Source: Kaistia sp. 32K
Lineage (GTDB): Bacteria; Pseudomonadota; Alphaproteobacteria; Rhizobiales; Kaistiaceae
Length of the DNA stretch: 64,000 nucleotides
NCBI RefSeq assembly: GCF_016629525.1
Contig: NZ_AP024269.1
Location: forward strand, 2,232,001 to 2,296,000
Direction of reading: 5' to 3'
This document shows positions 1-64,000 of the stretch, piece after piece. Position 1 is the first letter of the stretch, and each line of letters opens with the position of its first letter. Under the pieces are notes generated by a model, which was not told where the DNA came from, made no database searches, and was given only the letters and a program-made list of their open reading frames with translations. The position numbers were made by a program, and so were the translations under genes.

Positions 1-57
1 ATTGATGCCGCCTCCGCATGACATCGTGCACTTCGGTTCGGTAATACGATCTTTGCG

Positions 58-86
58 TTGACAGACAATCCATCGACCGAAATAGT
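58..86 (+). promoter_or_regulatory. Candidate sigma-70 promoter for tctCBA
   Basis: TTGACA at 58-63 is followed after 17 nt by AATAGT at 81-86, which matches TATAAT at four of six positions. It lies about 100 nt upstream of tctC, the first gene of the transporter operon. The -35 match is perfect and the spacing is optimal, but the -10 is imperfect and no transcript evidence is available. Nothing else can be recognised between position 1 and tctC. Confidence 0.35.
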
Positions 87-185
87 TTCCATACTAATCC
101 CGGCAAGGGGTCAGATTTGCCAACGACCGCAGCGGGGAGGCTCGGTCGTATTGGTACGATATTGTCAGCATTCTGGGAGGACACC

Positions 186-1169
186 ATGCTGAGACGTATT
201 CTTCTTTGCACCGCGATGGCACTCGCTTCCGTCGCCGTCGCCGTCGCCGGGCCCGCCTTCGCGCAGTCGTCCTATCCCGAGCGGCCGATCCAGCTGATCG
301 TGCCCTGGGGCGCCGGCGGCGGCACCGACGCAGTCGCCCGCATCATCGGCACGCTGCTGCAGCAGGAGCTGGGCGTTCCGGTCAACGTCGTCAACCGCAC
401 GGGTGGCTCGGGCGTCGTCGGCCACAGCGCCATCGCGACCGCCAAGCCGGACGGCTACACGATCGGCATCGTGACGATCGAGATCGACATGATGCACTGG
501 CAGGGCCTGACGGACCTGACCTACAAGGACTTCGACTTCCTCGCCATGGTCAATGCCGATCCGGGCGGCGTGATGGTTTCGGCCAGCTCCGAATACCAGA
601 CGCTTCCCGACCTGCTCGCCGCCATCAAGGAGAAGCCGGCCGGCACCTTCAAGGCGTCCGGGACCGGGCAGGGCGGCATCTGGCATCTCGGCCTCGCCGG
701 CTGGATGATGTCGCACGGGCTGAAGCCGGACCATGTCACCTGGGTACCGAGCCAGGGCGCGGCTCCCGGGATCACCGACATGGTCGCCGGCGGCGTCAAT
801 CTGGTGCCGACCTCGCTCGCCGAGGGCCGCTCGATGATCGACGCCAAGCGCGTCACGCCGCTCGGCTCGATGTCGCCGGAGCGGCAGGCGCTGTTCCCGG
901 ACGTGCCGACGCTGAAGGAATCGGTCGAATCCGACTGGACGCTGGCGGTCTGGCGCACGGTTGCCGGTCCGAAGGGCCTGCCGGAGGACGTCGCGGCCAA
1001 GCTCGGGGCGGCGCTCGAGAAGGCCTACAACAGCCCCGAATACCAGAAGTTCATGAACGAGCGCGGCTTCGGCATGCGCTGGGCCGACGGCGCGGAGACG
1101 ACGCGCATCGTCGGCGAGGACGACGCCACGCTCGGCGCGATCATGAAGGAGGCCGGGCTCGCCAAATAG
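186..1169 (+). CDS. tctC: Tripartite tricarboxylate transporter substrate-binding protein (TctC family)
   Basis: Periplasmic solute receptor of a TTT-family transporter; it should capture a carboxylate and deliver it to the TctA/TctB membrane pair encoded next. The 327-residue product has a Sec signal peptide with probable cleavage after AFA (residue 26) and then the family's start YPERPIQLIVPWGAGGGTD, which contacts the ligand carboxylate. The ATG at 186 is preceded by GGGAGG at 175-180, a better start than the in-frame TTG at 117, which would bury the signal peptide. Gene order tctC-tctB-tctA confirms the family. The substrate cannot be told: TctC paralogues bind citrate, tartrate, aromatic acids or others. 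The family assignment is secure; the symbol is used in the family sense only. Confidence 0.9.
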   Translation: MLRRILLCTAMALASVAVAVAGPAFAQSSYPERPIQLIVPWGAGGGTDAVARIIGTLLQQELGVPVNVVNRTGGSGVVGHSAIATAKPDGYTIGIVTIEIDMMHWQGLTDLTYKDFDFLAMVNADPGGVMVSASSEYQTLPDLLAAIKEKPAGTFKASGTGQGGIWHLGLAGWMMSHGLKPDHVTWVPSQGAAPGITDMVAGGVNLVPTSLAEGRSMIDAKRVTPLGSMSPERQALFPDVPTLKESVESDWTLAVWRTVAGPKGLPEDVAAKLGAALEKAYNSPEYQKFMNERGFGMRWADGAETTRIVGEDDATLGAIMKEAGLAK

Positions 1170-1275
1170 GCGGCCGGCAGCCTCTCCGGTCCCATGCCTG
1201 CGGCGCGGCCACGGATCTCCGGTCCGTCGGCCGAGTCGTGCCCCCGGTCTCGCACGGAACGGCCAAGATCAGACC

Positions 1276-1752
1276 ATGATCAAACTCAGTGAACTCCATC
1301 TGGGCGTGTTGACCGCGCTTGGCGGCATCGTCCTTCTCTTCGCCTCCGCCCATTTCGTGGCGCTGCCCGGCCAGGCCTATGGCGCCGGCACCATGCCGCG
1401 GCTGATCGGCTGGTGCGCCATCCTGCTCGGCGGCTTCATGACGGCGACCAGCCTCCGCCACCTGCCGCGCATGCTGAAGCCGCATCTCGCCGACTGGGTC
1501 CGCAAGCCGCGCCTGGCGCTCTCGGCGCTGGCTTCTCTCGCCGTGATCGTCTTCTACATCCTGTTCGCCGATACGCTCGGCTTCATCCCGACCAGCTTCC
1601 TCGCCCTGACGGCGCTGATGCTGCTCTTGCGCACGCGGCCGCTGACCGCGGTCCTCGCCGGCGCGGTGACCACGCTCGCGGTCTATTACGGCTTCTCGCG
1701 CATGCTCATGGTGCCGCTGCCGCGCACCGAATTTCTCTCGTTCCTGGGGTGA
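1276..1752 (+). CDS. tctB: TctB family small membrane subunit of tripartite tricarboxylate transporter
   Basis: Small, poorly conserved inner-membrane subunit of the TTT transporter, 158 residues. Four hydrophobic segments can be seen (about residues 8-27, 40-60, 78-100 and 104-140, the last one long enough to be two passes close together), as is usual for TctB. It lies between tctC and tctA, and only 3 nt separate its stop from the tctA start, so translation of the two membrane subunits is probably coupled. Sequence conservation in this family is weak; the assignment rests on size, hydrophobic pattern and gene order. Confidence 0.85.
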   Translation: MIKLSELHLGVLTALGGIVLLFASAHFVALPGQAYGAGTMPRLIGWCAILLGGFMTATSLRHLPRMLKPHLADWVRKPRLALSALASLAVIVFYILFADTLGFIPTSFLALTALMLLLRTRPLTAVLAGAVTTLAVYYGFSRMLMVPLPRTEFLSFLG

Positions 1753-1755
1753 CGC

Positions 1756-3255
1756 ATGCTGATCTTTGAACAGGCCGCGGCCCTCGTCTTCCAGCCCTAT
1801 GTCCTTGGCGTCATCCTGGCGTCCGCCGTGTTCGGCATGCTGGTCGGGGCCATTCCGGGCCTGACCGCCACCATGGCCACGGCGCTTCTGGTGCCGATGA
1901 CCTTCTTCATGGAGCCGGTGCCGGCGATCGCGGCGATCGTCACCGCCACCGCGATGGCGATCTTCGCCGGCGACATTCCGGCGGCGCTGCTGCGCATGCC
2001 CGGCACGCCGGCCAACGCCGCCTATGTCGACGACGCCTACAAGATGACCCATTCCGGACGCGGCGACGAGGCGCTCGGCGCGGCGCTCGTCTTCTCGGCC
2101 ATCGGCGGGCTGTTCGGCTCGATCGTGCTGATGACGCTGGCGCCGGCGCTGGCCGAGGTGGCGCTCCGCTTCAGCTCGGAAGAGTATTTCTGGCTGGTGC
2201 TGCTCGGCCTCTCCTGCGCCGTGTTCGTGACGCCCAGCTCGCCGACGCGCGGGCTGATCTCGCTGCTGTTCGGGCTCTTCATCGCCACCATCGGCATGGA
2301 GAACCCCTCGGGTGAACCGCGCTTCTCCTTCGGCAATCTCGAGCTGATGGCCGGCATCCAGTTCATCCCGGCCATGATCGGCCTGTTCGCGGTCTCCGAG
2401 ATCCTGCGTTCCGTCACCGCGACGATCCCGCGCCAGAAGATCCCGCGCTCCGACGGCCACGGCATCTTCAGGACGCAGTGGCTGAACCTGAAGAAATACC
2501 CGGTGCAGACGGCGCGCGGCAGCATCACCGGCACCGCGCTCGGCATCCTGCCCGGCGCCGGCGCCGACATCGCCGCCTGGATCTCCTATGCGATCTCCAA
2601 GCGCTTCTCGAAGCAGAAGGAGAAGTTCGGCAAGGGCCATGTCGAGGGCCTGGTCGAGGCGGGCGCCTCGAACAACTCCGCCGTCAGCGGCGCCTGGATC
2701 CCGGCGCTCGTCTTCGGCATTCCCGGCGACTCGATCACCGCCATCGTCATCGGCGTGCTCTACATCAAGGGCATCAATCCCGGCCCGACGATCTTCATCA
2801 ACGACCCGCAGTCGATCTACGCCATCTTCATGGTGTTCATCCTGGCCAACCTGATCATGCTGCCGCTCGGCTGGCTGGCCATCAAGGGCGCGCGGCCGAT
2901 CCTGTCGATCCCGACCTCGGTGCTGATGCCGATCATCCTGATCTTCTGCATCGTCGGCGCCTTCGCCATCAACAATTCAATGGCCGGCGTCGTGATGATG
3001 CTGATCTTCGGCATCATCGGTTTCTTCATGGAAGAGAACGACATCCCGATCGCGCCGGCCATTCTCGGCATGGTGCTGGGGCCGATGCTGGAGCAGAACT
3101 TCATCACCTCGATGATCAAGGGCGACGGCAACTTCCTGCACTTCTTCGAGCGGCCGATCGCCGGCGGGCTCGGCGTCTTCACCATCGCCATATGGCTGGT
3201 GCCGCTGGCGATGCTGCTGCTGCGCCGGCGGAAAAAGATGGCGGTCGCGACCTGA
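1756..3255 (+). CDS. tctA: TctA family large membrane subunit of tripartite tricarboxylate transporter
   Basis: Large transport-pore subunit of the TTT system, 499 residues, with about a dozen hydrophobic segments. Characteristic TctA motifs are visible: GAIPGLTATMATALLVPMTF near residue 31, GILPGAGADIAAWISYAISK in the middle, and a segment around FGIPGDSITAIVIGVLY followed by KGINPGP. The length is normal for the family (about 500). The C terminus ends in a basic cluster (RRRKK), consistent with a cytoplasmic tail. It is last in the operon and is followed by a GC-rich hairpin. The family call is certain, the substrate unknown. Confidence 0.94.
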   Translation: MLIFEQAAALVFQPYVLGVILASAVFGMLVGAIPGLTATMATALLVPMTFFMEPVPAIAAIVTATAMAIFAGDIPAALLRMPGTPANAAYVDDAYKMTHSGRGDEALGAALVFSAIGGLFGSIVLMTLAPALAEVALRFSSEEYFWLVLLGLSCAVFVTPSSPTRGLISLLFGLFIATIGMENPSGEPRFSFGNLELMAGIQFIPAMIGLFAVSEILRSVTATIPRQKIPRSDGHGIFRTQWLNLKKYPVQTARGSITGTALGILPGAGADIAAWISYAISKRFSKQKEKFGKGHVEGLVEAGASNNSAVSGAWIPALVFGIPGDSITAIVIGVLYIKGINPGPTIFINDPQSIYAIFMVFILANLIMLPLGWLAIKGARPILSIPTSVLMPIILIFCIVGAFAINNSMAGVVMMLIFGIIGFFMEENDIPIAPAILGMVLGPMLEQNFITSMIKGDGNFLHFFERPIAGGLGVFTIAIWLVPLAMLLLRRRKKMAVAT

Positions 3256-3281
3256 GCCCGAGACCGTCGCCACACAAGGAT

Positions 3282-3307
3282 TTCCGCCGGCTCTCGGGCC
3301 GGCGGAA
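3282..3307 (+). terminator. Hairpin downstream of tctA, possible terminator
   Basis: A perfect 10-bp inverted repeat, TTCCGCCGGC at 3282-3291 and GCCGGCGGAA at 3298-3307, encloses the loop TCTCGG, 26 nt after the tctA stop. It is followed only by GTTT rather than a long T-run, so it may be a weak terminator or an mRNA 3'-end stabiliser. Confidence 0.45.
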
Positions 3308-3459
3308 GCCGTTTCGAGGCGGGATGCGGCTCCGCCATGCGTTGCAATCCCGGCTCCTTCCTCCACATAAGAACGAGGGATGGAGCGTCCGCGTCACTGG
3401 GGGCCGCGCCGTCGCAAGGACGAAGAAACCAGCTCGAACCAAGCGGAGACGCCGGTCGC

Positions 3460-3717
3460 ATGCCTTCCATTCGCCTCGGCAAGAAGACGATTTCCCTGCC
3501 CAGGAGCCGCACCGCGCGCGTCGCGGTGGGGAGCGGATTCGTGGTCGGCGGCGCCCTCGGCTTCCTGCCCGTGCTCGGATTCTGGATGCTGCCGATCGGG
3601 CTGATCGTTCTGTCCCATGATTTCCCGCGCGTGCGGCGCCTGCGCCGGCAGACGGAAGTGGCGCTTCTGCGCCGTTGGGCGCGGTTTCGCAACAAGGCCG
3701 CGCCCTCGGCCAAATGA
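3460..3717 (+). CDS. Small conserved membrane protein, function unknown
   Basis: 85-residue protein with a basic N terminus (residues 1-20), a single hydrophobic hairpin or long segment at about residues 22-52 (VGGALGFLPVLGFWMLPIGL) and a strongly basic C-terminal tail rich in Arg. The ATG at 3460 has GGAG at 3445-3448. Similar short proteins with a glycine/proline-rich hydrophobic core are common in Rhizobiales and resemble the PGPGW-type transmembrane family, but the PGPGW sequence itself is absent. It stands alone between the transporter operon and the B12 riboswitch, and no function can be assigned. Confidence 0.6.
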   Translation: MPSIRLGKKTISLPRSRTARVAVGSGFVVGGALGFLPVLGFWMLPIGLIVLSHDFPRVRRLRRQTEVALLRRWARFRNKAAPSAK

Positions 3718-3763
3718 GCGCCAGCTTGCGCTTCCGGTGCATTCAATCTAGCGTGATTTCGCG

Positions 3764-3951
3764 TCGGTTCCCCCGATGGGCCACAGGCTCAGGGGGATGA
3801 AATGGGAATTCGGTACGGAAGGACCCCTCGCGGGATTCCAAGTCCGGAGCTGCCCCCGCAACTGTGAGCGGCGAGCGACCTCGCGATGGCCACTGGGAAA
3901 CCGGGAAGGCGTCGAGGAAGCAGCGACCCGCAAGCCAGGAGACCAGCCAGC
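3764..3951 (+). promoter_or_regulatory. Cobalamin (B12) riboswitch
   Basis: All conserved blocks of the cobalamin riboswitch occur in order: ATGGGAA with GGT close by (3802-3814), GCTGCCCCCGCAACTGT (3849-3865), GCCACTGGGAAACCGGGAAGGC (3889-3910; this is the core element), and the B12 box GCCAGGAGACC (3934-3944). It lies directly upstream of cbtB and of the whole cbtBA-cobPWNOQ operon, so B12 (adenosylcobalamin in most homologues) should repress cobalt uptake and cobalamin synthesis. The boundaries are estimated from the conserved core, not from a covariance-model run. Confidence 0.96.
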
Positions 3952-3966
3952 GCCTCATACCAGCAA

Positions 3967-3990
3967 GCCGTCGGTGGGACGGCTAAGGAG
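3967..3990 (+). promoter_or_regulatory. Riboswitch expression platform: hairpin next to cbtB ribosome-binding site
   Basis: GCCGTC (3967-3972) and GACGGC (3978-3983) form a perfect 6-bp hairpin with loop GGTGG (3973-3977). The ribosome-binding site AAGGAG follows at 3985-3990 and the cbtB ATG at 3996. The loop GGTGG can pair with CCACT at 3890-3894 in the riboswitch core (four Watson-Crick pairs and one G-U), the layout expected for the L5-L13 kissing loop of this class. No T-run follows, so control is probably translational. Confidence 0.6.
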
Positions 3991-3995
3991 ACGCT

Positions 3996-4202
3996 ATGAC
4001 CAATTTCTCGAAGACCGCTGCCCAGGCGACCTCGATTGCCGTCGGCGGCACGGAGACCGACGCCGCCGCGCGCATCGTGCCGGCGCTGTTCGCGATCGCC
4101 TTCGGCCTCGTCCTGTTCGTCGGCACCGGCTTCGCCGCGCCGAGCCTGATCCACAACGCGACGCATGACACACGGCATTCCCTCGGCTTGCCCTGCCACT
4201 GA
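3996..4202 (+). CDS. cbtB: CbtB, small subunit of predicted cobalt transporter
   Basis: 68-residue membrane protein with one hydrophobic segment (about residues 27-48) and the diagnostic C-terminal metal-binding tail HNATHDTRHSLGLPCH, giving His53, His57, His61, Cys67 and His68. CbtB works with CbtA in B12-regulated cobalt uptake. The ribosome-binding site AAGGAG and the cobalamin riboswitch lie immediately upstream, and cbtA starts 17 nt downstream. Size and tail motif match the family completely; transport of cobalt is inferred for the family from genome context and the riboswitch rather than seen here. Confidence 0.95.
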   Translation: MTNFSKTAAQATSIAVGGTETDAAARIVPALFAIAFGLVLFVGTGFAAPSLIHNATHDTRHSLGLPCH

Positions 4203-4218
4203 CGCCTGAGGGATCCAC

Positions 4219-4968
4219 ATGTTCAAGACGATCATCCTGAGCGCCTTCGGCGCAGGGCTTGCCGTGGGCGTTGCCCTTTCCGTCGTGCAGGCCGTCACCA
4301 CCGAGCCGCTGATCCTGCACGCCGAAACATTCGAAAACGCCGAGCCGGCAACGGCCGCCGCCGTGCCGCATGAGCATGCGGCGAACGAGGCGCATGCGAC
4401 CGAGGCAGCAGCCGCTCCGGCAGCGGCCGAGGCCGCCGCGCATGAGCACGACGAAGACGCCTGGTCGCCTGCCGACGGCTTCGAGCGTTCCGCCTATACC
4501 TTCCTCGCCAACCTCCTGGTCGGCGTCGGCGTCTCGGCCGTTCTGCTCGGCCTGATGTCGATCCGCGGCGGACAGATCGACGCCCGCACCGGTGTGCTCT
4601 GGGGCGTCGCCGGCTTCTTCGCCGCCTCGCTGTTGCCCTCGCTCGGCCTGTCGCCGGAGCTTCCGGGCACCGCCGCCGCCGAGATCACCTCGCGCCAGGT
4701 CTGGTGGCTCTCGACCGCCGCCGCCTCGGCCATCGGTCTCGCACTGATCGTTTTCAGCCAGTCCTGGCTGCTGAAGGTCGCCGGTCTCGTCCTCGGCGTC
4801 CTGCCGCATGTCATCGGCGCGCCGGTGCCGCCGACGCTGGAGGCGTCCTATCCGGCCGGTCTCGGCGGCGAGTTCGTTGCGGCATCGCTGGTCGTCAGCG
4901 CGCTGCTCTGGGTGCTGTCCGGCCTGTTCTCCGGCTGGCTCTACCAGCGTCTCGCACGGGCCGCATGA
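4219..4968 (+). CDS. cbtA: CbtA, membrane subunit of predicted cobalt transporter
   Basis: 249-residue inner-membrane protein. A first hydrophobic segment at residues 1-24 (FKTIILSAFGAGLAVGVALS) is followed by a long loop rich in His and Glu (HEH, EAH and HEHDED, about residues 54-83), a likely metal-gathering segment, and then four more membrane segments, giving the five expected for CbtA. It is co-transcribed with cbtB under the B12 riboswitch, and its stop codon is 4 nt before the GTG of cobP. The predicted role is cobalt import to feed CobN. Confidence 0.93.
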   Translation: MFKTIILSAFGAGLAVGVALSVVQAVTTEPLILHAETFENAEPATAAAVPHEHAANEAHATEAAAAPAAAEAAAHEHDEDAWSPADGFERSAYTFLANLLVGVGVSAVLLGLMSIRGGQIDARTGVLWGVAGFFAASLLPSLGLSPELPGTAAAEITSRQVWWLSTAAASAIGLALIVFSQSWLLKVAGLVLGVLPHVIGAPVPPTLEASYPAGLGGEFVAASLVVSALLWVLSGLFSGWLYQRLARAA

Positions 4969-4972
4969 CACC

Positions 4973-5521
4973 GTGACCACCCCCTCGGCCCGCACGGCGC
5001 TGATCCTCGGCGGCGCCCGCTCCGGCAAGAGCCGCTTCGCCGAGGCGATCGTCTCCCGCACCGGTCTGCCGGCCACCTATCTCGCCACCGCCGAGATCCG
5101 CGATGCTGAAATGCAGGCGCGGATCTCGACGCATCGCGAGCGGCGCGGCGGCGACTGGACCACGGTCGAGGAACCGCTGGAGCTGACCGACCGCGTCGCC
5201 GCGCTGGCCGATCCCGACCGCGTGCTCCTCGTCGACTGCCTGACGCTCTGGCTCTCCAATCTGATGGAGGCCGAGCGCGACATCCCGGCCGAGGCAGCGC
5301 GCCTCGCCGAGGCGCTTCGCGGCGCGCGCGGGCCGGTCGTCCTCGTCTCGAACGAGGTCGGCTCCGGCATCGTGCCGATGAACGCGCTCGCCCGCCGCTT
5401 CGCCGACGAGCAGGGGCGGCTGAACCAACAGATCGCCGCCGCCGTCGAAACCGTCTTCCTCGTCGCCGCCGGCCTGCCGGTGCGCCTGAAACCCAATCCC
5501 GATACGGAGTTCGCCCTGTGA
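4973..5521 (+). CDS. cobP: Adenosylcobinamide kinase / adenosylcobinamide-phosphate guanylyltransferase
   Basis: Bifunctional CobP (CobU) enzyme of nucleotide-loop assembly; it phosphorylates adenosylcobinamide and converts the product to adenosylcobinamide-GDP. The 182-residue product begins with a P-loop GGARSGKS (residues 13-20), and His54 in ISTHRERR corresponds to the guanylylated histidine of CobU. The sequence VLLVDCLTLWLSNL is the family's second signature. The start is taken as GTG at 4973, because the protein then has the normal length; upstream in-frame codons lie inside cbtA. The stop overlaps the cobW start by 4 nt (GTGA), implying translational coupling. Confidence 0.94.
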   Translation: MTTPSARTALILGGARSGKSRFAEAIVSRTGLPATYLATAEIRDAEMQARISTHRERRGGDWTTVEEPLELTDRVAALADPDRVLLVDCLTLWLSNLMEAERDIPAEAARLAEALRGARGPVVLVSNEVGSGIVPMNALARRFADEQGRLNQQIAAAVETVFLVAAGLPVRLKPNPDTEFAL

Positions 5522-6534
5522 CCGCCCGCATTCCCGCCACCATCGTCACCGGCTTCCTCGGCGCCGGCAAGACGACGCTGATCCGCAATCTGATCGCCGA
5601 CGCGAAGGGGCGCCGCATCGCGCTCATCGTCAACGAGTTCGGCGACATGGGCTTTGACGGCTCGCTGCTCTCCGATTGCGGCGTCGACGACTGCAAGCCC
5701 GACAGCATCGTCGAGCTCACCAATGGCTGCATCTGCTGCACCGTCGCCGACGACTTCCTGCCGACCATCGAGGCGCTGCTGGCGCGCGAGAACGCGCCGG
5801 ACCACATCGTCATCGAGACCTCGGGTCTCGCCTTGCCGCAGCCGCTGGTCCGCGCCTTCACCTGGCCGTCCGTGCGCCACCGCGTCACCATCGACGGCGT
5901 CATCACGGTTGTCGACGCCGAGGCAGTCGCCGCCGGCCGCTTTGCGCATGACGAGGAAGCCGTCGCCGCCCAGCGCGCCGCCGACGACTCGCTCGACCAC
6001 GAAGACCCGATCGAGGAGCTGTTCGAAGACCAGCTCTCCTGCGCCGATCTGATCGTCTTCTCCAAGACCGACCTCGTCGACGCCAGGCAGCTCGAGGAGG
6101 TCGCCGAGATCGTCGCCCGCGACGCTCGCAAGGAAGCGCGCGTGGTGCATGCGACCGCGAGCGGCCTGCCGGCCGAGATCCTGCTCGGCGTCGGCGCGGC
6201 GGCTGAGGACGATGCCTTCGAGCGCAAGAGCCATCACGACCTCGAAGGCGAGGAGCACGACCACGACGATTTCGACACCTTCATTGTCGATATCGCCGAG
6301 CAGGCCTCGATCGAGGCGCTGGCGTCGCGCGTCCGCGCCGCTATGGCGGAAGCGAACGTGCTGCGCATCAAGGGCAGGGCGGCTGTCGCCGGCAAGGCGG
6401 CGCCGGCCGTCGTGCAGGCGGTCGGCCCGCGCGTCGACACCTATTTCGCCCCCGGCGGCAATGCCGGCCGGCTCGTCGTGATCGGCGAGCGCGGGCTCGA
6501 CCGCGCCGCCATCGCCGCGCATTTCGCGGGCTAA
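5518..6534 (+). CDS. cobW: CobW, GTP-dependent metal chaperone of the B12 operon
   Basis: G3E-family P-loop GTPase associated with cobalamin synthesis, thought to deliver cobalt to CobN. In 338 residues it has Walker A GFLGAGKT (12-19), the metal-binding CICC motif (71-74), the TKTD-like guanine-recognition segment SKTDLVD, and a His/Asp-rich stretch (SHHDLEGEEHDHDD) between the GTPase and C-terminal CobW domains. A GTG start overlaps the cobP stop. It sits directly upstream of cobN in the riboswitch-controlled operon, which argues for the true CobW and not a zinc-related COG0523 paralogue. Confidence 0.94.
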   Translation: MTARIPATIVTGFLGAGKTTLIRNLIADAKGRRIALIVNEFGDMGFDGSLLSDCGVDDCKPDSIVELTNGCICCTVADDFLPTIEALLARENAPDHIVIETSGLALPQPLVRAFTWPSVRHRVTIDGVITVVDAEAVAAGRFAHDEEAVAAQRAADDSLDHEDPIEELFEDQLSCADLIVFSKTDLVDARQLEEVAEIVARDARKEARVVHATASGLPAEILLGVGAAAEDDAFERKSHHDLEGEEHDHDDFDTFIVDIAEQASIEALASRVRAAMAEANVLRIKGRAAVAGKAAPAVVQAVGPRVDTYFAPGGNAGRLVVIGERGLDRAAIAAHFAG

Positions 6535-6538
6535 GACC

Positions 6539-9500
6539 ATGCATCTTGTCGCCGGAGAGATGGAGCGGATCGACGATGGCGGCAGCGCCGTCGATCTCGA
6601 CCAGTCGCCCGGCGACATCGTCATCCTGTCGGCCGCCGATACGGAGCTCGCCGCCTTCGCGGCGGCCTTCGCTGGCGCGCCGGAAGGGCCGTCGCTGCGC
6701 CTCGCCAATCTGATGCAGCTGACGCATCCCTATTCGGTCGATCTCTATCTGGAGAAGACGGTCGCCAAGGCGAAGCTCGTCTTCATCCGGATGATGGGCG
6801 GCGTCGGCTACTGGCCCTACGGGCTGGAGGCAATCCGGGCGCTCTCGCGCGCCGGCGGACCTCAAATCGTGGTGGTCCCCGGCGAGGATCGCTGGGATCC
6901 GGCGCTCGAGGCCTATTCGACTGTGGCGCCCGAGATCGCGCACAGGCTCTGGCGCTATTGCGCCGAGGGCGGCGCGGTCAATATCGGCCGCGGGCTCGCC
7001 TATACCAGACACGTCGTCGACGGGGGAGAAGCGCCGCCGGAGCCGCAGGTTCTGCCCGAGGTCGGTTTCTACCGGCCGGGCGAGGGTGTCGTCGCGGACG
7101 CGCTGCGGCCGGAAGACGCCGGCCGGCCGGTGGCGTTCCTCACCTTCTATCGTTCGGTCATTCCCGGCGGCTCGACCGAGCCGATCGACGCCATGGTGGA
7201 AGCGCTCGATCGCGAAGGCATCGCCACGGTGGCGATCTTCGCCTCCAGCCTCAAGAACGAGGAAGCGGCGGCCTTCGTCGACAGAGCTTTCGACGCGCTG
7301 GATCCCGCCATCGTGCTCAATGCCACCGCCTTCGCCATCTCGCGCCCCGGTCGGGCGCATGAGCCGACCGTGCTCGACCGCGCCGGCAAGCCGGTGCTGC
7401 AACTCGTCTTCGCCGGCACCAGCCGCGAGGCGTGGCTCGAATCCACGCGCGGTCTCGGCCCGCGCGATCTGATCATGAATGTCGTGCTGCCGGAGGTGGA
7501 TGGCCGGATCCTGACCCGCGCCGTCTCGTTCAAGGAAGAGGTCGAAAGCGACGGCCGGACCGACAGCCGCATCGTCGTCTATCGCGCCGACCGTGAGCGC
7601 ATCGCGTTCGTCGCGGCGCAGGCGGCGAACTGGGTCCGGCTTGCCGCGAAGACTGCCGCCGACCGCAAGATCGCGCTCGTGCTCTCCAACTATCCCGACC
7701 GTGACGGCCGCCTCGCCAACGGCGTCGGCCTCGACACGCCGGAAAGCGCGGCTCGGATTGCCACCGCCATGAAGGGCGCGGGCTATGCGCTGGAGGGCTT
7801 TCCGGAGACGGGCAGGGCGCTGATGGAGCTCCTGCTCTCCGGCCCGACCAACGCGCTGGCGAAGCGGATGGAGCTTCGGGAAAAGGGGTCCGTTCCTTCA
7901 CCTCTCCCCGAGGGAGAGGTCGGCCCGGAGGGCCGGGTGAGGGGTTCAGACCTATCCGTTGAAGGCGCAACCCCTCACCCGCCGGCTTCGCCGTCGACCT
8001 CTCCCTCTGGGAGAGGTGAAGAGATCGAGCTTTCCCTCGCCGACTACCGCGCCTTCCACGACGCGCTGCCGGAATCCGTGCGCGAAAGCCTCGCCAAGCG
8101 CTGGGGCGAGCCCGACGCCGACCCCTTCTTCGCCGAAGGCGCCTTCCGGCTTGCCATTCATCGCTTCGGCAATGTCGTGGTCGGCATCCAGCCGGCGCGC
8201 GGCTATGGCATCGATCCCAAGGCGACCTATCACGATCCCGACCTCGTGCCGACGCACCACTATCTCGCCTTCCATGCGTGGCTGCGGACGCAGTTCGGCG
8301 TCGATGCGATCGTGCATGTCGGCAAGCACGGCAATCTCGAATGGCTGCCGGGCAAGGCGCTCGGCCTGTCGAATGCCTGCTGGCCGGAGGTCATTCTCGG
8401 CCCGACGCCGCTGATCTATCCCTTCATCGTCAACGATCCCGGCGAGGGCGCGCAGGCAAAGCGCCGCGCCTCGGCCGTCGTCGTCGACCATCTCATGCCG
8501 GCGCTGACGCGGGCCGAGGCGCATGGCGCCTTCGCCGAGATCGAGACGCTGATCGACGAGTACCATCTGGCGCTCGGCGCCGATCCGCGCCGGCGCGACC
8601 ATCTCGAACGCGAAATTTTTGATCAGGCGGTGCGCCACGGCATCGACCGCGATCTCGGCATCGGTCGCGACGCCGACGCCGGCAGCGCGCTCCGCGCCAT
8701 CGACGCGCATCTCTGCGAGATCAAGGAACTGCAGATCCGCGACGGGCTGCACATCTTCGGAAGTTCTCCGATCGACGAGCACCGCCTCGATACGCTTGTT
8801 GCGATCGCCCGCGTGCCGCGTTCCGGCGGGCGCCCGGAAGACGGCTCGCTGCACCGCGCGATCGCTGCCGATCTCGGCCTCGACGGTTTCGACCCGCTCG
8901 CCTGCGATCTCTCGGCCGACTGGGAGGGCACGAGGCCGGACGCGCTTGCCGGCGCAACCGATGCGCCGTGGCGCACCAATGGCGACACGGTCGAGCGGAT
9001 CGAGGTCCTGGCAAAGGGAATCGTCGCCTCAGCCCTTCTCCCTCCCCCTTGTGGGGAGGGTTGGGGAGGGGGAATGCCGGGCGTAGAGCTCAATGCTGAG
9101 GAAGCGCTCAATTCGGATGGGCTCCCCCCACTCCAACTCTCCCCCACAAGGGGTGTGGGAGCGCCGGCGCCGGGCCCTGCCACGGCGCCCGTGCTCGACT
9201 GGATCGTGCAGGAACTGGCCCCGGCGCTAGACCGTTGCGGAACGGAAGAAATCGCCGCCGTGCTGACGGCGCTCGATGGGCGCTTCGTGCCGCCCGGCCC
9301 CTCCGGCGCGCCGTCGCGCGGACGGCCGGACGTGCTGCCGACGGGCAAGAACTTCTATTCGGTCGACACGAGGGCCGTGCCGACCGCTGCCGCCTGGCGG
9401 ATCGGCAAGGCCGCTGCCGAGGCGCTGGTGCTGCGCTACATGCAGGACGAGGGCGAGTGGCTGCGCTCCGTGGCGATCTCCGCCTGGGGCACCGCCAACA

Positions 9501-10501
9501 TGCGCACCGGCGGCGACGACATCGCGCAGGTGCTCGCTCTGATCGGCGCCGAGCCGGTCTGGGAAGCGGGCACCGGTCGCGTCACCGGGTTTCGCGTGCT
9601 CACGCTTTCCGAGCTGAAGCGCCCCCGCGTCGACGTCACGCTGCGGATTTCCGGCATGTTCCGTGACGCCTTCCCGGAGCAGATCGACCTGATCGATTCC
9701 GCCATCCGCGCCGTCGCCGCGCGCGACGAGCCGGCGGACGCCAATCCGATCGCGGCCGCCCATGGCGCGGGCCAGGACCTCGCCCGCATCTTCGGCTCGA
9801 AGCCCGGTTCCTATGGCGCCGGCCTGCAGGCGATGATCGACGAGAGAATCTGGGACAGCCGCGCCGATCTCGCGGAAGCCTTCCTCGCTTGGTCGAGCTT
9901 CGCCTATGGCGGCGGCGCCGAGGGCGAGGCGGCCGGCGACCGCCTGAAGGCGCGGCTCGCCGCGACCGACGCCGTCCTGCACAATCAGGACAATCGCGAG
10001 CACGACATTCTCGACAGCGACGATTACTACCAGTTCCAGGGCGGCCTCTCGGCGACGATCGAGACGCTGAAGGGCGCGGCGCCCCGGCTGTATCACGGTG
10101 ATCATTCCCGACCCGAAACACCCGTGGTGCGGCCGCTGGCGGAAGAGATCGGCCGTGTCGTGCGCGGGCGGGCGGTCAATCCGAAATGGATCGCCGGCTG
10201 CATGCGGCACGGCTACAAGGGCGCCTTCGAGATGGCGGCGACGCTCGACTATCTCTTCGCCTTCGCCGCGACGACGCACGCGGTTGGCGATCACCATTTC
10301 GATGCGCTCTACGACGCCTATATTGCCGATGACGACGTGCGCGCCTTCATCGCCGACGCCAATGAACCCGCGCTCGCCGAAATGGCGGACCGCTTTCTCG
10401 AAGCCATGGAACGCGGCCTCTGGTCGCCGCGCGCCAACAGCGCCTATCAACGGCTGGCAGCGCTTGCTTCCCGCCGCGACGCCCGAAAGGAATTCGCATG
10501 A
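6539..10501 (+). CDS. cobN: Cobaltochelatase subunit CobN
   Basis: Large subunit of the aerobic, ATP-dependent cobaltochelatase, which with CobS and CobT inserts cobalt into hydrogenobyrinic acid a,c-diamide. The 1320-residue product carries the BchH/CobN signature region near the N terminus (RMMGGVGYWPYGLEAI) and long conserved blocks such as VHVGKHGNLEWLPGKALGLS and GDHHFDALYDAY-like segments near the C terminus. It is somewhat longer than typical CobN (roughly 1270-1280) because two palindromic elements lie in frame at about residues 453-494 and 832-875; both are low-complexity and unlike the rest of the protein. The frame is open throughout, so the gene is probably functional. The stop overlaps cobO (ATGA). 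cobS and cobT are not in this window. Confidence 0.96.
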   Translation: MHLVAGEMERIDDGGSAVDLDQSPGDIVILSAADTELAAFAAAFAGAPEGPSLRLANLMQLTHPYSVDLYLEKTVAKAKLVFIRMMGGVGYWPYGLEAIRALSRAGGPQIVVVPGEDRWDPALEAYSTVAPEIAHRLWRYCAEGGAVNIGRGLAYTRHVVDGGEAPPEPQVLPEVGFYRPGEGVVADALRPEDAGRPVAFLTFYRSVIPGGSTEPIDAMVEALDREGIATVAIFASSLKNEEAAAFVDRAFDALDPAIVLNATAFAISRPGRAHEPTVLDRAGKPVLQLVFAGTSREAWLESTRGLGPRDLIMNVVLPEVDGRILTRAVSFKEEVESDGRTDSRIVVYRADRERIAFVAAQAANWVRLAAKTAADRKIALVLSNYPDRDGRLANGVGLDTPESAARIATAMKGAGYALEGFPETGRALMELLLSGPTNALAKRMELREKGSVPSPLPEGEVGPEGRVRGSDLSVEGATPHPPASPSTSPSGRGEEIELSLADYRAFHDALPESVRESLAKRWGEPDADPFFAEGAFRLAIHRFGNVVVGIQPARGYGIDPKATYHDPDLVPTHHYLAFHAWLRTQFGVDAIVHVGKHGNLEWLPGKALGLSNACWPEVILGPTPLIYPFIVNDPGEGAQAKRRASAVVVDHLMPALTRAEAHGAFAEIETLIDEYHLALGADPRRRDHLEREIFDQAVRHGIDRDLGIGRDADAGSALRAIDAHLCEIKELQIRDGLHIFGSSPIDEHRLDTLVAIARVPRSGGRPEDGSLHRAIAADLGLDGFDPLACDLSADWEGTRPDALAGATDAPWRTNGDTVERIEVLAKGIVASALLPPPCGEGWGGGMPGVELNAEEALNSDGLPPLQLSPTRGVGAPAPGPATAPVLDWIVQELAPALDRCGTEEIAAVLTALDGRFVPPGPSGAPSRGRPDVLPTGKNFYSVDTRAVPTAAAWRIGKAAAEALVLRYMQDEGEWLRSVAISAWGTANMRTGGDDIAQVLALIGAEPVWEAGTGRVTGFRVLTLSELKRPRVDVTLRISGMFRDAFPEQIDLIDSAIRAVAARDEPADANPIAAAHGAGQDLARIFGSKPGSYGAGLQAMIDERIWDSRADLAEAFLAWSSFAYGGGAEGEAAGDRLKARLAATDAVLHNQDNREHDILDSDDYYQFQGGLSATIETLKGAAPRLYHGDHSRPETPVVRPLAEEIGRVVRGRAVNPKWIAGCMRHGYKGAFEMAATLDYLFAFAATTHAVGDHHFDALYDAYIADDDVRAFIADANEPALAEMADRFLEAMERGLWSPRANSAYQRLAALASRRDARKEFA
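7897..8020 (+). repeat. Inverted-repeat element inserted in frame within cobN (family A)
   Basis: Two arms face each other: TTCACCTCTCCCC... (7897-7946) and its imperfect reverse complement ending GGGAGAGGTGAA (to 8020). Each arm itself contains a short palindrome (ACCTCTCCC/GGGAGAGGT) and a GC-rich hairpin, and about 22 nt of spacer separates the arms. The element is translated without a stop into a Pro/Gly/Ser/Glu-rich stretch, roughly CobN residues 453-494. A single-arm relative lies in the intergenic region at 26889-26940. Confidence 0.85.
9034..9161 (+). repeat. Second inverted-repeat element inserted in frame within cobN (family B)
   Basis: The left arm, CCCTTCTCCCTCCCCC with TTGTGGGGAGGG (9034-9072), is mirrored by the right arm CTCCAACTCTCCCCC with ACAAGGGG (9122-9161). 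Central non-repetitive sequence of about 50 nt separates them. It is translated as a Pro/Gly/Leu-rich insertion at about CobN residues 832-875 with no frame disruption. The sequence is different from the first cobN element but the architecture is the same. Confidence 0.8.
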
Positions 10502-11121
10502 CGATCGAAATGACCGAAGAGGAACTGAACGCCCGTCACGCGGAGAAGATGCGCAAGAAGAAGGTCGTGCGCGACAAGATCCTCGCCTCGAAGAACGTCG
10601 AGAAGGGGCTCGTCATCGTCCATACCGGCAAGGGCAAGGGCAAGTCGACCGCCGCCTTCGGCATGGTGTTCCGCTCGCTCGGCCACGGCCTGCCGGTCGC
10701 CGTGGTGCAATTCGTGAAGGGCGCGATCGATACGGGCGAGCGCATGGCGCTGGAGCGCTTCGGCGACCTCGTCTCGATCAACCGCCTCGGCGAGGGCTTC
10801 ACCTGGGAAACGCAGGACCGCCAGCGCGACATCGCCGCCGCCCGCCATGCCTGGGAGACTGCGAAGGAGCTGATCAAGAGTGGCGCGTATCATCTCGTCC
10901 TGCTCGATGAGCTCAACATCGTGCTGCGTTACGACTATCTGCCGCTCGCCGAGGTGCTCGAATTCCTCACCACCGAGAAGCCGGCCGACGTGCATGTCGT
11001 CATCACCGGCCGCAACGCCCCGGAAGGCCTGATCGAGATCGCCGACCTCGTCACCGAGATGGAGCTGATCAAGCACCCGTTCCGCTCCGGCGTGAAGGCG
11101 CAGCAGGGCATCGAGTTTTGA
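10498..11121 (+). CDS. cobO: Corrinoid adenosyltransferase (CobO/BtuR type)
   Basis: Transfers the 5'-deoxyadenosyl group from ATP to reduced cobalt of corrinoids, forming adenosylcobyrinate or adenosylcobinamide. The 207-residue product has the P-loop TGKGKGKST at residues 43-51, and segments VVQFVKGA and LVLLDELNIVLRYDYL typical of the CobA/CobO/BtuR family, plus the C-terminal HPFRSGVKAQQGIEF. The start overlaps the cobN stop by 4 nt. Length and motifs are normal, and the call is certain. Confidence 0.97.
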   Translation: MTIEMTEEELNARHAEKMRKKKVVRDKILASKNVEKGLVIVHTGKGKGKSTAAFGMVFRSLGHGLPVAVVQFVKGAIDTGERMALERFGDLVSINRLGEGFTWETQDRQRDIAAARHAWETAKELIKSGAYHLVLLDELNIVLRYDYLPLAEVLEFLTTEKPADVHVVITGRNAPEGLIEIADLVTEMELIKHPFRSGVKAQQGIEF

Positions 11122-11154
11122 GGGCGACAATGAGCGCGGTGGGATAGGGCGACC

Positions 11155-12615
11155 ATGACCGCCGCCATCATGTTCCAGGGCACCGGCTCGAATGTCGGCA
11201 AGTCGGTGCTCGTTGCCGGCCTGGCGCGGCTCTATGCGCGCAAAGGCATCCGCGTCGCGCCGTTCAAGCCGCAGAACATGTCGAACAACGCCGCCGTGAC
11301 GGCGGATGGCGGCGAGATCGGCCGGGCGCAGGCGCTGCAGGCGCGCGCCGCCGGGCTGGAACCGACGGTCCACATGAACCCGGTGCTGCTGAAGCCCGAG
11401 AGCGATACCGGCTCGCAGATCATCCTGCAGGGTCGCCGCTTCGGTACGATGCGGGCTCGCGAATACGGCAAGCGGAAAGCCGAGCTGCTGCCGAGCATCC
11501 TCGAAAGCTTCGAGCGGCTCGGGCGAAATGCCGATCTGATCCTGGTCGAAGGCGCCGGCAGCCCGGCCGAAATCAACCTCAGGTCCGGCGATATCGCCAA
11601 TATGGGCTTCGCCGAAGCCGCCGACCTGCCGGTGATCCTGATCGGCGATATCGATCGGGGCGGCGTCATTGCCAGCCTCGTCGGCACGCGCGCCGTGCTG
11701 CCGCAGGCCGACCGTGAGCGGATCAAGGCGTTTCTCGTCAACAAGATGCGCGGCGATATCAGGCTGTTCGACGACGGCGTCGCCGCCGTGCGCGCCGCCA
11801 CCGGCTGGCCGTCGCTCGGCGTCGTGCCCTGGTTTGCCGAGGCGCACCGCCTACCGGCGGAGGACATCCTCGACCTCTCCGGCGGCAGCGCGCGCGCCGG
11901 CACGCTGACGATCGCCGTGCCGGTGCTGCCGCGCATCGCCAATTTCGACGATCTCGACCCGCTGGCGCTGGAGCCCGGCGTCTCCGTGGTGATGGTCCGG
12001 GCCGGCGAACCCATCCCGGTCTGCGACGTGATCCTGATCCCCGGCTCGAAATCGACCATCGCCGATCTCGCCTTCGTGCGCGCGCAGGGGTGGGACATCG
12101 ACATCCTGGCGCATCGACGGCGTGGCGGCCGTGTCATCGGCCTCTGCGGCGGCTACCAGATGCTGGGACGGACGATTTCGGATCCGGACGGCCTTGAAGG
12201 CCCGGCGGGGAGCGTGCCCGGGCTCGGCCTGCTCGATGTCGAGACCATCCTCGCCGCTGACAAGACGACGGCGCCGTTCTCCGGCCGCGACGCCGCGTCA
12301 GGCCTGGCCGTCTCCGGCTACGAGATCCATCTCGGCCGCACCGACGGGCCGGATCGTGCCCGTCCCTGGCTGGAGCGCGCGGGTGCCGGCGAGGGCGCCG
12401 TCTCGCCGGATAGGCGCGTGCGCGGCAGCTATGTGCACGGCCTCTTCGGCGACGATGCGTTCCGGCGCGATTTCCTCGTCAAGATCGGCGCGGAACCCTC
12501 GGATCTCACATACGAAATCGAGGTCGACCGGGTGCTGGACAGGCTCGCCGATCATCTCGAGGAACACGTCGATACCGACGCCATCCTCAGGTATGCAGCC
12601 AGAGCCAGAGCATGA
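11155..12615 (+). CDS. cobQ: Cobyric acid synthase (glutamine-hydrolysing)
   Basis: Amidates positions b, d, e and g of adenosylcobyrinic acid a,c-diamide. In 486 residues, an N-terminal dethiobiotin-synthetase-like ATPase domain (GTGSNVGKS, residues 9-17, then [11 protein letters not shown]) is followed by a class I glutamine amidotransferase domain with nucleophile Cys331 in [10 protein letters not shown] and His428 in SYVHGLF. It begins 33 nt after cobO and is the last gene of the riboswitch operon. The 3' end overlaps the convergent cobD gene by 29 nt. Confidence 0.96.
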
Positions 12616-13570
12616 GAATTCCGGTGGCGCCGAGCGCCGTCGCCGCCCTTAGAATCTTGAGCGCACGACCGATGTCGCCGGGCCCGGCCTCGTGCCGGCC
12701 GGCATCGTTCAGATAGGGATCCTCGACCACGCGCTCGCCATAGCGGCGCGGACCGGCGAGCGCGAGGCCGAGCGCGCCGGCCATGGCAGCCTCGGGCCAG
12801 CCGGCATTCGGCGAGCGATGCTTGCGCGCGTCGTCGAGCATCGCCATGAAGGACTGCTTGATCGTGCCGCCGGCAAAGGGCGCCGCCATCGTGATGAGGA
12901 ATCCCGCGAGCCGGCTCGCAGGGAGATTGACGAGGTCATCGAGGCGCGCCGCCGCCCAGCCGAACGCTTCGTGCCGGGCGGAGCGGTGGCCGATCATCGA
13001 ATCGGCCGTGTTGATCATCTTGTAGGCGAAGAGCCCCGGCAGGCCGAAGACGGCAAACCAGAAGGCCGGAGCGACGACGCCATCGGAAAAATTCTCGGCC
13101 GTCGATTCGATCGCGGCGCGGGTAACGCCCGCCTTGTCGAGGCTTTCGGGATCGCGGCCGACGATCATCGAGACAGCCTGCCGCGCCGTATCCAGCCCGC
13201 CTGAATAGAAGGCCTGCAGCACGCGGGCGACATGGACATAGAGGCTGCGACTGGCGAGCAGCACCGACGCGATAACCGGGATCAGCACGAAGCCATAGGT
13301 GAAGCTCGCCGCCAGCCGCTCGACCAGGACGCCGGCGAACCAGGCGATCGCGACGAGGACGACGATGACCAGGACGCCTGCGATACGGCGGATCCAGGGA
13401 GCCGCGGCGTCCCGGTTGAAGGTACGGTCCGAGAGGCCGATCAGCGCGCCGAACCAGGTCACCGGATGCGGCAGGCGGCGCCAGATCCAGTCGGGATCGC
13501 CGACGAGCGCATCGATGCCGATCGCGGCGATCAGCAGGAGCAGGCGAAAATCGAAGGGGAATTCGGTCAT
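12587..13570 (-). CDS. cobD: Adenosylcobinamide-phosphate synthase (CobD/CbiB)
   Basis: Integral membrane enzyme that attaches (R)-1-amino-2-propanol phosphate to adenosylcobyric acid. The 327-residue product has about four to five hydrophobic segments and the family signatures [18 protein letters not shown] near the N terminus, [17 protein letters not shown], and [18 protein letters not shown]. It is convergent with cobQ and shares 29 nt with it. In the Pseudomonas/rhizobial naming used here cobD corresponds to cbiB, not to the Salmonella threonine-phosphate decarboxylase. Confidence 0.95.
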
Positions 13571-13582
13571 GCGGGCCTAGGG

Positions 13583-14455
13583 TTACGAGCGGCCGAGGCG
13601 GGCGCGTTCGGCGGCGAGCGTATCGATCGCTTCCGGCAGCGACGGCCCGGCGCAGATGGTGAGCCGGCCGGGCAGGGTGATGCGGCGATCAGCCGGGTAG
13701 AGTTCGCGGAGCGCGGGATGGGCGAGCAGCGCGCTGCCCTGGTCGGCGGCGACGATATGCGGATCGGCGACGACGAGGAGATCGGGCTTGCCGGTGACGA
13801 TGCGCTCGAGCGGCACGAAGCCGCCGGTCTTGCCGGCGAGCGCGCCGCCCATGTCGTCGAAGCCGGCAAGGCGCAGCAGTTCGCCGGTCAGCGTGTTCTG
13901 GCCGGTGACATAGCCGCGACGCTGGTAGACGGCGACGGTTGGTTCGTGCCCGCCGGGATCGGCAGCCGCGGCCTTCGCCCGCGCCGCCTCGATGCGGGCG
14001 ATCAGGTCGTCGCCGCGATCGGGATGGCCGATCAGCGCCGCGACGTCGCGGATCTGGGCGATCGAATCGTCGATCGATTTCACGTTGTCGAGCTCGACGA
14101 CCTTGTAGCCGAGCCGCTTCAGCATCGCGCGCGTCTCGCGCTTGGTGAACTTGCCGGCGAGGACGAGGTCGGGCTTGCGCTCGATCACGGTCTCGGCCGC
14201 GCCGGCGTCATGCCGGAAGGCCTTCGCCTGCTCGGCGAGATAGGAATAGGCGGGATCGGTCGCATAGAGCGAAAGCGCCGCGATCTGGCCGGGATCGGCG
14301 AGCGCCAGCAGCAACTGGTCGGCGCAGGCGTTGATCGAGACGATCCGCTGCGGCGCGGCCACAGGTACGGCAGCGGGCGCGGGAGCGGCCAGCGCAGGGC
14401 CGGTTAGTGCCCAAGCTGCCACAATCAGACCGAACTTGTTGACCCACGCGCGCAT
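13583..14455 (-). CDS. btuF: Cobalamin-type ABC transporter periplasmic binding protein (BtuF-like)
   Basis: Class III (helical-backbone) solute-binding protein, 290 residues, with signal peptide (probable cleavage after ALA, residue 23) and the BtuF/FepB-like start PQRIVSINACADQLLLAL. It is divergent from btuB-btuC-btuD, which lack a binding protein of their own, so it should supply vitamin B12 to BtuCD. The ATG at complement 14455 is preceded by GGGAG. Much longer in-frame codons upstream run antisense through btuB and are not real. B12 specificity is inferred from context; haem or siderophore binders share this fold. Confidence 0.88.
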   Translation of the reverse strand: MRAWVNKFGLIVAAWALTGPALAAPAPAAVPVAAPQRIVSINACADQLLLALADPGQIAALSLYATDPAYSYLAEQAKAFRHDAGAAETVIERKPDLVLAGKFTKRETRAMLKRLGYKVVELDNVKSIDDSIAQIRDVAALIGHPDRGDDLIARIEAARAKAAAADPGGHEPTVAVYQRRGYVTGQNTLTGELLRLAGFDDMGGALAGKTGGFVPLERIVTGKPDLLVVADPHIVAADQGSALLAHPALRELYPADRRITLPGRLTICAGPSLPEAIDTLAAERARLGRS

Positions 14456-14484
14456 GAGGTGCGCTCCCGCTTGCAGTGACCTGG

Positions 14485-14590
14485 GACCTCGTCTACCGCT
14501 TCTGAAGCGAGCGGCAAAGCCGTCTCGCAGGACCCGGGACACAAACGTGACGGGTGCACTGACCAGATCGATCCAACCGAGGTCTGCCTG
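14485..14590 (+). promoter_or_regulatory. Structured btuB leader with sequestered ribosome-binding site (candidate)
   Basis: GACCTCG at 14485-14491 is perfectly complementary to CGAGGTC at 14578-14584; the latter contains the only ribosome-binding-like GAGG (14579-14582), 8 nt before the btuB ATG. Between them lie three possible hairpins: CGCTT/AAGCG (14497-14509), CGGC/GCCG (14512-14522), and ACCCG/CGGGT (14532-14555) with an inner CAC/GTG. No canonical B12 box is present on either strand. It is a hypothesis for translational control, not a recognised riboswitch. Confidence 0.4.
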
Positions 14591-16531
14591 ATGACATTCT
14601 CCGAACGGCGCCGGGGGCGCGCCGCTCTCTCCCTGTTTGCGTCTTTGCCCGTGATGCTCGCCGCCGGTGCCGCGAGCGCCGATCAGCTCGACGACATCGT
14701 CGTGACCGCGTATCGCAGCCCGACCGACATCACCAAATCCGGCAGCGCCATCACCGTCATTCCCGGCGACAAGATCAACAACGCCTCGCCGGGCTCGCTG
14801 GTCGATGTGCTGCGCCAGGTGCCGGGCGTCACCGTCACCCAGTCGGGCGGTCCCGGCGGCACCACCGAGGTGAGCATTCGCGGCGCCGAGGCGGGCGATA
14901 CGCTGGTGCTGATCGACGGCGTGCGGGTCAACGACCCCGCCAGCGCTCGCAACACCTTCGATTTCGCCGTGTTCTCGCCGACCGATATCGAGCGGGTCGA
15001 AGTCCTGCGCGGCCCGCAGAGCGCGCTCTATGGCTCCGACGCCATGGGCGGCGTCATCAACATCATTACCCGCAAGCGCACCGGCGCGCTGACCGCGACG
15101 GCCGGCGTCGAGGGCGGCAGCTACGGCACCGTCGCCGGCAACGCCACGGCCGGCGGCAGCGTCGGCCCGGTCAGCCTCTCGGTCAGCGGCACGGCCTTCG
15201 ACACGCACGGCTTCTCGCGCGTCGGCGATCGCGACGACGGCGAGGCGGACGGCACGCGCAAGTTCGCCGGCACGGCGCGCGGCAGCTACGACTCGGGCGA
15301 GGGCAAGGCGTTCAGCTTCGGCGTCACCGCCTATCGCCAGGAATCGGACGTCGATAGGGGCTCGAAGCCGACCGACGACCTGCCGGGCTACGAGCGCAAC
15401 CGCGACGTCGTCTCCGGCTTCGGCCGTTTCGATTTCGAATCGTTCGACGGCAAGATCGCCAACCAGATCAACTTCTTCGGCACCCAGACGACGAGCGCCT
15501 ATATCGAGCCGCTGACGCTCACCAACAAGCCGAGCACGAGCTTTCTCGGCCGGGTCGGCGACTCGACCGGCCTCGACTATGGCGTCGAATACCAGGGCAC
15601 GATCGATCTCGCCCGCTACGGCACGCTGATCGTCGGCGGCCGGGCCGAGCGCGAATCCGGCGAGCAGGACACGACGACAACCTCGCTCGCCGGCGTCGAT
15701 AAGAACGTGCAGAGCTTCGACGACGCGCGCACGCTGCTCGCGGTCTACGCGCTGCAGCAGTTCACCCTGTTCGACAATCTGAACCTGTCGCTCGGCGGGC
15801 GCTATGACGAGGACGTCGACGGCCAGGGCTTCCTGACCGGGCGCGCCACCGCCGCCTATCTGATCAACCCGACCGGCACCAAGCTCCGCGGCAGCTTCGG
15901 CAACGCCGCCAAGCGGCCGACCATGTTCCAGCTGTTCGATGCACAATACGGCAATCCGGATCTCATTGATGAGGAGAGCTGGGGCGGTGATGTCGGCATC
16001 GACCAGGAGCTGTTCGATGGCCGGGTGCAAGTTTCGGCGACCGGCTTCTACAACCGCTTCACCAACCTTATCAGCTACTCGCTCGCGACGAACGACTACA
16101 TCAACATCACCAATGCCGAGACCTCCGGCCTCGAGCTCTCGGCCGACGCGGTGCTCGTGCCCTCCGTGCTGAAGGCGACCGGCACCTACACCTATCTCCA
16201 CGCCACCAATCTCGACAGCGGCCTGCCGCTGTCGCGCCGGCCGGAGAACAGCGGCTCGCTGACGCTGACCTATACCGGCATCGAGAATTTCGAGTTCGGC
16301 GCCACGGCGATCTTCGTCGGCGAGCGCTTCAACAACGATCCGGCGAAAGCGGCCCAGTTGGTTCCGCTGGATGGCTACACCAAGATTGACCTCAACGCGT
16401 CCTACCGGCTCAATCCCCAGACGACGCTCTATGCCCGGCTGGAGAACCTGACCAACGTCGAATACCAGGACGCCTTCGGCTACAACAATGCCGGCCGTTC
16501 GGGCTATGTCGGATTGAGATGGACGCATTGA
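14591..16531 (+). CDS. btuB: TonB-dependent vitamin B12 receptor (BtuB-like)
   Basis: Outer-membrane TonB-gated receptor, 646 residues. A signal peptide (ending ASA, residue 30) is followed by a TonB box DDIVVTA (34-40), a plug domain with the IRGAEAGDTLVLIDGVRVND and RVEVLRGPQSALYGSDAMGG signatures, and a 22-strand-type beta-barrel with repeated aromatic strand ends. The gene is divergent from the B12-binding protein gene and overlaps btuC by 13 nt, so cobalamin is the likely ligand. Ribosome binding may be controlled by the upstream helix. A cobinamide or other corrinoid ligand cannot be excluded. Confidence 0.92.
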   Translation: MTFSERRRGRAALSLFASLPVMLAAGAASADQLDDIVVTAYRSPTDITKSGSAITVIPGDKINNASPGSLVDVLRQVPGVTVTQSGGPGGTTEVSIRGAEAGDTLVLIDGVRVNDPASARNTFDFAVFSPTDIERVEVLRGPQSALYGSDAMGGVINIITRKRTGALTATAGVEGGSYGTVAGNATAGGSVGPVSLSVSGTAFDTHGFSRVGDRDDGEADGTRKFAGTARGSYDSGEGKAFSFGVTAYRQESDVDRGSKPTDDLPGYERNRDVVSGFGRFDFESFDGKIANQINFFGTQTTSAYIEPLTLTNKPSTSFLGRVGDSTGLDYGVEYQGTIDLARYGTLIVGGRAERESGEQDTTTTSLAGVDKNVQSFDDARTLLAVYALQQFTLFDNLNLSLGGRYDEDVDGQGFLTGRATAAYLINPTGTKLRGSFGNAAKRPTMFQLFDAQYGNPDLIDEESWGGDVGIDQELFDGRVQVSATGFYNRFTNLISYSLATNDYINITNAETSGLELSADAVLVPSVLKATGTYTYLHATNLDSGLPLSRRPENSGSLTLTYTGIENFEFGATAIFVGERFNNDPAKAAQLVPLDGYTKIDLNASYRLNPQTTLYARLENLTNVEYQDAFGYNNAGRSGYVGLRWTH

Positions 16532-17565
16532 CCGCAGCACGGCCGGACATTCTGAAACGAGGGGCGGCGAGCCGCTTCCTCGTGCCCGGCCTGGTTGCGC
16601 TCGTCGTCATCCTCTTCCTGTTGTCGCTCGGCATCGGCCCCGTCATCCTGCCGCTGCGCGCCGTCGTCGACGGGCTGCTCGGCACGGGCGACGAGGCCGC
16701 CCGGCTGATCGTCCGGGAAATCCGCCTGCCGCGCGCCATCCTCGCGGTGGCGATCGGCTTCTCGCTCGGCCTTTCGGGCGCGGCGCTGCAGGGGCTGCTG
16801 CGCAATCCGCTCGCCTCGCCGTCTCTGTTCGGCGCGCCATCGGCGGCGGCCTTCGGTGCCGTGCTCGTCATCGCCTTCGGCGTGTTCGACGCGCTTTCCT
16901 TCTTCCTGCCGATCGCGGCCATGCTCGGCGCGCTGCTCTCGGTTGGATTACTGCTCCTGATTGCCGGCCCGCGCGCCAGCCTGCTCGTCGTCATCCTCGC
17001 CGGCCTCGCCATTTCGAGCCTGGCGGGGGCGGCGACCTCCTTGGCCCTCAATCTCGCGCCGAACCCCTTCGCAGCACTCGAGATCGCCTTCTGGCTGCTC
17101 GGCTCGCTCGAGGATCGCAGCATGCAGCACGTCTACATCGCGCTGCCCTTCATCGCTGCCGGCACGATCCTTCTGTTTGTGGATGGGGCCGCCTTCCGCG
17201 CGCTGACGCTCGGCGAGGACGCGGCCGCCAGCCTCGGCATTCGGCTCGGCCGGGTGCGGCTTCGCGTCGTCCTCGGCGTCGCGCTGGCGGTCGGTGGGGG
17301 CGTCGCGGTTGCCGGCACGATCGGCTTCGTCGGCCTCGTCGCACCGCATCTGGTGCGGCCCTTCGTGCGCCACGATCCGGCGCGGCTGATGTGGCCGGCG
17401 GCACTCTCCGGCGCCGCCTTGCTGACGGCCGCCGACATCCTGGTGCGGATCATTCCGGCACAGAACGAGATCAAGGTCGGCGTCGTGACGGCGCTGATCG
17501 GCGCGCCGCTCTTCATCGTGCTGGTGTTCCGCCATCGGCGCGGGCTGACGGGGGAGGTGTCGTGA
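16519..17565 (+). CDS. btuC: B12 ABC transporter permease (BtuC/FecCD family)
   Basis: Inner-membrane permease of a type II importer, 348 residues, with about ten hydrophobic helices. Family marks include RLPRAILAVAIGFSLGLSGA, LQGLLRNPLASPSLFG, the coupling-helix region GEDAAASLGI, and GTIGFVGLVAPHLVRP near the C terminus. It starts inside the last codons of btuB and overlaps the btuD start by 1 nt, so receptor, permease and ATPase form one translationally coupled unit. FecCD permeases also carry iron chelates; B12 is inferred from neighbours. Confidence 0.93.
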   Translation: MDALTAARPDILKRGAASRFLVPGLVALVVILFLLSLGIGPVILPLRAVVDGLLGTGDEAARLIVREIRLPRAILAVAIGFSLGLSGAALQGLLRNPLASPSLFGAPSAAAFGAVLVIAFGVFDALSFFLPIAAMLGALLSVGLLLLIAGPRASLLVVILAGLAISSLAGAATSLALNLAPNPFAALEIAFWLLGSLEDRSMQHVYIALPFIAAGTILLFVDGAAFRALTLGEDAAASLGIRLGRVRLRVVLGVALAVGGGVAVAGTIGFVGLVAPHLVRPFVRHDPARLMWPAALSGAALLTAADILVRIIPAQNEIKVGVVTALIGAPLFIVLVFRHRRGLTGEVS

Positions 17566-18341
17566 TGACAGCCTCCCTGTTGCGCGCGAAAGGCATCGCC
17601 GCCACGCTCGGCCGGCGCAGCGTGCTCGAAAAGGTCGATCTCGCGGTCGCCGCCGGCGAGCTTGTCGTCGTGATCGGGCCGAACGGCGCCGGCAAGACGA
17701 CGCTGGTCCGCCGGCTCGCCGGACTGCTCGACGGACCGGGATCGATCCATATCGGCGACCAGCGGAGCGAGGCGCTTTCGCCGCGCGTCCGCGCTCGCCG
17801 GATCGGCTATCTACCGCAGGGCCACGTCTTCCACTGGCCGCTCTCCGTCGCCGACGTCGTGGCGCTCGGGCGCATTCCGCATGGCGCCGGCGCCGCCGAT
17901 CTCGGCGAGAGCGACCGCGCCGCCGTGCTGCGCGCGCTGGAGGCGACGGGCACGCTCGATTTCGCCGAGCGCGCCGTGACGACGCTATCGGGCGGCGAAC
18001 GCGCCCGCGTCGCGCTCGCCCGCGTGCTCGCCGGCGAGCCGGAGATCATCCTCGTCGACGAGCCGGTCGCAGCCCTCGATGTCCGCTACCAGTTCGTCGT
18101 GCTCGACCTCTTGCGCGAGCGGGCGAGGGCCGGCGCGGCGATCGTCGCCGTGCTGCACGATCTCTCGCTCGCCGCCCGCTATGCCGACCGGCTGGTGCTG
18201 ATCGCGGGCGGTCGCATTGTGGCGGAGGGGCCGCCCGCGGCGGTGCTGACAGAGCACAATCTCGCCGCGACCTTCGGCATAAGGGCGACGATCGAGACGC
18301 AGGAAGGCCGCCTGATCGTCACGCCGCAGGGGGCCATCTAG
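17565..18341 (+). CDS. btuD: B12 ABC transporter ATP-binding protein (BtuD-like)
   Basis: ATPase that powers BtuC. The 258-residue product has Walker A GPNGAGKT (38-45), the Q-loop in YLPQGH, the signature LSGGERARVALARVL, Walker B with IILVDEPVAALD, and the switch histidine in VLHDLSLA. The ATG at 17565 overlaps the btuC stop (TGATG); an in-frame GTG one codon earlier is an alternative. The stop codon lies in the loop of a GC-rich hairpin shared with convergent cobC. Confidence 0.93.
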   Translation: MTASLLRAKGIAATLGRRSVLEKVDLAVAAGELVVVIGPNGAGKTTLVRRLAGLLDGPGSIHIGDQRSEALSPRVRARRIGYLPQGHVFHWPLSVADVVALGRIPHGAGAADLGESDRAAVLRALEATGTLDFAERAVTTLSGGERARVALARVLAGEPEIILVDEPVAALDVRYQFVVLDLLRERARAGAAIVAVLHDLSLAARYADRLVLIAGGRIVAEGPPAAVLTEHNLAATFGIRATIETQEGRLIVTPQGAI

Positions 18342-18350
18342 GCCCCTGCG
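18325..18350. terminator. Hairpin between convergent btuD and cobC
   Basis: CGCAGGGGGCC (18325-18335) pairs with GGCCCCTGCG (18341-18350) around loop ATCTA, with one bulged G. The loop carries part of the btuD stop codon. The symmetry allows it to form in transcripts from both strands; no T-run follows, so the role as a bidirectional terminator is tentative. Confidence 0.45.
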
Positions 18351-18366
18351 CGCATCGCGTTCACAG

Positions 18367-19371
18367 CTAGATCCGGGCGAACGCAGCCCGGAGGCGGTCG
18401 AACCGATCGTCGGCGGGGAGGCCGAACCGGATGACGCCGGGCCGATCGGCAAAGATACGCGTCCAGATGCCCTGCCGGGCCAGTGCCTCGTGCAACGCGG
18501 TCGCATTCGACGTCCGGGCCAGCACGAACAGATCCGTGCCGCCGGCGATTTCCAGTCCCGCGTCTTCGAGAATCGCGTCCAACCGTTCGCGACCGGCGCG
18601 AAGACGGCGACGCGCTGAGGCCTGCCAGGCCGAATCGGCGAGGGCCTGGGCGCCGATCGAAATAGCAGGACCCGAGACCGGCCAGTCGCCGAGAAGCCGC
18701 GCCAACGGGGCAACGAGATCCGCCCGACCGGCAACGAAACCGAGGCGGAGGCCGGCCAGCCCATAAAACTTTCCGAACGAGCGCAGGACGACGACCGGCT
18801 CGCCGGAGAGGTGAGGAATGACGCTCAATTCGGGAGCGACATCGCCGAACGCCTCATCGACGACGAGCATGCCGCCCCGGCTGGCCAAGGTAATCCCGAC
18901 GGTCAGCAGTTCGGCCGGGTCAAAGCGGCGGCCGTCCGGATTGTTGGGATTGACGATTACGACGATCGGCGCCCGTTCGGCGGCCTCGGCAAGCGAGGGG
19001 ACGATCGTGACGCGCCGGTTGGAAGCGCCCCACGCTTCGGCATGCCCGGCATAGGTCGGCCCGACAACGGCGACGTCGCCGGCCGGCGCGATCAGCGGCA
19101 GCAGGCGGAGTGCGAGATCGGAGCCCGCGACGGCGTTAAGCGCCACGCCGCGCGGCACGCGATAGGTTTCCCGTGCGATGGCGATGAGATCCGCGAGCGC
19201 CGCGGGATCCGGCAGGCGATGGAGGCCCTCCATCGGCAGATCGGGCAGCGGATAGGGATGCGGGTTGATGCCGGTCGAGAGGTCGAGCCAGTCGGCAAGC
19301 GGAACGCCATGGCGCTCCGAGGCGTCCCGAAGGGCGCCGCCGTGACGGGGAAGGGCGGTCAGATCCAGCAT
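18367..19371 (-). CDS. cobC: Threonine-phosphate decarboxylase (CobC)
   Basis: PLP-dependent fold-type I enzyme that makes (R)-1-amino-2-propanol phosphate, the substrate of CobD. The 334-residue product begins near HGGALRDA and has WLDLSTGINPHPYPLP, typical for CobC, NPNNPDGR, and the PLP lysine Lys201 in SFGKFYGLAGLRLG. The ATG at complement 19371 gives the usual length; a GTG at 19410 would add 13 residues. Oddly, the best Shine-Dalgarno sequence nearby (GGAAGGAG, complement 19451-19458) sits before an in-frame ATC with no normal start codon. Function is well supported; the start is not. Confidence 0.92.
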   Translation of the reverse strand: MLDLTALPRHGGALRDASERHGVPLADWLDLSTGINPHPYPLPDLPMEGLHRLPDPAALADLIAIARETYRVPRGVALNAVAGSDLALRLLPLIAPAGDVAVVGPTYAGHAEAWGASNRRVTIVPSLAEAAERAPIVVIVNPNNPDGRRFDPAELLTVGITLASRGGMLVVDEAFGDVAPELSVIPHLSGEPVVVLRSFGKFYGLAGLRLGFVAGRADLVAPLARLLGDWPVSGPAISIGAQALADSAWQASARRRLRAGRERLDAILEDAGLEIAGGTDLFVLARTSNATALHEALARQGIWTRIFADRPGVIRFGLPADDRFDRLRAAFARI

Positions 19372-19583
19372 CCCGGCCTTATCGTCCCGAAGCGGCCGAC
19401 TTGCAATCACCCGGCTCGATCTGCGCGGGGAACGGGCGTCGCGGATGGATCTCCTTCCCCTACGTTACGCAGCAGCGCGACTCGGGCATAGTCAACGTGA
19501 TGCGACCTCGCCGGCGCAACGCCGCGGGGCGGCAGCCGCGCGTTCCGCATTCCCGTTCCGGATTTCAGCAGGACCCCCGCCTC

Positions 19584-20399
19584 ATGAATGTTCTCATCGC
19601 GATCGCTGAAGTGAGCTTCGTCCTGTTCGGCCTCGTGCTGCTCGCGGCGCAGCTTCTCGTGCACGAGATCGGCTATCGCATCGGATTGCGTCGTCACGTT
19701 TCCGGCGGCCAGCCCGAGACAGTCGGGGTCGTGGTCGGCGGCCTGCTGGGGCTGCTCGCCTTCGTGTTGGCGCTGACGCTCTCCTACGCCAATACCCGCT
19801 TTTCCGAGCGCCGGGCGGGCACGCTCGTCGAGGCCAACGCCATCGGCACGGCGTGGCTGCGCGCCAAGGCGATCGGCACGCCGCGCGGCGAGGAGATCGC
19901 CCACCTGCTGGAGACCTATACCGGCCTGCGCAAGGCCTTCATCCTCGCCGAGGGCGGAGGCGGCGGCAACATCGACAATCTGAACGACAGCACCAATGCG
20001 ATGCAGTCGGAGATCTGGGGGCATCTGACCGGTCTCGTCCGCGAGCAGCCCGGCCCAATCTCGGCCTCGCTGATGGCGGCGCTGAACGACGTCTTCGACG
20101 CCGCGATGAGCGAGCGGCTCGCCTTCGAGACGAGGCTGCCGGCGCAGATCTTCTGGCTCTTGATCGCCCTCACCATGGTCAGCATGGCCTGCCTCGGCTA
20201 TCAGCTCGGGCTCCGGGAGAGGCCGGCACGCTTCCTGATGGCGCTGCTGTCGCTGATGTGGACCGTGGTGATCGTCGACATTCTGGATCTGTCGGCCGCC
20301 CGCCTCGGCAGCTTCCGCACCAGTGTCGCCGTCTATGACTGGACGGCGCGCGGCTTCCAGGGTGGGATCACGGTGCCGCCCCTGCCGGCCGGGCCGTAA
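19584..20399 (+). CDS. DUF4239-type membrane protein
   Basis: 271-residue inner-membrane protein: two hydrophobic segments near the N terminus (about residues 5-27 and 50-70), a long soluble middle region with the conserved SYANTRFSERRAGTLVEANAIGTAWLRA (given in part: NTRFSERR and EANAIGTAWLR), then two further membrane segments (about 188-207 and 217-238). This arrangement and the R-E-A-N-A-I-G-T sequence match the DUF4239 bestrophin-like family, whose function is unknown. It lies alone between cobC (divergent) and tRNA-Cys. The ATG at 19584 is the first codon giving a hydrophobic N terminus. Confidence 0.7.
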   Translation: MNVLIAIAEVSFVLFGLVLLAAQLLVHEIGYRIGLRRHVSGGQPETVGVVVGGLLGLLAFVLALTLSYANTRFSERRAGTLVEANAIGTAWLRAKAIGTPRGEEIAHLLETYTGLRKAFILAEGGGGGNIDNLNDSTNAMQSEIWGHLTGLVREQPGPISASLMAALNDVFDAAMSERLAFETRLPAQIFWLLIALTMVSMACLGYQLGLRERPARFLMALLSLMWTVVIVDILDLSAARLGSFRTSVAVYDWTARGFQGGITVPPLPAGP

Positions 20400-20548
20400 A
20401 GCTGAATCACAGCCCGCGCGAGCAGGTTGCAGGGGTCGTCCATGCGGAGGAGGGCGCTTGTCCGATGCAGCGGGGAACGCTGCGGCCGCGCGTTCGCGCG
20501 CCGTCGGAAAAAGTGAAATTTTGAGGGCAAATATCGCTCTTGGAGCGA

Positions 20549-20622
20549 TGGAGGCCTCGCCCGGAATCGAACCGGGATGCAAGGATTTGCAGTCCTCTGC
20601 GTAACCATTCCGCCACGAGGCC
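20549..20622 (-). tRNA. tRNA-Cys (anticodon GCA)
   Basis: Read on the minus strand, GGCCTCG (acceptor 5' side, from 20622) pairs with CGAGGCC, followed by discriminator U and an encoded CCA (20549-20551). The T-arm GGTTCGATTCC and anticodon loop CTGCAAA are clear; the anticodon GCA is at complement 20588-20590. The U73 discriminator base is the hallmark of cysteine tRNA. Fold and length (74 nt with CCA) are normal. Confidence 0.97.
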
Positions 20623-20827
20623 CTCGGGTTGGGGATGTAGAGGTAAGGGTAGGGGTTAGGCAAGAGCTAAATCACTCGTCATCCACGACTTAACCGCGCT
20701 TTCCCCCAATTTGGGTACGGGGCCGCGACGGCCTGCGGCGCTGGAACCCGTTGGAATGGCTTGTCACCTCGCCGAACCACCGGTATTGGAACGTCTATTG
20801 CCACATGACGATAAAGGGTCCCGGATC

Positions 20828-21496
20828 ATGGTCGATTTCGCCAAGGCGCGAACCACGATGGTGGACTGTCAGATTCGCACCGTCGACGTCACCGAATATG
20901 ACGTGCTCGACGCCTTCTCCGCGGTGCCGCGCGAGAACTTCGTGCCAGATCATCTGAAGCCGCTTGCCTATATCGATGAAGACATCCTGGTGTCAGCCCA
21001 GGGCAGCGCGCCGCGCTACGTGATGGAGCCGGGGCCGCTGGCCAAGCTGGTACAGCTCGCCGGAATCCAGGCGACCGACCGCGTGCTCGATATCGGTACG
21101 GCCACCGGTTACTCCGCCGCCATCCTCTCCCGCGTCGCGGCCTCCGTCGTCGCGCTCGAATCGGACGAGGCTCTCGCTGCCGCCGCGGTCGCGAACCTGG
21201 CCGGCGTCGGCGCCACGAATGTCGAGGTCGTGCTCGGACCGCTCACCCAGGGCCACGCCGCCAAGGCTCCCTATGACGTCATCCTGATCGAGGGCGCCGT
21301 CGAGGAGATTCCGCAGGCCATCCTCGACCAGATCGGCGAGGGCGGTCGAATCGTCGCCGTGGTGGGAACACACGGCCTTGCAGCCAAGGCGACGGTCTAT
21401 ACACGCTCTGGTGGGTCGATCAGCGGTCGTCCCGCGTTCAATACCCATGTCCGGCCGCTGCCGGGCTTCGCCAAGCCCAAGGCCTTCGTATTCTGA
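20828..21496 (+). CDS. Protein-L-isoaspartate O-methyltransferase-like protein
   Basis: 222-residue SAM-dependent methyltransferase of the PCMT family. It has the start DFAKARTTMVDCQIRTVDVT common to alphaproteobacterial members, SAM motif I VLDIGTATGYSAAILS, and the C-terminal RPAFNTHVRPLPGF. Classical Pcm has a conserved GQTIS before motif I; here the corresponding region reads SAPRYVMEPG, so true isoaspartate repair is uncertain. The ATG at 20828 has AAAGGG upstream. It directly precedes tolC, a conserved rhizobial order, but 211 nt and a possible promoter separate them. Confidence 0.8.
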   Translation: MVDFAKARTTMVDCQIRTVDVTEYDVLDAFSAVPRENFVPDHLKPLAYIDEDILVSAQGSAPRYVMEPGPLAKLVQLAGIQATDRVLDIGTATGYSAAILSRVAASVVALESDEALAAAAVANLAGVGATNVEVVLGPLTQGHAAKAPYDVILIEGAVEEIPQAILDQIGEGGRIVAVVGTHGLAAKATVYTRSGGSISGRPAFNTHVRPLPGFAKPKAFVF

Positions 21497-21611
21497 TTTC
21501 GTTGTAATTTCAGATAGTTAAGCCAAAAGTCCCGAATCTCGCCTAGTGCGCAGGCTGTGGCTTTCCAGTCGCATGGTACGGTTTATTGAGCCTTAAGGGC
21601 GGCTGTGCCAT

Positions 21612-21639
21612 TTGACGGTCTCCCGGCCTGTCGTACATT
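21612..21639 (+). promoter_or_regulatory. Candidate promoter for tolC
   Basis: TTGACG (21612-21617), 16 nt, TACATT (21634-21639), about 70 nt before the tolC start. The -35 matches five of six positions; the -10 is weak. A second TTGACG overlaps the -10 at 21638. Confidence is low without transcription data. Confidence 0.3.
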
Positions 21640-21707
21640 GACGATGAATTGTCCGACGGTGGACGTCCGGTAGGGGGGCGTCGCCTCGCAACGCCGAGGT
21701 CTTGAAC

Positions 21708-23087
21708 GTGGTTTTTTCTCGGGTCTATCTGGCAACCGTGGCCTTGGCTGTGGTTATCGTAGCTGCCCCCTCTGTCCAGGCTGACACACTGACGTCTGCG
21801 CTGTCGCAGACCTACAACAACAATCCGACTCTCAACGCCATGCGCGCCCAGCTGCGCGCTACGGACGAGAATGTCCCGCAGGCCCTTTCCGGCTACCGCC
21901 CGGTCCTGACCGGCAGTGCCTTCATCGGCCCGTCCTACACCCGGGGGCGCAGCTCGCCCCTGGCGCGCATCGGTTCGGAGACGACCTGGCCGCGCGGCGT
22001 GGGACTGACGATCGAGCAGCCGATTTTTCGCGGCTTCCGGACCCAGAACGCGGTGAAGCAGGCCGAGTCGTCGGTTCTCGCCGGCCGCGAGATCCTGCGC
22101 TCGACCGAGCAGGACGTTCTGCTCGACGCGGTGACCGCCTATACCAACGTGATCCAGCAGCAGGCCATCGTCGGGCTGCGCGAACAGAACATCACCTTCC
22201 TGCGCGAGCAGCAGCGCGCCGCCACCGACCGCCTGAAGGTGGGCGAGGGCACGCGTACGGATCTTGCCCAGACCGACGCGGCGCTCAGCCAGGGCCAGAC
22301 GGCCTATGAAGTCGCCGTCTCGGACCTGAACTCCGCCAAGGCGACCTATCTGCAGATCATCGGTGTCGCGCCGAAGAGCCTGTCGGTGCCGCCGATCAAT
22401 ACGCGCCTGCTGCCGAAGTCGGCCGAGGCTGCCGTCTCCACCGGCCAGTCGCGCCATCCGTTGATCCGGGCTGCGAGCTACAATGTCGATACGGCCGCCT
22501 TCAACGTGAAGGTGATCGAAGGCCAGCTCCTGCCGACCGTCTCGCTGCGGGGCGACCTCCAGCACCAGGACGATCCGTCGGTCACCGGCTCGTGGGGCAA
22601 TTCCGCGTCGATCACGGCCAACCTCACCGTGCCGATCTATGAGGGCGGCGTCGTCTACTCGCAGACCCGCCAGGCCAAGGAGACGCTCGGTCAGCGTCGC
22701 ATCCAGCTCGATTCGGCTCGCGACCAGGTCCGCGCCGCGGCGGTCTCGGCCTATGGCCAGCTCGAAGCGGCGATCGCGTCGATCACCTCGGCCCAGTCGC
22801 AGGTGAAGGCCTCGCAGCTGGCGCTCGAAGGCGTCATCGAAGAGCAGAAGGTCGGTCAGCGCACCACCCTCGACGTGCTGAACCAGCAGCAGTCGCTGCT
22901 GCAGGCGCGCGAGACGCTGATCCTGGCGCAGCGCGCCCAGATCGTCGCGTCCTACACGCTGCTCTCGACGGCCGGCGGTCTTTCGGCCGAGAACCTGGCG
23001 CTCAAGGTTCAGCGCTACGAGCCGAAGCAGCATTACGAGGCGGTCCGCGACAAGTGGATCGGCCTGCGCACGCCGGACGGACGGTAG
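21708..23087 (+). CDS. tolC: TolC family outer-membrane channel protein
   Basis: Trimeric outer-membrane exit duct used by type I secretion and RND/MFS multidrug pumps. The 459-residue product has a signal peptide (cleavage after VQA, residue 25) and two repeats of the outer-membrane efflux protein domain, with TLTSALSQTYNNNPTLNAMR at the mature N terminus and the long helices rich in Ala/Gln/Glu. The first half ends near residue 220. The GTG at 21708 has GAGG eight nt upstream (21696-21699); a TTG at 21702 is too close to it. It lies between pcm and popZ. Confidence 0.94.
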   Translation: MVFSRVYLATVALAVVIVAAPSVQADTLTSALSQTYNNNPTLNAMRAQLRATDENVPQALSGYRPVLTGSAFIGPSYTRGRSSPLARIGSETTWPRGVGLTIEQPIFRGFRTQNAVKQAESSVLAGREILRSTEQDVLLDAVTAYTNVIQQQAIVGLREQNITFLREQQRAATDRLKVGEGTRTDLAQTDAALSQGQTAYEVAVSDLNSAKATYLQIIGVAPKSLSVPPINTRLLPKSAEAAVSTGQSRHPLIRAASYNVDTAAFNVKVIEGQLLPTVSLRGDLQHQDDPSVTGSWGNSASITANLTVPIYEGGVVYSQTRQAKETLGQRRIQLDSARDQVRAAAVSAYGQLEAAIASITSAQSQVKASQLALEGVIEEQKVGQRTTLDVLNQQQSLLQARETLILAQRAQIVASYTLLSTAGGLSAENLALKVQRYEPKQHYEAVRDKWIGLRTPDGR

Positions 23088-23190
23088 TACCCGCTGCTGT
23101 CGGGGGAAAAGCGATCGGCCTTGTTCCGGCCGGTCGCGGTTTTCGCTACCCTGACACCCGGAATCGCACGCGTATCAAGGCGATTCGGCA

Positions 23191-23844
23191 ATGTCTGTTG
23201 GGTGTGGGGTGGCGATGGCCAAAGTCAGTGCGGCGCAAGAGCCTTCGATGGAAGAGATCCTCGCCTCGATCCGCCGGATCATTTCCGAGGATGATTCCGG
23301 CCTTGGCGCGCTCAAGTCCGCCGATGCGGACAACGCGCCGGCGCGGTTGCCGAGCGTCCCGGTCTCGGCCGCCGATATCGACGCCCTGTTCAGCGCCCGC
23401 GTCAATGAATTCGCCCCGATCGAGCCGCCCCGCGCCGAGCCTGCTCGGGTCGAGCTGCCGCGCGTAGAGCTTCCGCCGGCGCCCGTCGCGCCGTCGCAGC
23501 CGGCCGTCGAGCCGCGCATGCTGCGCACGACGCTTCCGCCGCTGCCGGAACCCGCGCAGGCCGTCGCCCGCGTGGAGCGGCCGGCCCCGCCTGCGCCCAT
23601 CAAATCCGCAACCGACGACCTGCCGCATAACGCGCCGCTGCTCTCGCAGGCGGCGGATGCCGCAGTGATGTCGGCCTTCGGCGACCTCTCGAACACGGTG
23701 CTTTCCGCGAACAGCCGGACGCTGGACGATCTGGTCAAGGAAATGCTTCGGCCGATGCTGAAGAACTGGCTCGACAGCAATCTGCCGCCGCTCGTCGAGC
23801 GACTGGTTCGCGACGAGATCGAGCGCCTGTCCCGCCGCCGCTGA
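23191..23844 (+). CDS. popZ: PopZ/DUF2497 family polar organizing protein
   Basis: 217-residue protein with the three-part PopZ plan: a conserved N-terminal helix ([18 protein letters not shown], residues 17-34), a long Pro/Glu/Ala-rich disordered middle (about 45-145), and conserved C-terminal helices ([20 protein letters not shown] and [16 protein letters not shown]). PopZ self-assembles at cell poles in alphaproteobacteria and anchors ParB and other factors. The upstream tolC and downstream valS neighbours match other Rhizobiales. An internal ATG at 23215 is an alternative start that keeps all conserved parts. Confidence 0.9.
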
Positions 23845-24025
23845 GCGGCCGTTTCCGGACGCTTCCTGCCCTTCAGGACCCGCATCGGCTCCCCCGTCCC
23901 ATCTCCCGGCGGTTGTGAAGCGACCTGCGGGCCCCCATCTCAGCAGGTCCCGCGACGGCGGCGCGGTTGACTCGCCCCCGGCCATCCGATTTACAGCAGT
24001 TCAAATCCCTCATCCGGAAACGGTC

Positions 24026-26776
24026 ATGCTCGACAAGAATTACGACGCGGCCGCGGTCGAGCCGCGCATCTATGAAACATGGGAAGGCCAGGGCGCCTTC
24101 AAGGCAGGTGCCGGAGCCGAACCCGGCGCCGAGACCTTCTCCATCGTCATCCCGCCGCCGAACGTGACCGGCTCGCTGCATATGGGCCACGCGCTCAACA
24201 ACACGCTGCAGGACGTCCTCGTCCGCTTCGAGCGCATGCGCGGCAAGGACGTGCTGTGGCAGGTCGGCCTCGACCATGCCGGCATCGCGACGCAGATGGT
24301 CGTCGAGCGCCAGATGATGGAGCGGCAGGAGCCGAACCGCCGCGAGATCGGCCGCGACGCCTTCGTCGAGAAGATCTGGAAGTGGAAGGCCGAATCCGGC
24401 GGCACGATCATTGGCCAGCTGAAGCGCCTCGGCGCCTCGGCCGACTGGTCGCGCGAGCGCTTCACCATGGACGAGGGCCTGTCGAAGGCCGTTCTCAAGG
24501 TGTTCGTCGAGCTCTATCGCGGCGGCCTGATCTACAAGGACAAGCGCCTCGTCAACTGGGACCCGAAGCTGGAGACGGCGATCTCCGACCTCGAGGTCAT
24601 CCAGGTCGAGACGAAGGGCAAGCTGTATCATTTCCGCTATCCGATCGAGGGCAAGACCTTCGATCCCGAGGATGCGACCACCTTCATCACGGTTGCGACG
24701 ACCCGGCCGGAGACGATGCTGGGCGACACGGCCGTCGCCGTGCATCCCGACGACGAGCGCTACCAGGCCTTCGTCGCAGCGAACGCGCATGCGATCCTGC
24801 CGCTCGTCGGCCGGCGCATCCCGATCGTCGCGGATGAATATTCCGATCCGGAGAAGGGCTCGGGCGCGGTCAAGATCACGCCAGCGCACGACTTCAACGA
24901 TTTCGAGGTCGGCCGCCGTCACAATCTGCCGATGATCTCGGTGCTCGACCGCCAGGCCAATGTCGCCATCGCCGGCAACGCCGATTTCCTCGAGGGGCTG
25001 AACAAGTCCGAGGCGCTCGCCGAGACGATTGCCGCCTTCGAGGGACTCGACCGCTTCACGGTCCGCAATTCCGTCGTCGCGATGCTGGAAGAGCAGGGCT
25101 ATCTCGATCACATCGAGGAGCATGCGCACACCGTCCCGCACGGCGATCGCGGCGGCGTGCCGATCGAGCCGTTCCTGACCGAGCAGTGGTATGTCGACGC
25201 GCACACGCTGGCGCAGCCGGCGATCGCCTCCGTTCGCGAAGGCCGCACCGACTTCGTCCCGAAGACCTGGGAAAAGACCTATTACGAGTGGATGGACAAC
25301 ATCCAGCCCTGGTGCATCTCGCGCCAGCTCTGGTGGGGCCATCAGATTCCGGCCTGGTACGGCCCGGATGGCAAGTTCTTCGTCGCCTATGACGAGGCCG
25401 AGGCGGCGACGCTCGCGGCCGCGCATTACGGCGCGCCGGTCGCGCTGACGCGCGACGAAGACGTGCTCGACACCTGGTTCTCGTCGGCACTGTGGCCGTT
25501 CTCGACGCTCGGCTGGCCGGACGAGACCAACGAACTCGCGCGCTATTATCCAACCAGCGTGCTGATCACCGGCTTCGACATCATCTTCTTCTGGGTCGCC
25601 CGGATGATGATGATGGGCCTGCACTTCATGAAGGACGAGAACGGCACGCCGGTCGAGCCCTTCAAGGACATCTACATGCACGCCCTCGTCCGCGACGAGA
25701 AGGGCGCCAAGATGTCGAAGTCGAAGGGCAACGTCATCGATCCGCTCAGCCTGATCGACGAGTTCGGCGCCGACGCGCTGCGCTTCACGCTGACGGCGAT
25801 GGCGGCGCAGGGCCGCGACATCAAGCTGGCGACGAGCCGCGTCGAGGGCTATCGCAACTTCGCGACCAAGCTCTGGAACGCCTCGCGCTTCGCCGAGATG
25901 AACGGCGCGACGCGGGTTGCCGGCTTCGAGCCGTCGGCGGCCAAGGAGCGGCTGAACCGCTGGATCGCCACCGAGACAACGCGCACCGCGCGCGCCGTGA
26001 CGGAGGCGCTCGAGGCCTACCGCTTCAACGACGCCGCCAACGCGCTCTACCGCTTCGTCTGGAACTCGTTCTGCGACTGGTATCTCGAGTTGGTCAAGCC
26101 GGTGCTGAACGGCGAGGACGAGGCCGCCAAGGCCGAGACCCGCGCCACCATCGGCTGGACGCTCGACCGCATCGTCACGCTGCTGCACCCCTTCATGCCC
26201 TTCATCACCGAAGAGCTCTGGGACCGCACCGCCGACGAGGGTTCGAGCCGCGACAAGCTGCTGGTGCTGACCTCCTGGCCGAAGCTCGACTTCGAGGACG
26301 CGGCGGCGGCGGCCGAGATCAACTGGCTCGTCGACCTGATTTCGTCGATCCGCTCGGTCCGCTCCGAGATCAACGTGCCGCCGGGCGCGATGGTGCCGCT
26401 CATCATCGTCGGCGCCTCGGCCGAGACGACGGCGCGCCTCGCGACGCATGACGCGCTGATCAAGCGCCTCGCGCGCGCCTCGGACATTTCGGCCGCCGAC
26501 GCGCCGCCGAAGGGCGCGGTGCAGACGGTCGTCGGCGAGGCCACGATCGCCCTGCCGCTCGCCGGCGTCATCGACCTCGACGCCGAGCGCGCCCGCCTCG
26601 GCAAGGAGCTCGACAAGGCGGCCAAGGAGATCGGCAAGATCGAGGCGAAGCTCGGCAACGAGAATTTCGTGTCGCGCGCGCCGGAAGAGGTCATCGAGGA
26701 ACAGCGCGAGCGCCTCGCCGAAGCGCAGGAGCTGACGGCGAAGATCACCGCCGCGCTGGAGCGCCTGAAGGACTGA
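24026..26776 (+). CDS. valS: Valyl-tRNA synthetase
   Basis: Class I aminoacyl-tRNA synthetase for valine, 916 residues. The HIGH motif is HMGH at residues 52-55 within [13 protein letters not shown], and the KMSKS motif is at 562-566 ([11 protein letters not shown]). An editing (CP1) domain lies between them ([15 protein letters not shown]), an anticodon-binding domain follows, and the C-terminal coiled-coil arm (residues about 850-916, [20 protein letters not shown]) is characteristic of ValRS. The ATG at 24026 is the only one giving the standard N terminus. An intrinsic terminator follows 33 nt downstream. Confidence 0.98.
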
Positions 26777-26809
26777 CCGGTTCCGTTTATTGGACGCTAG
26801 ATTGCAGAA

Positions 26810-26839
26810 GGGCTCGCGGCATTGTCGCGGGCCCTTTTT
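26810..26839 (+). terminator. Intrinsic terminator of valS
   Basis: GGGCTCGCG (26810-26818) pairs with CGCGGGCCC (26826-26834), nine pairs including one G-U, around loop GCATTGT, and is followed by TTTTT (26835-26839). It lies 33 nt after the valS stop codon. Confidence 0.88.
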
Positions 26840-26888
26840 GATTCGGGGGGCAAGTCTTCACGCGAAACAGCCAGAGAGGTCGGGCATC

Positions 26889-26940
26889 TTCACCTCTCCC
26901 TGAGGGAGAGGTCGACGGCCGCAGGCCGGCGGGTTGGGAT
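26889..26940. repeat. Single-arm palindromic repeat (family A)
   Basis: TTCACCTCTCCCT runs into its complement AGGGAGAGGT (palindrome 26892-26912), followed by a GC-rich hairpin around GGCCGCAGGCCGGC and GGGTTGGG. Arrangement and sequence match each arm of the element inside cobN at 7897-8020, so this is another copy of a dispersed repeat, here intergenic. Confidence 0.8.
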
Positions 26941-26966
26941 GTAGGAACCTTGTCCACCCCCCCGAC

Positions 26967-27117
26967 CATCATCCTGAGGTGCCCGGCGAAGCCGGGCCTC
27001 GAAGGAGGGTCCAGGGAACCGCCTCGGAACGGATTTCGGCAGACCTTGTCTCCAACTGCAGTGCTCCACTGAATCCTCCTTCGAGGCTTCGCTAACGCGA
27101 AGCACCTCAGGATGATG
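26967..27117. repeat. 151-bp inverted-repeat element (family C)
   Basis: Its ends are perfect 16-bp inverted repeats: CATCATCCTGAGGTGC (26967-26982) and GCACCTCAGGATGATG (27102-27117). Just inside are a small hairpin on each side and the pair CCTCGAAGGAGG / CCTCCTTCGAGG. The non-palindromic centre is about 50 nt. It has no coding capacity and looks like a dispersed non-autonomous repeat of a type common in Rhizobiales genomes. Confidence 0.82.
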
Positions 27118-27305
27118 GTGGAGCCGGTCGGTCGGCCTGGAAGGCACCGGGGTTTGGGCAGCTGCCACGGAGTACCTGAACCATCAATCCGGGGTCTGAT
27201 TTCGAATTACAGGCCAGACACTCAGGACGATGGTCGAGCTTTTAAAAGGCAGCCTGCGAGAATCGGGGATAGGTCACACGCCTCGACGGGGCCAATGAGA
27301 CCAAC

Positions 27306-27338
27306 AAAAAAGGCCCGCGACATCGTCGCGGGCCTTTT
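27306..27338 (-). terminator. Intrinsic terminator of the DEAD-box helicase gene
   Basis: On the minus strand the hairpin GGCCCGCGA/TCGCGGGCC (27312-27334) is followed by TTTTTT (complement 27306-27311), 21 nt after the helicase stop. On the plus strand it ends in TTTT, so it could also act on read-through transcripts from valS. Confidence 0.88.
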
Positions 27339-27359
27339 GATTCTCAGCAGTAAGAACGC

Positions 27360-29216
27360 TCAGCCGTCGTTGCGGTCGCGCTTCTTGAAGCCGGGCTTGA
27401 AGCCAGGCTTGCCACCGGGCTTGCCGCCCGGCTTGAAGCCGGCGCGACGGGTCGGCTTCTTGCCGGGGCCACGGGCACCGGCGCCGCCAGCGGGCGCGCC
27501 GTCGGCCGGCTCGATGCGGATTTCTTCCTCACCGCCGCGACGCAGCGCCACCATGAAGCGATCGGCCGCGTCGGCCGCGATCTCGAACCGCGTGTCGCGC
27601 TCGAAGATCTTGATCGCGCCGATCTCGTTCTTGGTCACGTGGCCACGACGGCAGATCAGCGGCAGCAGCCACTTGGGATCGGCGTTCTTCTGGTGGCCGA
27701 CGCTCATGCGGAACCAGACCATGTCCTGCTGCGGGCGCTCGACGCGGCCGTTCTCGCTGCCGGGACCGCTGGTCGGCCACTGGCCGTCATTGTCGCGCGG
27801 CGCGCGGGGCGGGCGTTCGCCGCGCGGGGCGTCGCGATCGCCACGCTCCTGGCGCGGGCCGTCCCGGCGCGGCTTCGAATCGCGCGGGCCACGGTCCTGC
27901 TGCTGGCCGGGATCGAACAGATCCTCCGGCGACGGCAGGCGGGCGCGGTAGGTGCGGATCAGGGCGGCCGCGATCTCCTCGGCGGAGCGCTGGCCAACCA
28001 GCTCGCGAACCAGCACCGCGTCCTCCTCGGAGGCGGGCTCGACCCGCAGCAGGCTCTCGAGCAGCCGCTCCTGATCCTTCGCGCGGATCTCGTCGGCGGA
28101 CGGCGCGGCGGTCCAGTAGGCATCGACGCCTGCGGCGTTGATCAGGCGGAGCGCCTTGGCGCGATTCGTGTACGGAACGAGCAGGGCCGAGACGCCCTTG
28201 CGCCCGGCGCGGCCGGTACGGCCCGAACGGTGCAGAAGGATCGCGGGGCCGGTCGGCAGTTCGGCATGGATCACCAGGCCGAGATCGGGCAGGTCGAGGC
28301 CACGCGCGGCGACGTCGGTCGCGACGCAAACGCGCGCCCGGCCGTCACGCAGCGCCTGCAGGGCATGCATGCGCTCGGTCTGGCTCAGCTCGCCCGAGAG
28401 CGCCACCACCTCGAAGCCGCGCTCCTGCAGGCCGGCATGGACCCGCTTCACCGACTCGCGCGTCGAGCAGAAGACGAGGGCGGCCGGCTGCTCGTAGAAT
28501 CGCAGCACGTTGACGACGGCGAGGTCGATCTCGTTCGGCGCGACGCGGAAGGCGCGATATTCGATGTCGCCATGCGGCTGGCTCTGGTCGATCGTGTCGA
28601 TGCGGAGCGCGTCGCGCTGATACTGGCGGGCCAGACGGACGATCTCGCGCGGCAGGGTCGCCGAGAAGAGCAGGGTGCGGCGTTCCTTCGGCGACGCGTC
28701 GAGAATCAGCTCCAGATCTTCCTTGAAGCCGAGATCGAGCATCTCGTCGGCCTCGTCGAGAACAACGACCCGGAGCTTGGAGATGTCGAGGCGGCCGCGC
28801 TCCAGATGGTCGCGCAGGCGGCCCGGCGTGCCGACGACGATATGCGCGCCCATGTCGAGCGCACGCGCTTCGCGGCGCACGTCCATGCCGCCGACGCAGG
28901 AGGCGATTCGGGCGCCGGCCGGGCCATAGAGCCAGATCAGCTCGCGCTGCACCTGCAGGGCCAGTTCGCGGGTCGGCGCGATGATCAGCGCCAGCGGCTC
29001 CGCCGCCGGGCCGAAGCTCTCTTCGGTGCCGAGCAGCGTCGAGGCGAAGGCGAGGCCATAGGCGACGGTCTTGCCGGAACCGGTCTGCGCCGAAACCAGC
29101 AGATCATTCTCGCCGACATTGTCCTGGAGGACGGCGGTTTGGACGGGGGTCAGCGTTTCATAGCCCTTTTCCGCGAGGGCGCGGGCGAGGGCCGGGTTCT
29201 GGACGAGCGAAACCAT
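27360..29216 (-). CDS. DEAD-box RNA helicase with DbpA-type RNA-binding domain
   Basis: ATP-dependent RNA helicase, 618 residues, probably in ribosome assembly or cold adaptation (CsdA/DeaD-like). Visible motifs are motif I AQTGSGKT (43-50), PTRELALQ, motif II DEAD (154-157), motif III SAT, and HRSGRTGRAGRKG in the second RecA domain. An Arg/Asp-rich linker (about residues 450-500) leads to a DbpA-like RNA-binding domain (VWFRMSVGHQKNADPKWLLP onward) and a basic tail of GKPG repeats ending at the stop. The ATG at 29216 is chosen because family conservation starts there; an ATG ten codons upstream (29246) is possible. Confidence 0.93.
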   Translation of the reverse strand: MVSLVQNPALARALAEKGYETLTPVQTAVLQDNVGENDLLVSAQTGSGKTVAYGLAFASTLLGTEESFGPAAEPLALIIAPTRELALQVQRELIWLYGPAGARIASCVGGMDVRREARALDMGAHIVVGTPGRLRDHLERGRLDISKLRVVVLDEADEMLDLGFKEDLELILDASPKERRTLLFSATLPREIVRLARQYQRDALRIDTIDQSQPHGDIEYRAFRVAPNEIDLAVVNVLRFYEQPAALVFCSTRESVKRVHAGLQERGFEVVALSGELSQTERMHALQALRDGRARVCVATDVAARGLDLPDLGLVIHAELPTGPAILLHRSGRTGRAGRKGVSALLVPYTNRAKALRLINAAGVDAYWTAAPSADEIRAKDQERLLESLLRVEPASEEDAVLVRELVGQRSAEEIAAALIRTYRARLPSPEDLFDPGQQQDRGPRDSKPRRDGPRQERGDRDAPRGERPPRAPRDNDGQWPTSGPGSENGRVERPQQDMVWFRMSVGHQKNADPKWLLPLICRRGHVTKNEIGAIKIFERDTRFEIAADAADRFMVALRRGGEEEIRIEPADGAPAGGAGARGPGKKPTRRAGFKPGGKPGGKPGFKPGFKKRDRNDG

Positions 29217-29547
29217 AGGGGACGAAGCCTGAAATTGGAGAAGCATTCCGGGTCGCGGACAAACAGTTCGCGAGCGGTGAAGGTTCATGCGGAATGCGAG
29301 TTGCGCCTCCCATACCCCGGACAGCGCCATTAGCCAAGGATTCTCTGTCATCCATGCGGTCGCACGCCCCTATGCGGAGGGAGACGGGCGGTGCGTTCGG
29401 GCAGGGGCGGGCGCTGCTCGCGGCCCGAAGCGTTCAGAAAGCTGTGATCAACAGGTTCATCCGGTTTGGCGCCCACGGCGGAAACCCCGCGTTAATCGTC
29501 TTGCCCCATGATTTGTTCATCATGTTGCATCGCGTTCACAGTCCCTC
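29217..29547. other. Divergent intergenic region, helicase / ftsB-like gene
   Basis: 331 nt between two divergent genes, so it should contain both promoters. I see no convincing -35/-10 pair for either, no repeat, and no tRNA or riboswitch. A GATTC (GANTC, the CcrM methylation target) occurs near 29339. The part next to the helicase start could form a 5' leader, but no specific structure stands out. Confidence 0.5.
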
Positions 29548-29883
29548 ATGACCACACGCCAGCGTAAGCACTCCAAACTCCGGTGGTTCATCCTTCCGCT
29601 CGGCTCGCTCGCCGTGATGGGCTATTTCGCCTACCATTCCTTCAATGGCGACTACGGTATCTGGTCGCGCGAGCGCATGGAGCGGGAAGCGGTGCTGCTC
29701 GAGAAGGAACTGGCCCAACTCAAGGCGGAGCGCCTGTCGCTCGTCGCGCGCACGCAACTGCTCCGGCCGGAGAGCCTCGATCCCGACATGATCGACGAGC
29801 GCGCCCGCGCCAAGCTCAACGTCGCCCAGTCCGACGAGTTGGTGATCAGCGTTGCTGCAGTGCAGCAGACCCTGCAGCATTGA
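29548..29883 (+). CDS. ftsB: FtsB/DivIC family cell-division protein
   Basis: 111-residue bitopic membrane protein: basic cytoplasmic N terminus (residues 1-12), one membrane helix (about 13-30), and a periplasmic coiled coil (about 42-75, REAVLLEKELAQLKAERLSL), followed by a short globular tail. This is the plan of septum-formation initiators such as FtsB and DivIC, which bridge FtsL and FtsQ at the divisome. Location just upstream of pdhA is common in Rhizobiales. A strong terminator follows immediately, so it is not part of the pdh operon. Confidence 0.88.
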   Translation: MTTRQRKHSKLRWFILPLGSLAVMGYFAYHSFNGDYGIWSRERMEREAVLLEKELAQLKAERLSLVARTQLLRPESLDPDMIDERARAKLNVAQSDELVISVAAVQQTLQH

Positions 29884-29888
29884 TTGTA

Positions 29889-29933
29889 GAAAAAAATCGC
29901 GATGAACCAAAATCCGGTTCATCGATGTTTTTT
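29889..29933 (+). terminator. Intrinsic terminator of the ftsB-like gene
   Basis: CGATGAACC (29900-29908) and GGTTCATCG (29916-29924) form a perfect 9-bp stem with a 7-nt loop. An A-run precedes (29890-29896) and TTTTTT follows (29928-29933), so the structure could work in both directions. Confidence 0.92.
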
Positions 29934-30050
29934 GTAGTCAAGTCATGTAGTTGGCGCATGGCTCCGATGCTTCTCATGCATCTTGGAATGCCCAACGGCT
30001 TCGGATAACGTCCCGCCCATCAGTTTGGGAAACGCCCCGGAGAACAAGGC

Positions 30051-31109
30051 ATGGCTGTAGCCAAAGCGAAAGTCGGCAGCAAATCTGCGCCGGCCGCCGG
30101 ACGAAAGACTGCAGCGGTAAAGTCGGCCCCGTCGACCCCCGCAGAGAATTTCTCCAAGGAACAGGAACTCTTCGCCTATCGCGAGATGCTCCTGATCCGC
30201 CGCTTCGAGGAAAAGGCCGGCCAGATGTATGGCATGGGCCTGATCGGCGGCTTCTGCCACCTCTACATCGGTCAGGAAGCGGTCGTCGTCGGCATGCAGA
30301 TGGCGATCCGCACCGGTGAGGACCAGACCATCACCAGCTATCGCGACCACGGCCACATGCTCGTCGCGGGCATGGATCCGAACGGCGTGATGGCAGAGCT
30401 GACCGGCCGGCGTAGCGGTTATTCGCACGGCAAGGGCGGCTCGATGCACATGTTCTCCATCGAGAAGCAGTTCTTCGGCGGCAACGGCATCGTCGGCGCG
30501 CAGGTGCCGCTCGGCACCGGCCTCGCCTTCGCCAACCGCTATCGCAAGACCGACAATGTCTGCCTGACCTATTTCGGCGACGGCGCCGCCAACCAGGGCC
30601 AGGTCTACGAGAGCTTCAACATGGCGCAGCTCTGGAAGCTGCCCGTCGTCTACGTCATCGAGAACAACCGCTACGCCATGGGCACGTCCGTTTCGCGCTC
30701 CTCGGCTCAGGTTGACTTCTCCCGTCGCGGCGTGTCGTTCGGCATTCCGGGCGAGAAGGTCGACGGCATGGACGTCCGCGCCGTCAAGGCGGCCGGCGAC
30801 AAGGCTGTCGCCTGGTGCCGCGCCGGCAAGGGCCCCTACATCCTTGAGATCGAAACCTACCGCTATCGCGGCCACTCGATGTCCGACCCGGCCAAGTACC
30901 GGTCGAAGGACGAAGTCCAGAAGATGCGCAACGAGCACGATCCGATCGAGCAGGTTCGCAGCCGGCTGCTGGAGAAGAGCTGGGCGTCCGAGGACGATCT
31001 GAAGAAGATCGACGCCGAAGTACGTGAAATCGTGAACAATGCGGCGGAATTCGCCCAGAACGATCCCGAGCCGGATGTTTCCGAGCTCTGGACGGACATT
31101 GTGAAGTAA
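30051..31109 (+). CDS. pdhA: Pyruvate dehydrogenase E1 component, alpha subunit
   Basis: Thiamine-diphosphate-binding subunit of the heterotetrameric E1, which decarboxylates pyruvate. The 352-residue product has an Ala/Lys-rich N-terminal extension (1-33), and the TPP-binding motif GDGAANQGQVYE from residue 176 to the conserved ENN. The phosphorylation-loop-like YRYRGHSMSDPAKYRS is typical of E1 alpha even though bacteria rarely regulate it by phosphorylation. It is the first gene of the operon pdhA-pdhB-DUF5076-pdhC-lpdA, with 15 nt to pdhB. The true promoter lies in the 117 nt after the upstream terminator. Confidence 0.96.
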   Translation: MAVAKAKVGSKSAPAAGRKTAAVKSAPSTPAENFSKEQELFAYREMLLIRRFEEKAGQMYGMGLIGGFCHLYIGQEAVVVGMQMAIRTGEDQTITSYRDHGHMLVAGMDPNGVMAELTGRRSGYSHGKGGSMHMFSIEKQFFGGNGIVGAQVPLGTGLAFANRYRKTDNVCLTYFGDGAANQGQVYESFNMAQLWKLPVVYVIENNRYAMGTSVSRSSAQVDFSRRGVSFGIPGEKVDGMDVRAVKAAGDKAVAWCRAGKGPYILEIETYRYRGHSMSDPAKYRSKDEVQKMRNEHDPIEQVRSRLLEKSWASEDDLKKIDAEVREIVNNAAEFAQNDPEPDVSELWTDIVK

Positions 31110-31124
31110 GGCCGGGAGAAGACG

Positions 31125-32513
31125 ATGCCGATCGATATTCTGATGCCGGCCCTCTCGCCGACCATGGAGGAGGGCACGCTCTCCAAATGGCTCAAGAAGG
31201 AAGGCGACCAGGTCAAGTCCGGTGATGTGATCGCCGAGATCGAGACCGACAAGGCGACGATGGAAGTCGAAGCCGTCGACGAGGGCACGATCGCCAAGCT
31301 TCTCGTGCCGGAAGGCACCGAGAACGTGAAGGTGAACACCAAGATCGCCGTGCTCGCCGCCGATGGCGAGGATGCGTCCGCCGTGTCGAGCGCGCCGGCA
31401 GAGGCGCCGAAGGCCGCCGAAGCACCGGCCGCCGCCGCGCCGCAGGCCGCGGCAGCCGCGCCCGCTCCGGTCCCCGCCGCTCCCGTCGCCGTGACGATCG
31501 CCGCCGATCCGGATATTCCGGCCGGCACCACCTTCGTCTCGACCACCGTCCGCGAAGCGCTTCGCGACGCCATGGCCGAAGAGATGCGCCGTGACCCCAA
31601 CGTCTTCGTCATGGGCGAGGAAGTCGCTGAATATCAGGGCGCCTACAAGGTCACGCAGGGCCTGCTGCAGGAATTCAGCGCCGATCGCGTCATCGATACG
31701 CCGATCACCGAGCACGGCTTTGCCGGTCTCGCTACCGGCGCGGCACTGGCCGGCCTGCGTCCGATCGTCGAGTTCATGACCTTCAACTTCGCCATGCAGG
31801 CGATCGACCAGATCATCAACTCGGCCGCCAAGACGCTCTACATGTCCGGCGGTCAGCTCGGCGCCCCGATCGTCTTCCGTGGCCCGAACGGCGCCGCGGC
31901 TCGCGTCGGCGCACAGCATAGCCAGGACTTCTCGTCCTGGTACAGCCATATCCCGGGCCTCAAGGTCGTCGTGCCCTATACGGCCGCCGACGCCAAGGGC
32001 CTGCTCAAGGCAGCGATCCGCGATCCCAATCCGGTGATCTTCCTCGAGAACGAGATCCTCTACGGTCACGCGTTCGACGTGCCGCAGCTGGATGACTTCG
32101 TCCTGCCGATCGGCAAGGCGCGCATCCACAAGCCCGGCAAGGACGTCACCGTCGTCTCGTTCGGCATCGGCATGACCTATGCGACCAAGGCGGTCGCCGA
32201 GCTTGCCGAGCAGGGCATCGACGCCGAGCTGATCGACCTTCGCACGCTGCGCCCGCTCGACATCGACACGGTCATCGAGTCGGTCAAGAAGACCGGCCGC
32301 TGCGTGACGGTGGAAGAGGGCTGGCCGCAGAATTCAATCGGCTCGCACATCGCGTCCGAGCTTATGGAAAAGGCGTTCGATTACCTCGACGCGCCGGTTC
32401 TCAAGGTGACGGGCAAGGACGTTCCGATGCCTTACGCCGCGAACCTCGAGAAGCTCGCCCTGCCGAACGTCGGCGAAGTCGTCGCCGCCGTCAAAGCCGT
32501 GACGTATCGGTAA
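31125..32513 (+). CDS. pdhB: Pyruvate dehydrogenase E1 component, beta subunit, with N-terminal lipoyl domain
   Basis: 462-residue E1 beta. Residues 1-78 are a lipoyl domain ([18 protein letters not shown], lipoyl-lysine Lys43 in [10 protein letters not shown]), nearly the same as that at the start of pdhC. An Ala/Pro-rich linker (about 85-125) precedes the transketolase-like E1 beta domain ([19 protein letters not shown]) with its C-terminal domain. Lipoylated E1 beta is a known alphaproteobacterial trait. The duplicated lipoyl domain suggests the E1 beta arm can also carry or exchange acetyl groups in the complex. Confidence 0.96.
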
Positions 32514-32517
32514 CGCC

Positions 32518-32814
32518 ATGGCCGGACACAAACGCGAGCTGGAAATTCCGCCCGGCGCCCTGGAATCGGAGGAGGCCGCGGAAGTGTTCCGCGCCTGGAT
32601 CGTCGACAAGGGTCTCGATGTCAGCTTCCGGACGGCCTTTGACAGCCCGTCCACTTGGGGCATCCTGCTGGTCGACATAGCTCGCCATGTCGCGCGCGGC
32701 TTTGCCAGCGACGGCGTCTGCTCGGAAGAGCAGGCGCTGGAGCAGATCAAGGCCATGTTCGACGCCGAGTGGGATCGTCCGACCGATCTGGGCACGACTG
32801 ACACACGCCAATAG
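32518..32814 (+). CDS. DUF5076 protein inside the pdh operon
   Basis: 98-residue soluble protein of unknown function, with start GHKRELEIPPGALESEEAAE and conserved WGILLVDIARHVARGFA. It is spaced 4 nt from pdhB and 7 nt from pdhC, so it must be co-translated with the PDH subunits. Similar small proteins occur in this place in several Rhizobiales genomes. No enzymatic motif or membrane segment is visible; a structural or regulatory role with PDH is inferred only from position. Confidence 0.78.
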   Translation: MAGHKRELEIPPGALESEEAAEVFRAWIVDKGLDVSFRTAFDSPSTWGILLVDIARHVARGFASDGVCSEEQALEQIKAMFDAEWDRPTDLGTTDTRQ

Positions 32815-32821
32815 GTGCTTT

Positions 32822-34183
32822 ATGCCGATCAATATCCTGATGCCCGCGCTTTCGCCGACCATGGAAGAGGGCAACCTCGCCAAGTGGAACGTGAAGGTTG
32901 GCGACAAGGTCAAGTCGGGCGATGTCATCGCCGAGATCGAGACCGACAAGGCGACGATGGAAGTCGAATCCATCGATGAAGGCACCGTTGGCCAGCTGCT
33001 GGTGCCCGAGGGCGCGCAAGGCGTGAAGGTCAACGCGCTGATCGCCGTGCTTCTGGCGGAAGGCGAAGATGCCAGCGCCGTCGGCGCCGCGCCCGCCGCT
33101 GCCCCGGCGCCCGCGGCCGCTCCGGCCGCGGCACCCGCTCCGGCAGCTTCGGCTCCGGCCGCGACGCCAGCTCCCGCAGCGCCGGCAGCGGCTCCCGCAG
33201 CACCGGCGGCAGCGGCTCCCGCGGCCCAGGCCGGTGATCGCGTCTTCGCATCGCCGCTGGCCCGCCGCATCGCCAAGGAAGCCGGGATCGACCTCTCCAA
33301 GGTCAACGGCTCCGGTCCGCATGGCCGCGTCGTCCAGGCTGATGTCGAGGCTGCCAAGCAGGGTGGCGTCGCCAAGGCCGCGCCGGCTCCCGCCGCGGCT
33401 CCGGCGCCTGCCGCCGCGACCGCTGCTCCGGCTCACTCTGGCCCGACCGACGCGCAGACGCTCAAGCTGTTCGCAGAAGGCTCGTACGATCTCGTGCCGC
33501 ATGACAACATGCGCAAGACGATCGCCCGCCGCCTGACGGAATCGAAGCAGAACGTCCCGCACTTCTACGTCACGGTCGATACCGAGCTCGACGCGCTGCT
33601 GGCGCTGCGCGAGCAGATCAACGGTGCCGCGCCGAAGGATGCCGACGGCAAGCCGGCCTACAAGGTCTCGGTCAACGACATGGTCATCAAGGCCATGGCG
33701 CTGGCGCTGAAGAAGGTTCCGGGCGCCAACGCGTCGTGGACCGATGGCGGTATGCTCGTCCACAAGGTGGTCGATGTCGGCGTCGCCGTCTCGATCCCCG
33801 GCGGCCTGATCACCCCGGTCGTCCGCAATGCCGAGACCAAGTCGCTCTCGACCATCTCGAACGAGATGAAGGACCTCGCCAAGCGGGCGCGCGAGCGCAA
33901 GCTGAAGCCAGAGGAATACCAGGGCGGCACGACCTCGGTCTCCAACCTCGGCATGTTCGGCGTCAAGGACTTCGCGGCGATCATTAACCCGCCGCATGCG
34001 ACGATCCTCGCCGTCGGCGCGGGCATCCAGCAGCCGGTCGTGCGCGGCGGCGAGATCAAGATCGCGACCATCATGTCGGTCACGCTCTCGACCGACCATC
34101 GCGTCGTCGACGGCGCGCTCGGGGCCGAGCTCCTGCAGGCCTTCAAGGGCTACATCGAGAAGCCCATGGCGATGCTGGTCTGA
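32822..34183 (+). CDS. pdhC: Dihydrolipoamide acetyltransferase, PDH E2
   Basis: Core of the pyruvate dehydrogenase complex, 453 residues. Lipoyl domain 1-78 (Lys43 in [10 protein letters not shown]), long Ala/Pro linker (about 88-135), E1/E3-binding domain (FASPLARRIAKEAGIDLSKV and GRVVQADVEA), second Ala/Pro linker, and the acyltransferase domain from about residue 220, with catalytic His426 in TDHRVVDG. The ATG at 32822 lies 7 nt after the DUF5076 stop. One lipoyl domain in E2 plus one in E1 beta gives two per E1-E2 unit. Confidence 0.96.
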   Translation: MPINILMPALSPTMEEGNLAKWNVKVGDKVKSGDVIAEIETDKATMEVESIDEGTVGQLLVPEGAQGVKVNALIAVLLAEGEDASAVGAAPAAAPAPAAAPAAAPAPAASAPAATPAPAAPAAAPAAPAAAAPAAQAGDRVFASPLARRIAKEAGIDLSKVNGSGPHGRVVQADVEAAKQGGVAKAAPAPAAAPAPAAATAAPAHSGPTDAQTLKLFAEGSYDLVPHDNMRKTIARRLTESKQNVPHFYVTVDTELDALLALREQINGAAPKDADGKPAYKVSVNDMVIKAMALALKKVPGANASWTDGGMLVHKVVDVGVAVSIPGGLITPVVRNAETKSLSTISNEMKDLAKRARERKLKPEEYQGGTTSVSNLGMFGVKDFAAIINPPHATILAVGAGIQQPVVRGGEIKIATIMSVTLSTDHRVVDGALGAELLQAFKGYIEKPMAMLV

Positions 34184-34200
34184 TCCAGCGCCGTCCTTTC

Positions 34201-34229
34201 GGCTCCCTTCTCCAAGCGGGGAGGGAGCC
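34201..34229. repeat. Short palindrome between pdhC and lpdA
   Basis: GGCTCCCT (34201-34208) pairs with AGGGAGCC (34222-34229) around TCTCC and GGGG, which can also pair partly. It is the only feature in the 75-nt gap. It resembles the CCCTTCTCC...GGGGAGGG part of the second cobN element, but the match is short. It could be an attenuating or mRNA-processing hairpin in the pdh operon. Confidence 0.5.
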
Positions 34230-34258
34230 GCAAAACCCTTCACGTCAGCGAGACGAAC

Positions 34259-35674
34259 ATGGCCGCACCCTACGACGTCATCATCATCGGCTCCGGCCCG
34301 GGCGGCTATGTCGCCGCTATCCGCGCCGCCCAGCTCGGCCTCAAGACGGCCGTCGTCGAGAAGAGCCATCTCGGCGGTATCTGCCTAAACTGGGGCTGCA
34401 TCCCGACCAAGGCGCTGCTGCGCTCGGCCGAGGTCTACCACTATTTCGAACACGCCTCCGACTACGGCCTCTCGGCTGACAAGGTCGGCTTCGACATGGC
34501 CGCCATCACCAAGCGTTCGCGCGGCGTCGCCGGCCAGCTGAACCAGGGCGTCACCGGCCTTCTGAAGAAGAACAAGGTCGACGTGATCTGGGGTACGGCC
34601 GAGATCACCGCGCCCGGCAAGATTTCGGTCAAGGCGGCCGAGAATCCGCCGAAGAACGCGCTCGGCGGCGGTGACTACGAGGCGAAGAACATCGTCATCG
34701 CGACGGGCGCCCGCCCGCGCGCGCTGCCCGGCATCGAGCCGGACAAGAAGCAGATCTGGACCTATTTCGAGGCCATGGTGCCCGAGACGCTGCCGAAGTC
34801 GCTGCTCGTCATCGGCTCCGGCGCGATCGGCATCGAGTTCGCGTCCTTCTACCGGACGATGGGCTCCGAGGTGACGGTCGTCGAAGTCCTGCCGCAGATC
34901 CTGCCGGTCGAGGACGAAGAGATCGCCGCGCATGCCCGCAAGCGCTTCGAGAAGCAGGGCATCAAGATCCTGACGAGCGCCAAGGTGACCAAGGTCGTCA
35001 AGGCGGCGAACTCGGTCACGGCGACGATCGAGACCGCGGACGGCAAGACGCAGGAAATCACCACCGAGAAGCTCATCTCGGCGGTCGGCGTCGTCGGCAA
35101 CATCGAGGGCCTCGGCCTCGAGAAGCTCGGCGTCAAGACGGATCGTGGCTGCGTCGTCGCGGACGGTGTCGGCAAGACCAACGTTCCCGGCGTCTGGGCG
35201 ATCGGCGACGTCGCCGGCCCGCCGATGCTGGCGCACAAGGCCGAGCATGAGGGCGTCATCACCGTCGAGGCGATCGCCGGCCTGCATCCGCACCTGATGG
35301 ACAAGGCCAAGATCCCGGGCTGCACCTACTGCAACCCGCAGATCGCCTCGGTCGGTCTCACGGAGAAGAAGGCGAGGGAAGCCGGCTACGACATCCGCGT
35401 CGGCAAGTTCCCCTTCATCGGCAACGGCAAGGCGATCGCGCTCGGCGAGCCCGAGGGCCTGGTGAAGACGATCTTCGACAAGAAGACCGGCCAGCTGCTC
35501 GGCGCCCATCTCGTCGGCGCGGAAGTGACCGAGCTGATCCAGGGCTTCGTCATCGCCATGAACCTCGAGACGACCGAGGAAGAGCTGATCAACGCCGTGT
35601 TCCCGCATCCGACCCTGTCGGAAACGATGCATGAGAGCGTGCTGTCGGCTTACGGCCGGGCGATCCATATCTGA
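34259..35674 (+). CDS. lpdA: Dihydrolipoamide dehydrogenase, PDH E3
   Basis: FAD-dependent disulfide reductase that reoxidises lipoyl groups, 471 residues. FAD-binding GSGPGG (residues 11-16), redox cysteines Cys42 and Cys47 in GGICLNWGCIPTK, NAD-binding VIGSGAIGIEFASFY, the second FAD motif VWAIGDVAGPPMLAHKAEHEG, and the interface His/Glu in HPTLSETMHE are all present. It is the last gene of the pdh operon. The GIY-YIG gene begins 6 nt after its stop. Confidence 0.97.
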   Translation: MAAPYDVIIIGSGPGGYVAAIRAAQLGLKTAVVEKSHLGGICLNWGCIPTKALLRSAEVYHYFEHASDYGLSADKVGFDMAAITKRSRGVAGQLNQGVTGLLKKNKVDVIWGTAEITAPGKISVKAAENPPKNALGGGDYEAKNIVIATGARPRALPGIEPDKKQIWTYFEAMVPETLPKSLLVIGSGAIGIEFASFYRTMGSEVTVVEVLPQILPVEDEEIAAHARKRFEKQGIKILTSAKVTKVVKAANSVTATIETADGKTQEITTEKLISAVGVVGNIEGLGLEKLGVKTDRGCVVADGVGKTNVPGVWAIGDVAGPPMLAHKAEHEGVITVEAIAGLHPHLMDKAKIPGCTYCNPQIASVGLTEKKAREAGYDIRVGKFPFIGNGKAIALGEPEGLVKTIFDKKTGQLLGAHLVGAEVTELIQGFVIAMNLETTEEELINAVFPHPTLSETMHESVLSAYGRAIHI

Positions 35675-35680
35675 GGTCCC

Positions 35681-35980
35681 ATGCGGCGAAGCTTGCGACC
35701 ATGTGTCTACATCGTCGCAAGCCGCCGGCACGGAACGCTCTACATTGGCGTGACCAGCAACATCGCGGCGAGGGCGTTGCAACACCGGGAAGGATTGGTC
35801 GAGGGATTTTCGAAGCGCTACGGCACCAAGATACTGGTGTTCTTCGAGATGCACGACACGATGGAATCCGCCATTCTTCGAGAGAAGCAGCTCAAGGAAT
35901 GGCGGCGGGATTGGAAGATCCGCCTCATCGAGGAAAGCAACCCCGACTGGTCCGACCTCTACAGTTTGACGATGGAATGA
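35681..35980 (+). CDS. GIY-YIG domain protein (YhbQ/UPF0213-like)
   Basis: 99-residue single-domain GIY-YIG protein: VYIVASRRHGTLYIGVTSN contains the paired motif VYI...YIG, followed by conserved Arg (AAR), and the sequence AILREKQLKEWRRDWK with the catalytic-type Glu. Proteins of this small class resemble endonucleases such as the UvrC N-terminal domain, but their cellular role is unknown and they are often located in repeat-rich or mobile positions. It starts 6 nt after lpdA and is followed within 15 nt by a palindromic repeat. Confidence 0.9.
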   Translation: MRRSLRPCVYIVASRRHGTLYIGVTSNIAARALQHREGLVEGFSKRYGTKILVFFEMHDTMESAILREKQLKEWRRDWKIRLIEESNPDWSDLYSLTME

Positions 35981-35994
35981 CGACAATCGCCGCC

Positions 35995-36072
35995 GTCATC
36001 CCGGCGAAGGCCGGGATCCATAAACACCGGCGGAGGTGTCCCGCCATGGACCCCGGCCTTCGCCGGGGTGAC
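35995..36072. repeat. 78-bp inverted repeat (family D)
   Basis: GTCATCCCGGCGAAGGCCGG plus ATCCAT (35995-36021) is mirrored by ATGGAC plus CCCGGCCTTCGCCGGGGTGAC (36046-36072), with one mismatch region, around a 24-nt spacer. Each arm also contains a hairpin GGCGAAGGCC or GGCCTTCGCC. It begins 14 nt after the GIY-YIG stop codon and does not encode anything. Confidence 0.85.
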
Positions 36073-36144
36073 GGGCGAGCTGGATGACGGAATGGAGCGC
36101 TTCGGCGCGCCGAATGATCAGGACTCGGAAGACAAGTGCTCGGA

Positions 36145-36393
36145 ATGGATACGAAAACAATCCTGATCTGGGTCGCCATCGGCCTGGTCGCAGGCTGGCT
36201 CGCCAGCATCGTCGTCGGTGGCGGCGGCTTCATCCGCAACATCATCACGGGGCTGATCGGCGCCGTGGTGGGCGGTTTTCTGGTCAGCCACTTCAACGTG
36301 CCGGTCAATCTCGGCAATGAATTCGTCAACCAGATCGTCATCGCGGCCGGCGGCGCTGTCATCGTCGTGTTCCTGGCGCGGTTGATTGCATGA
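36145..36393 (+). CDS. GlsB/YeaQ/YmgE family membrane protein (first copy)
   Basis: 82-residue protein with three hydrophobic helices: residues 4-23 (TILIWVAIGLVAGWLASIVV), 31-50 and 62-80. It has the family's G-L-V-A-G-W-L-A and G-L-I-G-A-V-V-G-G pattern. The GlsB/YeaQ family is stress-associated in Gram-negative bacteria, but the biochemical role is unknown. The ATG at 36145 gives the usual length; a GTG at 36136 would add three residues. A second related gene follows 79 nt downstream. Confidence 0.85.
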   Translation: MDTKTILIWVAIGLVAGWLASIVVGGGGFIRNIITGLIGAVVGGFLVSHFNVPVNLGNEFVNQIVIAAGGAVIVVFLARLIA

Positions 36394-36472
36394 CGGCCAT
36401 GCGCGACACAAAGCTGGTGTTGCGCGCGGTCTTCCCCCATATGGTTCTAAGAATGACAGATCGGGGCTCATC

Positions 36473-36721
36473 ATGAACGGTGTCGGCATTTTCGCGACGA
36501 TCATCATCGGCATCCTCGCCGGCTGGATCGCGTCCCGCGCGATGGAGCGCCGGCAGGGGTTGATCCTCAATCTGATCGTCGGCCTCGTCGGCGCCTGGAT
36601 CGGCGCCGCGCTCGCCGCCGCGTTCAACATCCATTTCGCAGGGTTCGTCGGCAGCCTGGTGGTCTCGACCGTCGGCGCGATCGTCCTGCTGTTCCTGCTC
36701 AGCCTCCTGCGCCGCGCGTAA
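36473..36721 (+). CDS. GlsB/YeaQ/YmgE family membrane protein (second copy)
   Basis: 82-residue protein with the same three-helix plan as its neighbour: residues 5-20 (GIFATIIIGILAGWIASRAM), 30-48 (LILNLIVGLVGAWIGAALAA) and 58-79. The shared IGILAGWIAS / IGLVAGWLAS and LIVGLVGAWIG / LITGLIGAVVG-like segments show that the two are tandem paralogues. It ends 18 nt before lipA. The start is the ATG at 36473 in TCATCATGAAC; no strong ribosome-binding site is visible. Confidence 0.85.
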   Translation: MNGVGIFATIIIGILAGWIASRAMERRQGLILNLIVGLVGAWIGAALAAAFNIHFAGFVGSLVVSTVGAIVLLFLLSLLRRA

Positions 36722-36739
36722 GGGGAGTTCGGAGTTACC

Positions 36740-37702
36740 ATGGTCGTCGTGCTCGATACGCGTACCGGCAAGGATCTGCGGCCGCGCCATCCGGAAAAGG
36801 CGAACCGCCCGGAAACACCGCTGCTGCGCAAGCCGGACTGGATCCGCGTCCGCGCGCCGGGCTCGCCGGTCTATCGCGAGACGCAGGAGATCGTGAAGAA
36901 GAACGGTCTCGTGACCGTCTGCGAGGAAGCCGGCTGCCCGAACATCGGCGAATGCTGGTCGAAGAAGCACGCGACCTTCATGATCATGGGCGACACCTGC
37001 ACGCGCGCCTGTGCCTTCTGCAACGTCCGCACCGGCATGCCGGAGGCGCTCGACCGCGCCGAGCCGGAGAAGGTGGCGGAGGCCGTCGCCAAGCTCGGCC
37101 TCGAGCATGTCGTCATCACCTCGGTCGATCGTGACGATCTCGCCGATGGCGGCGCGCAGCATTTCGCCGACGTGATCTACGCGATCCGCCGTGCGGCACC
37201 TGGCACCACCATCGAGATCCTGACGCCGGACTTCCTGCGCAAGCCGGGCGCTCTCGAAGTGGTCGTCGAGGCCCGCCCCGACGTCTTCAACCACAATCTC
37301 GAGACGGTGCCGTCCAAGTATCTGAAGGTGCGCCCCGGCGCCCGCTACTTCCATTCGCTCCGCCTGCTGCAGCGGGTGAAGGAGCTCGATCCCAACATGT
37401 TCACCAAGTCCGGCATCATGGTCGGCCTCGGCGAGGAGCGGAACGAGATCCTGCAGCTGATGGATGATCTGCGCGTCGCCGAGGTCGATTTCATGACCAT
37501 CGGCCAGTACCTGCAGCCGAGCCGCAAGCATCACCCGGTCATCCGCTTCGTCACCCCGGACGAGTTCAAGTCGTTCGAGACGATCGCCTATGCCAAGGGC
37601 TTCCTGATGGTGTCGTCGAGCCCGCTGACGCGCTCGTCGCACCACGCCGGCGAGGATTTCGCCCGGCTGCGCGCCGCGCGTCAGGCGCAGCACCAGGTCT
37701 GA
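36740..37702 (+). CDS. lipA: Lipoyl synthase
   Basis: Radical SAM enzyme that inserts two sulfurs into octanoyl groups on lipoyl domains. In 320 residues, the auxiliary-cluster cysteines are Cys61, Cys66 and Cys72 ([14 protein letters not shown]), and the radical SAM cluster is Cys87, Cys91 and Cys94 (CTRACAFC). The C-terminal [15 protein letters not shown] carries the conserved Ser that ligates the auxiliary cluster. A GGGAG-type site precedes the ATG. Its product is the cofactor of the two lipoyl domains in the nearby PDH subunits. Confidence 0.98.
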
Positions 37703-37707
37703 TCGCG

Positions 37708-38175
37708 ATGCCGAGCTTCTCGACCGAACACGAGGTCGGTCATTCGGCCACGGAGATGTTCGATCTCGTCGCCGACGTGGAGAAATATCCGCAGTTCGTC
37801 CCGCTCTGCGAGCGGCTGGTGATCCGCGGCCGCAAGCCGGACGGCAACCGCGAGATCCTGATCGCCGACATGACGGTCGCCTACAAGATCGTCCGCGAGA
37901 CCTTCACCACCAAGGTAGTGCTGGACCGCGAGGCGGGCACGATCCGCGCCGAATATCTCGACGGGCCGTTCAAGCATCTCGACAATGTCTGGGCGTTCAA
38001 GCCGATCGACGACGCACGCAGCACCGTGAGCTTCGCGATCGACTACGAGTTCCGCTCGCGCACGCTGTCGGCGCTGATGGGCACCGTCTTCGACAAGGCG
38101 TTCCGGAAATTCTCCGACGCCTTCGAGAAGCGGGCGGACGCCATCTATGGCGGCATCCCTCAGGTCAGCACGTAG
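37708..38175 (+). CDS. COQ10/RatA-like START-domain protein
   Basis: 155-residue single-domain protein of the START/SRPBCC superfamily, with the signature MFDLVADVEKYPQFVPLCER and the C-terminal FDKAFRKFSDAFEKRADAIYG. Members are coenzyme Q-binding COQ10 homologues in mitochondria and RatA-like proteins in enterobacteria. Context next to lipA is conserved in alphaproteobacteria and fits a role in quinone handling better than a toxin. It is 5 nt after lipA, so probably cotranscribed. The 3' end overlaps a convergent gene by 16 nt. Confidence 0.85.
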   Translation: MPSFSTEHEVGHSATEMFDLVADVEKYPQFVPLCERLVIRGRKPDGNREILIADMTVAYKIVRETFTTKVVLDREAGTIRAEYLDGPFKHLDNVWAFKPIDDARSTVSFAIDYEFRSRTLSALMGTVFDKAFRKFSDAFEKRADAIYGGIPQVST

Positions 38176-39074
38176 TTCACCGGCTTGACCGGCTCGGGCA
38201 GCTCCGCTTCGCCCAGCATTTCCCGCAGCGTCGTCTCGATCATCGTCGACATGCCGTCGAGCGCGAGGTCGTTCGCCGCCGTGCCGAACGGCTCTTCCAG
38301 CTGGTCGCTCAGCGCTTCCAGCGCATAGAAGGTGTAGGCGAGGAAGGCGACGATCAGCGGCGTCAGCACGCCGATCGAATCGACCAGCCCGAACGGCAGC
38401 AGGAAGCAGTAAAGATAGATCGTCCGGTGCAGGATCACCGAATAGGTGAAGGGCAGCGGCGTGCCCGCCAGCCGCTCGCAGGCGCCCAGCACGTCCGAGA
38501 GCGCATCGAGATGCCGCTCCATCGCCGTCACCAGGATCGGGTCGATCTCGCCGGCTCGGCGCAGGTTGGCGATCAGGCCGCCGATATGGAGCAGGATCAC
38601 CGCCGGACGGAACTGCGCGGCCGCGAGCGGTCCGTCGACGAAGTCGGCCGGCAGGAATTTCTTGAGATCGGGCAGGGGATCACTGCGGCGCAGCTGGTGG
38701 CGCAGCGCATGCGTGAAGGCGATGGTCGCATAGATGATCGCGCGCGCCGCCGCCGGATCGTCCTGCAGCGTCAGCGCCTGCCGTGCCAGCGAACGGGCAT
38801 GGATCAGCAGCGCGCCCCATTGCTTGCGCGCCTCCCAGAAGCGGTCGTAGCTGGCGCTGTTGCGGAAGCCGAGAAAGATCGCGATCGCGATGCCGATCAG
38901 CGAGAACGGCACGAAGGTCAGCGTCACCTTGAACGAGAAGAGCCGGCCGTGCAGCAGGGTGACGATCGTCGCGAAGGCGGCGGTGAGCAGGAGCTGCGGC
39001 AGGATGATCGGCAGCACCGAGCCGCGCCAGACGAGGATCATGCCGAACCAGTTCGGCCGCTTGCGGACGATCAT
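38160..39074 (-). CDS. Bestrophin-like (UPF0187) membrane protein
   Basis: 304-residue protein of the bestrophin/YneE family of anion-channel-like proteins. Hydrophobic helices occur at about residues 20-42, 50-70, 206-228 and 232-252. Family marks are the WRGSVLPIILPQ at the start, LGFRNSASYDRFWEARKQWG after the second helix (fixed N-x-A-Y-x-R-x-W-E-x-R), and PFGLVDSIGVLTPL in the third. It is convergent with the COQ10-like gene. Ion selectivity cannot be told. Confidence 0.9.
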   Translation of the reverse strand: MIVRKRPNWFGMILVWRGSVLPIILPQLLLTAAFATIVTLLHGRLFSFKVTLTFVPFSLIGIAIAIFLGFRNSASYDRFWEARKQWGALLIHARSLARQALTLQDDPAAARAIIYATIAFTHALRHQLRRSDPLPDLKKFLPADFVDGPLAAAQFRPAVILLHIGGLIANLRRAGEIDPILVTAMERHLDALSDVLGACERLAGTPLPFTYSVILHRTIYLYCFLLPFGLVDSIGVLTPLIVAFLAYTFYALEALSDQLEEPFGTAANDLALDGMSTMIETTLREMLGEAELPEPVKPVNYVLT

Positions 39075-39077
39075 TCT

Positions 39078-39575
39078 CTAGCCTTCCGCCGCCTCGGCAA
39101 GCAGTTTCAGCGCCTCGGCCACCGTCGCGAAGCGGACGCCGGAGCGGTCGCGATCGGCGAAGACGTGAACCGCATGCTGCGCGGAAGATCCCCGGCGCAT
39201 GACGCCGAAATGCACGAGCCCGACCGGCTTGTCCGGCGATCCCCCCGTGGGACCGGCAATGCCGGTAACGGCGACGGCGAGATCCGCGCCTGATTTCGCC
39301 AGGGCTCCGGCCGCCATGGCGAGCGCGACTTCCTGGCTGACGGCGCCGACCCGCTGGATCAGCTCCGCTGACACGCCGATCATCTCGGTCTTGGCTTCAT
39401 TGGAATAGGTGACGAAGCCGCGGTCGACGACGGCGGAGGAGCCCGAAATCTCCGTCAGCACGCCGGCGATCAGGCCGCCGGTGCAGGATTCGGCCGTCGC
39501 GATCTTCAGGCCGCGCGCGATGCAGAGCTCGATCAGGGCCCGCGCCTGGCCTTCCAGCGGCGTCAGGTCGGTCAT
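39078..39575 (-). CDS. CinA C-terminal domain protein (nicotinamide-nucleotide amidase family)
   Basis: 165-residue stand-alone CinA-C domain with [21 protein letters not shown], typical of the PncC-type NMN deamidase, and conserved [15 protein letters not shown]. It probably converts nicotinamide mononucleotide to nicotinic acid mononucleotide in pyridine nucleotide recycling. It overlaps the ispDF stop by 4 nt and is followed after 3 nt by the bestrophin-like gene, so the three minus-strand genes form one operon. Confidence 0.9.
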
Positions 39576-40783
39576 GCGTCTTCCTCCGTGAAGGGCAGGC
39601 GGATGGTCGCCGTCGCGATGGCCGCGATGCCTTCGCCCCTGCCGACAAATCCCATCTTCTCGTTCGTCGTCGCCTTGACGCCGACGCGGCCGGGGCTGAT
39701 CCCGACGATCTCGGCGATGCGGGCGCGCATGGCGTCGCGGTGTGGGCCGATCTTCGGCGCCTCGGCGATGATGGCGAGGTCGAGATTGACGATGACGCCG
39801 CCCCGCGCCGCCACGCGCTGCGCCGCGAAGGCAAGAAAACGGTCCGACGAGGCGCCGCGCCATTGCGGATCGGAAGGCGGGAAATGGTCGCCGATGTCGC
39901 CGTCGGCGATCGCCCCCAGCACGGCGTCGGTCAGGGCATGCAGCGCCACGTCGGCATCGGAATGGCCGGAGAGCTTCCGGTCATGCGGGATCTCGACGCC
40001 GCCGAGCCAGACATGATCGCCATCGGTGAAGGAATGCACGTCATAGCCGGTGCCGACGCGGGTCTCGCCCGTCCGGAGCAACGCTTCCATGCGCAGGCGC
40101 TGATCAGCCAAGTCGATATCCTCCGGCAGGGTCAGCTTGATGTTGGAACGCTCGCCGAGCACGATCCGGACCGGAATGCCGGCCCATTCGGCAATGCCGG
40201 CATCGTCGGTGAAATCGCCGGGCTCTGCGGCCGCCCGCCGATGCGCGTCGAGAATGGTGGCGAGGCGGAAGGCCTGCGGCGTCTCGGCCGCGAAGAGATC
40301 GGCGCGTGGGACCGTGTCGGTGACGATGGCGCAGGCATCGGCGCGCTTCAGCGTATCGGTAACCGGCGAGGCGGCAAGCACTGCGTCGGAGGTCCCGAGC
40401 GCGTCGATGACGCGATCGATGAGCGCCGCCGAGGCGAAGGGGCGGACGGCGTCGTGGATCAGCACATGGGTGACGCCGCGATCGGCGAGCGCCTCCAGCC
40501 CGCGCCGCACCGATTCCTGCCGCGTCGCGCCGCCGGTCACGAAAGGAAGCAGCCCCGCCTGACCGGCTACGGCCGCGCCATAGAGATCGGCGTCGTCGGG
40601 GTGAATGACGACGAGAACGTCGTCGATGCGGGGATGGCTTAGGAAAAGTGCCGTGGTCCGGCGCAGGATCGGCTGGCCGGCGAGGGTCCGGTACTGCTTC
40701 GGCATGTCGCCGCCGGCGCGCACGCCCCGTCCCGCCGCCACGATCAGGACCGCGACCCGCGAAGGCCCAACACTTTCGTTCAT
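39572..40783 (-). CDS. ispDF: Bifunctional IspD/IspF isoprenoid enzyme
   Basis: 403-residue fusion of two MEP-pathway enzymes. Residues 1-225 are IspD, 2-C-methyl-D-erythritol 4-phosphate cytidylyltransferase, with the nucleotide-binding [20 protein letters not shown]. Residues 245-403 are IspF, the 2,4-cyclodiphosphate synthase, with metal-binding GTGYDVHSF and [16 protein letters not shown]. IspE, the enzyme between them, is encoded elsewhere. The ATG at complement 40783 starts the standard IspD N terminus; an upstream in-frame ATG would add 29 non-conserved residues. Fusion of IspD and IspF is usual in alphaproteobacteria. Confidence 0.96.
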
Positions 40784-40875
40784 GAGCGAGAGATCCCGCA
40801 GAAATGGAGCCTCGCGGCTCTTTTGACAGATGGTCGCATGGATCGGAGATTTCACACCGCAACGCAACAAGTCTC

Positions 40876-40903
40876 TTGCCGCAGCCAGCTGAGTGACTAA
40901 TAT
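40876..40903 (+). promoter_or_regulatory. Candidate promoter for dusB-ntrBC
   Basis: TTGCCG (40876-40881) is followed after 16 nt by TAATAT (40898-40903), in the gap between divergent ispDF and dusB. If real, transcription would begin near 40910, which excludes the in-frame GTG at 40904 as the dusB start. No sigma-54 (GG-N10-GC) promoter was seen here. Confidence 0.4.
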
Positions 40904-40939
40904 GTGGGCACGTCATCCGGTGCCTATTCGGTAGTCATA

Positions 40940-41964
<1,025 letters not shown>

Positions 41965-41968
<4 letters not shown>

Positions 41969-43101
41969 ACCGAAACATGGCTCCGAGCGAAGTCGCAGAC
42001 GCCGCCGCCGGCGGATCGGCATCGATCCTGCTCGACGCGCTGCCGCACCCGATCATCATGATCGACGGGGCAGGGCACGTCACCGACGCCAACAGCGCCG
42101 CGCAGGATTTCTTCCAGGCCTCGATCGCCGTGCTGCGGCGACAGCCGATCGCCCATTTCGTACCGTTCGGCAGTCCGCTGCTCTCGCTGATCGAGCAGGT
42201 CAGGACGCGCGGCGCGGCCGTCAACGAATATCGCGTCGACGTCGGCACGCCGCGCAACGGCAGCGACCGCATCGTCGACATCTATGCCTCGCCGGTGCCC
42301 GAAAAGCCCGACTCGGTCGTCATCCTGCTGCAGGAGAAGACGATGGCCGAGAAGATCGACCGCCAGCTGACGCATCGCGGCGCGGCGCGCTCGGTCACCG
42401 GCCTCGCCGCCATGCTGGCGCATGAGATCAAGAACCCGCTCTCCGGCATCCGTGGCGCGGCGCAGCTGCTCGAATCCTCCGTAGACGACGACGATCGCGC
42501 GCTCACTCGGCTGATCTGCGACGAAACCGACCGCATCGTGAAGCTGGTCGACCGGATGGAGGTCTTCTCCGACGAACGGCCGGTCGAGCGCGCGCCCGTC
42601 AACATCCATGTCGTGCTGGAGCATGTGAAGCGGCTGGCGCAATCCGGCTTCGCCCGCAACATCCGCATCATCGAGGAATATGACCCGTCGCTGCCGGCGG
42701 TCTATGCCAACCGCGACCAGCTGGTGCAGGTCTTCCTGAACCTGGTCAAGAACGCGGCCGAGGCGATCGGCAATGACGACAATGGCGAGATCCTGCTTTC
42801 GACGGCCTTCAAGCCCGGCATCCGACTTTCGGTCCCCGGCTCGACCAACCGGGTAACGCTGCCGCTCGAATTCATCGTCCGCGACAACGGCCCCGGCGTG
42901 CCGGCGGACATGCTGCCCCACCTGTTCGACCCTTTCGTCACCACCAAGACCAATGGTTCCGGCCTCGGTCTGGCACTGGTCGCCAAGATCATCGGCGACC
43001 ATGGCGGCGTGATCGAGTGCGATTCCCAGCAGAACCGCACGACCTTCCGCGTGCTGATGCCGGCATTCCCGGGCGACGCACCTGCAGACAAGGACAACTG
43101 A
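41965..43101 (+). CDS. ntrB: Nitrogen regulation sensor histidine kinase NtrB
   Basis: Cytoplasmic kinase/phosphatase for NtrC, 378 residues, without membrane segments. A PAS domain (residues 15-120, [19 protein letters not shown]) is followed by the H-box with phosphorylated His153 in [16 protein letters not shown]-box [10 protein letters not shown], and G-boxes DNGPGVP and [12 protein letters not shown] protein is expected to control it. A GTG start overlaps dusB, and ntrC begins 1 nt after its stop. Confidence 0.96.
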
Positions 43102-43102
43102 C

Positions 43103-44545
<1,443 letters not shown>

Positions 44546-44553
44546 ACCCGCTT

Positions 44554-44581
44554 GCGAACCGGCGCCCTGTTGCCGGTTCGC
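44554..44581 (+). terminator. Hairpin between ntrC and ntrY
   Basis: GCGAACCGGC (44554-44563) and GCCGGTTCGC (44572-44581) make a perfect 10-bp stem with an 8-nt loop, starting 9 nt after the ntrC stop. No T-run follows. It may terminate ntrBC transcription partially or stabilise its 3' end, so ntrYX may be expressed separately. Confidence 0.5.
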
Positions 44582-44681
44582 CACAATGATGTTGCAATTC
44601 GGTCCCAGTGTCCCGCGTCATGAAGGGTGCTCGAGACCGCATGCGATTCTGGAATTTTGATCCGTTGGGCGGAGTCGCGTC

Positions 44682-46961
44682 GTGAGCGCGACCAGCGATC
44701 CGACAATGGCGGAGGCTCGGGCCGTGTCCGATCCGGAGCGCCGCAAGCTGCGCGTCACCGTGCGCGCGGCGGGCTATTTCACCGTCATCCTGGCGCTGAC
44801 TTGCGCCTGCCTCAGCTTCTTCCTGCTGATGGGCCTGACGCCGATCCAGCCGACAGAACGGGTCGTGTTCTGGGCGCTGGCGGTCAACGGCCTGCTCACC
44901 GGCCTGCTGGTGATCGAGCTCGGCCTGGAAGTCGCCATGCTGATCCGGGCGCGCCGCCGCGGCCGCGCCGCCGCAAGACTGCATATCCGCATCGTCGGCC
45001 TGTTCAGCATCGTCGCCGTCGTGCCGGCCATCCTGATCGCCGTCGTCGCCAGCATCACGCTGAACCGGGGCCTCGACCACTGGTTCTCCGAACGCACCCG
45101 CGCCATCGTCGACACCTCGCTTTCAATCGCGCAGGCCTATGCTGAGGAGCATGCGAGGACGCTGAAGGTCGACATTCAGGGGCTGAAGGCGGACTTCGAG
45201 CGGGCGCAGGTGCTCCTGGAGCAGAATCCGGACCGCTTCCAGTCCTTCATGAACTCGATGGCGGCGCTGCGCGGCATTCCCGGCGTCTTCCTGGTCAAGC
45301 CGGACGGCACGCTGATCGCCCAGGCCAATTTCCAGTTTTCGACCGGCTATCTGCCGCCGCCGCCGGATGCGCTGACGCGAGCGGCGAAGCCCGGCGCCGA
45401 GCCGATCCTGATCGCGCCGGGCGCGACCAACGTCGTCGGCGCGCTCGTCCGCCTCGACAACTACACGGACGTGTTCCTCTACATCACGCGCGAGATCGAC
45501 CCGAAGGTCATCCGCTACATCGCCGAGACGACGGCGAGCGTGAACGAATACAAGAACCTCGAGGCGACGCGCCTCGGCGTGCAGATCGCCTTCGGCGTCC
45601 TGTATCTCGGCCTCGCCCTCGTCGTGCTGCTTTCCGCCGTCTGGCTCGGCATCGGCTTCGCCAACCGGCTCGTCTCGCCGATCCGCCGCCTGATCGACGC
45701 GGCCGACGAGATCGGTCGCGGCAATCTCGAGGTGCACGTCCCGTTCAAGAGCTCGGACGGCGATCTCGGCGCGCTGGGCGCCACCTTCAACACGATGACC
45801 GCCGAGCTGCGCAGCCAGCGCCATGAGCTGGTCGCCGCCAGCGAGCAGATCGACAGCCGCCGCCGCTTCACCGAGGCCGTGCTCGCGGGCGTCAGCGCCG
45901 GCGTCGTCGGAACCGACGCGCGGGGCGTCGTCACGATCGCCAATCGCGGCGCGTTGCGCCTGCTCGGCCTCGACCAGAACGATACGCTCGGCCGACCCGT
46001 GATCGAGATCGTGCCCGAGTTGAACGAGGTCGTGTCGGCGGCGCTGGCGGAGACCAACCGGCCGGAGCATCGCGACCAGGTATCCGTCGTCCGCGACGGC
46101 CGCGAGCGCACCATCAACGTGCGCGTGACGACCGAGGAATCCGATACGGCGGCGCATGGCTACGTGATCACGCTCGACGACATCACCGACCTCGTGACGG
46201 CGCAGCGCAGCGCCGCCTGGGCCGACATCGCCCGCCGGATCGCGCACGAGATCAAGAACCCGCTGACGCCGATCCAACTCTCGGCCGAACGGCTGAAGCG
46301 CCGCTTCGGCAAGGGCATCGTCGAGGGCCGCGAGATCTTCGACCAGTGCACCGACACGATCATCCGCCAGGTCGGCGACATCGGCCGCATGGTGGACGAG
46401 TTCTCGTCCTTCGCGCGCATGCCGAAGCCCACCTTCGAGGAGCGCGATCTGGGCGAGGCCGCCCGCGAGGCCGTCTTCCTGATGGAAGTCGCCAATCCCG
46501 AGATCAGCTTCGAGATCGACCTGCCGCACGAGGCGCTGATCGGCCGCTACGACCCGCGCCTGATCTCGCAGGCCTTCACCAATCTGGTGAAGAACGCCAC
46601 CGAGGCCATCGCCGCCGTGCCGGCGGACGATCCGGTCGCGCCGAAGATCATCGTGCGCGGGCGGGTCGAGGGCGACAGCAACATCGTCGAGATCATCGAC
46701 ACCGGCATCGGCCTGCCGCAGGAGAACCGGCACCGGCTGCTGGAGCCCTACATGACGACGCGCGAGAAGGGCACCGGCCTCGGCCTCGCCATCGTCAGCA
46801 AGATTATCGAAGAACACGGCGGGCAGCTCGATCTGCTCGATTCGCCCGCCGTTGCCGCTGGGGGGCGGGGCGCAATGGTCCGGATCACCCTGCCGCGTCC
46901 GTCGCAGGACGGCGGGGCCGGCTCCGGCACCAACCACAAGACCAATCCCGTAGACGCCTGA
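44682..46961 (+). CDS. ntrY: Sensor histidine kinase NtrY
   Basis: Membrane sensor of the NtrYX system, 759 residues. Two or three membrane helices near the N terminus (about 30-52, 60-85, 100-125), a periplasmic sensing domain (about 126-300), another membrane helix (about 305-330), a HAMP domain, a PAS domain (about 395-500), and a kinase core with His522 in [23 protein letters not shown] and GTGLGLAIV. The GTG at 44682 has GGAG at 44671-44674. The system controls nitrogen and redox responses and, in several rhizobia, envelope functions. Confidence 0.95.
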   Translation: MSATSDPTMAEARAVSDPERRKLRVTVRAAGYFTVILALTCACLSFFLLMGLTPIQPTERVVFWALAVNGLLTGLLVIELGLEVAMLIRARRRGRAAARLHIRIVGLFSIVAVVPAILIAVVASITLNRGLDHWFSERTRAIVDTSLSIAQAYAEEHARTLKVDIQGLKADFERAQVLLEQNPDRFQSFMNSMAALRGIPGVFLVKPDGTLIAQANFQFSTGYLPPPPDALTRAAKPGAEPILIAPGATNVVGALVRLDNYTDVFLYITREIDPKVIRYIAETTASVNEYKNLEATRLGVQIAFGVLYLGLALVVLLSAVWLGIGFANRLVSPIRRLIDAADEIGRGNLEVHVPFKSSDGDLGALGATFNTMTAELRSQRHELVAASEQIDSRRRFTEAVLAGVSAGVVGTDARGVVTIANRGALRLLGLDQNDTLGRPVIEIVPELNEVVSAALAETNRPEHRDQVSVVRDGRERTINVRVTTEESDTAAHGYVITLDDITDLVTAQRSAAWADIARRIAHEIKNPLTPIQLSAERLKRRFGKGIVEGREIFDQCTDTIIRQVGDIGRMVDEFSSFARMPKPTFEERDLGEAAREAVFLMEVANPEISFEIDLPHEALIGRYDPRLISQAFTNLVKNATEAIAAVPADDPVAPKIIVRGRVEGDSNIVEIIDTGIGLPQENRHRLLEPYMTTREKGTGLGLAIVSKIIEEHGGQLDLLDSPAVAAGGRGAMVRITLPRPSQDGGAGSGTNHKTNPVDA

Positions 46962-46975
46962 CGAAGATAGAGATC

Positions 46976-48340
46976 ATGGCCTCCGATATTTTGATCATCG
47001 ACGATGAAGCTGACATCCGCGGGCTGGTAGCCGGAATTCTCGAGGACGAGGGGCACGGCACCCGCACGGCCGGCGATACCGACACGGCGCTGGCGGAAAT
47101 CGAGAAAAGGCGGCCGACGCTGATCTTCCTCGATATCTGGCTGACCGGCAGCCGCATCGACGGACTGGCGTTGCTCGACATCATCAAGGCGCAGCATCCC
47201 GACCTGCCGGTCGTGATGATTTCCGGCCACGGCAATATCGAGACGGCCGTCTCGGCGATCCGCCGCGGCGCCTACGACTATATCGAGAAGCCGTTCAAGG
47301 CCGACCGCCTGCTGCTGATCGCCGAGCGCGCGCTGGAGGCGTCCAAGCTTCGCCGCGAGGTGCGGGACCTGCGCGAGCGGGCGGGCGACGCCGGTCGCCT
47401 CGTCGGTTCCTCGATCGCCATGAGCCATCTGAAGCAGACGATCGAGCGCGTCGCCCCGACCAACAGCCGCATCATGATTTCCGGCCCCTCGGGCTCGGGC
47501 AAGGAACTGGTCGCCCGCGCGATCCATGAATCGTCGCTGCGGATGGACGGGCCGTTCGTGGTCGTCAACGCCGCCGCGATCACGCCCGACCGGATGGAGC
47601 ACGAGCTGTTCGGAACCGAGAACGGCACCGGCTCGGCCAGGGTCGTCGGCGCGCTGGAGGAGGCGCATGGCGGCACGCTCTATCTCGACGAAGTCGCCGA
47701 CATGCCGAAGGAGACGCAGGGCAAGATCCTGCGCGTCCTGATCGACCAGAGCTTCCAGCGGGTCAACGGCACGGCGAAGGTCAAGGTCGACGTCCGCATC
47801 ATCTCGTCGACGGCGCGCGATCTCGAGCACGAGATTTCGGACGGCAGTTTTCGCGAGGATCTGTTCCACCGTCTTTCGGTGGTGCCGCTGCGCGTTCCGG
47901 CGCTGGCCGAGCGTCGCGACGACGTGCCGGAGCTGGTGACGCATTTCATCGACCAGATCTCGCGCACGACCGGCCTGCCGATCCGCACCGTCGGCTCCGA
48001 CGCGATGGCGGTGCTGCAGGCGCATGACTGGCCGGGTAACATCCGCCAGTTGCGCAACAACATCGAGCGGCTGCTGATCCTGGCGCGTGGCGACGAGAGC
48101 CAGGCGATCTCCGCCGACATGCTGCCGCCGGAAGTGGGTGAGATGCTGCCGACAACGCCCAATCGCGGCGGCGAGCATCTGATGTCGCTGCCGCTTCGCG
48201 ACGCGCGCGAGATCTTCGAGCGCGAATATCTGACGGCTCAGGTAAACCGCTTTGGCGGCAACATCTCGCGCACGGCGGAGTTCGTCGGCATGGAGCGCTC
48301 GGCCCTGCATCGGAAGTTGAAATCGCTCGGCGTCGGTTGA
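46976..48340 (+). CDS. ntrX: Response regulator NtrX, sigma-54 activator family without GAFTGA
   Basis: 454-residue partner of NtrY: receiver with Asp53 (LIFLDIWLTG), AAA+ domain with ISGPSGSGKE Walker A and GGTLYLDEVADMP, and a C-terminal Fis-type HTH (NISRTAEFVGMERSALHRKL). In contrast to NtrC, the loop that contacts sigma-54 is replaced by NGTGSA (about residues 216-221). It therefore probably cannot activate sigma-54 directly and may act as a sigma-70-type regulator, as reported for other alphaproteobacterial NtrX. Upstream extension in frame runs through ntrY and is not real. Confidence 0.95.
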   Translation: MASDILIIDDEADIRGLVAGILEDEGHGTRTAGDTDTALAEIEKRRPTLIFLDIWLTGSRIDGLALLDIIKAQHPDLPVVMISGHGNIETAVSAIRRGAYDYIEKPFKADRLLLIAERALEASKLRREVRDLRERAGDAGRLVGSSIAMSHLKQTIERVAPTNSRIMISGPSGSGKELVARAIHESSLRMDGPFVVVNAAAITPDRMEHELFGTENGTGSARVVGALEEAHGGTLYLDEVADMPKETQGKILRVLIDQSFQRVNGTAKVKVDVRIISSTARDLEHEISDGSFREDLFHRLSVVPLRVPALAERRDDVPELVTHFIDQISRTTGLPIRTVGSDAMAVLQAHDWPGNIRQLRNNIERLLILARGDESQAISADMLPPEVGEMLPTTPNRGGEHLMSLPLRDAREIFEREYLTAQVNRFGGNISRTAEFVGMERSALHRKLKSLGVG

Positions 48341-48423
48341 CGCGCGCCGCGGCCGCATTGTCCGATGCGGCCGGGCCGCCAGCGGCCGCCGATGCCCGAT
48401 TCTCTTCGTCCAGCAGGAATGCC

Positions 48424-49299
48424 ATGTCGCGCTTTGCCTATGTGAACGGCCTCTATCTCCGCCATGCCGAGGCTGTCGTTCACGTCGAGGACCGGGGCTA
48501 CCAGTTCGCCGACGGCGTCTACGAGGTCTGCGAGATCCGCAACGGCCGGCTGATCGACGAGACGCTGCACATGGCGCGGCTCGAGCGCTCGCTGAAGGAG
48601 CTGCGCATCGCGCTGCCGATGAGCCTTCCGGCGCTGGGCGTCGTCATGCGCGAAGTGGTTCGCCGCAACCGCGTGCGCGAGGGGCTCGTCTACCTGCAGA
48701 TCACCCGTGGCGTCGCGCCGCGCAATCATCTCTTCCCTGCCGAAGGCACGCCGCCCTCGATCGTCGTCACCTCCAAATCGGCCCCGAGCAGCGCCGGCGA
48801 CCGGAAGGCGGAGAAGGGCGTTTCGGTCATCAGCGTTCCCGACAACCGCTGGGAGCGCGTCGACATCAAGACCGTATCGCTGCTGCCGAACGTGCTCGCC
48901 AAACAGGCGGCCAAGGAGGCGGGCGCCTATGAGGCGTGGTTCGTCGACGCGAACGGCATGGTGACGGAGGGCTCCTCGACCAATGCCTGGATCGTCACCC
49001 CCGATGGCGTCCTCGTCACGCGGCCGGCGGAGAGCGGCATCCTGCGCGGCATCACGCGCACCGTGCTGTTCGAGGTCGCCAAGGCAGCCGGCCTGACCAT
49101 CGAGGAGCGCGCCTTCAGCCTCGAGGAAGCGCTTGCCGCGCGCGAGGCTTTCTTCACCGCAGCGACGGCGATCGTCATGCCGGTCGTCGAGATCGACGGC
49201 CGCCCGATCGCCAATGGCGCCCCGGGCACGGTGGCGACGGAATTGCGCCGACGCTTCCACGAGTTCGCGGCCGAAGCCCCGGCGCGGGTGCGCGGCTGA
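48424..49299 (+). CDS. dat: D-amino-acid transaminase (class IV aminotransferase)
   Basis: PLP fold-type IV enzyme, 291 residues, forming D-glutamate or D-alanine from the opposite keto acid. Marks are HVEDRGYQFADGVYEV near the N terminus, catalytic Lys149 in RVDIKTVSLLPNVLAKQ, and EGSSTNAWIV. It is co-located with ntrX, a recurrent rhizobial order. ATG 48424 has AGGA upstream; longer in-frame sequence overlaps ntrX. Branched-chain aminotransferases share the fold, but the DIKTVSLLPN sequence matches D-alanine transaminases. Confidence 0.92.
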   Translation: MSRFAYVNGLYLRHAEAVVHVEDRGYQFADGVYEVCEIRNGRLIDETLHMARLERSLKELRIALPMSLPALGVVMREVVRRNRVREGLVYLQITRGVAPRNHLFPAEGTPPSIVVTSKSAPSSAGDRKAEKGVSVISVPDNRWERVDIKTVSLLPNVLAKQAAKEAGAYEAWFVDANGMVTEGSSTNAWIVTPDGVLVTRPAESGILRGITRTVLFEVAKAAGLTIEERAFSLEEALAAREAFFTAATAIVMPVVEIDGRPIANGAPGTVATELRRRFHEFAAEAPARVRG

Positions 49300-49446
49300 G
49301 GAGCCCATCGAAATTCGGACAGCTTTGGCCTGCGACGCATTTCTTGGTGACGCGCCGCGATTCTGCGGGCAAAGTGAGCGCAAGGCCGGCACACGATCCG
49401 GCCGTCGGGACATGGTCCCCAACAAGGCTAAGCGTGAGAGACAAGA

Positions 49447-49701
49447 ATGGCAGAACGCGCCCAAAACCTACAAGATACGTTCCTCAACCATGTCCGCAAA
49501 AGTAAGATCCCGCTGACGATATTCCTCGTCAACGGCGTCAAGCTGCAGGGCATCGTCACCTGGTTCGACAATTTCTGCGTGCTGCTGCGACGGGACGGCC
49601 ATTCCCAGCTGGTCTACAAGCACGCCATCTCCACCATCATGCCGGGCGCTCCCGTTCAGCTCTTCGAGCCGGGCGAAGAGGGCGATCGGCCGGGAGCCTG
49701 A
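49447..49701 (+). CDS. hfq: RNA chaperone Hfq
   Basis: 84-residue hexameric Sm-like protein that pairs small RNAs with mRNAs. Sm1 motif is in [20 protein letters not shown], Sm2 in [12 protein letters not shown], and the N-terminal QNLQDTFLN holds the conserved Gln that contacts U-rich RNA. The tail (GEEGDRPGA) is short and acidic as in other alphaproteobacteria. hflX follows directly, with no spacer. Confidence 0.98.
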
Positions 49702-51141
49702 TTGTCCGACTTTCCTGATCTGCCGGAAGGCGCCGAAGGGCCCGAGGCAAACGATAGCCATATCGAAACCAAGCATGTGCCCGAACGGGCACTCGTGCTC
49801 GTGCCCGTTCGACCGGCGCGAACCCGGGATGCGCGCGGCCGGGACAGAAGTTCCGGCGCGCGGGTCGAGGAGGCGGTCGGCCTGGCGCTCGCGATCGAAC
49901 TCGACGTCGTCGAGGGCATCGCCGTGCCATTGCCGATGTTCAAGCCGGCGACCCTGTTCGGCAGCGGCAAGGTGGCGGAGATTGCGGCGCGCGTGCAGGC
50001 CGACAAGATCGGCCTGGTCATCGTCGACCACGCCCTGACCCCGGTGCAGCAGCAGAACCTCGAAAAGGAATGGGGCACCAAGGTCATCGACCGGACGGGG
50101 CTCATTCTCGAGATCTTCGGCGAGCGCGCCCAGACGCGCGAAGGCACGCTGCAGGTCGAACTCGCGCATTTGAACTACCAGAAGAGCCGGCTGGTCCGCA
50201 GCTGGACCCACCTGGAGCGCCAGCGCGGCGGCTTCGGCTTCCTCGGCGGCCCCGGCGAGACCCAGATCGAGGCGGATCGGCGCGCGCTGCAAGAGCGCAT
50301 CACCCGCATCGAGAACGAGCTCGAGACCGTCGTCCGCACCCGCCGCCTGCAGCGCGAGAGCCGCCGCAAGGTGCCGCAGCCCATCGTGGCGCTCGTCGGC
50401 TATACCAATGCCGGCAAGTCGACGCTGTTCAATACGCTGACCAAGTCGGACATCTTCGCTAAAGACCTCCTGTTCGCGACGCTCGACCCGACGCTGCGCC
50501 GGCTGAAACTGCCGCACGGCACCGAGGCGATCCTGTCGGATACGGTGGGCTTCATCTCGGACCTGCCGACCCATCTCGTGGCCGCGTTCCGCGCGACGCT
50601 CGAGGAGGTGATCGAGGCGACGCTGATCCTGCACGTCCGCGATATCGCGCATGAGGACAGCGAGGCCCAGGCCCGCGACGTCATGAGCGTGCTCGAACAG
50701 CTGGGCGTCGAAGTCAGCAAGACCGACCGGCTGATCGAGGTCTGGAACAAGATCGACCTGATGCCGGAGGATGCCCGACCGGCGACGCGCGCCAATGCCG
50801 ACAACGGCAAGCCCGCCATCGTGCCGATCTCGGCGCTGACCGGCGAGGGCGTCGCGGCGCTCCTCGATATCGTCGAGCAGCGGCTGAACGAGGGCCGTCC
50901 CGTCTACACCGTGTCGCTCTCAGGCGCGGCGCTGGCCAAGCTGCACCGGCTCTACGAGCTGGGCGAAGTGCTTTCCCGCGCCGACGAGGAGGATGGCCGG
51001 ACCGTCGCTACCATCCGCGTCCCGGAGAAGCACGAGCAGAGCTTCCACCGCGAGTTCCCGGGCGCCAGGCTTCAGCCTTCCTCCGAGAAGGCTGCGGCGA
51101 AGGGCCCGACCCAGGCCTGGGATCCGATGGGCAAGAACTGA
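49702..51141 (+). CDS. hflX: GTPase HflX
   Basis: Ribosome-associated GTPase of the Obg-HflX family that splits stalled ribosomes, 479 residues. HflX N-terminal domain (about residues 50-190) with GSGKVAEI, GTPase G1 GYTNAGKS (233-240), G3 DTVGF, G4 NKID and the C-terminal extension. The start is a TTG immediately after the hfq stop codon, within conserved hfq-hflX order. The first 40 residues are poorly conserved, so an internal start (for example a later GTG) cannot be excluded. Confidence 0.95.
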
Positions 51142-51206
51142 CAATACTTTCGAGTGCCGTCAGTGCCGGTTCGCGTGAAGCGAACGCGATCCGCCAACAA
51201 GCTCAA

Positions 51207-51239
51207 GCCGTTCAGCGCTTCCAAGAGGGGCTGAACGGC
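51207..51239. terminator. Hairpin between convergent hflX and mazG
   Basis: GCCGTTCAGC (51207-51216) and GCTGAACGGC (51230-51239) form a perfect 10-bp inverted repeat with a 13-nt loop, 65 nt after hflX and 22 nt beyond the mazG stop. Without T-runs it is a plausible but unproven bidirectional terminator. Confidence 0.5.
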
Positions 51240-51261
51240 CCGACTAGTCAGCCCAAATTCC

Positions 51262-52119
51262 CTATTCGGTTCCGGCGTCCTTGGCCGGCTTCGGCGGCTG
51301 CGTCTTGGCTTCGACCCACAGCGCCTCCATCTCGTCCAGGCTCGCCTCGGCGGGCGTGCGCCCCTCGGCCGCCAGGCGGCTCTCGATATGGCGGAAACGG
51401 CGGCCGAACTTGTCGTTGGTGCCGCGGAGCGCGGCGTCCGGATCGACATCGGCGTGGCGCGCGAGGTTGGCGACGGCGAACAGCAGGTCGCCGATTTCGT
51501 CCTGGACACGGGCGGGCGAGACCTCGGTGCGATCCAGCTCCTGCTCTATCTCGCCGATCTCCTCCTTGATCTTGTCGAGCACGGCGCGCGGATCGTTCCA
51601 GTCGAACCCGACCGTGCCGGCCTTGCGCTGCAGCTTCACCGCGCGCGCCAGCGTCGTCATGCCGGCCGGGACATCGTCGAGCAGGCTCGCGGAGGCGGCG
51701 TCGAGCTGGCCGGCGCGACGTCGCTTTTCGGCGCGCTCGCGCTTCTCCTCCGCCTTGATCGCCTCCCAGAAACCCTTTGCGGCGCCGGCGCTGCGCGCTT
51801 CCTCGCTGCCGAACACATGCGGGTGGCGGCGGATCATCTTCGTCGTGATGGCCATGACGACCTCGCCGAAGGAGAAGGCGCCGATCTCCTCCGCCATGCG
51901 GGCGTGATAAACCACCTGCAGCAGGAGATCGCCGAGCTCCTCCTCCAGATCGACGAGATCGCCCCGCTCGATCGCATCGGCGACCTCGTAGGCTTCCTCG
52001 ATGGTGTAGGGAGCGATCGACTTGAAATCCTGAACCTTGTCCCATGAACAACCCGTCACGGGATCGCGCAAGGCCGCCATGATCTCGATCAGGCGCTCAA
52101 TATCTTTCGACGGCTGCAT
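51262..52119 (-). CDS. mazG: Nucleoside triphosphate pyrophosphohydrolase MazG
   Basis: House-cleaning enzyme that hydrolyses (d)NTPs, 285 residues. Two MazG domains: residues about 5-120 with the metal-binding EEAYEVADAIERGD and EELGDLLLQVVYHARMAEE, and about 175-265 with a second EEIGEIEQELD / EIGDLLFAVANLAR set. An Arg/Lys-rich linker (about 120-165) joins them. The ATG at complement 52119 is the family start. It is convergent with hflX and divergent from the cold-shock gene. Confidence 0.95.
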   Translation of the reverse strand: MQPSKDIERLIEIMAALRDPVTGCSWDKVQDFKSIAPYTIEEAYEVADAIERGDLVDLEEELGDLLLQVVYHARMAEEIGAFSFGEVVMAITTKMIRRHPHVFGSEEARSAGAAKGFWEAIKAEEKRERAEKRRRAGQLDAASASLLDDVPAGMTTLARAVKLQRKAGTVGFDWNDPRAVLDKIKEEIGEIEQELDRTEVSPARVQDEIGDLLFAVANLARHADVDPDAALRGTNDKFGRRFRHIESRLAAEGRTPAEASLDEMEALWVEAKTQPPKPAKDAGTE

Positions 52120-52246
52120 GGATATTCCTCGGATAGGGCGCGGCGCCGGCGTCGGCGCTTATGTGGATCTGGCGATGGAAACTTGCCTGCTACGCGGTTT
52201 GCCCCCTGAAACAGCGAGTTTTCCCGGCAGCCGGCAAAGGATGGAT

Positions 52247-52275
52247 TTGTGATTTGGGACTTCTCGACCTATATA
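52247..52275 (+). promoter_or_regulatory. Candidate promoter of the cold-shock gene
   Basis: TTGTGA (52247-52252), 17 nt, TATATA (52270-52275). A transcript starting near 52282 would have a leader of about 125 nt before the cold-shock ORF, as known for cspA-type mRNAs whose leader is a temperature-dependent structure. Elements match four of six positions each. Confidence 0.45.
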
Positions 52276-52407
52276 GATCACGTTCGATATTTGGCTCTGC
52301 CTTGATATTCGCCCTTCGAGGCTCGTCCCAAGACATCGCTGGAACTCGGATTGGCTGACGCGGGAGTCGCGTAGCCATAGCCAAGGCATGCACAAAGGAC
52401 ACGAGAC

Positions 52408-52617
52408 ATGGCAACCGGTACCGTAAAGTTTTTCAACGGCCAAAAGGGTTTTGGTTTCATTCAGCAGGACGGCGGTGGCCCGGACGTGTTCGTTCACATC
52501 AGCGCCGTTGAGCGCGCCGGCATGCGCGGCCTGGTCGAAGGCCAGAAGCTGAGCTTCGACATCGAGGCCGACCGCCGCAGCGGAAAGTCGGCGGCTGCGA
52601 ACCTGCAGGAAGCTTGA
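52408..52617 (+). CDS. cspA: Cold-shock domain protein (CspA family)
   Basis: 69-residue RNA chaperone consisting of one cold-shock domain. RNP1 is KGFGFIQQ (about residues 13-20) and RNP2 is VFVHIS (about 28-33); N-terminal [11 protein letters not shown] is typical of CspA proteins. The long leader and a strong UUCG terminator flank it. It is probably cold- or growth-phase-controlled through mRNA structure; whether it is cold-induced cannot be read from the sequence. Confidence 0.97.
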
Positions 52618-52637
52618 ACCCACCAGTTCGGGTTACA

Positions 52638-52669
52638 GGGTCCGGCGTTTCGACGCCGGACCCTTTTTT
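52638..52669 (+). terminator. Intrinsic terminator of the cold-shock gene
   Basis: GGGTCCGGCGT (52638-52648) pairs with ACGCCGGACCC (52653-52663), an 11-bp perfect stem with a TTCG tetraloop, followed by six T (52664-52669). This is one of the strongest terminators in the window. Confidence 0.96.
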
Positions 52670-52732
52670 GTTTTCGGCCCGGCCGGGGATCGCATCCCTG
52701 TTGCCGGCGCCATACTGTCTGGAGTTTTTCCC

Positions 52733-52954
52733 ATGGCGAAGAAGCCAGCTGCCCGCGCAGAATTCGTGCTGTTCGACGTCTCTTATGAGGATGGAAGCCA
52801 GCGCTCCAACCGTCGCGTTCCCGGCGACATCCTGGGTGGTCTCGAAGGCGACGGACCCGCTCGCGACTTCCTCGAGGCGCAGGATCGCGCGATCGCCGAG
52901 AAGTCCGGAATTGCCGCCACGCCGATCGAATCCCTTCGCCGCTCAAAGAAGTGA
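52733..52954 (+). CDS. Small conserved protein of unknown function
   Basis: 73 residues, no membrane segment or signal. It contains AEFVLFDVSYEDGSQRSNRR, followed by acidic/glycine-rich sequence and a Ser/Lys/Arg C terminus. The GGAG before the ATG and codon use like the neighbours support translation. Similar proteins occur beside cold-shock genes in Rhizobiales, as far as I recall, but I cannot assign a family. A perfect hairpin lies 55 nt downstream. Confidence 0.65.
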   Translation: MAKKPAARAEFVLFDVSYEDGSQRSNRRVPGDILGGLEGDGPARDFLEAQDRAIAEKSGIAATPIESLRRSKK

Positions 52955-53009
52955 GATCGCCGCGGCGTCGTCCACATCTTCCCGGCAAAGCTGATAGAGT
53001 ATGACAATA

Positions 53010-53029
53010 GGCGAGCCCGTTGGCTCGCC
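53010..53029 (+). terminator. Hairpin downstream of the small unknown gene
   Basis: GGCGAGCC (53010-53017) and GGCTCGCC (53022-53029) form a perfect 8-bp stem with loop CGTT. No T-run follows, so it is only a candidate terminator. Confidence 0.35.
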
Positions 53030-53101
53030 GATCCGCCTCGTCTCGTTCCCGGATTGACGATCCAGTTGCCGAAAGCCGCCAGCGGGCGCGAAAGGAAGGC
53101 A

Positions 53102-53344
53102 ATGTCTCCCAGCGACACGAAGGATGCGGCCAAGGCCCGCGCGGAAGAGCGCTTCAAGAAGGCCGAGAAGCTTCGCAGCGGCGAGGCGGCCGTGATGGCG
53201 GGCGAGCGCGATCGCGTCGCCTCACAGGCCGCGAAGACGGCGCGGCTGCGCCAGCTGCGCCTCGCCAAGGAAGCCGCCGAGGAAGCCGAGCCCAAGCCGG
53301 AGCTGAAGAAGAAGACCGCAGCCAAGCCGAAGGCGCGCGCCTGA
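53102..53344 (+). CDS. DUF6481-like small basic protein
   Basis: 80-residue highly charged, helical protein (Lys/Arg/Ala/Glu rich), without hydrophobic segments: residues about 7-60 form a continuous predicted helix (AKARAEERFKKAEKLR), ending in a Lys/Ala-rich tail. This composition and length match the DUF6481 family of Rhizobiales, whose function is not known. AAGGAAGG before the ATG at 53102 is a strong ribosome-binding site. Nucleic-acid binding is possible from the charge but not shown. Confidence 0.65.
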   Translation: MSPSDTKDAAKARAEERFKKAEKLRSGEAAVMAGERDRVASQAAKTARLRQLRLAKEAAEEAEPKPELKKKTAAKPKARA

Positions 53345-53402
53345 TCCGAGCCAGCGGCCGATCTCCTTTCTTTCGGAGCCCGCCGCTCGCTAGATTGCGG
53401 GC

Positions 53403-53954
53403 ATGATTCGTCCCCGTCCCCGGCGCGGCCGCAAGGCGCCGCCCCTGATCTTCCTCTTCCTGCTCATCGCAGGCCTCCTGGCCATCGGATATGTGGACCA
53501 GCATCTTCGTGAGATCCGGGCGAGCGACGGCACGCGCGTCGTCGTGCGCGACGGAGATTCGCTGGCATTTGGCGGCAAGGAATTCCGGCTCGCGGGCATC
53601 GATGCGCCCGAACTGCACCAGACCTGCGAGGATGCTGCCGGGAAGCCGTGGCGCTGCGGCGAGGCCGCCCGCAAGGCGCTGCGCGAGTTGGTGGCGCAGG
53701 GCGAGCTGAGCTGTTCGCCCCGGGCCAATGACCGCTACGGCCGGGCCGTCGCGACATGCCGCGTCAAGGATGTCGGCGATATCGGCGAAGTGCTGGTGCG
53801 GCAGGGCCTTGCGATCAATTTCGCCGGGCGAGGCGAGGGCGACTACGCGGCGCCAGAGAGTGCCGCCCGTCTCGCCAGGCGTGGCCTCTGGCAGGGTCGC
53901 TTCATCGACCCGGCCGAATGGCGCCGCCAGCACCCGCGACCCGACGCGTTCTGA
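53403..53954 (+). CDS. Staphylococcal-nuclease-like (TNase) exported or anchored protein
   Basis: 183-residue protein with an Arg-rich N terminus, a membrane-anchor or signal segment (residues 13-30), and an SNase-like domain from about 45: VRDGDSLAF, RLAGIDAPELHQ, the conserved NDRYGR and ARLARRGLWQG near the C terminus. The Asp/Arg/Glu set for calcium and phosphate binding appears at least partly present. Cysteines at conserved spacing (TCED, WRCG, LSCS, ATCR) suggest disulfide bonds outside the cytoplasm. Function: nuclease, substrate unknown. Confidence 0.85.
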   Translation: MIRPRPRRGRKAPPLIFLFLLIAGLLAIGYVDQHLREIRASDGTRVVVRDGDSLAFGGKEFRLAGIDAPELHQTCEDAAGKPWRCGEAARKALRELVAQGELSCSPRANDRYGRAVATCRVKDVGDIGEVLVRQGLAINFAGRGEGDYAAPESAARLARRGLWQGRFIDPAEWRRQHPRPDAF

Positions 53955-54144
53955 CGATCGGCCGCCGCGTCGAAGCGGAACCCGGCTCGCTCGCCATTTC
54001 GGAGGAAGTGAAATCCGTCCGGCCCGAAGACGACATGCCCGGTTGCGACGTTCCGTCGATCCGATAGGCGCCGCCGCGCGCAAAAAGACGCAGGCAGCCG
54101 GGCCCAATAGAGGCAACACACAAAACTAGAAAAAATGTAAAAAT

Positions 54145-54195
54145 ACAACCTAGAGTTGTGGAAATACTCAATTCGGTTGTATAACGTCATTATAC
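54145..54195 (+). promoter_or_regulatory. Promoter and dyad operators upstream of the LuxR-type gene
   Basis: An AT-rich stretch contains a likely promoter, TTGTGG (54156-54161), 18 nt, TATAAC (54180-54185). Two inverted repeats with the same 5-nt spacing overlap it: ACAAC-CTAGA-GTTGT (54145-54159) on the -35 and GTATAA-CGTCA-TTATAC (54179-54195) on the -10. They are good operator candidates for the downstream regulator itself or another repressor. Confidence 0.5.
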
Positions 54196-54247
54196 ACGCA
54201 TAAGCAGGACGATCAATTCTTCATCTGGTGACCGAAGGGAGCCGGAA

Positions 54248-55090
54248 ATGTGGAATGCCGATGCCATTCAGCTAGACCGTGAAAACACGCCCGTCGAGCG
54301 CGACTCCTGCACCGCCATTGCGCTGATCGATCGTCGCGTTCTCGACAGGGAATGTCTGGCGCGCGGCCTGCAGGGCGGTCGGCACGATCTGGAAATCCTC
54401 ACCTTTGGTACCGTGGCCGAATGGAGCCGGGCCACCGCCGTCCATGCGCAGGTTTCCGCCATTCTTCTCAGCATCGGCAGCCAGCGCGCCGACGAGCCCC
54501 AGGTGGCGATGGCGCTCGACGATCTGGCGCAGGCCTTCCCGCAAATCCCGACGATCGTCCTCGCCGACGGCGAAAGCGCCGCCCATATCCTTCAGGCGCT
54601 GGACCGGGGCGCGCGAGGCTACATTCCGACCAGCGTCGGGCTCGGCATCGCGATCGAGATCGTCAATCTGGCAAGGGCAGGCGGCCTGTTCGTGCCTGCC
54701 AACTGCCTGATGGCCGCGCGGGACGAGATCTTGGCGCCGGAGTTCAGGGGCCCGCCCGTCGATCCGCTCGCCGACCTGCTGACGCCGCGCCAGGCGGCGG
54801 TGGCGGAAGCGATCCGCCGGGGCAAGGCCAACAAGATCATCGCCTACGAGCTCGACCTGCGCGAAAGCACGATCAAGGTGCATATCCGCAGCATCATGCG
54901 GAAGCTCGGAGCCCATAACCGGACCGAGGTCGCATTCAAGCTGAACAGCCTCATCCAGGCGGCCATGTCCGGGACCCGCGCGCCGGAGCCTGAACTCCTT
55001 CCGCCGACGGCAGAGCCGCCTCCGCGCGCGACCGCCGGCCCTGCCATGGCCCGCGCTCGATCGCCTCTGCCGACCGTCGTCTGCGCCTGA
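54248..55090 (+). CDS. LuxR/FixJ-type regulator with degenerate receiver, exopolysaccharide locus
   Basis: 280-residue regulator: residues 20-150 resemble a response-regulator receiver (TAIALIDRRVLDRECLARGL), but the phosphorylated Asp position reads LLSIGSQ and the conserved Lys region reads GYIPTSV, so phosphorylation is unlikely. Residues 174-235 are a LuxR-type HTH (LTPRQAAVAEAIRRGKANKI, RESTIKVHIRSIMRKLGAHN). The tail of about 40 residues is Pro/Ala-rich. It is first in the exopolysaccharide locus and 24 nt before the export gene, so it probably controls that locus. Confidence 0.85.
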   Translation: MWNADAIQLDRENTPVERDSCTAIALIDRRVLDRECLARGLQGGRHDLEILTFGTVAEWSRATAVHAQVSAILLSIGSQRADEPQVAMALDDLAQAFPQIPTIVLADGESAAHILQALDRGARGYIPTSVGLGIAIEIVNLARAGGLFVPANCLMAARDEILAPEFRGPPVDPLADLLTPRQAAVAEAIRRGKANKIIAYELDLRESTIKVHIRSIMRKLGAHNRTEVAFKLNSLIQAAMSGTRAPEPELLPPTAEPPPRATAGPAMARARSPLPTVVCA

Positions 55091-55114
55091 CGCTCCCAGT
55101 CCCAGGACATCATC

Positions 55115-57343
55115 GTGATTCAGTCTTCCCCTCCCATCGGGCGGCAGGATGTCGGCTTGCATGGCCTCGAGGCATTGCGTCAGCGCAGCCACCTGATCGC
55201 AGCCTGCTCCGCCGCCGGCCTCGCCATCGGTGCCCTGTCCTACATGCTGCAGCCGCCGCGCTATGTCGCCGAGGCGGTGATCGCTCTTGATGGCCGGCGC
55301 ATCCAGTCCATGCCGGTCGACCAGGTCGTCACGCCGCTGCCGCAAGAAAATCCCGTGCTGCGTACCGAGCTCGACCGGATCTCGTCGCGCGTCATGGCGC
55401 AGAGGGTGATCGACAAGCTCGCCGCCGAAGGGGGCGAGCCGTTCGAAGGGAATGCTTCCGGCCCGCCGATTCGTATCGCTCAGCCGGCGCGGGGCGGGAT
55501 GGCTGGATGGCTCGGCCGCCTGAGAGGAAACACGGCGCCGAAACAGCAGGATCCCCGATCGGCGCTGGAAGCGCGCCTGCGCGCCAATCTCGACGTCGTC
55601 AACGATGGCCGTTCCTACACGATCTACATCGCCTATAGCGCCGACGACGCAGCGCTCGCCGCGCGGGTCGCCAACGCCTACGCCCGCGCCTATCTCGACT
55701 ATCAGGACGACGTGCAGATCGAGGCGACGCGCCGGGTCAGCGACTGGCTGGAGGTGCGGCTGGCGACGCTGGGCGCGAAACTGCAGCAGGCGGAACAGAA
55801 CGCCGAGCGCTTCAAGGCGTCGTCCGGCCTGTTCGAGATGGGGGGCGTGACCATCGCCGCGCAGCGGGTCAGCGCGTTGAGCGCCGAGCTCATCACGGCT
55901 CGCGCCGCCAAGGCGACGGCCGAGGCGCGAGAGCGAACCGCCGCGCTGCTTTCGACGCGGCAGGACGGCCTCGACGGCTTCAGCGACGTGCTCGGCTCGC
56001 CCATCATCCAGCAATTGCGCGTCAGCCAGTCTCAGCTCGAGCGCCGGCTTCAGGTGCTGCGGGATACGGGCGCCTCGCAGAGCGTCGAAATCCCGGTGCT
56101 CACCTCGGAACTGCAGACGGTCCGGCAGCAGATCGACCGCGAGGTCGAGCATATCCTCGTCAGCCTCCGCAACGAGATCGACACTGCCGCCCGGCGCGTG
56201 ACCTCGATCGAGGGACAGCTGCGGGCGGCCGAAGCCGATTATGGCGGGTCCGACACGGCCCGGGTGAAGCTTGAGGGGCTCGTCCGCGAGGCGAACGCCG
56301 ATCGGGCCGTCTATGAAAGCCTGCTCGGCCGCGCCAAGCAGATCGGCGATCGCAAGGAACTCACCGATCCGGGCGTCCGGCTGATTTCCGAGGCGACCGT
56401 CCCCGCACGTCCCTCCAATCCGCGCCTGCTCCCGACGATGCTGCTCGGCCTGCTGTCGGGCGCGGGCGTCGGAGTCTGCCTCGCCCTGCTGCTGGGGCGG
56501 CTCGATCCGCGCGTACGGTCTCGCCATGCGCTGGAGGCGGCGACCGGCGTCCCCGTCCTCGCAACCATCCCGACCCTGCCGCGCCGCGCCGGCCGCGAGC
56601 CGGCCAGCCAGATCGTCCAGGACCCGCGCTCCGCCTTCGCCGAGGCGTTCGCGACGCTGCAATGGATGCTGCGGCTGTCGCCAGCCATGCGCCGCGCCGG
56701 CGTGTTGATGGTGACATCGGCGCTGCCGGGCGAGGGGAAGACGACGCTGGCGCTTTCGCTGGCGCGCTCCATGGCGCGATCGGGCCGGTCAGTCGTGCTG
56801 GTCGACGCCGATCTACACGGCCAGTCCGTCGCCCTCATGGCGGGCGCCGCGACGGCGGACGACCACCGGGGCCTGGCCGCCTACCTGTCCGGCGACCTCG
56901 ACCTAGAGCAGGTCGTTGTCCCCGATCCCGAGACCCCGCTGCAGCTGATCATCGCGCGCGGCATGGAGGAGGAGAAGCCGAGCCTTCTCGCCGACAAGCG
57001 CCTCGCCATGCTGATCGCGGCGCTTCGGGATCGTTTCGACGCAGTGATCCTCGACACGCCGGCGATCCTCGCCTCGTCGGACGCTGCGCAGATCGGCGCT
57101 CACGCCGATGCGGTGCTTTTCGTCGCCCGTTGGGGCTGGACGCCTTTTGAAAGCGTCACGGCCTCGATCGAGCGGCTGGCCTTTTGCGGCCAGACCGTGC
57201 GGGCGCTGGTGCTCAACCGGGTCTCGATGCGCGTCCATCGCAGCTTCGAACGACCGGGGAGTGTCGGACGCGCGCCCGCCACGCCGCCAGCACGACCGCC
57301 GGCGGCCAGCGACAGCCCGGTAGTTCAAATGCGCGAGGCATGA
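55115..57343 (+). CDS. Polysaccharide co-polymerase with BY-kinase-like ATPase domain (ExoP/Wzc-like)
   Basis: 742-residue inner-membrane protein: Wzz domain with membrane segments at about 27-47 and 437-457, a long periplasmic coiled-coil region between (residues 180-420), and a cytoplasmic P-loop ATPase with Walker A ALPGEGKT (Lys542), Walker A' VVLVDADLHG and Walker B DAVILDTPA. It should control chain length and export. The usual tyrosine cluster at the C terminus is missing: the tail after the ATPase domain is Pro/Ala/Arg-rich and has no Tyr. The start is a GTG 24 nt after the regulator gene. Confidence 0.88.
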   Translation: MIQSSPPIGRQDVGLHGLEALRQRSHLIAACSAAGLAIGALSYMLQPPRYVAEAVIALDGRRIQSMPVDQVVTPLPQENPVLRTELDRISSRVMAQRVIDKLAAEGGEPFEGNASGPPIRIAQPARGGMAGWLGRLRGNTAPKQQDPRSALEARLRANLDVVNDGRSYTIYIAYSADDAALAARVANAYARAYLDYQDDVQIEATRRVSDWLEVRLATLGAKLQQAEQNAERFKASSGLFEMGGVTIAAQRVSALSAELITARAAKATAEARERTAALLSTRQDGLDGFSDVLGSPIIQQLRVSQSQLERRLQVLRDTGASQSVEIPVLTSELQTVRQQIDREVEHILVSLRNEIDTAARRVTSIEGQLRAAEADYGGSDTARVKLEGLVREANADRAVYESLLGRAKQIGDRKELTDPGVRLISEATVPARPSNPRLLPTMLLGLLSGAGVGVCLALLLGRLDPRVRSRHALEAATGVPVLATIPTLPRRAGREPASQIVQDPRSAFAEAFATLQWMLRLSPAMRRAGVLMVTSALPGEGKTTLALSLARSMARSGRSVVLVDADLHGQSVALMAGAATADDHRGLAAYLSGDLDLEQVVVPDPETPLQLIIARGMEEEKPSLLADKRLAMLIAALRDRFDAVILDTPAILASSDAAQIGAHADAVLFVARWGWTPFESVTASIERLAFCGQTVRALVLNRVSMRVHRSFERPGSVGRAPATPPARPPAASDSPVVQMREA

Positions 57344-58596
57344 CGATGCGGCAGAGCCAAATCTGGATTCGCCGAATGCTGCGCGCCGGGATGTTATGGG
57401 CGTCCCTGCTGGCCACCATCCTGCTGACGATTCACGCCAGCGTCGGGATGGCGGCGGAGACCTATCGGCTCGGCGTCGGTGACATCCTGCAGGTTTCCAT
57501 CTTCGGAGAGCCGGAACTCGGCGGTAAGTTCACCCTCGCGGCGGACGGCTCCATCGGCTTTCCGCGCCTCGGCCGCGTGATGATGCTGAATTTGACCCAG
57601 GAACAGGCGGCCGAGCGTTTGACGACCGGGCTCGCCGGGCGCGTCCCGGCCGATCACACCGTCAGCCTCGAAATCATCGGCCATGCGCCCGTCTTCGTCA
57701 CCGGCGACGTCCAGTCGCCCGGCCGCTATGAATTTCGGCCCGGCATGATCGTTCTCGAACTGGTGGCGCTCGGCGGCGGCCTGCGCCGTCCGCAGGCTCC
57801 CGTCACCGGCGCCGCGCTCCAGCTCCTGACGCTCCGGCAGAGCTTTGCCGACGAGAAGCTCTCCCGCTTGTCGCAGCGGGTCGAGCGGGCGCGCTTGCAG
57901 GCGGAGATTGCCGGCGACGAATTCGACGCGACGGGCCTGACCGCGTCCGGCGCGCCCGTCGACATGGTGACAGCCGAGATGGCCCTGTTTCAGGTCCGCA
58001 AGACATCGCTCGCGGCCCAGATCGCCGCCTTCGAGGCACAGCGCCATGCGCTGGAGGACGAGATCGCGGCGCTGCAGGAGAGCCTCACGCTGCATGATCG
58101 CGAACTCGAGTCGATCGCGAAGGATGTCGAGGCAACGCAGCAACTGGCCGACCAGGGCCTGACGGCCCTGTCGAGGCTGCGGGAAAACCAGCGTCAGTAT
58201 TCGGCCCTGAAGCGCGACAAGCTCGACGTGTTGAGCTTCCTGGCGCGCGCCCGACACGGCAGCCTCGAAGTCGATCAACGCATCGCGGCGCTGAAGGAAG
58301 GCCGCGCCGCCGAGAACGCCATGGCGCTGCGGCTGATCGAGTTGGCCGCCGCCCGGAGCGAGCAGAAGATCGCGTCGCTCGCCGCCAGCATCGGCGCCGC
58401 GAGCGACGATCTGGAGTCCGGCGGCGTCAAGGCGCTGCCGGACGCGACCTTTGCCGTGGTTCGCCGCACAGCGACCGGCACCGAAACGATCATCGTCACC
58501 GACCGGGACCGCCTGATTCCGGGCGATATCCTCGAGGTCGACCGCCATCTCTCGGATCTGGACAGCCCGCGCGCCTTGCGGACTGGCGGTCCCTAG
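57340..58596 (+). CDS. Polysaccharide export protein with long coiled coil (ExoF-like)
   Basis: 418 residues: signal peptide or anchor (1-39), Poly_export domain (YRLGVGDILQVSIFGEPELG, about 42-120), SLBB-type segment (VFVTGDVQSPGRYEF), then a long helical coiled-coil part (about 190-345) and a C-terminal beta segment. This arrangement fits rhizobial ExoF, which links the outer-membrane channel to the co-polymerase. The ATG at 57340 overlaps the preceding stop (ATGA) and has GAGG just before it. No lipobox cysteine is seen, unlike Wza. Confidence 0.87.
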   Translation: MTMRQSQIWIRRMLRAGMLWASLLATILLTIHASVGMAAETYRLGVGDILQVSIFGEPELGGKFTLAADGSIGFPRLGRVMMLNLTQEQAAERLTTGLAGRVPADHTVSLEIIGHAPVFVTGDVQSPGRYEFRPGMIVLELVALGGGLRRPQAPVTGAALQLLTLRQSFADEKLSRLSQRVERARLQAEIAGDEFDATGLTASGAPVDMVTAEMALFQVRKTSLAAQIAAFEAQRHALEDEIAALQESLTLHDRELESIAKDVEATQQLADQGLTALSRLRENQRQYSALKRDKLDVLSFLARARHGSLEVDQRIAALKEGRAAENAMALRLIELAAARSEQKIASLAASIGAASDDLESGGVKALPDATFAVVRRTATGTETIIVTDRDRLIPGDILEVDRHLSDLDSPRALRTGGP

Positions 58597-58614
58597 GAAA
58601 CCGGGGAGGGCGAT

Positions 58615-59853
58615 ATGAGCGATCTGGATTATCTATCCCGCGCGACGCCGCACTCGCAGGCCGCGAGGTCTGATGCCCCGATCCACGTCGCCATGGTCAT
58701 GGGACGGCTCTCGCGGGCTTCGGGCGGCATCTTCGAAGCGGTCGCCGGCCTGGCGCCGGCGCTGCGATCCCGGCCGGGTATCGAGGTCGACGTTTTCGGC
58801 CTCCAACACCCCGTCTCCGCCGCGCAGGACCTCGAACGCGGCGGCGTCCCGGCGCAGGCGTTTCCGACGCGCGGCTTCCCATCCTTCGGCTATTCGCCCG
58901 CCCTCGACCGGGCGCTTCGCGCCAGCAGCGCCGATCTGCTGCATGTGCACGGGCTCTGGATGTATCCTTCCGTCGCCGCCCCACGATGGGCGGCGGCCCG
59001 GAAGGCGCCCTATATCGTCACGCCGCATGGCCAGCTGGACCGCTGGGCGCTGGCGCATCGGCGCTGGAAGAAGCGGCTTGCCGGCTTTGCCTATGAGATG
59101 CGTCATCTCCGCGGGGCGTCCTGCCTGCATGCGCTCTGCGAGGCCGAGTTGGCCTCGATCCGGGCCATAGGGCTGACCAACCCGGTCTGCGTCGTGCCGA
59201 ACGGCGTTCACCCGCCCATGCCGACGGCGAACGTCGCGCCGCTCTGGCGGAGCCGCGTGCCGGGCCGCGCCTCGATCCTCCTCTTTCTCGGACGGCTGGC
59301 GCCGCAAAAGGGCATCCCGAACCTGCTGCAGGCCCTAGCGATCGCCCGCGATGCCGCTGCGTCCAAGGCCTGGCATCTGGTCATCGCCGGCTGGGGCGAT
59401 CCCGATTATCGCGCCCGATTGGAGCACATGGCGGCGACGCTGGGACTTGAGGGCCTCGTTCATTTCGTCGGGCCGCAGTTCGGCGAAGAGAAAGCTCGCA
59501 GCCTCGCCGCCGCCGACGCCTTCGTGCTGCCGTCGCTCAGCGAAGGGCTGCCCATCGCCGTGCTCGAAGCCTGGGCGGCCCGCCTGCCGGTGCTGATGAC
59601 GCCGCAATGCAACCTGCCTGAGGGTTTTGCAAGGGCAGGGGCGATCCGCATCCTGCCGGAGCCGGACAGCATCGCAACGGGATTGCGCGAGTTGTTCGCC
59701 ATGCCGATGACGCGCCGGCTGGAAGTCGGAATGCTGGGGGCAGCCCTCATCCAGGAGCGCTACACCTGGTCCCGGGCGGCCGGCGACATGGAAAGCGTGT
59801 ATCGATGGCTCCTCGGCCTCGCCGCACGCCCTGCGACGGTCGACCTCGCATGA
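58615..59853 (+). CDS. Glycosyltransferase, GT4 family
   Basis: 412-residue GT-B enzyme. The N-terminal Rossmann half has MVMGRLSRASGGIFEAVAGL, a donor-independent start, and VTPHGQLDRWAL; the C-terminal half has LLFLGRLAPQKGIPNLL and the retaining-GT motif LPSLSEGLPIAVLEAWA (E-x7-E). It presumably adds one sugar to the exopolysaccharide repeat unit; donor and acceptor are unknown. It overlaps the next glycosyltransferase gene by 4 nt (ATGA), so both are cotranslated. Confidence 0.9.
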   Translation: MSDLDYLSRATPHSQAARSDAPIHVAMVMGRLSRASGGIFEAVAGLAPALRSRPGIEVDVFGLQHPVSAAQDLERGGVPAQAFPTRGFPSFGYSPALDRALRASSADLLHVHGLWMYPSVAAPRWAAARKAPYIVTPHGQLDRWALAHRRWKKRLAGFAYEMRHLRGASCLHALCEAELASIRAIGLTNPVCVVPNGVHPPMPTANVAPLWRSRVPGRASILLFLGRLAPQKGIPNLLQALAIARDAAASKAWHLVIAGWGDPDYRARLEHMAATLGLEGLVHFVGPQFGEEKARSLAAADAFVLPSLSEGLPIAVLEAWAARLPVLMTPQCNLPEGFARAGAIRILPEPDSIATGLRELFAMPMTRRLEVGMLGAALIQERYTWSRAAGDMESVYRWLLGLAARPATVDLA

Positions 59854-61133
59854 CCATCGACACCGCAGACAGCCGATCCGTCAGCACGGGCAGGATCGCG
59901 GCGAAGCGGCCCGACCTGAACGTCGCCGTCATTCAGGACGGCGCGCGTCTCCGCTATGCGCTGCCGCTGGCGCTGCGCTCGGCCGGTATTCTCGGCACCA
60001 TGCATACCGACTGGTTCATCCAGCCGAACTCGCTGCAGGCGCTGTTCGGCCTCGCGATGGCGTCGATCTCGGCCGGCACGGGACGCCGTCTGGCCGGCCG
60101 TCGCTGCGTCGGACTCGAGGGGAGCCAGGTCGTCACCTCGGGCTGGCAGACCTTGCTGGAACGCCTGCTCGAAAGCAGGGCCACCTTGCCGGAGGAAATC
60201 TACGTCCGCCGCTCGCGAGCCATGACGCGGCAGGTGCTGGATGCCGGCTGGCACGGCGCCGACGCCCTGGTCGGCTTCGTCCGCAACCTCGATCCGCTGC
60301 TCTGCGAAGTGGCCCGGCGACAAGGGCTCGCCGTCGTCGCCGACCAGATCATCGCGCCCATCGACGAGCAGATCCGGCAGGAGGCGCGTCAGGCAGAGCT
60401 CTGGCCCGGTTGGGAGAATTCCGCCGCTTCGAAGGGCGCCGCCATCATGCGGGATATCGAGCGGCGCACCTGGGATCTGGCCGACCATGTCACATGCGCC
60501 TCCGACTACGTGCGCGAGGGGCTGCTACAGGCGGGCGTCGGGAGCGAAAGGGTCTCGGTCCTTCCCTATCCGATCGACCTAGCCACTTTTCGGTTCCTTG
60601 ACCGGAGCGCCAGACGCGGCCCGGTTCGGGTCGGCTTTGTCGGCGGCGTGTCGCTGCGCAAGGGAGCGCCGGCCTTTCTCGAAATCGCCAGAAGCTTCGA
60701 TCCCGAAATCGCGCGCTTCACCATGGTCGGCCCGGTCTCGCTGCTTCCCGAAAGGCTGGCTCCATACCGTGGAAGGGTGCAGCTCACCGGCGGCGTGCCG
60801 GCCGACGGCGTGCGGTCGTGGCTGGAATCGTTCGACATCTTCCTGTTCCCCTCGGCCTGCGAAGGCTCCGCCGGGACGGTTATGGAGGCGATGGCGACGG
60901 GACTGCCTGTTGTCACCACGCCCAACAGCGGAACGCCGGTCCGAGACGGCTTGGAAGGCTACATTCATGCCTGCGGGGACGTCGACGCAATGAAGGTCTC
61001 CATCGAACGGCTGATCCAGAATCCCGATCTCCGCCTGCGGATGGGACGAGCCGCGAGGCAGCGGGTCGAGACCATGACGATCGAACGCTATGGCGAGGCC
61101 TGGCGCACGCTTCTGCTGCGCCTCACAGGATAG
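59850..61133 (+). CDS. Glycosyltransferase, GT4-like
   Basis: 427-residue GT-B-fold enzyme with VAVIQDGARLRYALPLALRS at the start of the acceptor half, VRVGFVGGVSLRKGAPAFLE in the donor half and FPSACEGSAGTVMEAMATGL (E-x7-E motif). The central part (residues 90-200, RATLPEEIYVRRSRAMTRQV) differs from the previous gene, so it should use a different acceptor. The ATG at 59850 overlaps the upstream stop. Transcription toward the end of the plus-strand cluster stops in the 68-nt gap before the convergent gene, where I see no hairpin. Confidence 0.88.
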   Translation: MTIDTADSRSVSTGRIAAKRPDLNVAVIQDGARLRYALPLALRSAGILGTMHTDWFIQPNSLQALFGLAMASISAGTGRRLAGRRCVGLEGSQVVTSGWQTLLERLLESRATLPEEIYVRRSRAMTRQVLDAGWHGADALVGFVRNLDPLLCEVARRQGLAVVADQIIAPIDEQIRQEARQAELWPGWENSAASKGAAIMRDIERRTWDLADHVTCASDYVREGLLQAGVGSERVSVLPYPIDLATFRFLDRSARRGPVRVGFVGGVSLRKGAPAFLEIARSFDPEIARFTMVGPVSLLPERLAPYRGRVQLTGGVPADGVRSWLESFDIFLFPSACEGSAGTVMEAMATGLPVVTTPNSGTPVRDGLEGYIHACGDVDAMKVSIERLIQNPDLRLRMGRAARQRVETMTIERYGEAWRTLLLRLTG

Positions 61134-61201
61134 AGCCCCGCAGATCCGGCATGCGAGCGAGCCCGCGCGCCGCGTCCGTCACATCGGGCATTCCCTGAAG
61201 C

Positions 61202-62440
61202 TCAATCGTCGGCTCGCTCGCGCCGGAACATCATCGCGCCGACGACTGCCCGCGCCAGCGCGCCTGTCCGAGGCGGAGTTGCCATGGCGTGATCCACCGC
61301 CCGTCGGAGGTTGTTGGCGAACCGTTCCGGCGACCACTCGGCGATCGCCGACTGCCCGGCCTGCGCCATGACGAGCGCTAGTGCGGGATCGGCGGCGACC
61401 CGCCACATATGCCGCGCCAACTCCCCGGGATCGCCGGGATCGAACCGGTAACCGTTTATCCCATGGCGCACGAGTTCGTCGCAGCAGCCGCAGCGCGCCG
61501 AAACCAGAACCGGCAACCCTGCCGCCATGGCTTCGTTCACCACCAGACCCCATTGCTCGGTGCTGCTCGCCAGGATGAAAGCGCCGGCGAGGCCGTAATA
61601 GGCTGGCAAATCGGCATATTGCCGGAAGCCGGGAAAATGCACTTGGGCAGACAATCCCAGCTCTGCCACCGTGGCCCGGAGATCCGTCAACAGCCTGCCA
61701 TCGCCGAGCATGACGAGATCCCAGGGGAGGCCGCCGGCCATGTCGCGATAGTCGCGATAGGCCTCAAGGACCGCAAAGAGGTTCTTCTTCGCGATCATCC
61801 GGCTGGAAACCAGGAAGTAGCGACCGGGCAGGCCGAGTTGCTTCCGGCTCTTGGGGGCCGTGGCGCGGACCTGCGACGCCCCTTCGGCAAAATGCGCGTT
61901 ATCGATGACGTCGAGGCCGTCAAAGATCGCATTCTCGCGCAGGCCGAGGGCGACCAGATACCGCCGATGCGTCTCGCCGCCGACGAGCGCCGCGCCATAG
62001 AGTGAAACGATTTGGCGCTTGATGGACTCGCGCCAGGGGCGACGTCGGCTATCCTGCTCGGCGCTGTCCGACATGACGATCGCCCGCCTGCCATGGCGTG
62101 AGCACCAGAGGAGAGCGGCCAGCGCGGCGGGATGCGACCATCCGGCAATCGCGACAACATCCGGTTGGGCCGAGGCCAAGGCGGCCGAGACCTTGCCATA
62201 CATGGTCCGAACCGGCTCCGCATCGATATCGGCCGACACCACCAATCGCGGAAAGTCGCCCAACCCTTCCGTGCTCGCCCATGCATAGGTGCGGTCCGTC
62301 CCGCTGAGTTCGATGCCGGTCAGGTTCATGTATCGCCCCGCCGCGTCGAGCCGGCTGACATGATAGGGGCCGAAGCGCTGGAAGACGACGGCGACACGAA
62401 CCGAAGCGGGCTGCTGGCGGAGGTCGGCAGGCGCGTTCAT
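61202..62440 (-). CDS. Glycosyltransferase, GT4 family, minus strand
   Basis: 412-residue GT4 enzyme: VAVVFQRFGPYHVSRLDAAG in the N-terminal domain, LVSSRMIAKKNLFAVLEAYR in the donor domain, and LASSTEQWGLVVNEAMAAGL (E-x7-E) plus VLVSARCGCCDELV at the C terminus. Proteins with FQRFGPYHxxR starts are common in exopolysaccharide loci. The start overlaps the stop of the polymerase-like gene by 4 nt (62437-62440), so these two are translationally coupled. Confidence 0.9.
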   Translation of the reverse strand: MNAPADLRQQPASVRVAVVFQRFGPYHVSRLDAAGRYMNLTGIELSGTDRTYAWASTEGLGDFPRLVVSADIDAEPVRTMYGKVSAALASAQPDVVAIAGWSHPAALAALLWCSRHGRRAIVMSDSAEQDSRRRPWRESIKRQIVSLYGAALVGGETHRRYLVALGLRENAIFDGLDVIDNAHFAEGASQVRATAPKSRKQLGLPGRYFLVSSRMIAKKNLFAVLEAYRDYRDMAGGLPWDLVMLGDGRLLTDLRATVAELGLSAQVHFPGFRQYADLPAYYGLAGAFILASSTEQWGLVVNEAMAAGLPVLVSARCGCCDELVRHGINGYRFDPGDPGELARHMWRVAADPALALVMAQAGQSAIAEWSPERFANNLRRAVDHAMATPPRTGALARAVVGAMMFRRERADD

Positions 62441-63705
62441 GACGAGAAGGGAACCGTCGCTGCCGCGGGCCGAACCTCATCGGTCCGTGTCCGGGCGAGA
62501 AGAAGCGCTGGCAGCAGGAACAGCCCGATATGGATCCAGTTGGAATAGGGCCATTGAGTGTGATGCGTGATGGCGTGCATCGACGGCGACAGCGACAGGG
62601 CATAGACGATCTGGCAGGCGGTGCTGCCGCGCATCGCGGCGTCATAGAGGCGCCGCATCAGATAGGCGAGCAGGACGAACTTCAACGCGCCCAGATAGGA
62701 AAACGACGCGAACGCGTCGGTCAGCCCCGTCTCCGTCGTGCCGGGATGCGGCGCATAATCCCGCGCGATCTGGCCATCGAGCGAAACCATCAGGCTCTCC
62801 TTGAAGTGCGTTCCAAGGAGCTGCGCCGGCACATAGTTGAACGCGGTCGCGTTCCAGTGGCTGAGGCCAAAATCGTATGCCTCCGTCGTACGCACAGTCT
62901 CCATCCGGTTGATGGCGTTGCGGACTTCCTCGCCGCCATAGGCGAGCAGATGCTCGAAATTGGCGGCGACATCGATCTTGAGCAGCGCCGACCAGGGCGA
63001 GGGATCGCGCGCGGTCGTGACCGAGCGATAGTCGCCGGTGCTGGTCAGGGCGAGCGCCGCGCCGAGCACGAACAGAATGGAGAGCAGGCGAGGCGCCGCG
63101 AGCCGACGCTGGAACCAGAGGGCGAGGGCGATCAGAAAGACGAAATCGGCGGCCTCGCTGCGCCGGCCGTGGACGAGAATGCGATCCGCATAGACCACCA
63201 GGTCGAAGGCCACAACTCCGAGCCCCGGCAGGCTGGGCCGACGGGCGAAGCAGATCAGCGCGATCGCGAAGCCATAGGGCATCAATCGCGCGAAGAAGAT
63301 GTAGACGACCGGCAGGCCCGTATAGATCGAGAACTTGATATCATAAGGCAAGTTATTGATCTTCATATAGAAATACGCGCCGATCAACGATAGTCCCGCC
63401 GCGACGGCGAGTAGCTTGTGCTCGTCGAAGCACCAGGGCCGCCTTGTCGAGGCCGAGGGCCGCGGCAGGTGCCAGCCGAGAACGCAGCCGAGCAGGCAGA
63501 GAGTGGCGAAGGCCGCCGTTCGCGCCACGGCGCCCTCGGCAAAGAACGGATCCTCGGCGAACGCGGGCAGCTGCGGCGCGATGAAGCCGAGAAAGGTCGC
63601 CGCCGCCAGGAACGGATATTGATACGCGCCCTCGGGCCGGCGAAGGCTCACGACGATCACCCCGGCGGATGTGAGAACCAGGATCCAGATCAGCGCCATC
63701 GCCAT
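62437..63705 (-). CDS. Polymerase-like (Wzy/O-antigen polymerase-type) membrane protein
   Basis: 422-residue protein with about ten or more hydrophobic helices and a larger periplasmic loop between the last helices (about residues 230-330). The sequence TETGLTDAFASFSYLGALKF resembles the G-x-x-G...FG pattern of oligosaccharide repeat-unit polymerases; overall identity to known Wzy proteins is expected to be low. The ATG at complement 63705 has GAGGAGG upstream; a longer in-frame extension is not supported. Context among glycosyltransferases and a co-polymerase makes repeat-unit polymerisation the most likely role. Confidence 0.7.
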   Translation of the reverse strand: MAMALIWILVLTSAGVIVVSLRRPEGAYQYPFLAAATFLGFIAPQLPAFAEDPFFAEGAVARTAAFATLCLLGCVLGWHLPRPSASTRRPWCFDEHKLLAVAAGLSLIGAYFYMKINNLPYDIKFSIYTGLPVVYIFFARLMPYGFAIALICFARRPSLPGLGVVAFDLVVYADRILVHGRRSEAADFVFLIALALWFQRRLAAPRLLSILFVLGAALALTSTGDYRSVTTARDPSPWSALLKIDVAANFEHLLAYGGEEVRNAINRMETVRTTEAYDFGLSHWNATAFNYVPAQLLGTHFKESLMVSLDGQIARDYAPHPGTTETGLTDAFASFSYLGALKFVLLAYLMRRLYDAAMRGSTACQIVYALSLSPSMHAITHHTQWPYSNWIHIGLFLLPALLLARTRTDEVRPAAATVPFSS

Positions 63706-63724
63706 TGTGTGCCTCCTCGGCTCA

Positions 63725-64000
63725 TCAGGCAGGCTCCGCCGTCTGGTCGCGGATCCGGACTCGTTCCCGGATGCCGCGCAGCAGGTTCTTGATCGGAACG
63801 GGAAGATGCGTGCGCAGGCCAGGACGCAGACCCGATGGCAGCTGCCATTCGTCCATCGACAAGGGCCGGGCGACGAGAGGGGGCTCGGCGGAAATTCGAT
63901 CCAGCAGGGCCGCATAGTCCCCCGCCATGCGGGCGACGCCGAAGCGATCCGGAGCCGTGGCAACGCCCCGGCGCGACAGGGTGCGCCAAAGGGCGGGGTG
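63725..64000 (-). CDS. C-terminal fragment of a probable glycosyltransferase, continues beyond the window
   Basis: An open minus-strand frame without start enters from the right edge and ends at 63725. The last 91 residues read ...LWRTLSRRGVATAPDRFGV followed by ARMAGDYAALLDRI, which resembles the end of GT4 glycosyltransferases (small helix that swings back to the first domain). The stop is 20 nt before the polymerase-like gene start, so it is the upstream member of the same minus-strand operon. The identity is tentative because the catalytic part is outside. Confidence 0.6.
   Translation of the reverse strand, partial: HPALWRTLSRRGVATAPDRFGVARMAGDYAALLDRISAEPPLVARPLSMDEWQLPSGLRPGLRTHLPVPIKNLLRGIRERVRIRDQTAEPA

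Follow-up and report, generated by a model that had tools for sequence, protein, structure and literature searches.

CobN, the catalytic subunit of the aerobic cobaltochelatase, contains in Kaistia sp. 32K an in-frame copy of a palindromic element that is dispersed through the genome of the same organism. This element, here designated type A, was noticed in an initial annotation of the window (the whole stretch of DNA analyzed, 64,000 nucleotides), and its presence in cobN is confirmed as real. The reading that we hold to be very probable is that type A is a palindromic element of the MITE or RIME sort, non-autonomous and dispersed in the genome, that has been kept in a tolerant surface loop of CobN, and that the loops of this protein have caught unrelated elements independently. 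The insertion is not peculiar to Kaistia sp. 32K, and the same gene has a second insert that was absent from the initial annotation. CobN has at least two tolerant loops, at about residues 439-497 (loop 1) and 827-884 (loop 2) of the window protein. The features are included in Table 1.

Table 1. The cobN gene and its palindromic inserts, with positions in the window
Feature	Position	Strand	Basis
cobN, host gene of the inserts, encoding the catalytic subunit of aerobic cobaltochelatase (1320 aa)	6539..10501	+	Pfam PF02514 at residues 138-1300 (E 0); match to PDB CobN chains 9uk9 and 7c6o
Type A palindromic element in loop 1, 126 bp, residues 453-494; dispersed repeat of own genome	7896..8021	+	Arms, genome matches, alignment of copies
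Left arm of type A, itself a short palindrome	7896..7922	+	Inverted-repeat analysis
Right arm of type A, itself a short palindrome, 96% complementary to left arm	7995..8021	+	Inverted-repeat analysis
Inner inverted repeat of type A, CGGGTGAGGGGTT / AACCCCTCACCCG, including spacer	7934..7981	+	Inverted-repeat analysis
Palindromic element of a second family in loop 2, at about residues 833-875 (approximate ends)	9035..9161	+	Genome matches, empty site in relatives, codon-usage dip

In the cobN copy, two arms of 27 nt each enclose the inner inverted repeat, and the element occupies 42 codons with the reading frame open on both sides, the encoded residues being those given initially. The element had been described as 124 bp long, with two palindromic arms and dispersed kin; the arms and the dispersal hold, but the length is 126 bp. 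Its ends were placed where they are because conservation in 41 aligned copies (120-135 bp, cobN copy included) extends from CTTCACC to GGTGAAG and drops outside. The earlier measure had trimmed two bases and so created a frame puzzle, from which flanking adjustment or target duplication was deduced; this deduction falls, as the length is a multiple of three and no direct repeat flanking positions 7896 and 8021 was seen by eye in the cobN copy, the one copy inspected, where the insertion is old. The aligned copies measure 128 bp (17 copies), 129 bp (17), 126 bp (3) or other lengths (4); type A as a whole is mostly 126-129 bp long and also has a longer subfamily. The length is divisible by three in 21 of the 41, eight (the cobN copy included) are open in the CobN frame, and of the 246 frames in total (six per copy) 48 are open.

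A search of the Kaistia sp. 32K genome with the type A element gave at least 84 match rows, most places being matched on both strands (best 40 of 168 candidate places scored). The dispersal of the arm sequence anticipated in the initial annotation was borne out, as the arm pattern (three-base spacer, up to 2 mismatches) occurs 157 times in the genome versus once for a reversed control. The genome list of single arms covered up to 3.35 Mb, and 56 stretches around matches were fetched, so that the copies described here are a partial set of those in the genome. Genes around the copies were called with a simple codon-usage script, and a copy was counted as two-armed when each arm had at most 3 mismatches. 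On this basis 51 of 52 two-armed copies are intergenic, and the sole genic one is that in cobN. The intergenic copies lie between convergent genes (32), genes in line (16) or divergent genes (2), with one undetermined, and at least one of the 51 (L091 196-329) belongs, judged by eye, to another, similar family. Among 22 single arms, one is that of cobN loop 2 and another (L127) extends over the beginning of a called ORF. One intergenic copy is 97% identical to the cobN element over 126 nt, and another is 94% identical over 124 nt. The relative G021 gives a similar picture: the 21 other two-armed copies located in 20 of its stretches are all intergenic, and loop 2 of its CobN holds a type A copy. 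One intergenic region of Kaistia sp. 32K (L096 1416-2475; 792,415-793,475 of the genome) holds a series of four type A copies at a spacing of about 310 bp.

Type A has the properties of a MITE, namely a length within 70-300 bp, too little room for a transposase gene, and terminal inverted repeats (CTTCACC/GGTGAAG). The cobN insert also has those of a protein-coding palindromic repeat, being palindromic, dispersed in the genome, in frame in a conserved gene and absent from some orthologues. The mobility of type A is deduced from its dispersal because neither a transposase link nor a target duplication was found. The Y1 (RAYT-type) transposase family PF01797 has no match in the Kaistia sp. 32K genome, while 5 of 14 control genomes were positive, and mobilization by RAYT or membership of the REP/REPIN class was rejected on that account. 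Assignment to a known RNA family was likewise rejected, since Rfam gave four weak matches below the gathering score and none on the element. An assembly or MAG artefact is unlikely, as the genome with the insert is a single contig and several named isolates have the insert as well.

The loop 2 element belongs to a second family. It gave at least 32 match rows in its own genome, itself included (best 40 of 56 candidates scored), and most of these correspond to the left arm (26-43 nt, 87-100% identity). Three relatives, K. terrae, K. defluvii and G018, have an insert-free loop 2 site. Sixteen clusters of this family were examined in 15 stretches: 14 are intergenic, another lies right at the end of an ORF, and the last forms an in-frame part of an ATP-dependent DNA ligase, at residues 97-134 of 593 (L229 1478-1589, at about 350,077-350,188 of the genome). 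The ligase insert is located inside a weak Pfam match to the N-terminal domain, and its codon score is negative. In the window, the codon-usage score falls below the chosen threshold in 2 of 46 called genes, which are cobN (at both inserts) and the gene at 32822-34180 (at the Ala/Pro linker of its protein).

Orthologues were compared in a Kaistia-family set of 21 CobNs, the window's included. The contig of G012 starts within a long loop 1, so that 20 of the proteins could be measured for this loop: 14 have a loop 1 of 26-92 aa and 6 have one of 7-18 aa. The lengths of loop 2 fall into two ranges, 42-89 aa (11 of 21 proteins) and 17-27 aa (10 of 21). Type A occupies the same place in loop 1 in the window genome, in K. 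granuli (its nearest named relative found), K. adipata, K. terrae, K. defluvii (left half only) and G018. The initial annotation had proposed to see whether the segment is absent from orthologues of related species, and the outcome is mixed: five other CobNs of the genus carry it, one as a left half, others lack it, and the DNA itself is a dispersed repeat. A PLPQAGEG-type unit is found beside type A in loop 1 of K. adipata, K. terrae, K. defluvii and G018. Other inserts are present in the CobNs of K. dalseonensis, G015, G021, G027, G007, G001, G004 and Bauldia, several of them with VIPAKAGI or RRKPGS...GF peptides. Six inserts of three family genomes (G006, G016 and G021) were searched in their own genomes, and 6 of 6 recur in at least one row among the matches listed. 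Within one genus there are CobNs without an insert, with one insert, with inserts in tandem and with a half-deleted insert. In G012 the assembly is interrupted within loop 1 of CobN, where the sequence is element-like (start of L196; near the end of G012 C17). The G027 CobN (L189) has about 129 extra residues near its N-terminus, at window-protein residues 44-50, with several element-like peptides.

The six type A copies inside CobNs are 126, 126, 180, 186, 186 and 129 bp long. Short copies (window genome and G018) and long ones (K. granuli, K. adipata and K. terrae) do not follow the tree, and GGGTTTA/TAAACCC is found both in these long copies and in the long subfamily of dispersed ones. In three of four same-version pairs, identity is higher within the element than in both flanks (for example, 93.7% versus 86% between the window genome and G018), but not in the fourth, K. 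adipata-K. terrae, nor between the window genome and K. granuli. Taken together, and with an identity comparison that is uneven, these observations are suggestive of gene conversion or exchange between dispersed copies and the cobN copy.

In more distant organisms, 74 CobN loci were aligned, and loop 1 is at most 10 aa long in all 74, while loop 2 reaches at least 38 aa in 12. Together with the short loops 1 of the family, this upholds the initial proposal that a dispersed palindromic element, in kind like those of Rickettsia, was inserted in cobN. Three database sets, each the best 120 of a search, were also compared after proteins of up to 1150 aa were dropped (1/119, 2/120 and 0/120; 356 proteins kept) and positions 1073-1078, a gap of the Kaistia reference, were set aside. 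Among these best matches, loop 2 is at least 34 aa long in 61 of 118 proteins of the cyanobacterial set (Pseudanabaena query), 21 of 120 of the Pseudomonas-query set and 27 of 118 of the window-query set. A loop 1 of at least 22 aa occurs in 36 of 118 proteins of the window-query set and in none of the 118 and 120 of the Pseudanabaena-query and Pseudomonas-query sets. Loop 2 varies in length in all groups, and a long loop 2 alone is no proof of an element.

This variability, and the fact that close Kaistia relatives have something at the loop 1 place, would be expected if the segment were an ordinary CobN loop that had grown by low-complexity sequence and resembled repeats by chance. We regard this explanation as almost certainly wrong: it is at odds with the near-identical intergenic copies, with the number of genome matches of type A and with the short loop 1 in part of the family and in all 74 distant CobNs. 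For type A it is already refuted by the dispersed copies.

The loop DNA of distant CobNs was searched in the respective genomes, and the following counts are among the matches listed. Pseudanabaena biceps, P. cinerea and Pseudomonas insulae have many further copies of their own inserts, Pseudomonas sp. BMS12 has one further row, and arm pieces of the Pegethrix loop occur elsewhere in its genome. The extra rows of a cyanobacterial MAG match related loops, not its own loop. The loop of L063 is a tandem heptamer. Unrelated sequences recur at the same loops. Such repeated hits could also arise if elements recognized a site in cobN at the DNA level, the recurrence being an insertion preference and not tolerance. 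This is highly improbable, as the inserts are of different families and lie in different flanking DNA across lineages, and the dispersed type A copies have no conserved flank beyond the element. Additional loops were seen in these alignments. Cyanobacterial CobNs have another loop at about window-protein residues 178-198, with stretches of at least 15 aa in 14 (at 178) and 47 (at 198) of 118 proteins, some of which may count twice; in L234 this loop is a PPQPPLRKGGE repeat. A third loop, at residue 783, has inserts of 18-59 aa in P0092, P0097 and P0098, one of them named Roseibium, and the P0098 insert includes a PLPQGEGWGEG-like peptide.

Other genes served as controls. Nine neighboring genes in 20 family stretches have 4 inserts of at least 12 aa in 47,325 residue-sequences. 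The 21 CobN sequences, with 1274 core columns, have 30 such segments, 24 of them at the two loops; the remainder are four at the reference gap at 1073-1078 and two that represent the separate N-terminal insert of G027. Three of the 4 neighbor-gene inserts are element-like, two in CobQ and one in a protein that we take to be CbtA-like. CobN is a hotspot but not the only target, because CobQ, the CbtA-like protein and the DNA ligase also carry inserts. The in-frame element-like peptides (e.g. MDPGFRRDDD and MDSGFRRND) are at about residue 243 of CobQ in two family genomes (L185, L180) and about residue 62 of the CbtA-like protein in one (L185). The paralogue ChlH, complete in four cyanobacterial genomes (the 926 aa piece of a fifth is incomplete and was set aside), has gap runs of 6 or more only near the N-terminal edge, plus one of 6 residues elsewhere; the CobNs of those four genomes vary at loop 2 and other loops.

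An AlphaFold2 model of residues 331-960 (62 sequences, mean pLDDT 74) matches the CobN 7c6o and ChlH structures. Placing the insertion on a structural model, as proposed initially, put it in a segment of low confidence: pLDDT is below 50 at residues 451-490 and at most of 841-861, each between helices or strands, and also at 390-394, 603-608, 655-662 and 925-948. The alignment to the solved CobN 9uk9 breaks at 449/496 and 842/876, adjoining both inserts.

Retention and recurrence between blocks of secondary structure could alternatively mean that the inserts are kept for a use of their mRNA hairpins or disordered peptide to CobN, such as ribosome slowing between structural blocks or operon regulation. 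Very strong hairpins in some inserts (e.g. Pseudanabaena), and the type A pairs in which the element is more alike than both flanks, fit this explanation, which we nevertheless consider very unlikely: many CobNs have no insert, insert sequence and length turn over, K. defluvii keeps only a left half, and the elements of K. adipata-K. terrae and of the window genome and K. granuli are not more alike than both flanks. The fuller proposal, in which CobN loops actively benefit, with hairpins slowing ribosomes or a disordered tether aiding the folding or assembly of this large chelatase subunit, and in which lineages repeatedly recruited their own palindromic repeats, is likewise very unlikely. Of 37 long loops, 20 are among the three strongest hairpin windows of their own gene; no such excess exists in other long loops (e.g. 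G001, G004, G027, L025, L041 and L063). With this mixed result, hairpin energy as a general mark of inserts was not used as proof.

If the preferred reading of a dispersed element kept in tolerant loops is correct, type A would have entered loop 1 in a common ancestor of several Kaistia species. Its retention would be owed to a length divisible by three, to the lack of stops in the frame that is read and to a loop in which about 40 poorly ordered residues are tolerated. The insert is predicted from its open frame to be made as peptide, and the effect of this peptide is probably near neutral. A palindromic element would persist within a gene only if its frame, its length and the protein surface at that point allow it, and purifying selection presumably clears most insertions elsewhere. 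CobN loops would independently catch unrelated elements, loop 1 in the Kaistia family and loop 2 also in Pseudanabaena and Pseudomonas, and the insert may later have been remodeled by exchange with dispersed copies. CobN would then be a replicated natural experiment, with different elements in the same loops in Alphaproteobacteria, Gammaproteobacteria and Cyanobacteria, and its natural variants would show at which sites a protein can accommodate foreign DNA. In a single enzyme with solved structures, it then becomes testable if palindromes in coding sequence are ever of use or are simply tolerated. Such insert segments should not be taken for CobN domains.

Several known systems resemble these inserts. 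The RIME elements of Rhizobium (Hyphomicrobiales) are intergenic and consist of two large palindromes of about 100 bp. To our knowledge RIME is intergenic, and type A, likened to it here by description and not by sequence, shares the two palindromes and the mainly intergenic location and differs by its genic copy. The Rickettsia palindromic elements (RPEs) were reportedly described by Ogata et al. in 2000 and 2002. According to the available portions of later papers, RPEs are palindromic repeats of ~100-150 bp that are found between genes and in frame in conserved genes, many Rickettsia genes being hit (PMC10969869, PMC2229807). The cobN element is like an RPE in being palindromic and both intergenic and in frame in a conserved gene, a likeness of description and not of sequence; in contrast to the RPEs as those portions present them, nearly all type A copies examined lie between genes, and a single protein has received elements of different families again and again in distant lineages. 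Intragenic REPs have been described in frame in coding genes of free-living bacteria by Di Nocera et al. 2013 (PMC3733652). In the parts of that article available, some genes are the sole coding target in their species, targets include DNA ligase and other repair genes, and recB of two Xanthomonas species has a REP at about one site. These REPs differ in being units of 20-40 bp that bear GTAG or CGTC tags, with a link to RAYT transposases for the GTAG group, and the words cobalt, chelatase and CobN are absent from the main text (PMC3733652). The enterobacterial RU-1/ERIC, RU-2 and RU-3 are, according to the abstract of Delihas 2007 (PMC2759123), intergenic MITE-like units of 103-168 bp that also form open frames within genes. 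They belong to other lineages and have other sequences, and the abstract mentions no protein that was hit repeatedly. In the literature searched (titles, abstract starts and passages), no description of repeats in CobN was found. In-frame palindromes have been described in Rickettsia and Wolbachia, and other bacteria have them in the form of short REPs or MITEs; with respect to the literature searched, we call new the repeated insertion, across phyla and by several element families, into the same loops of a single enzyme.
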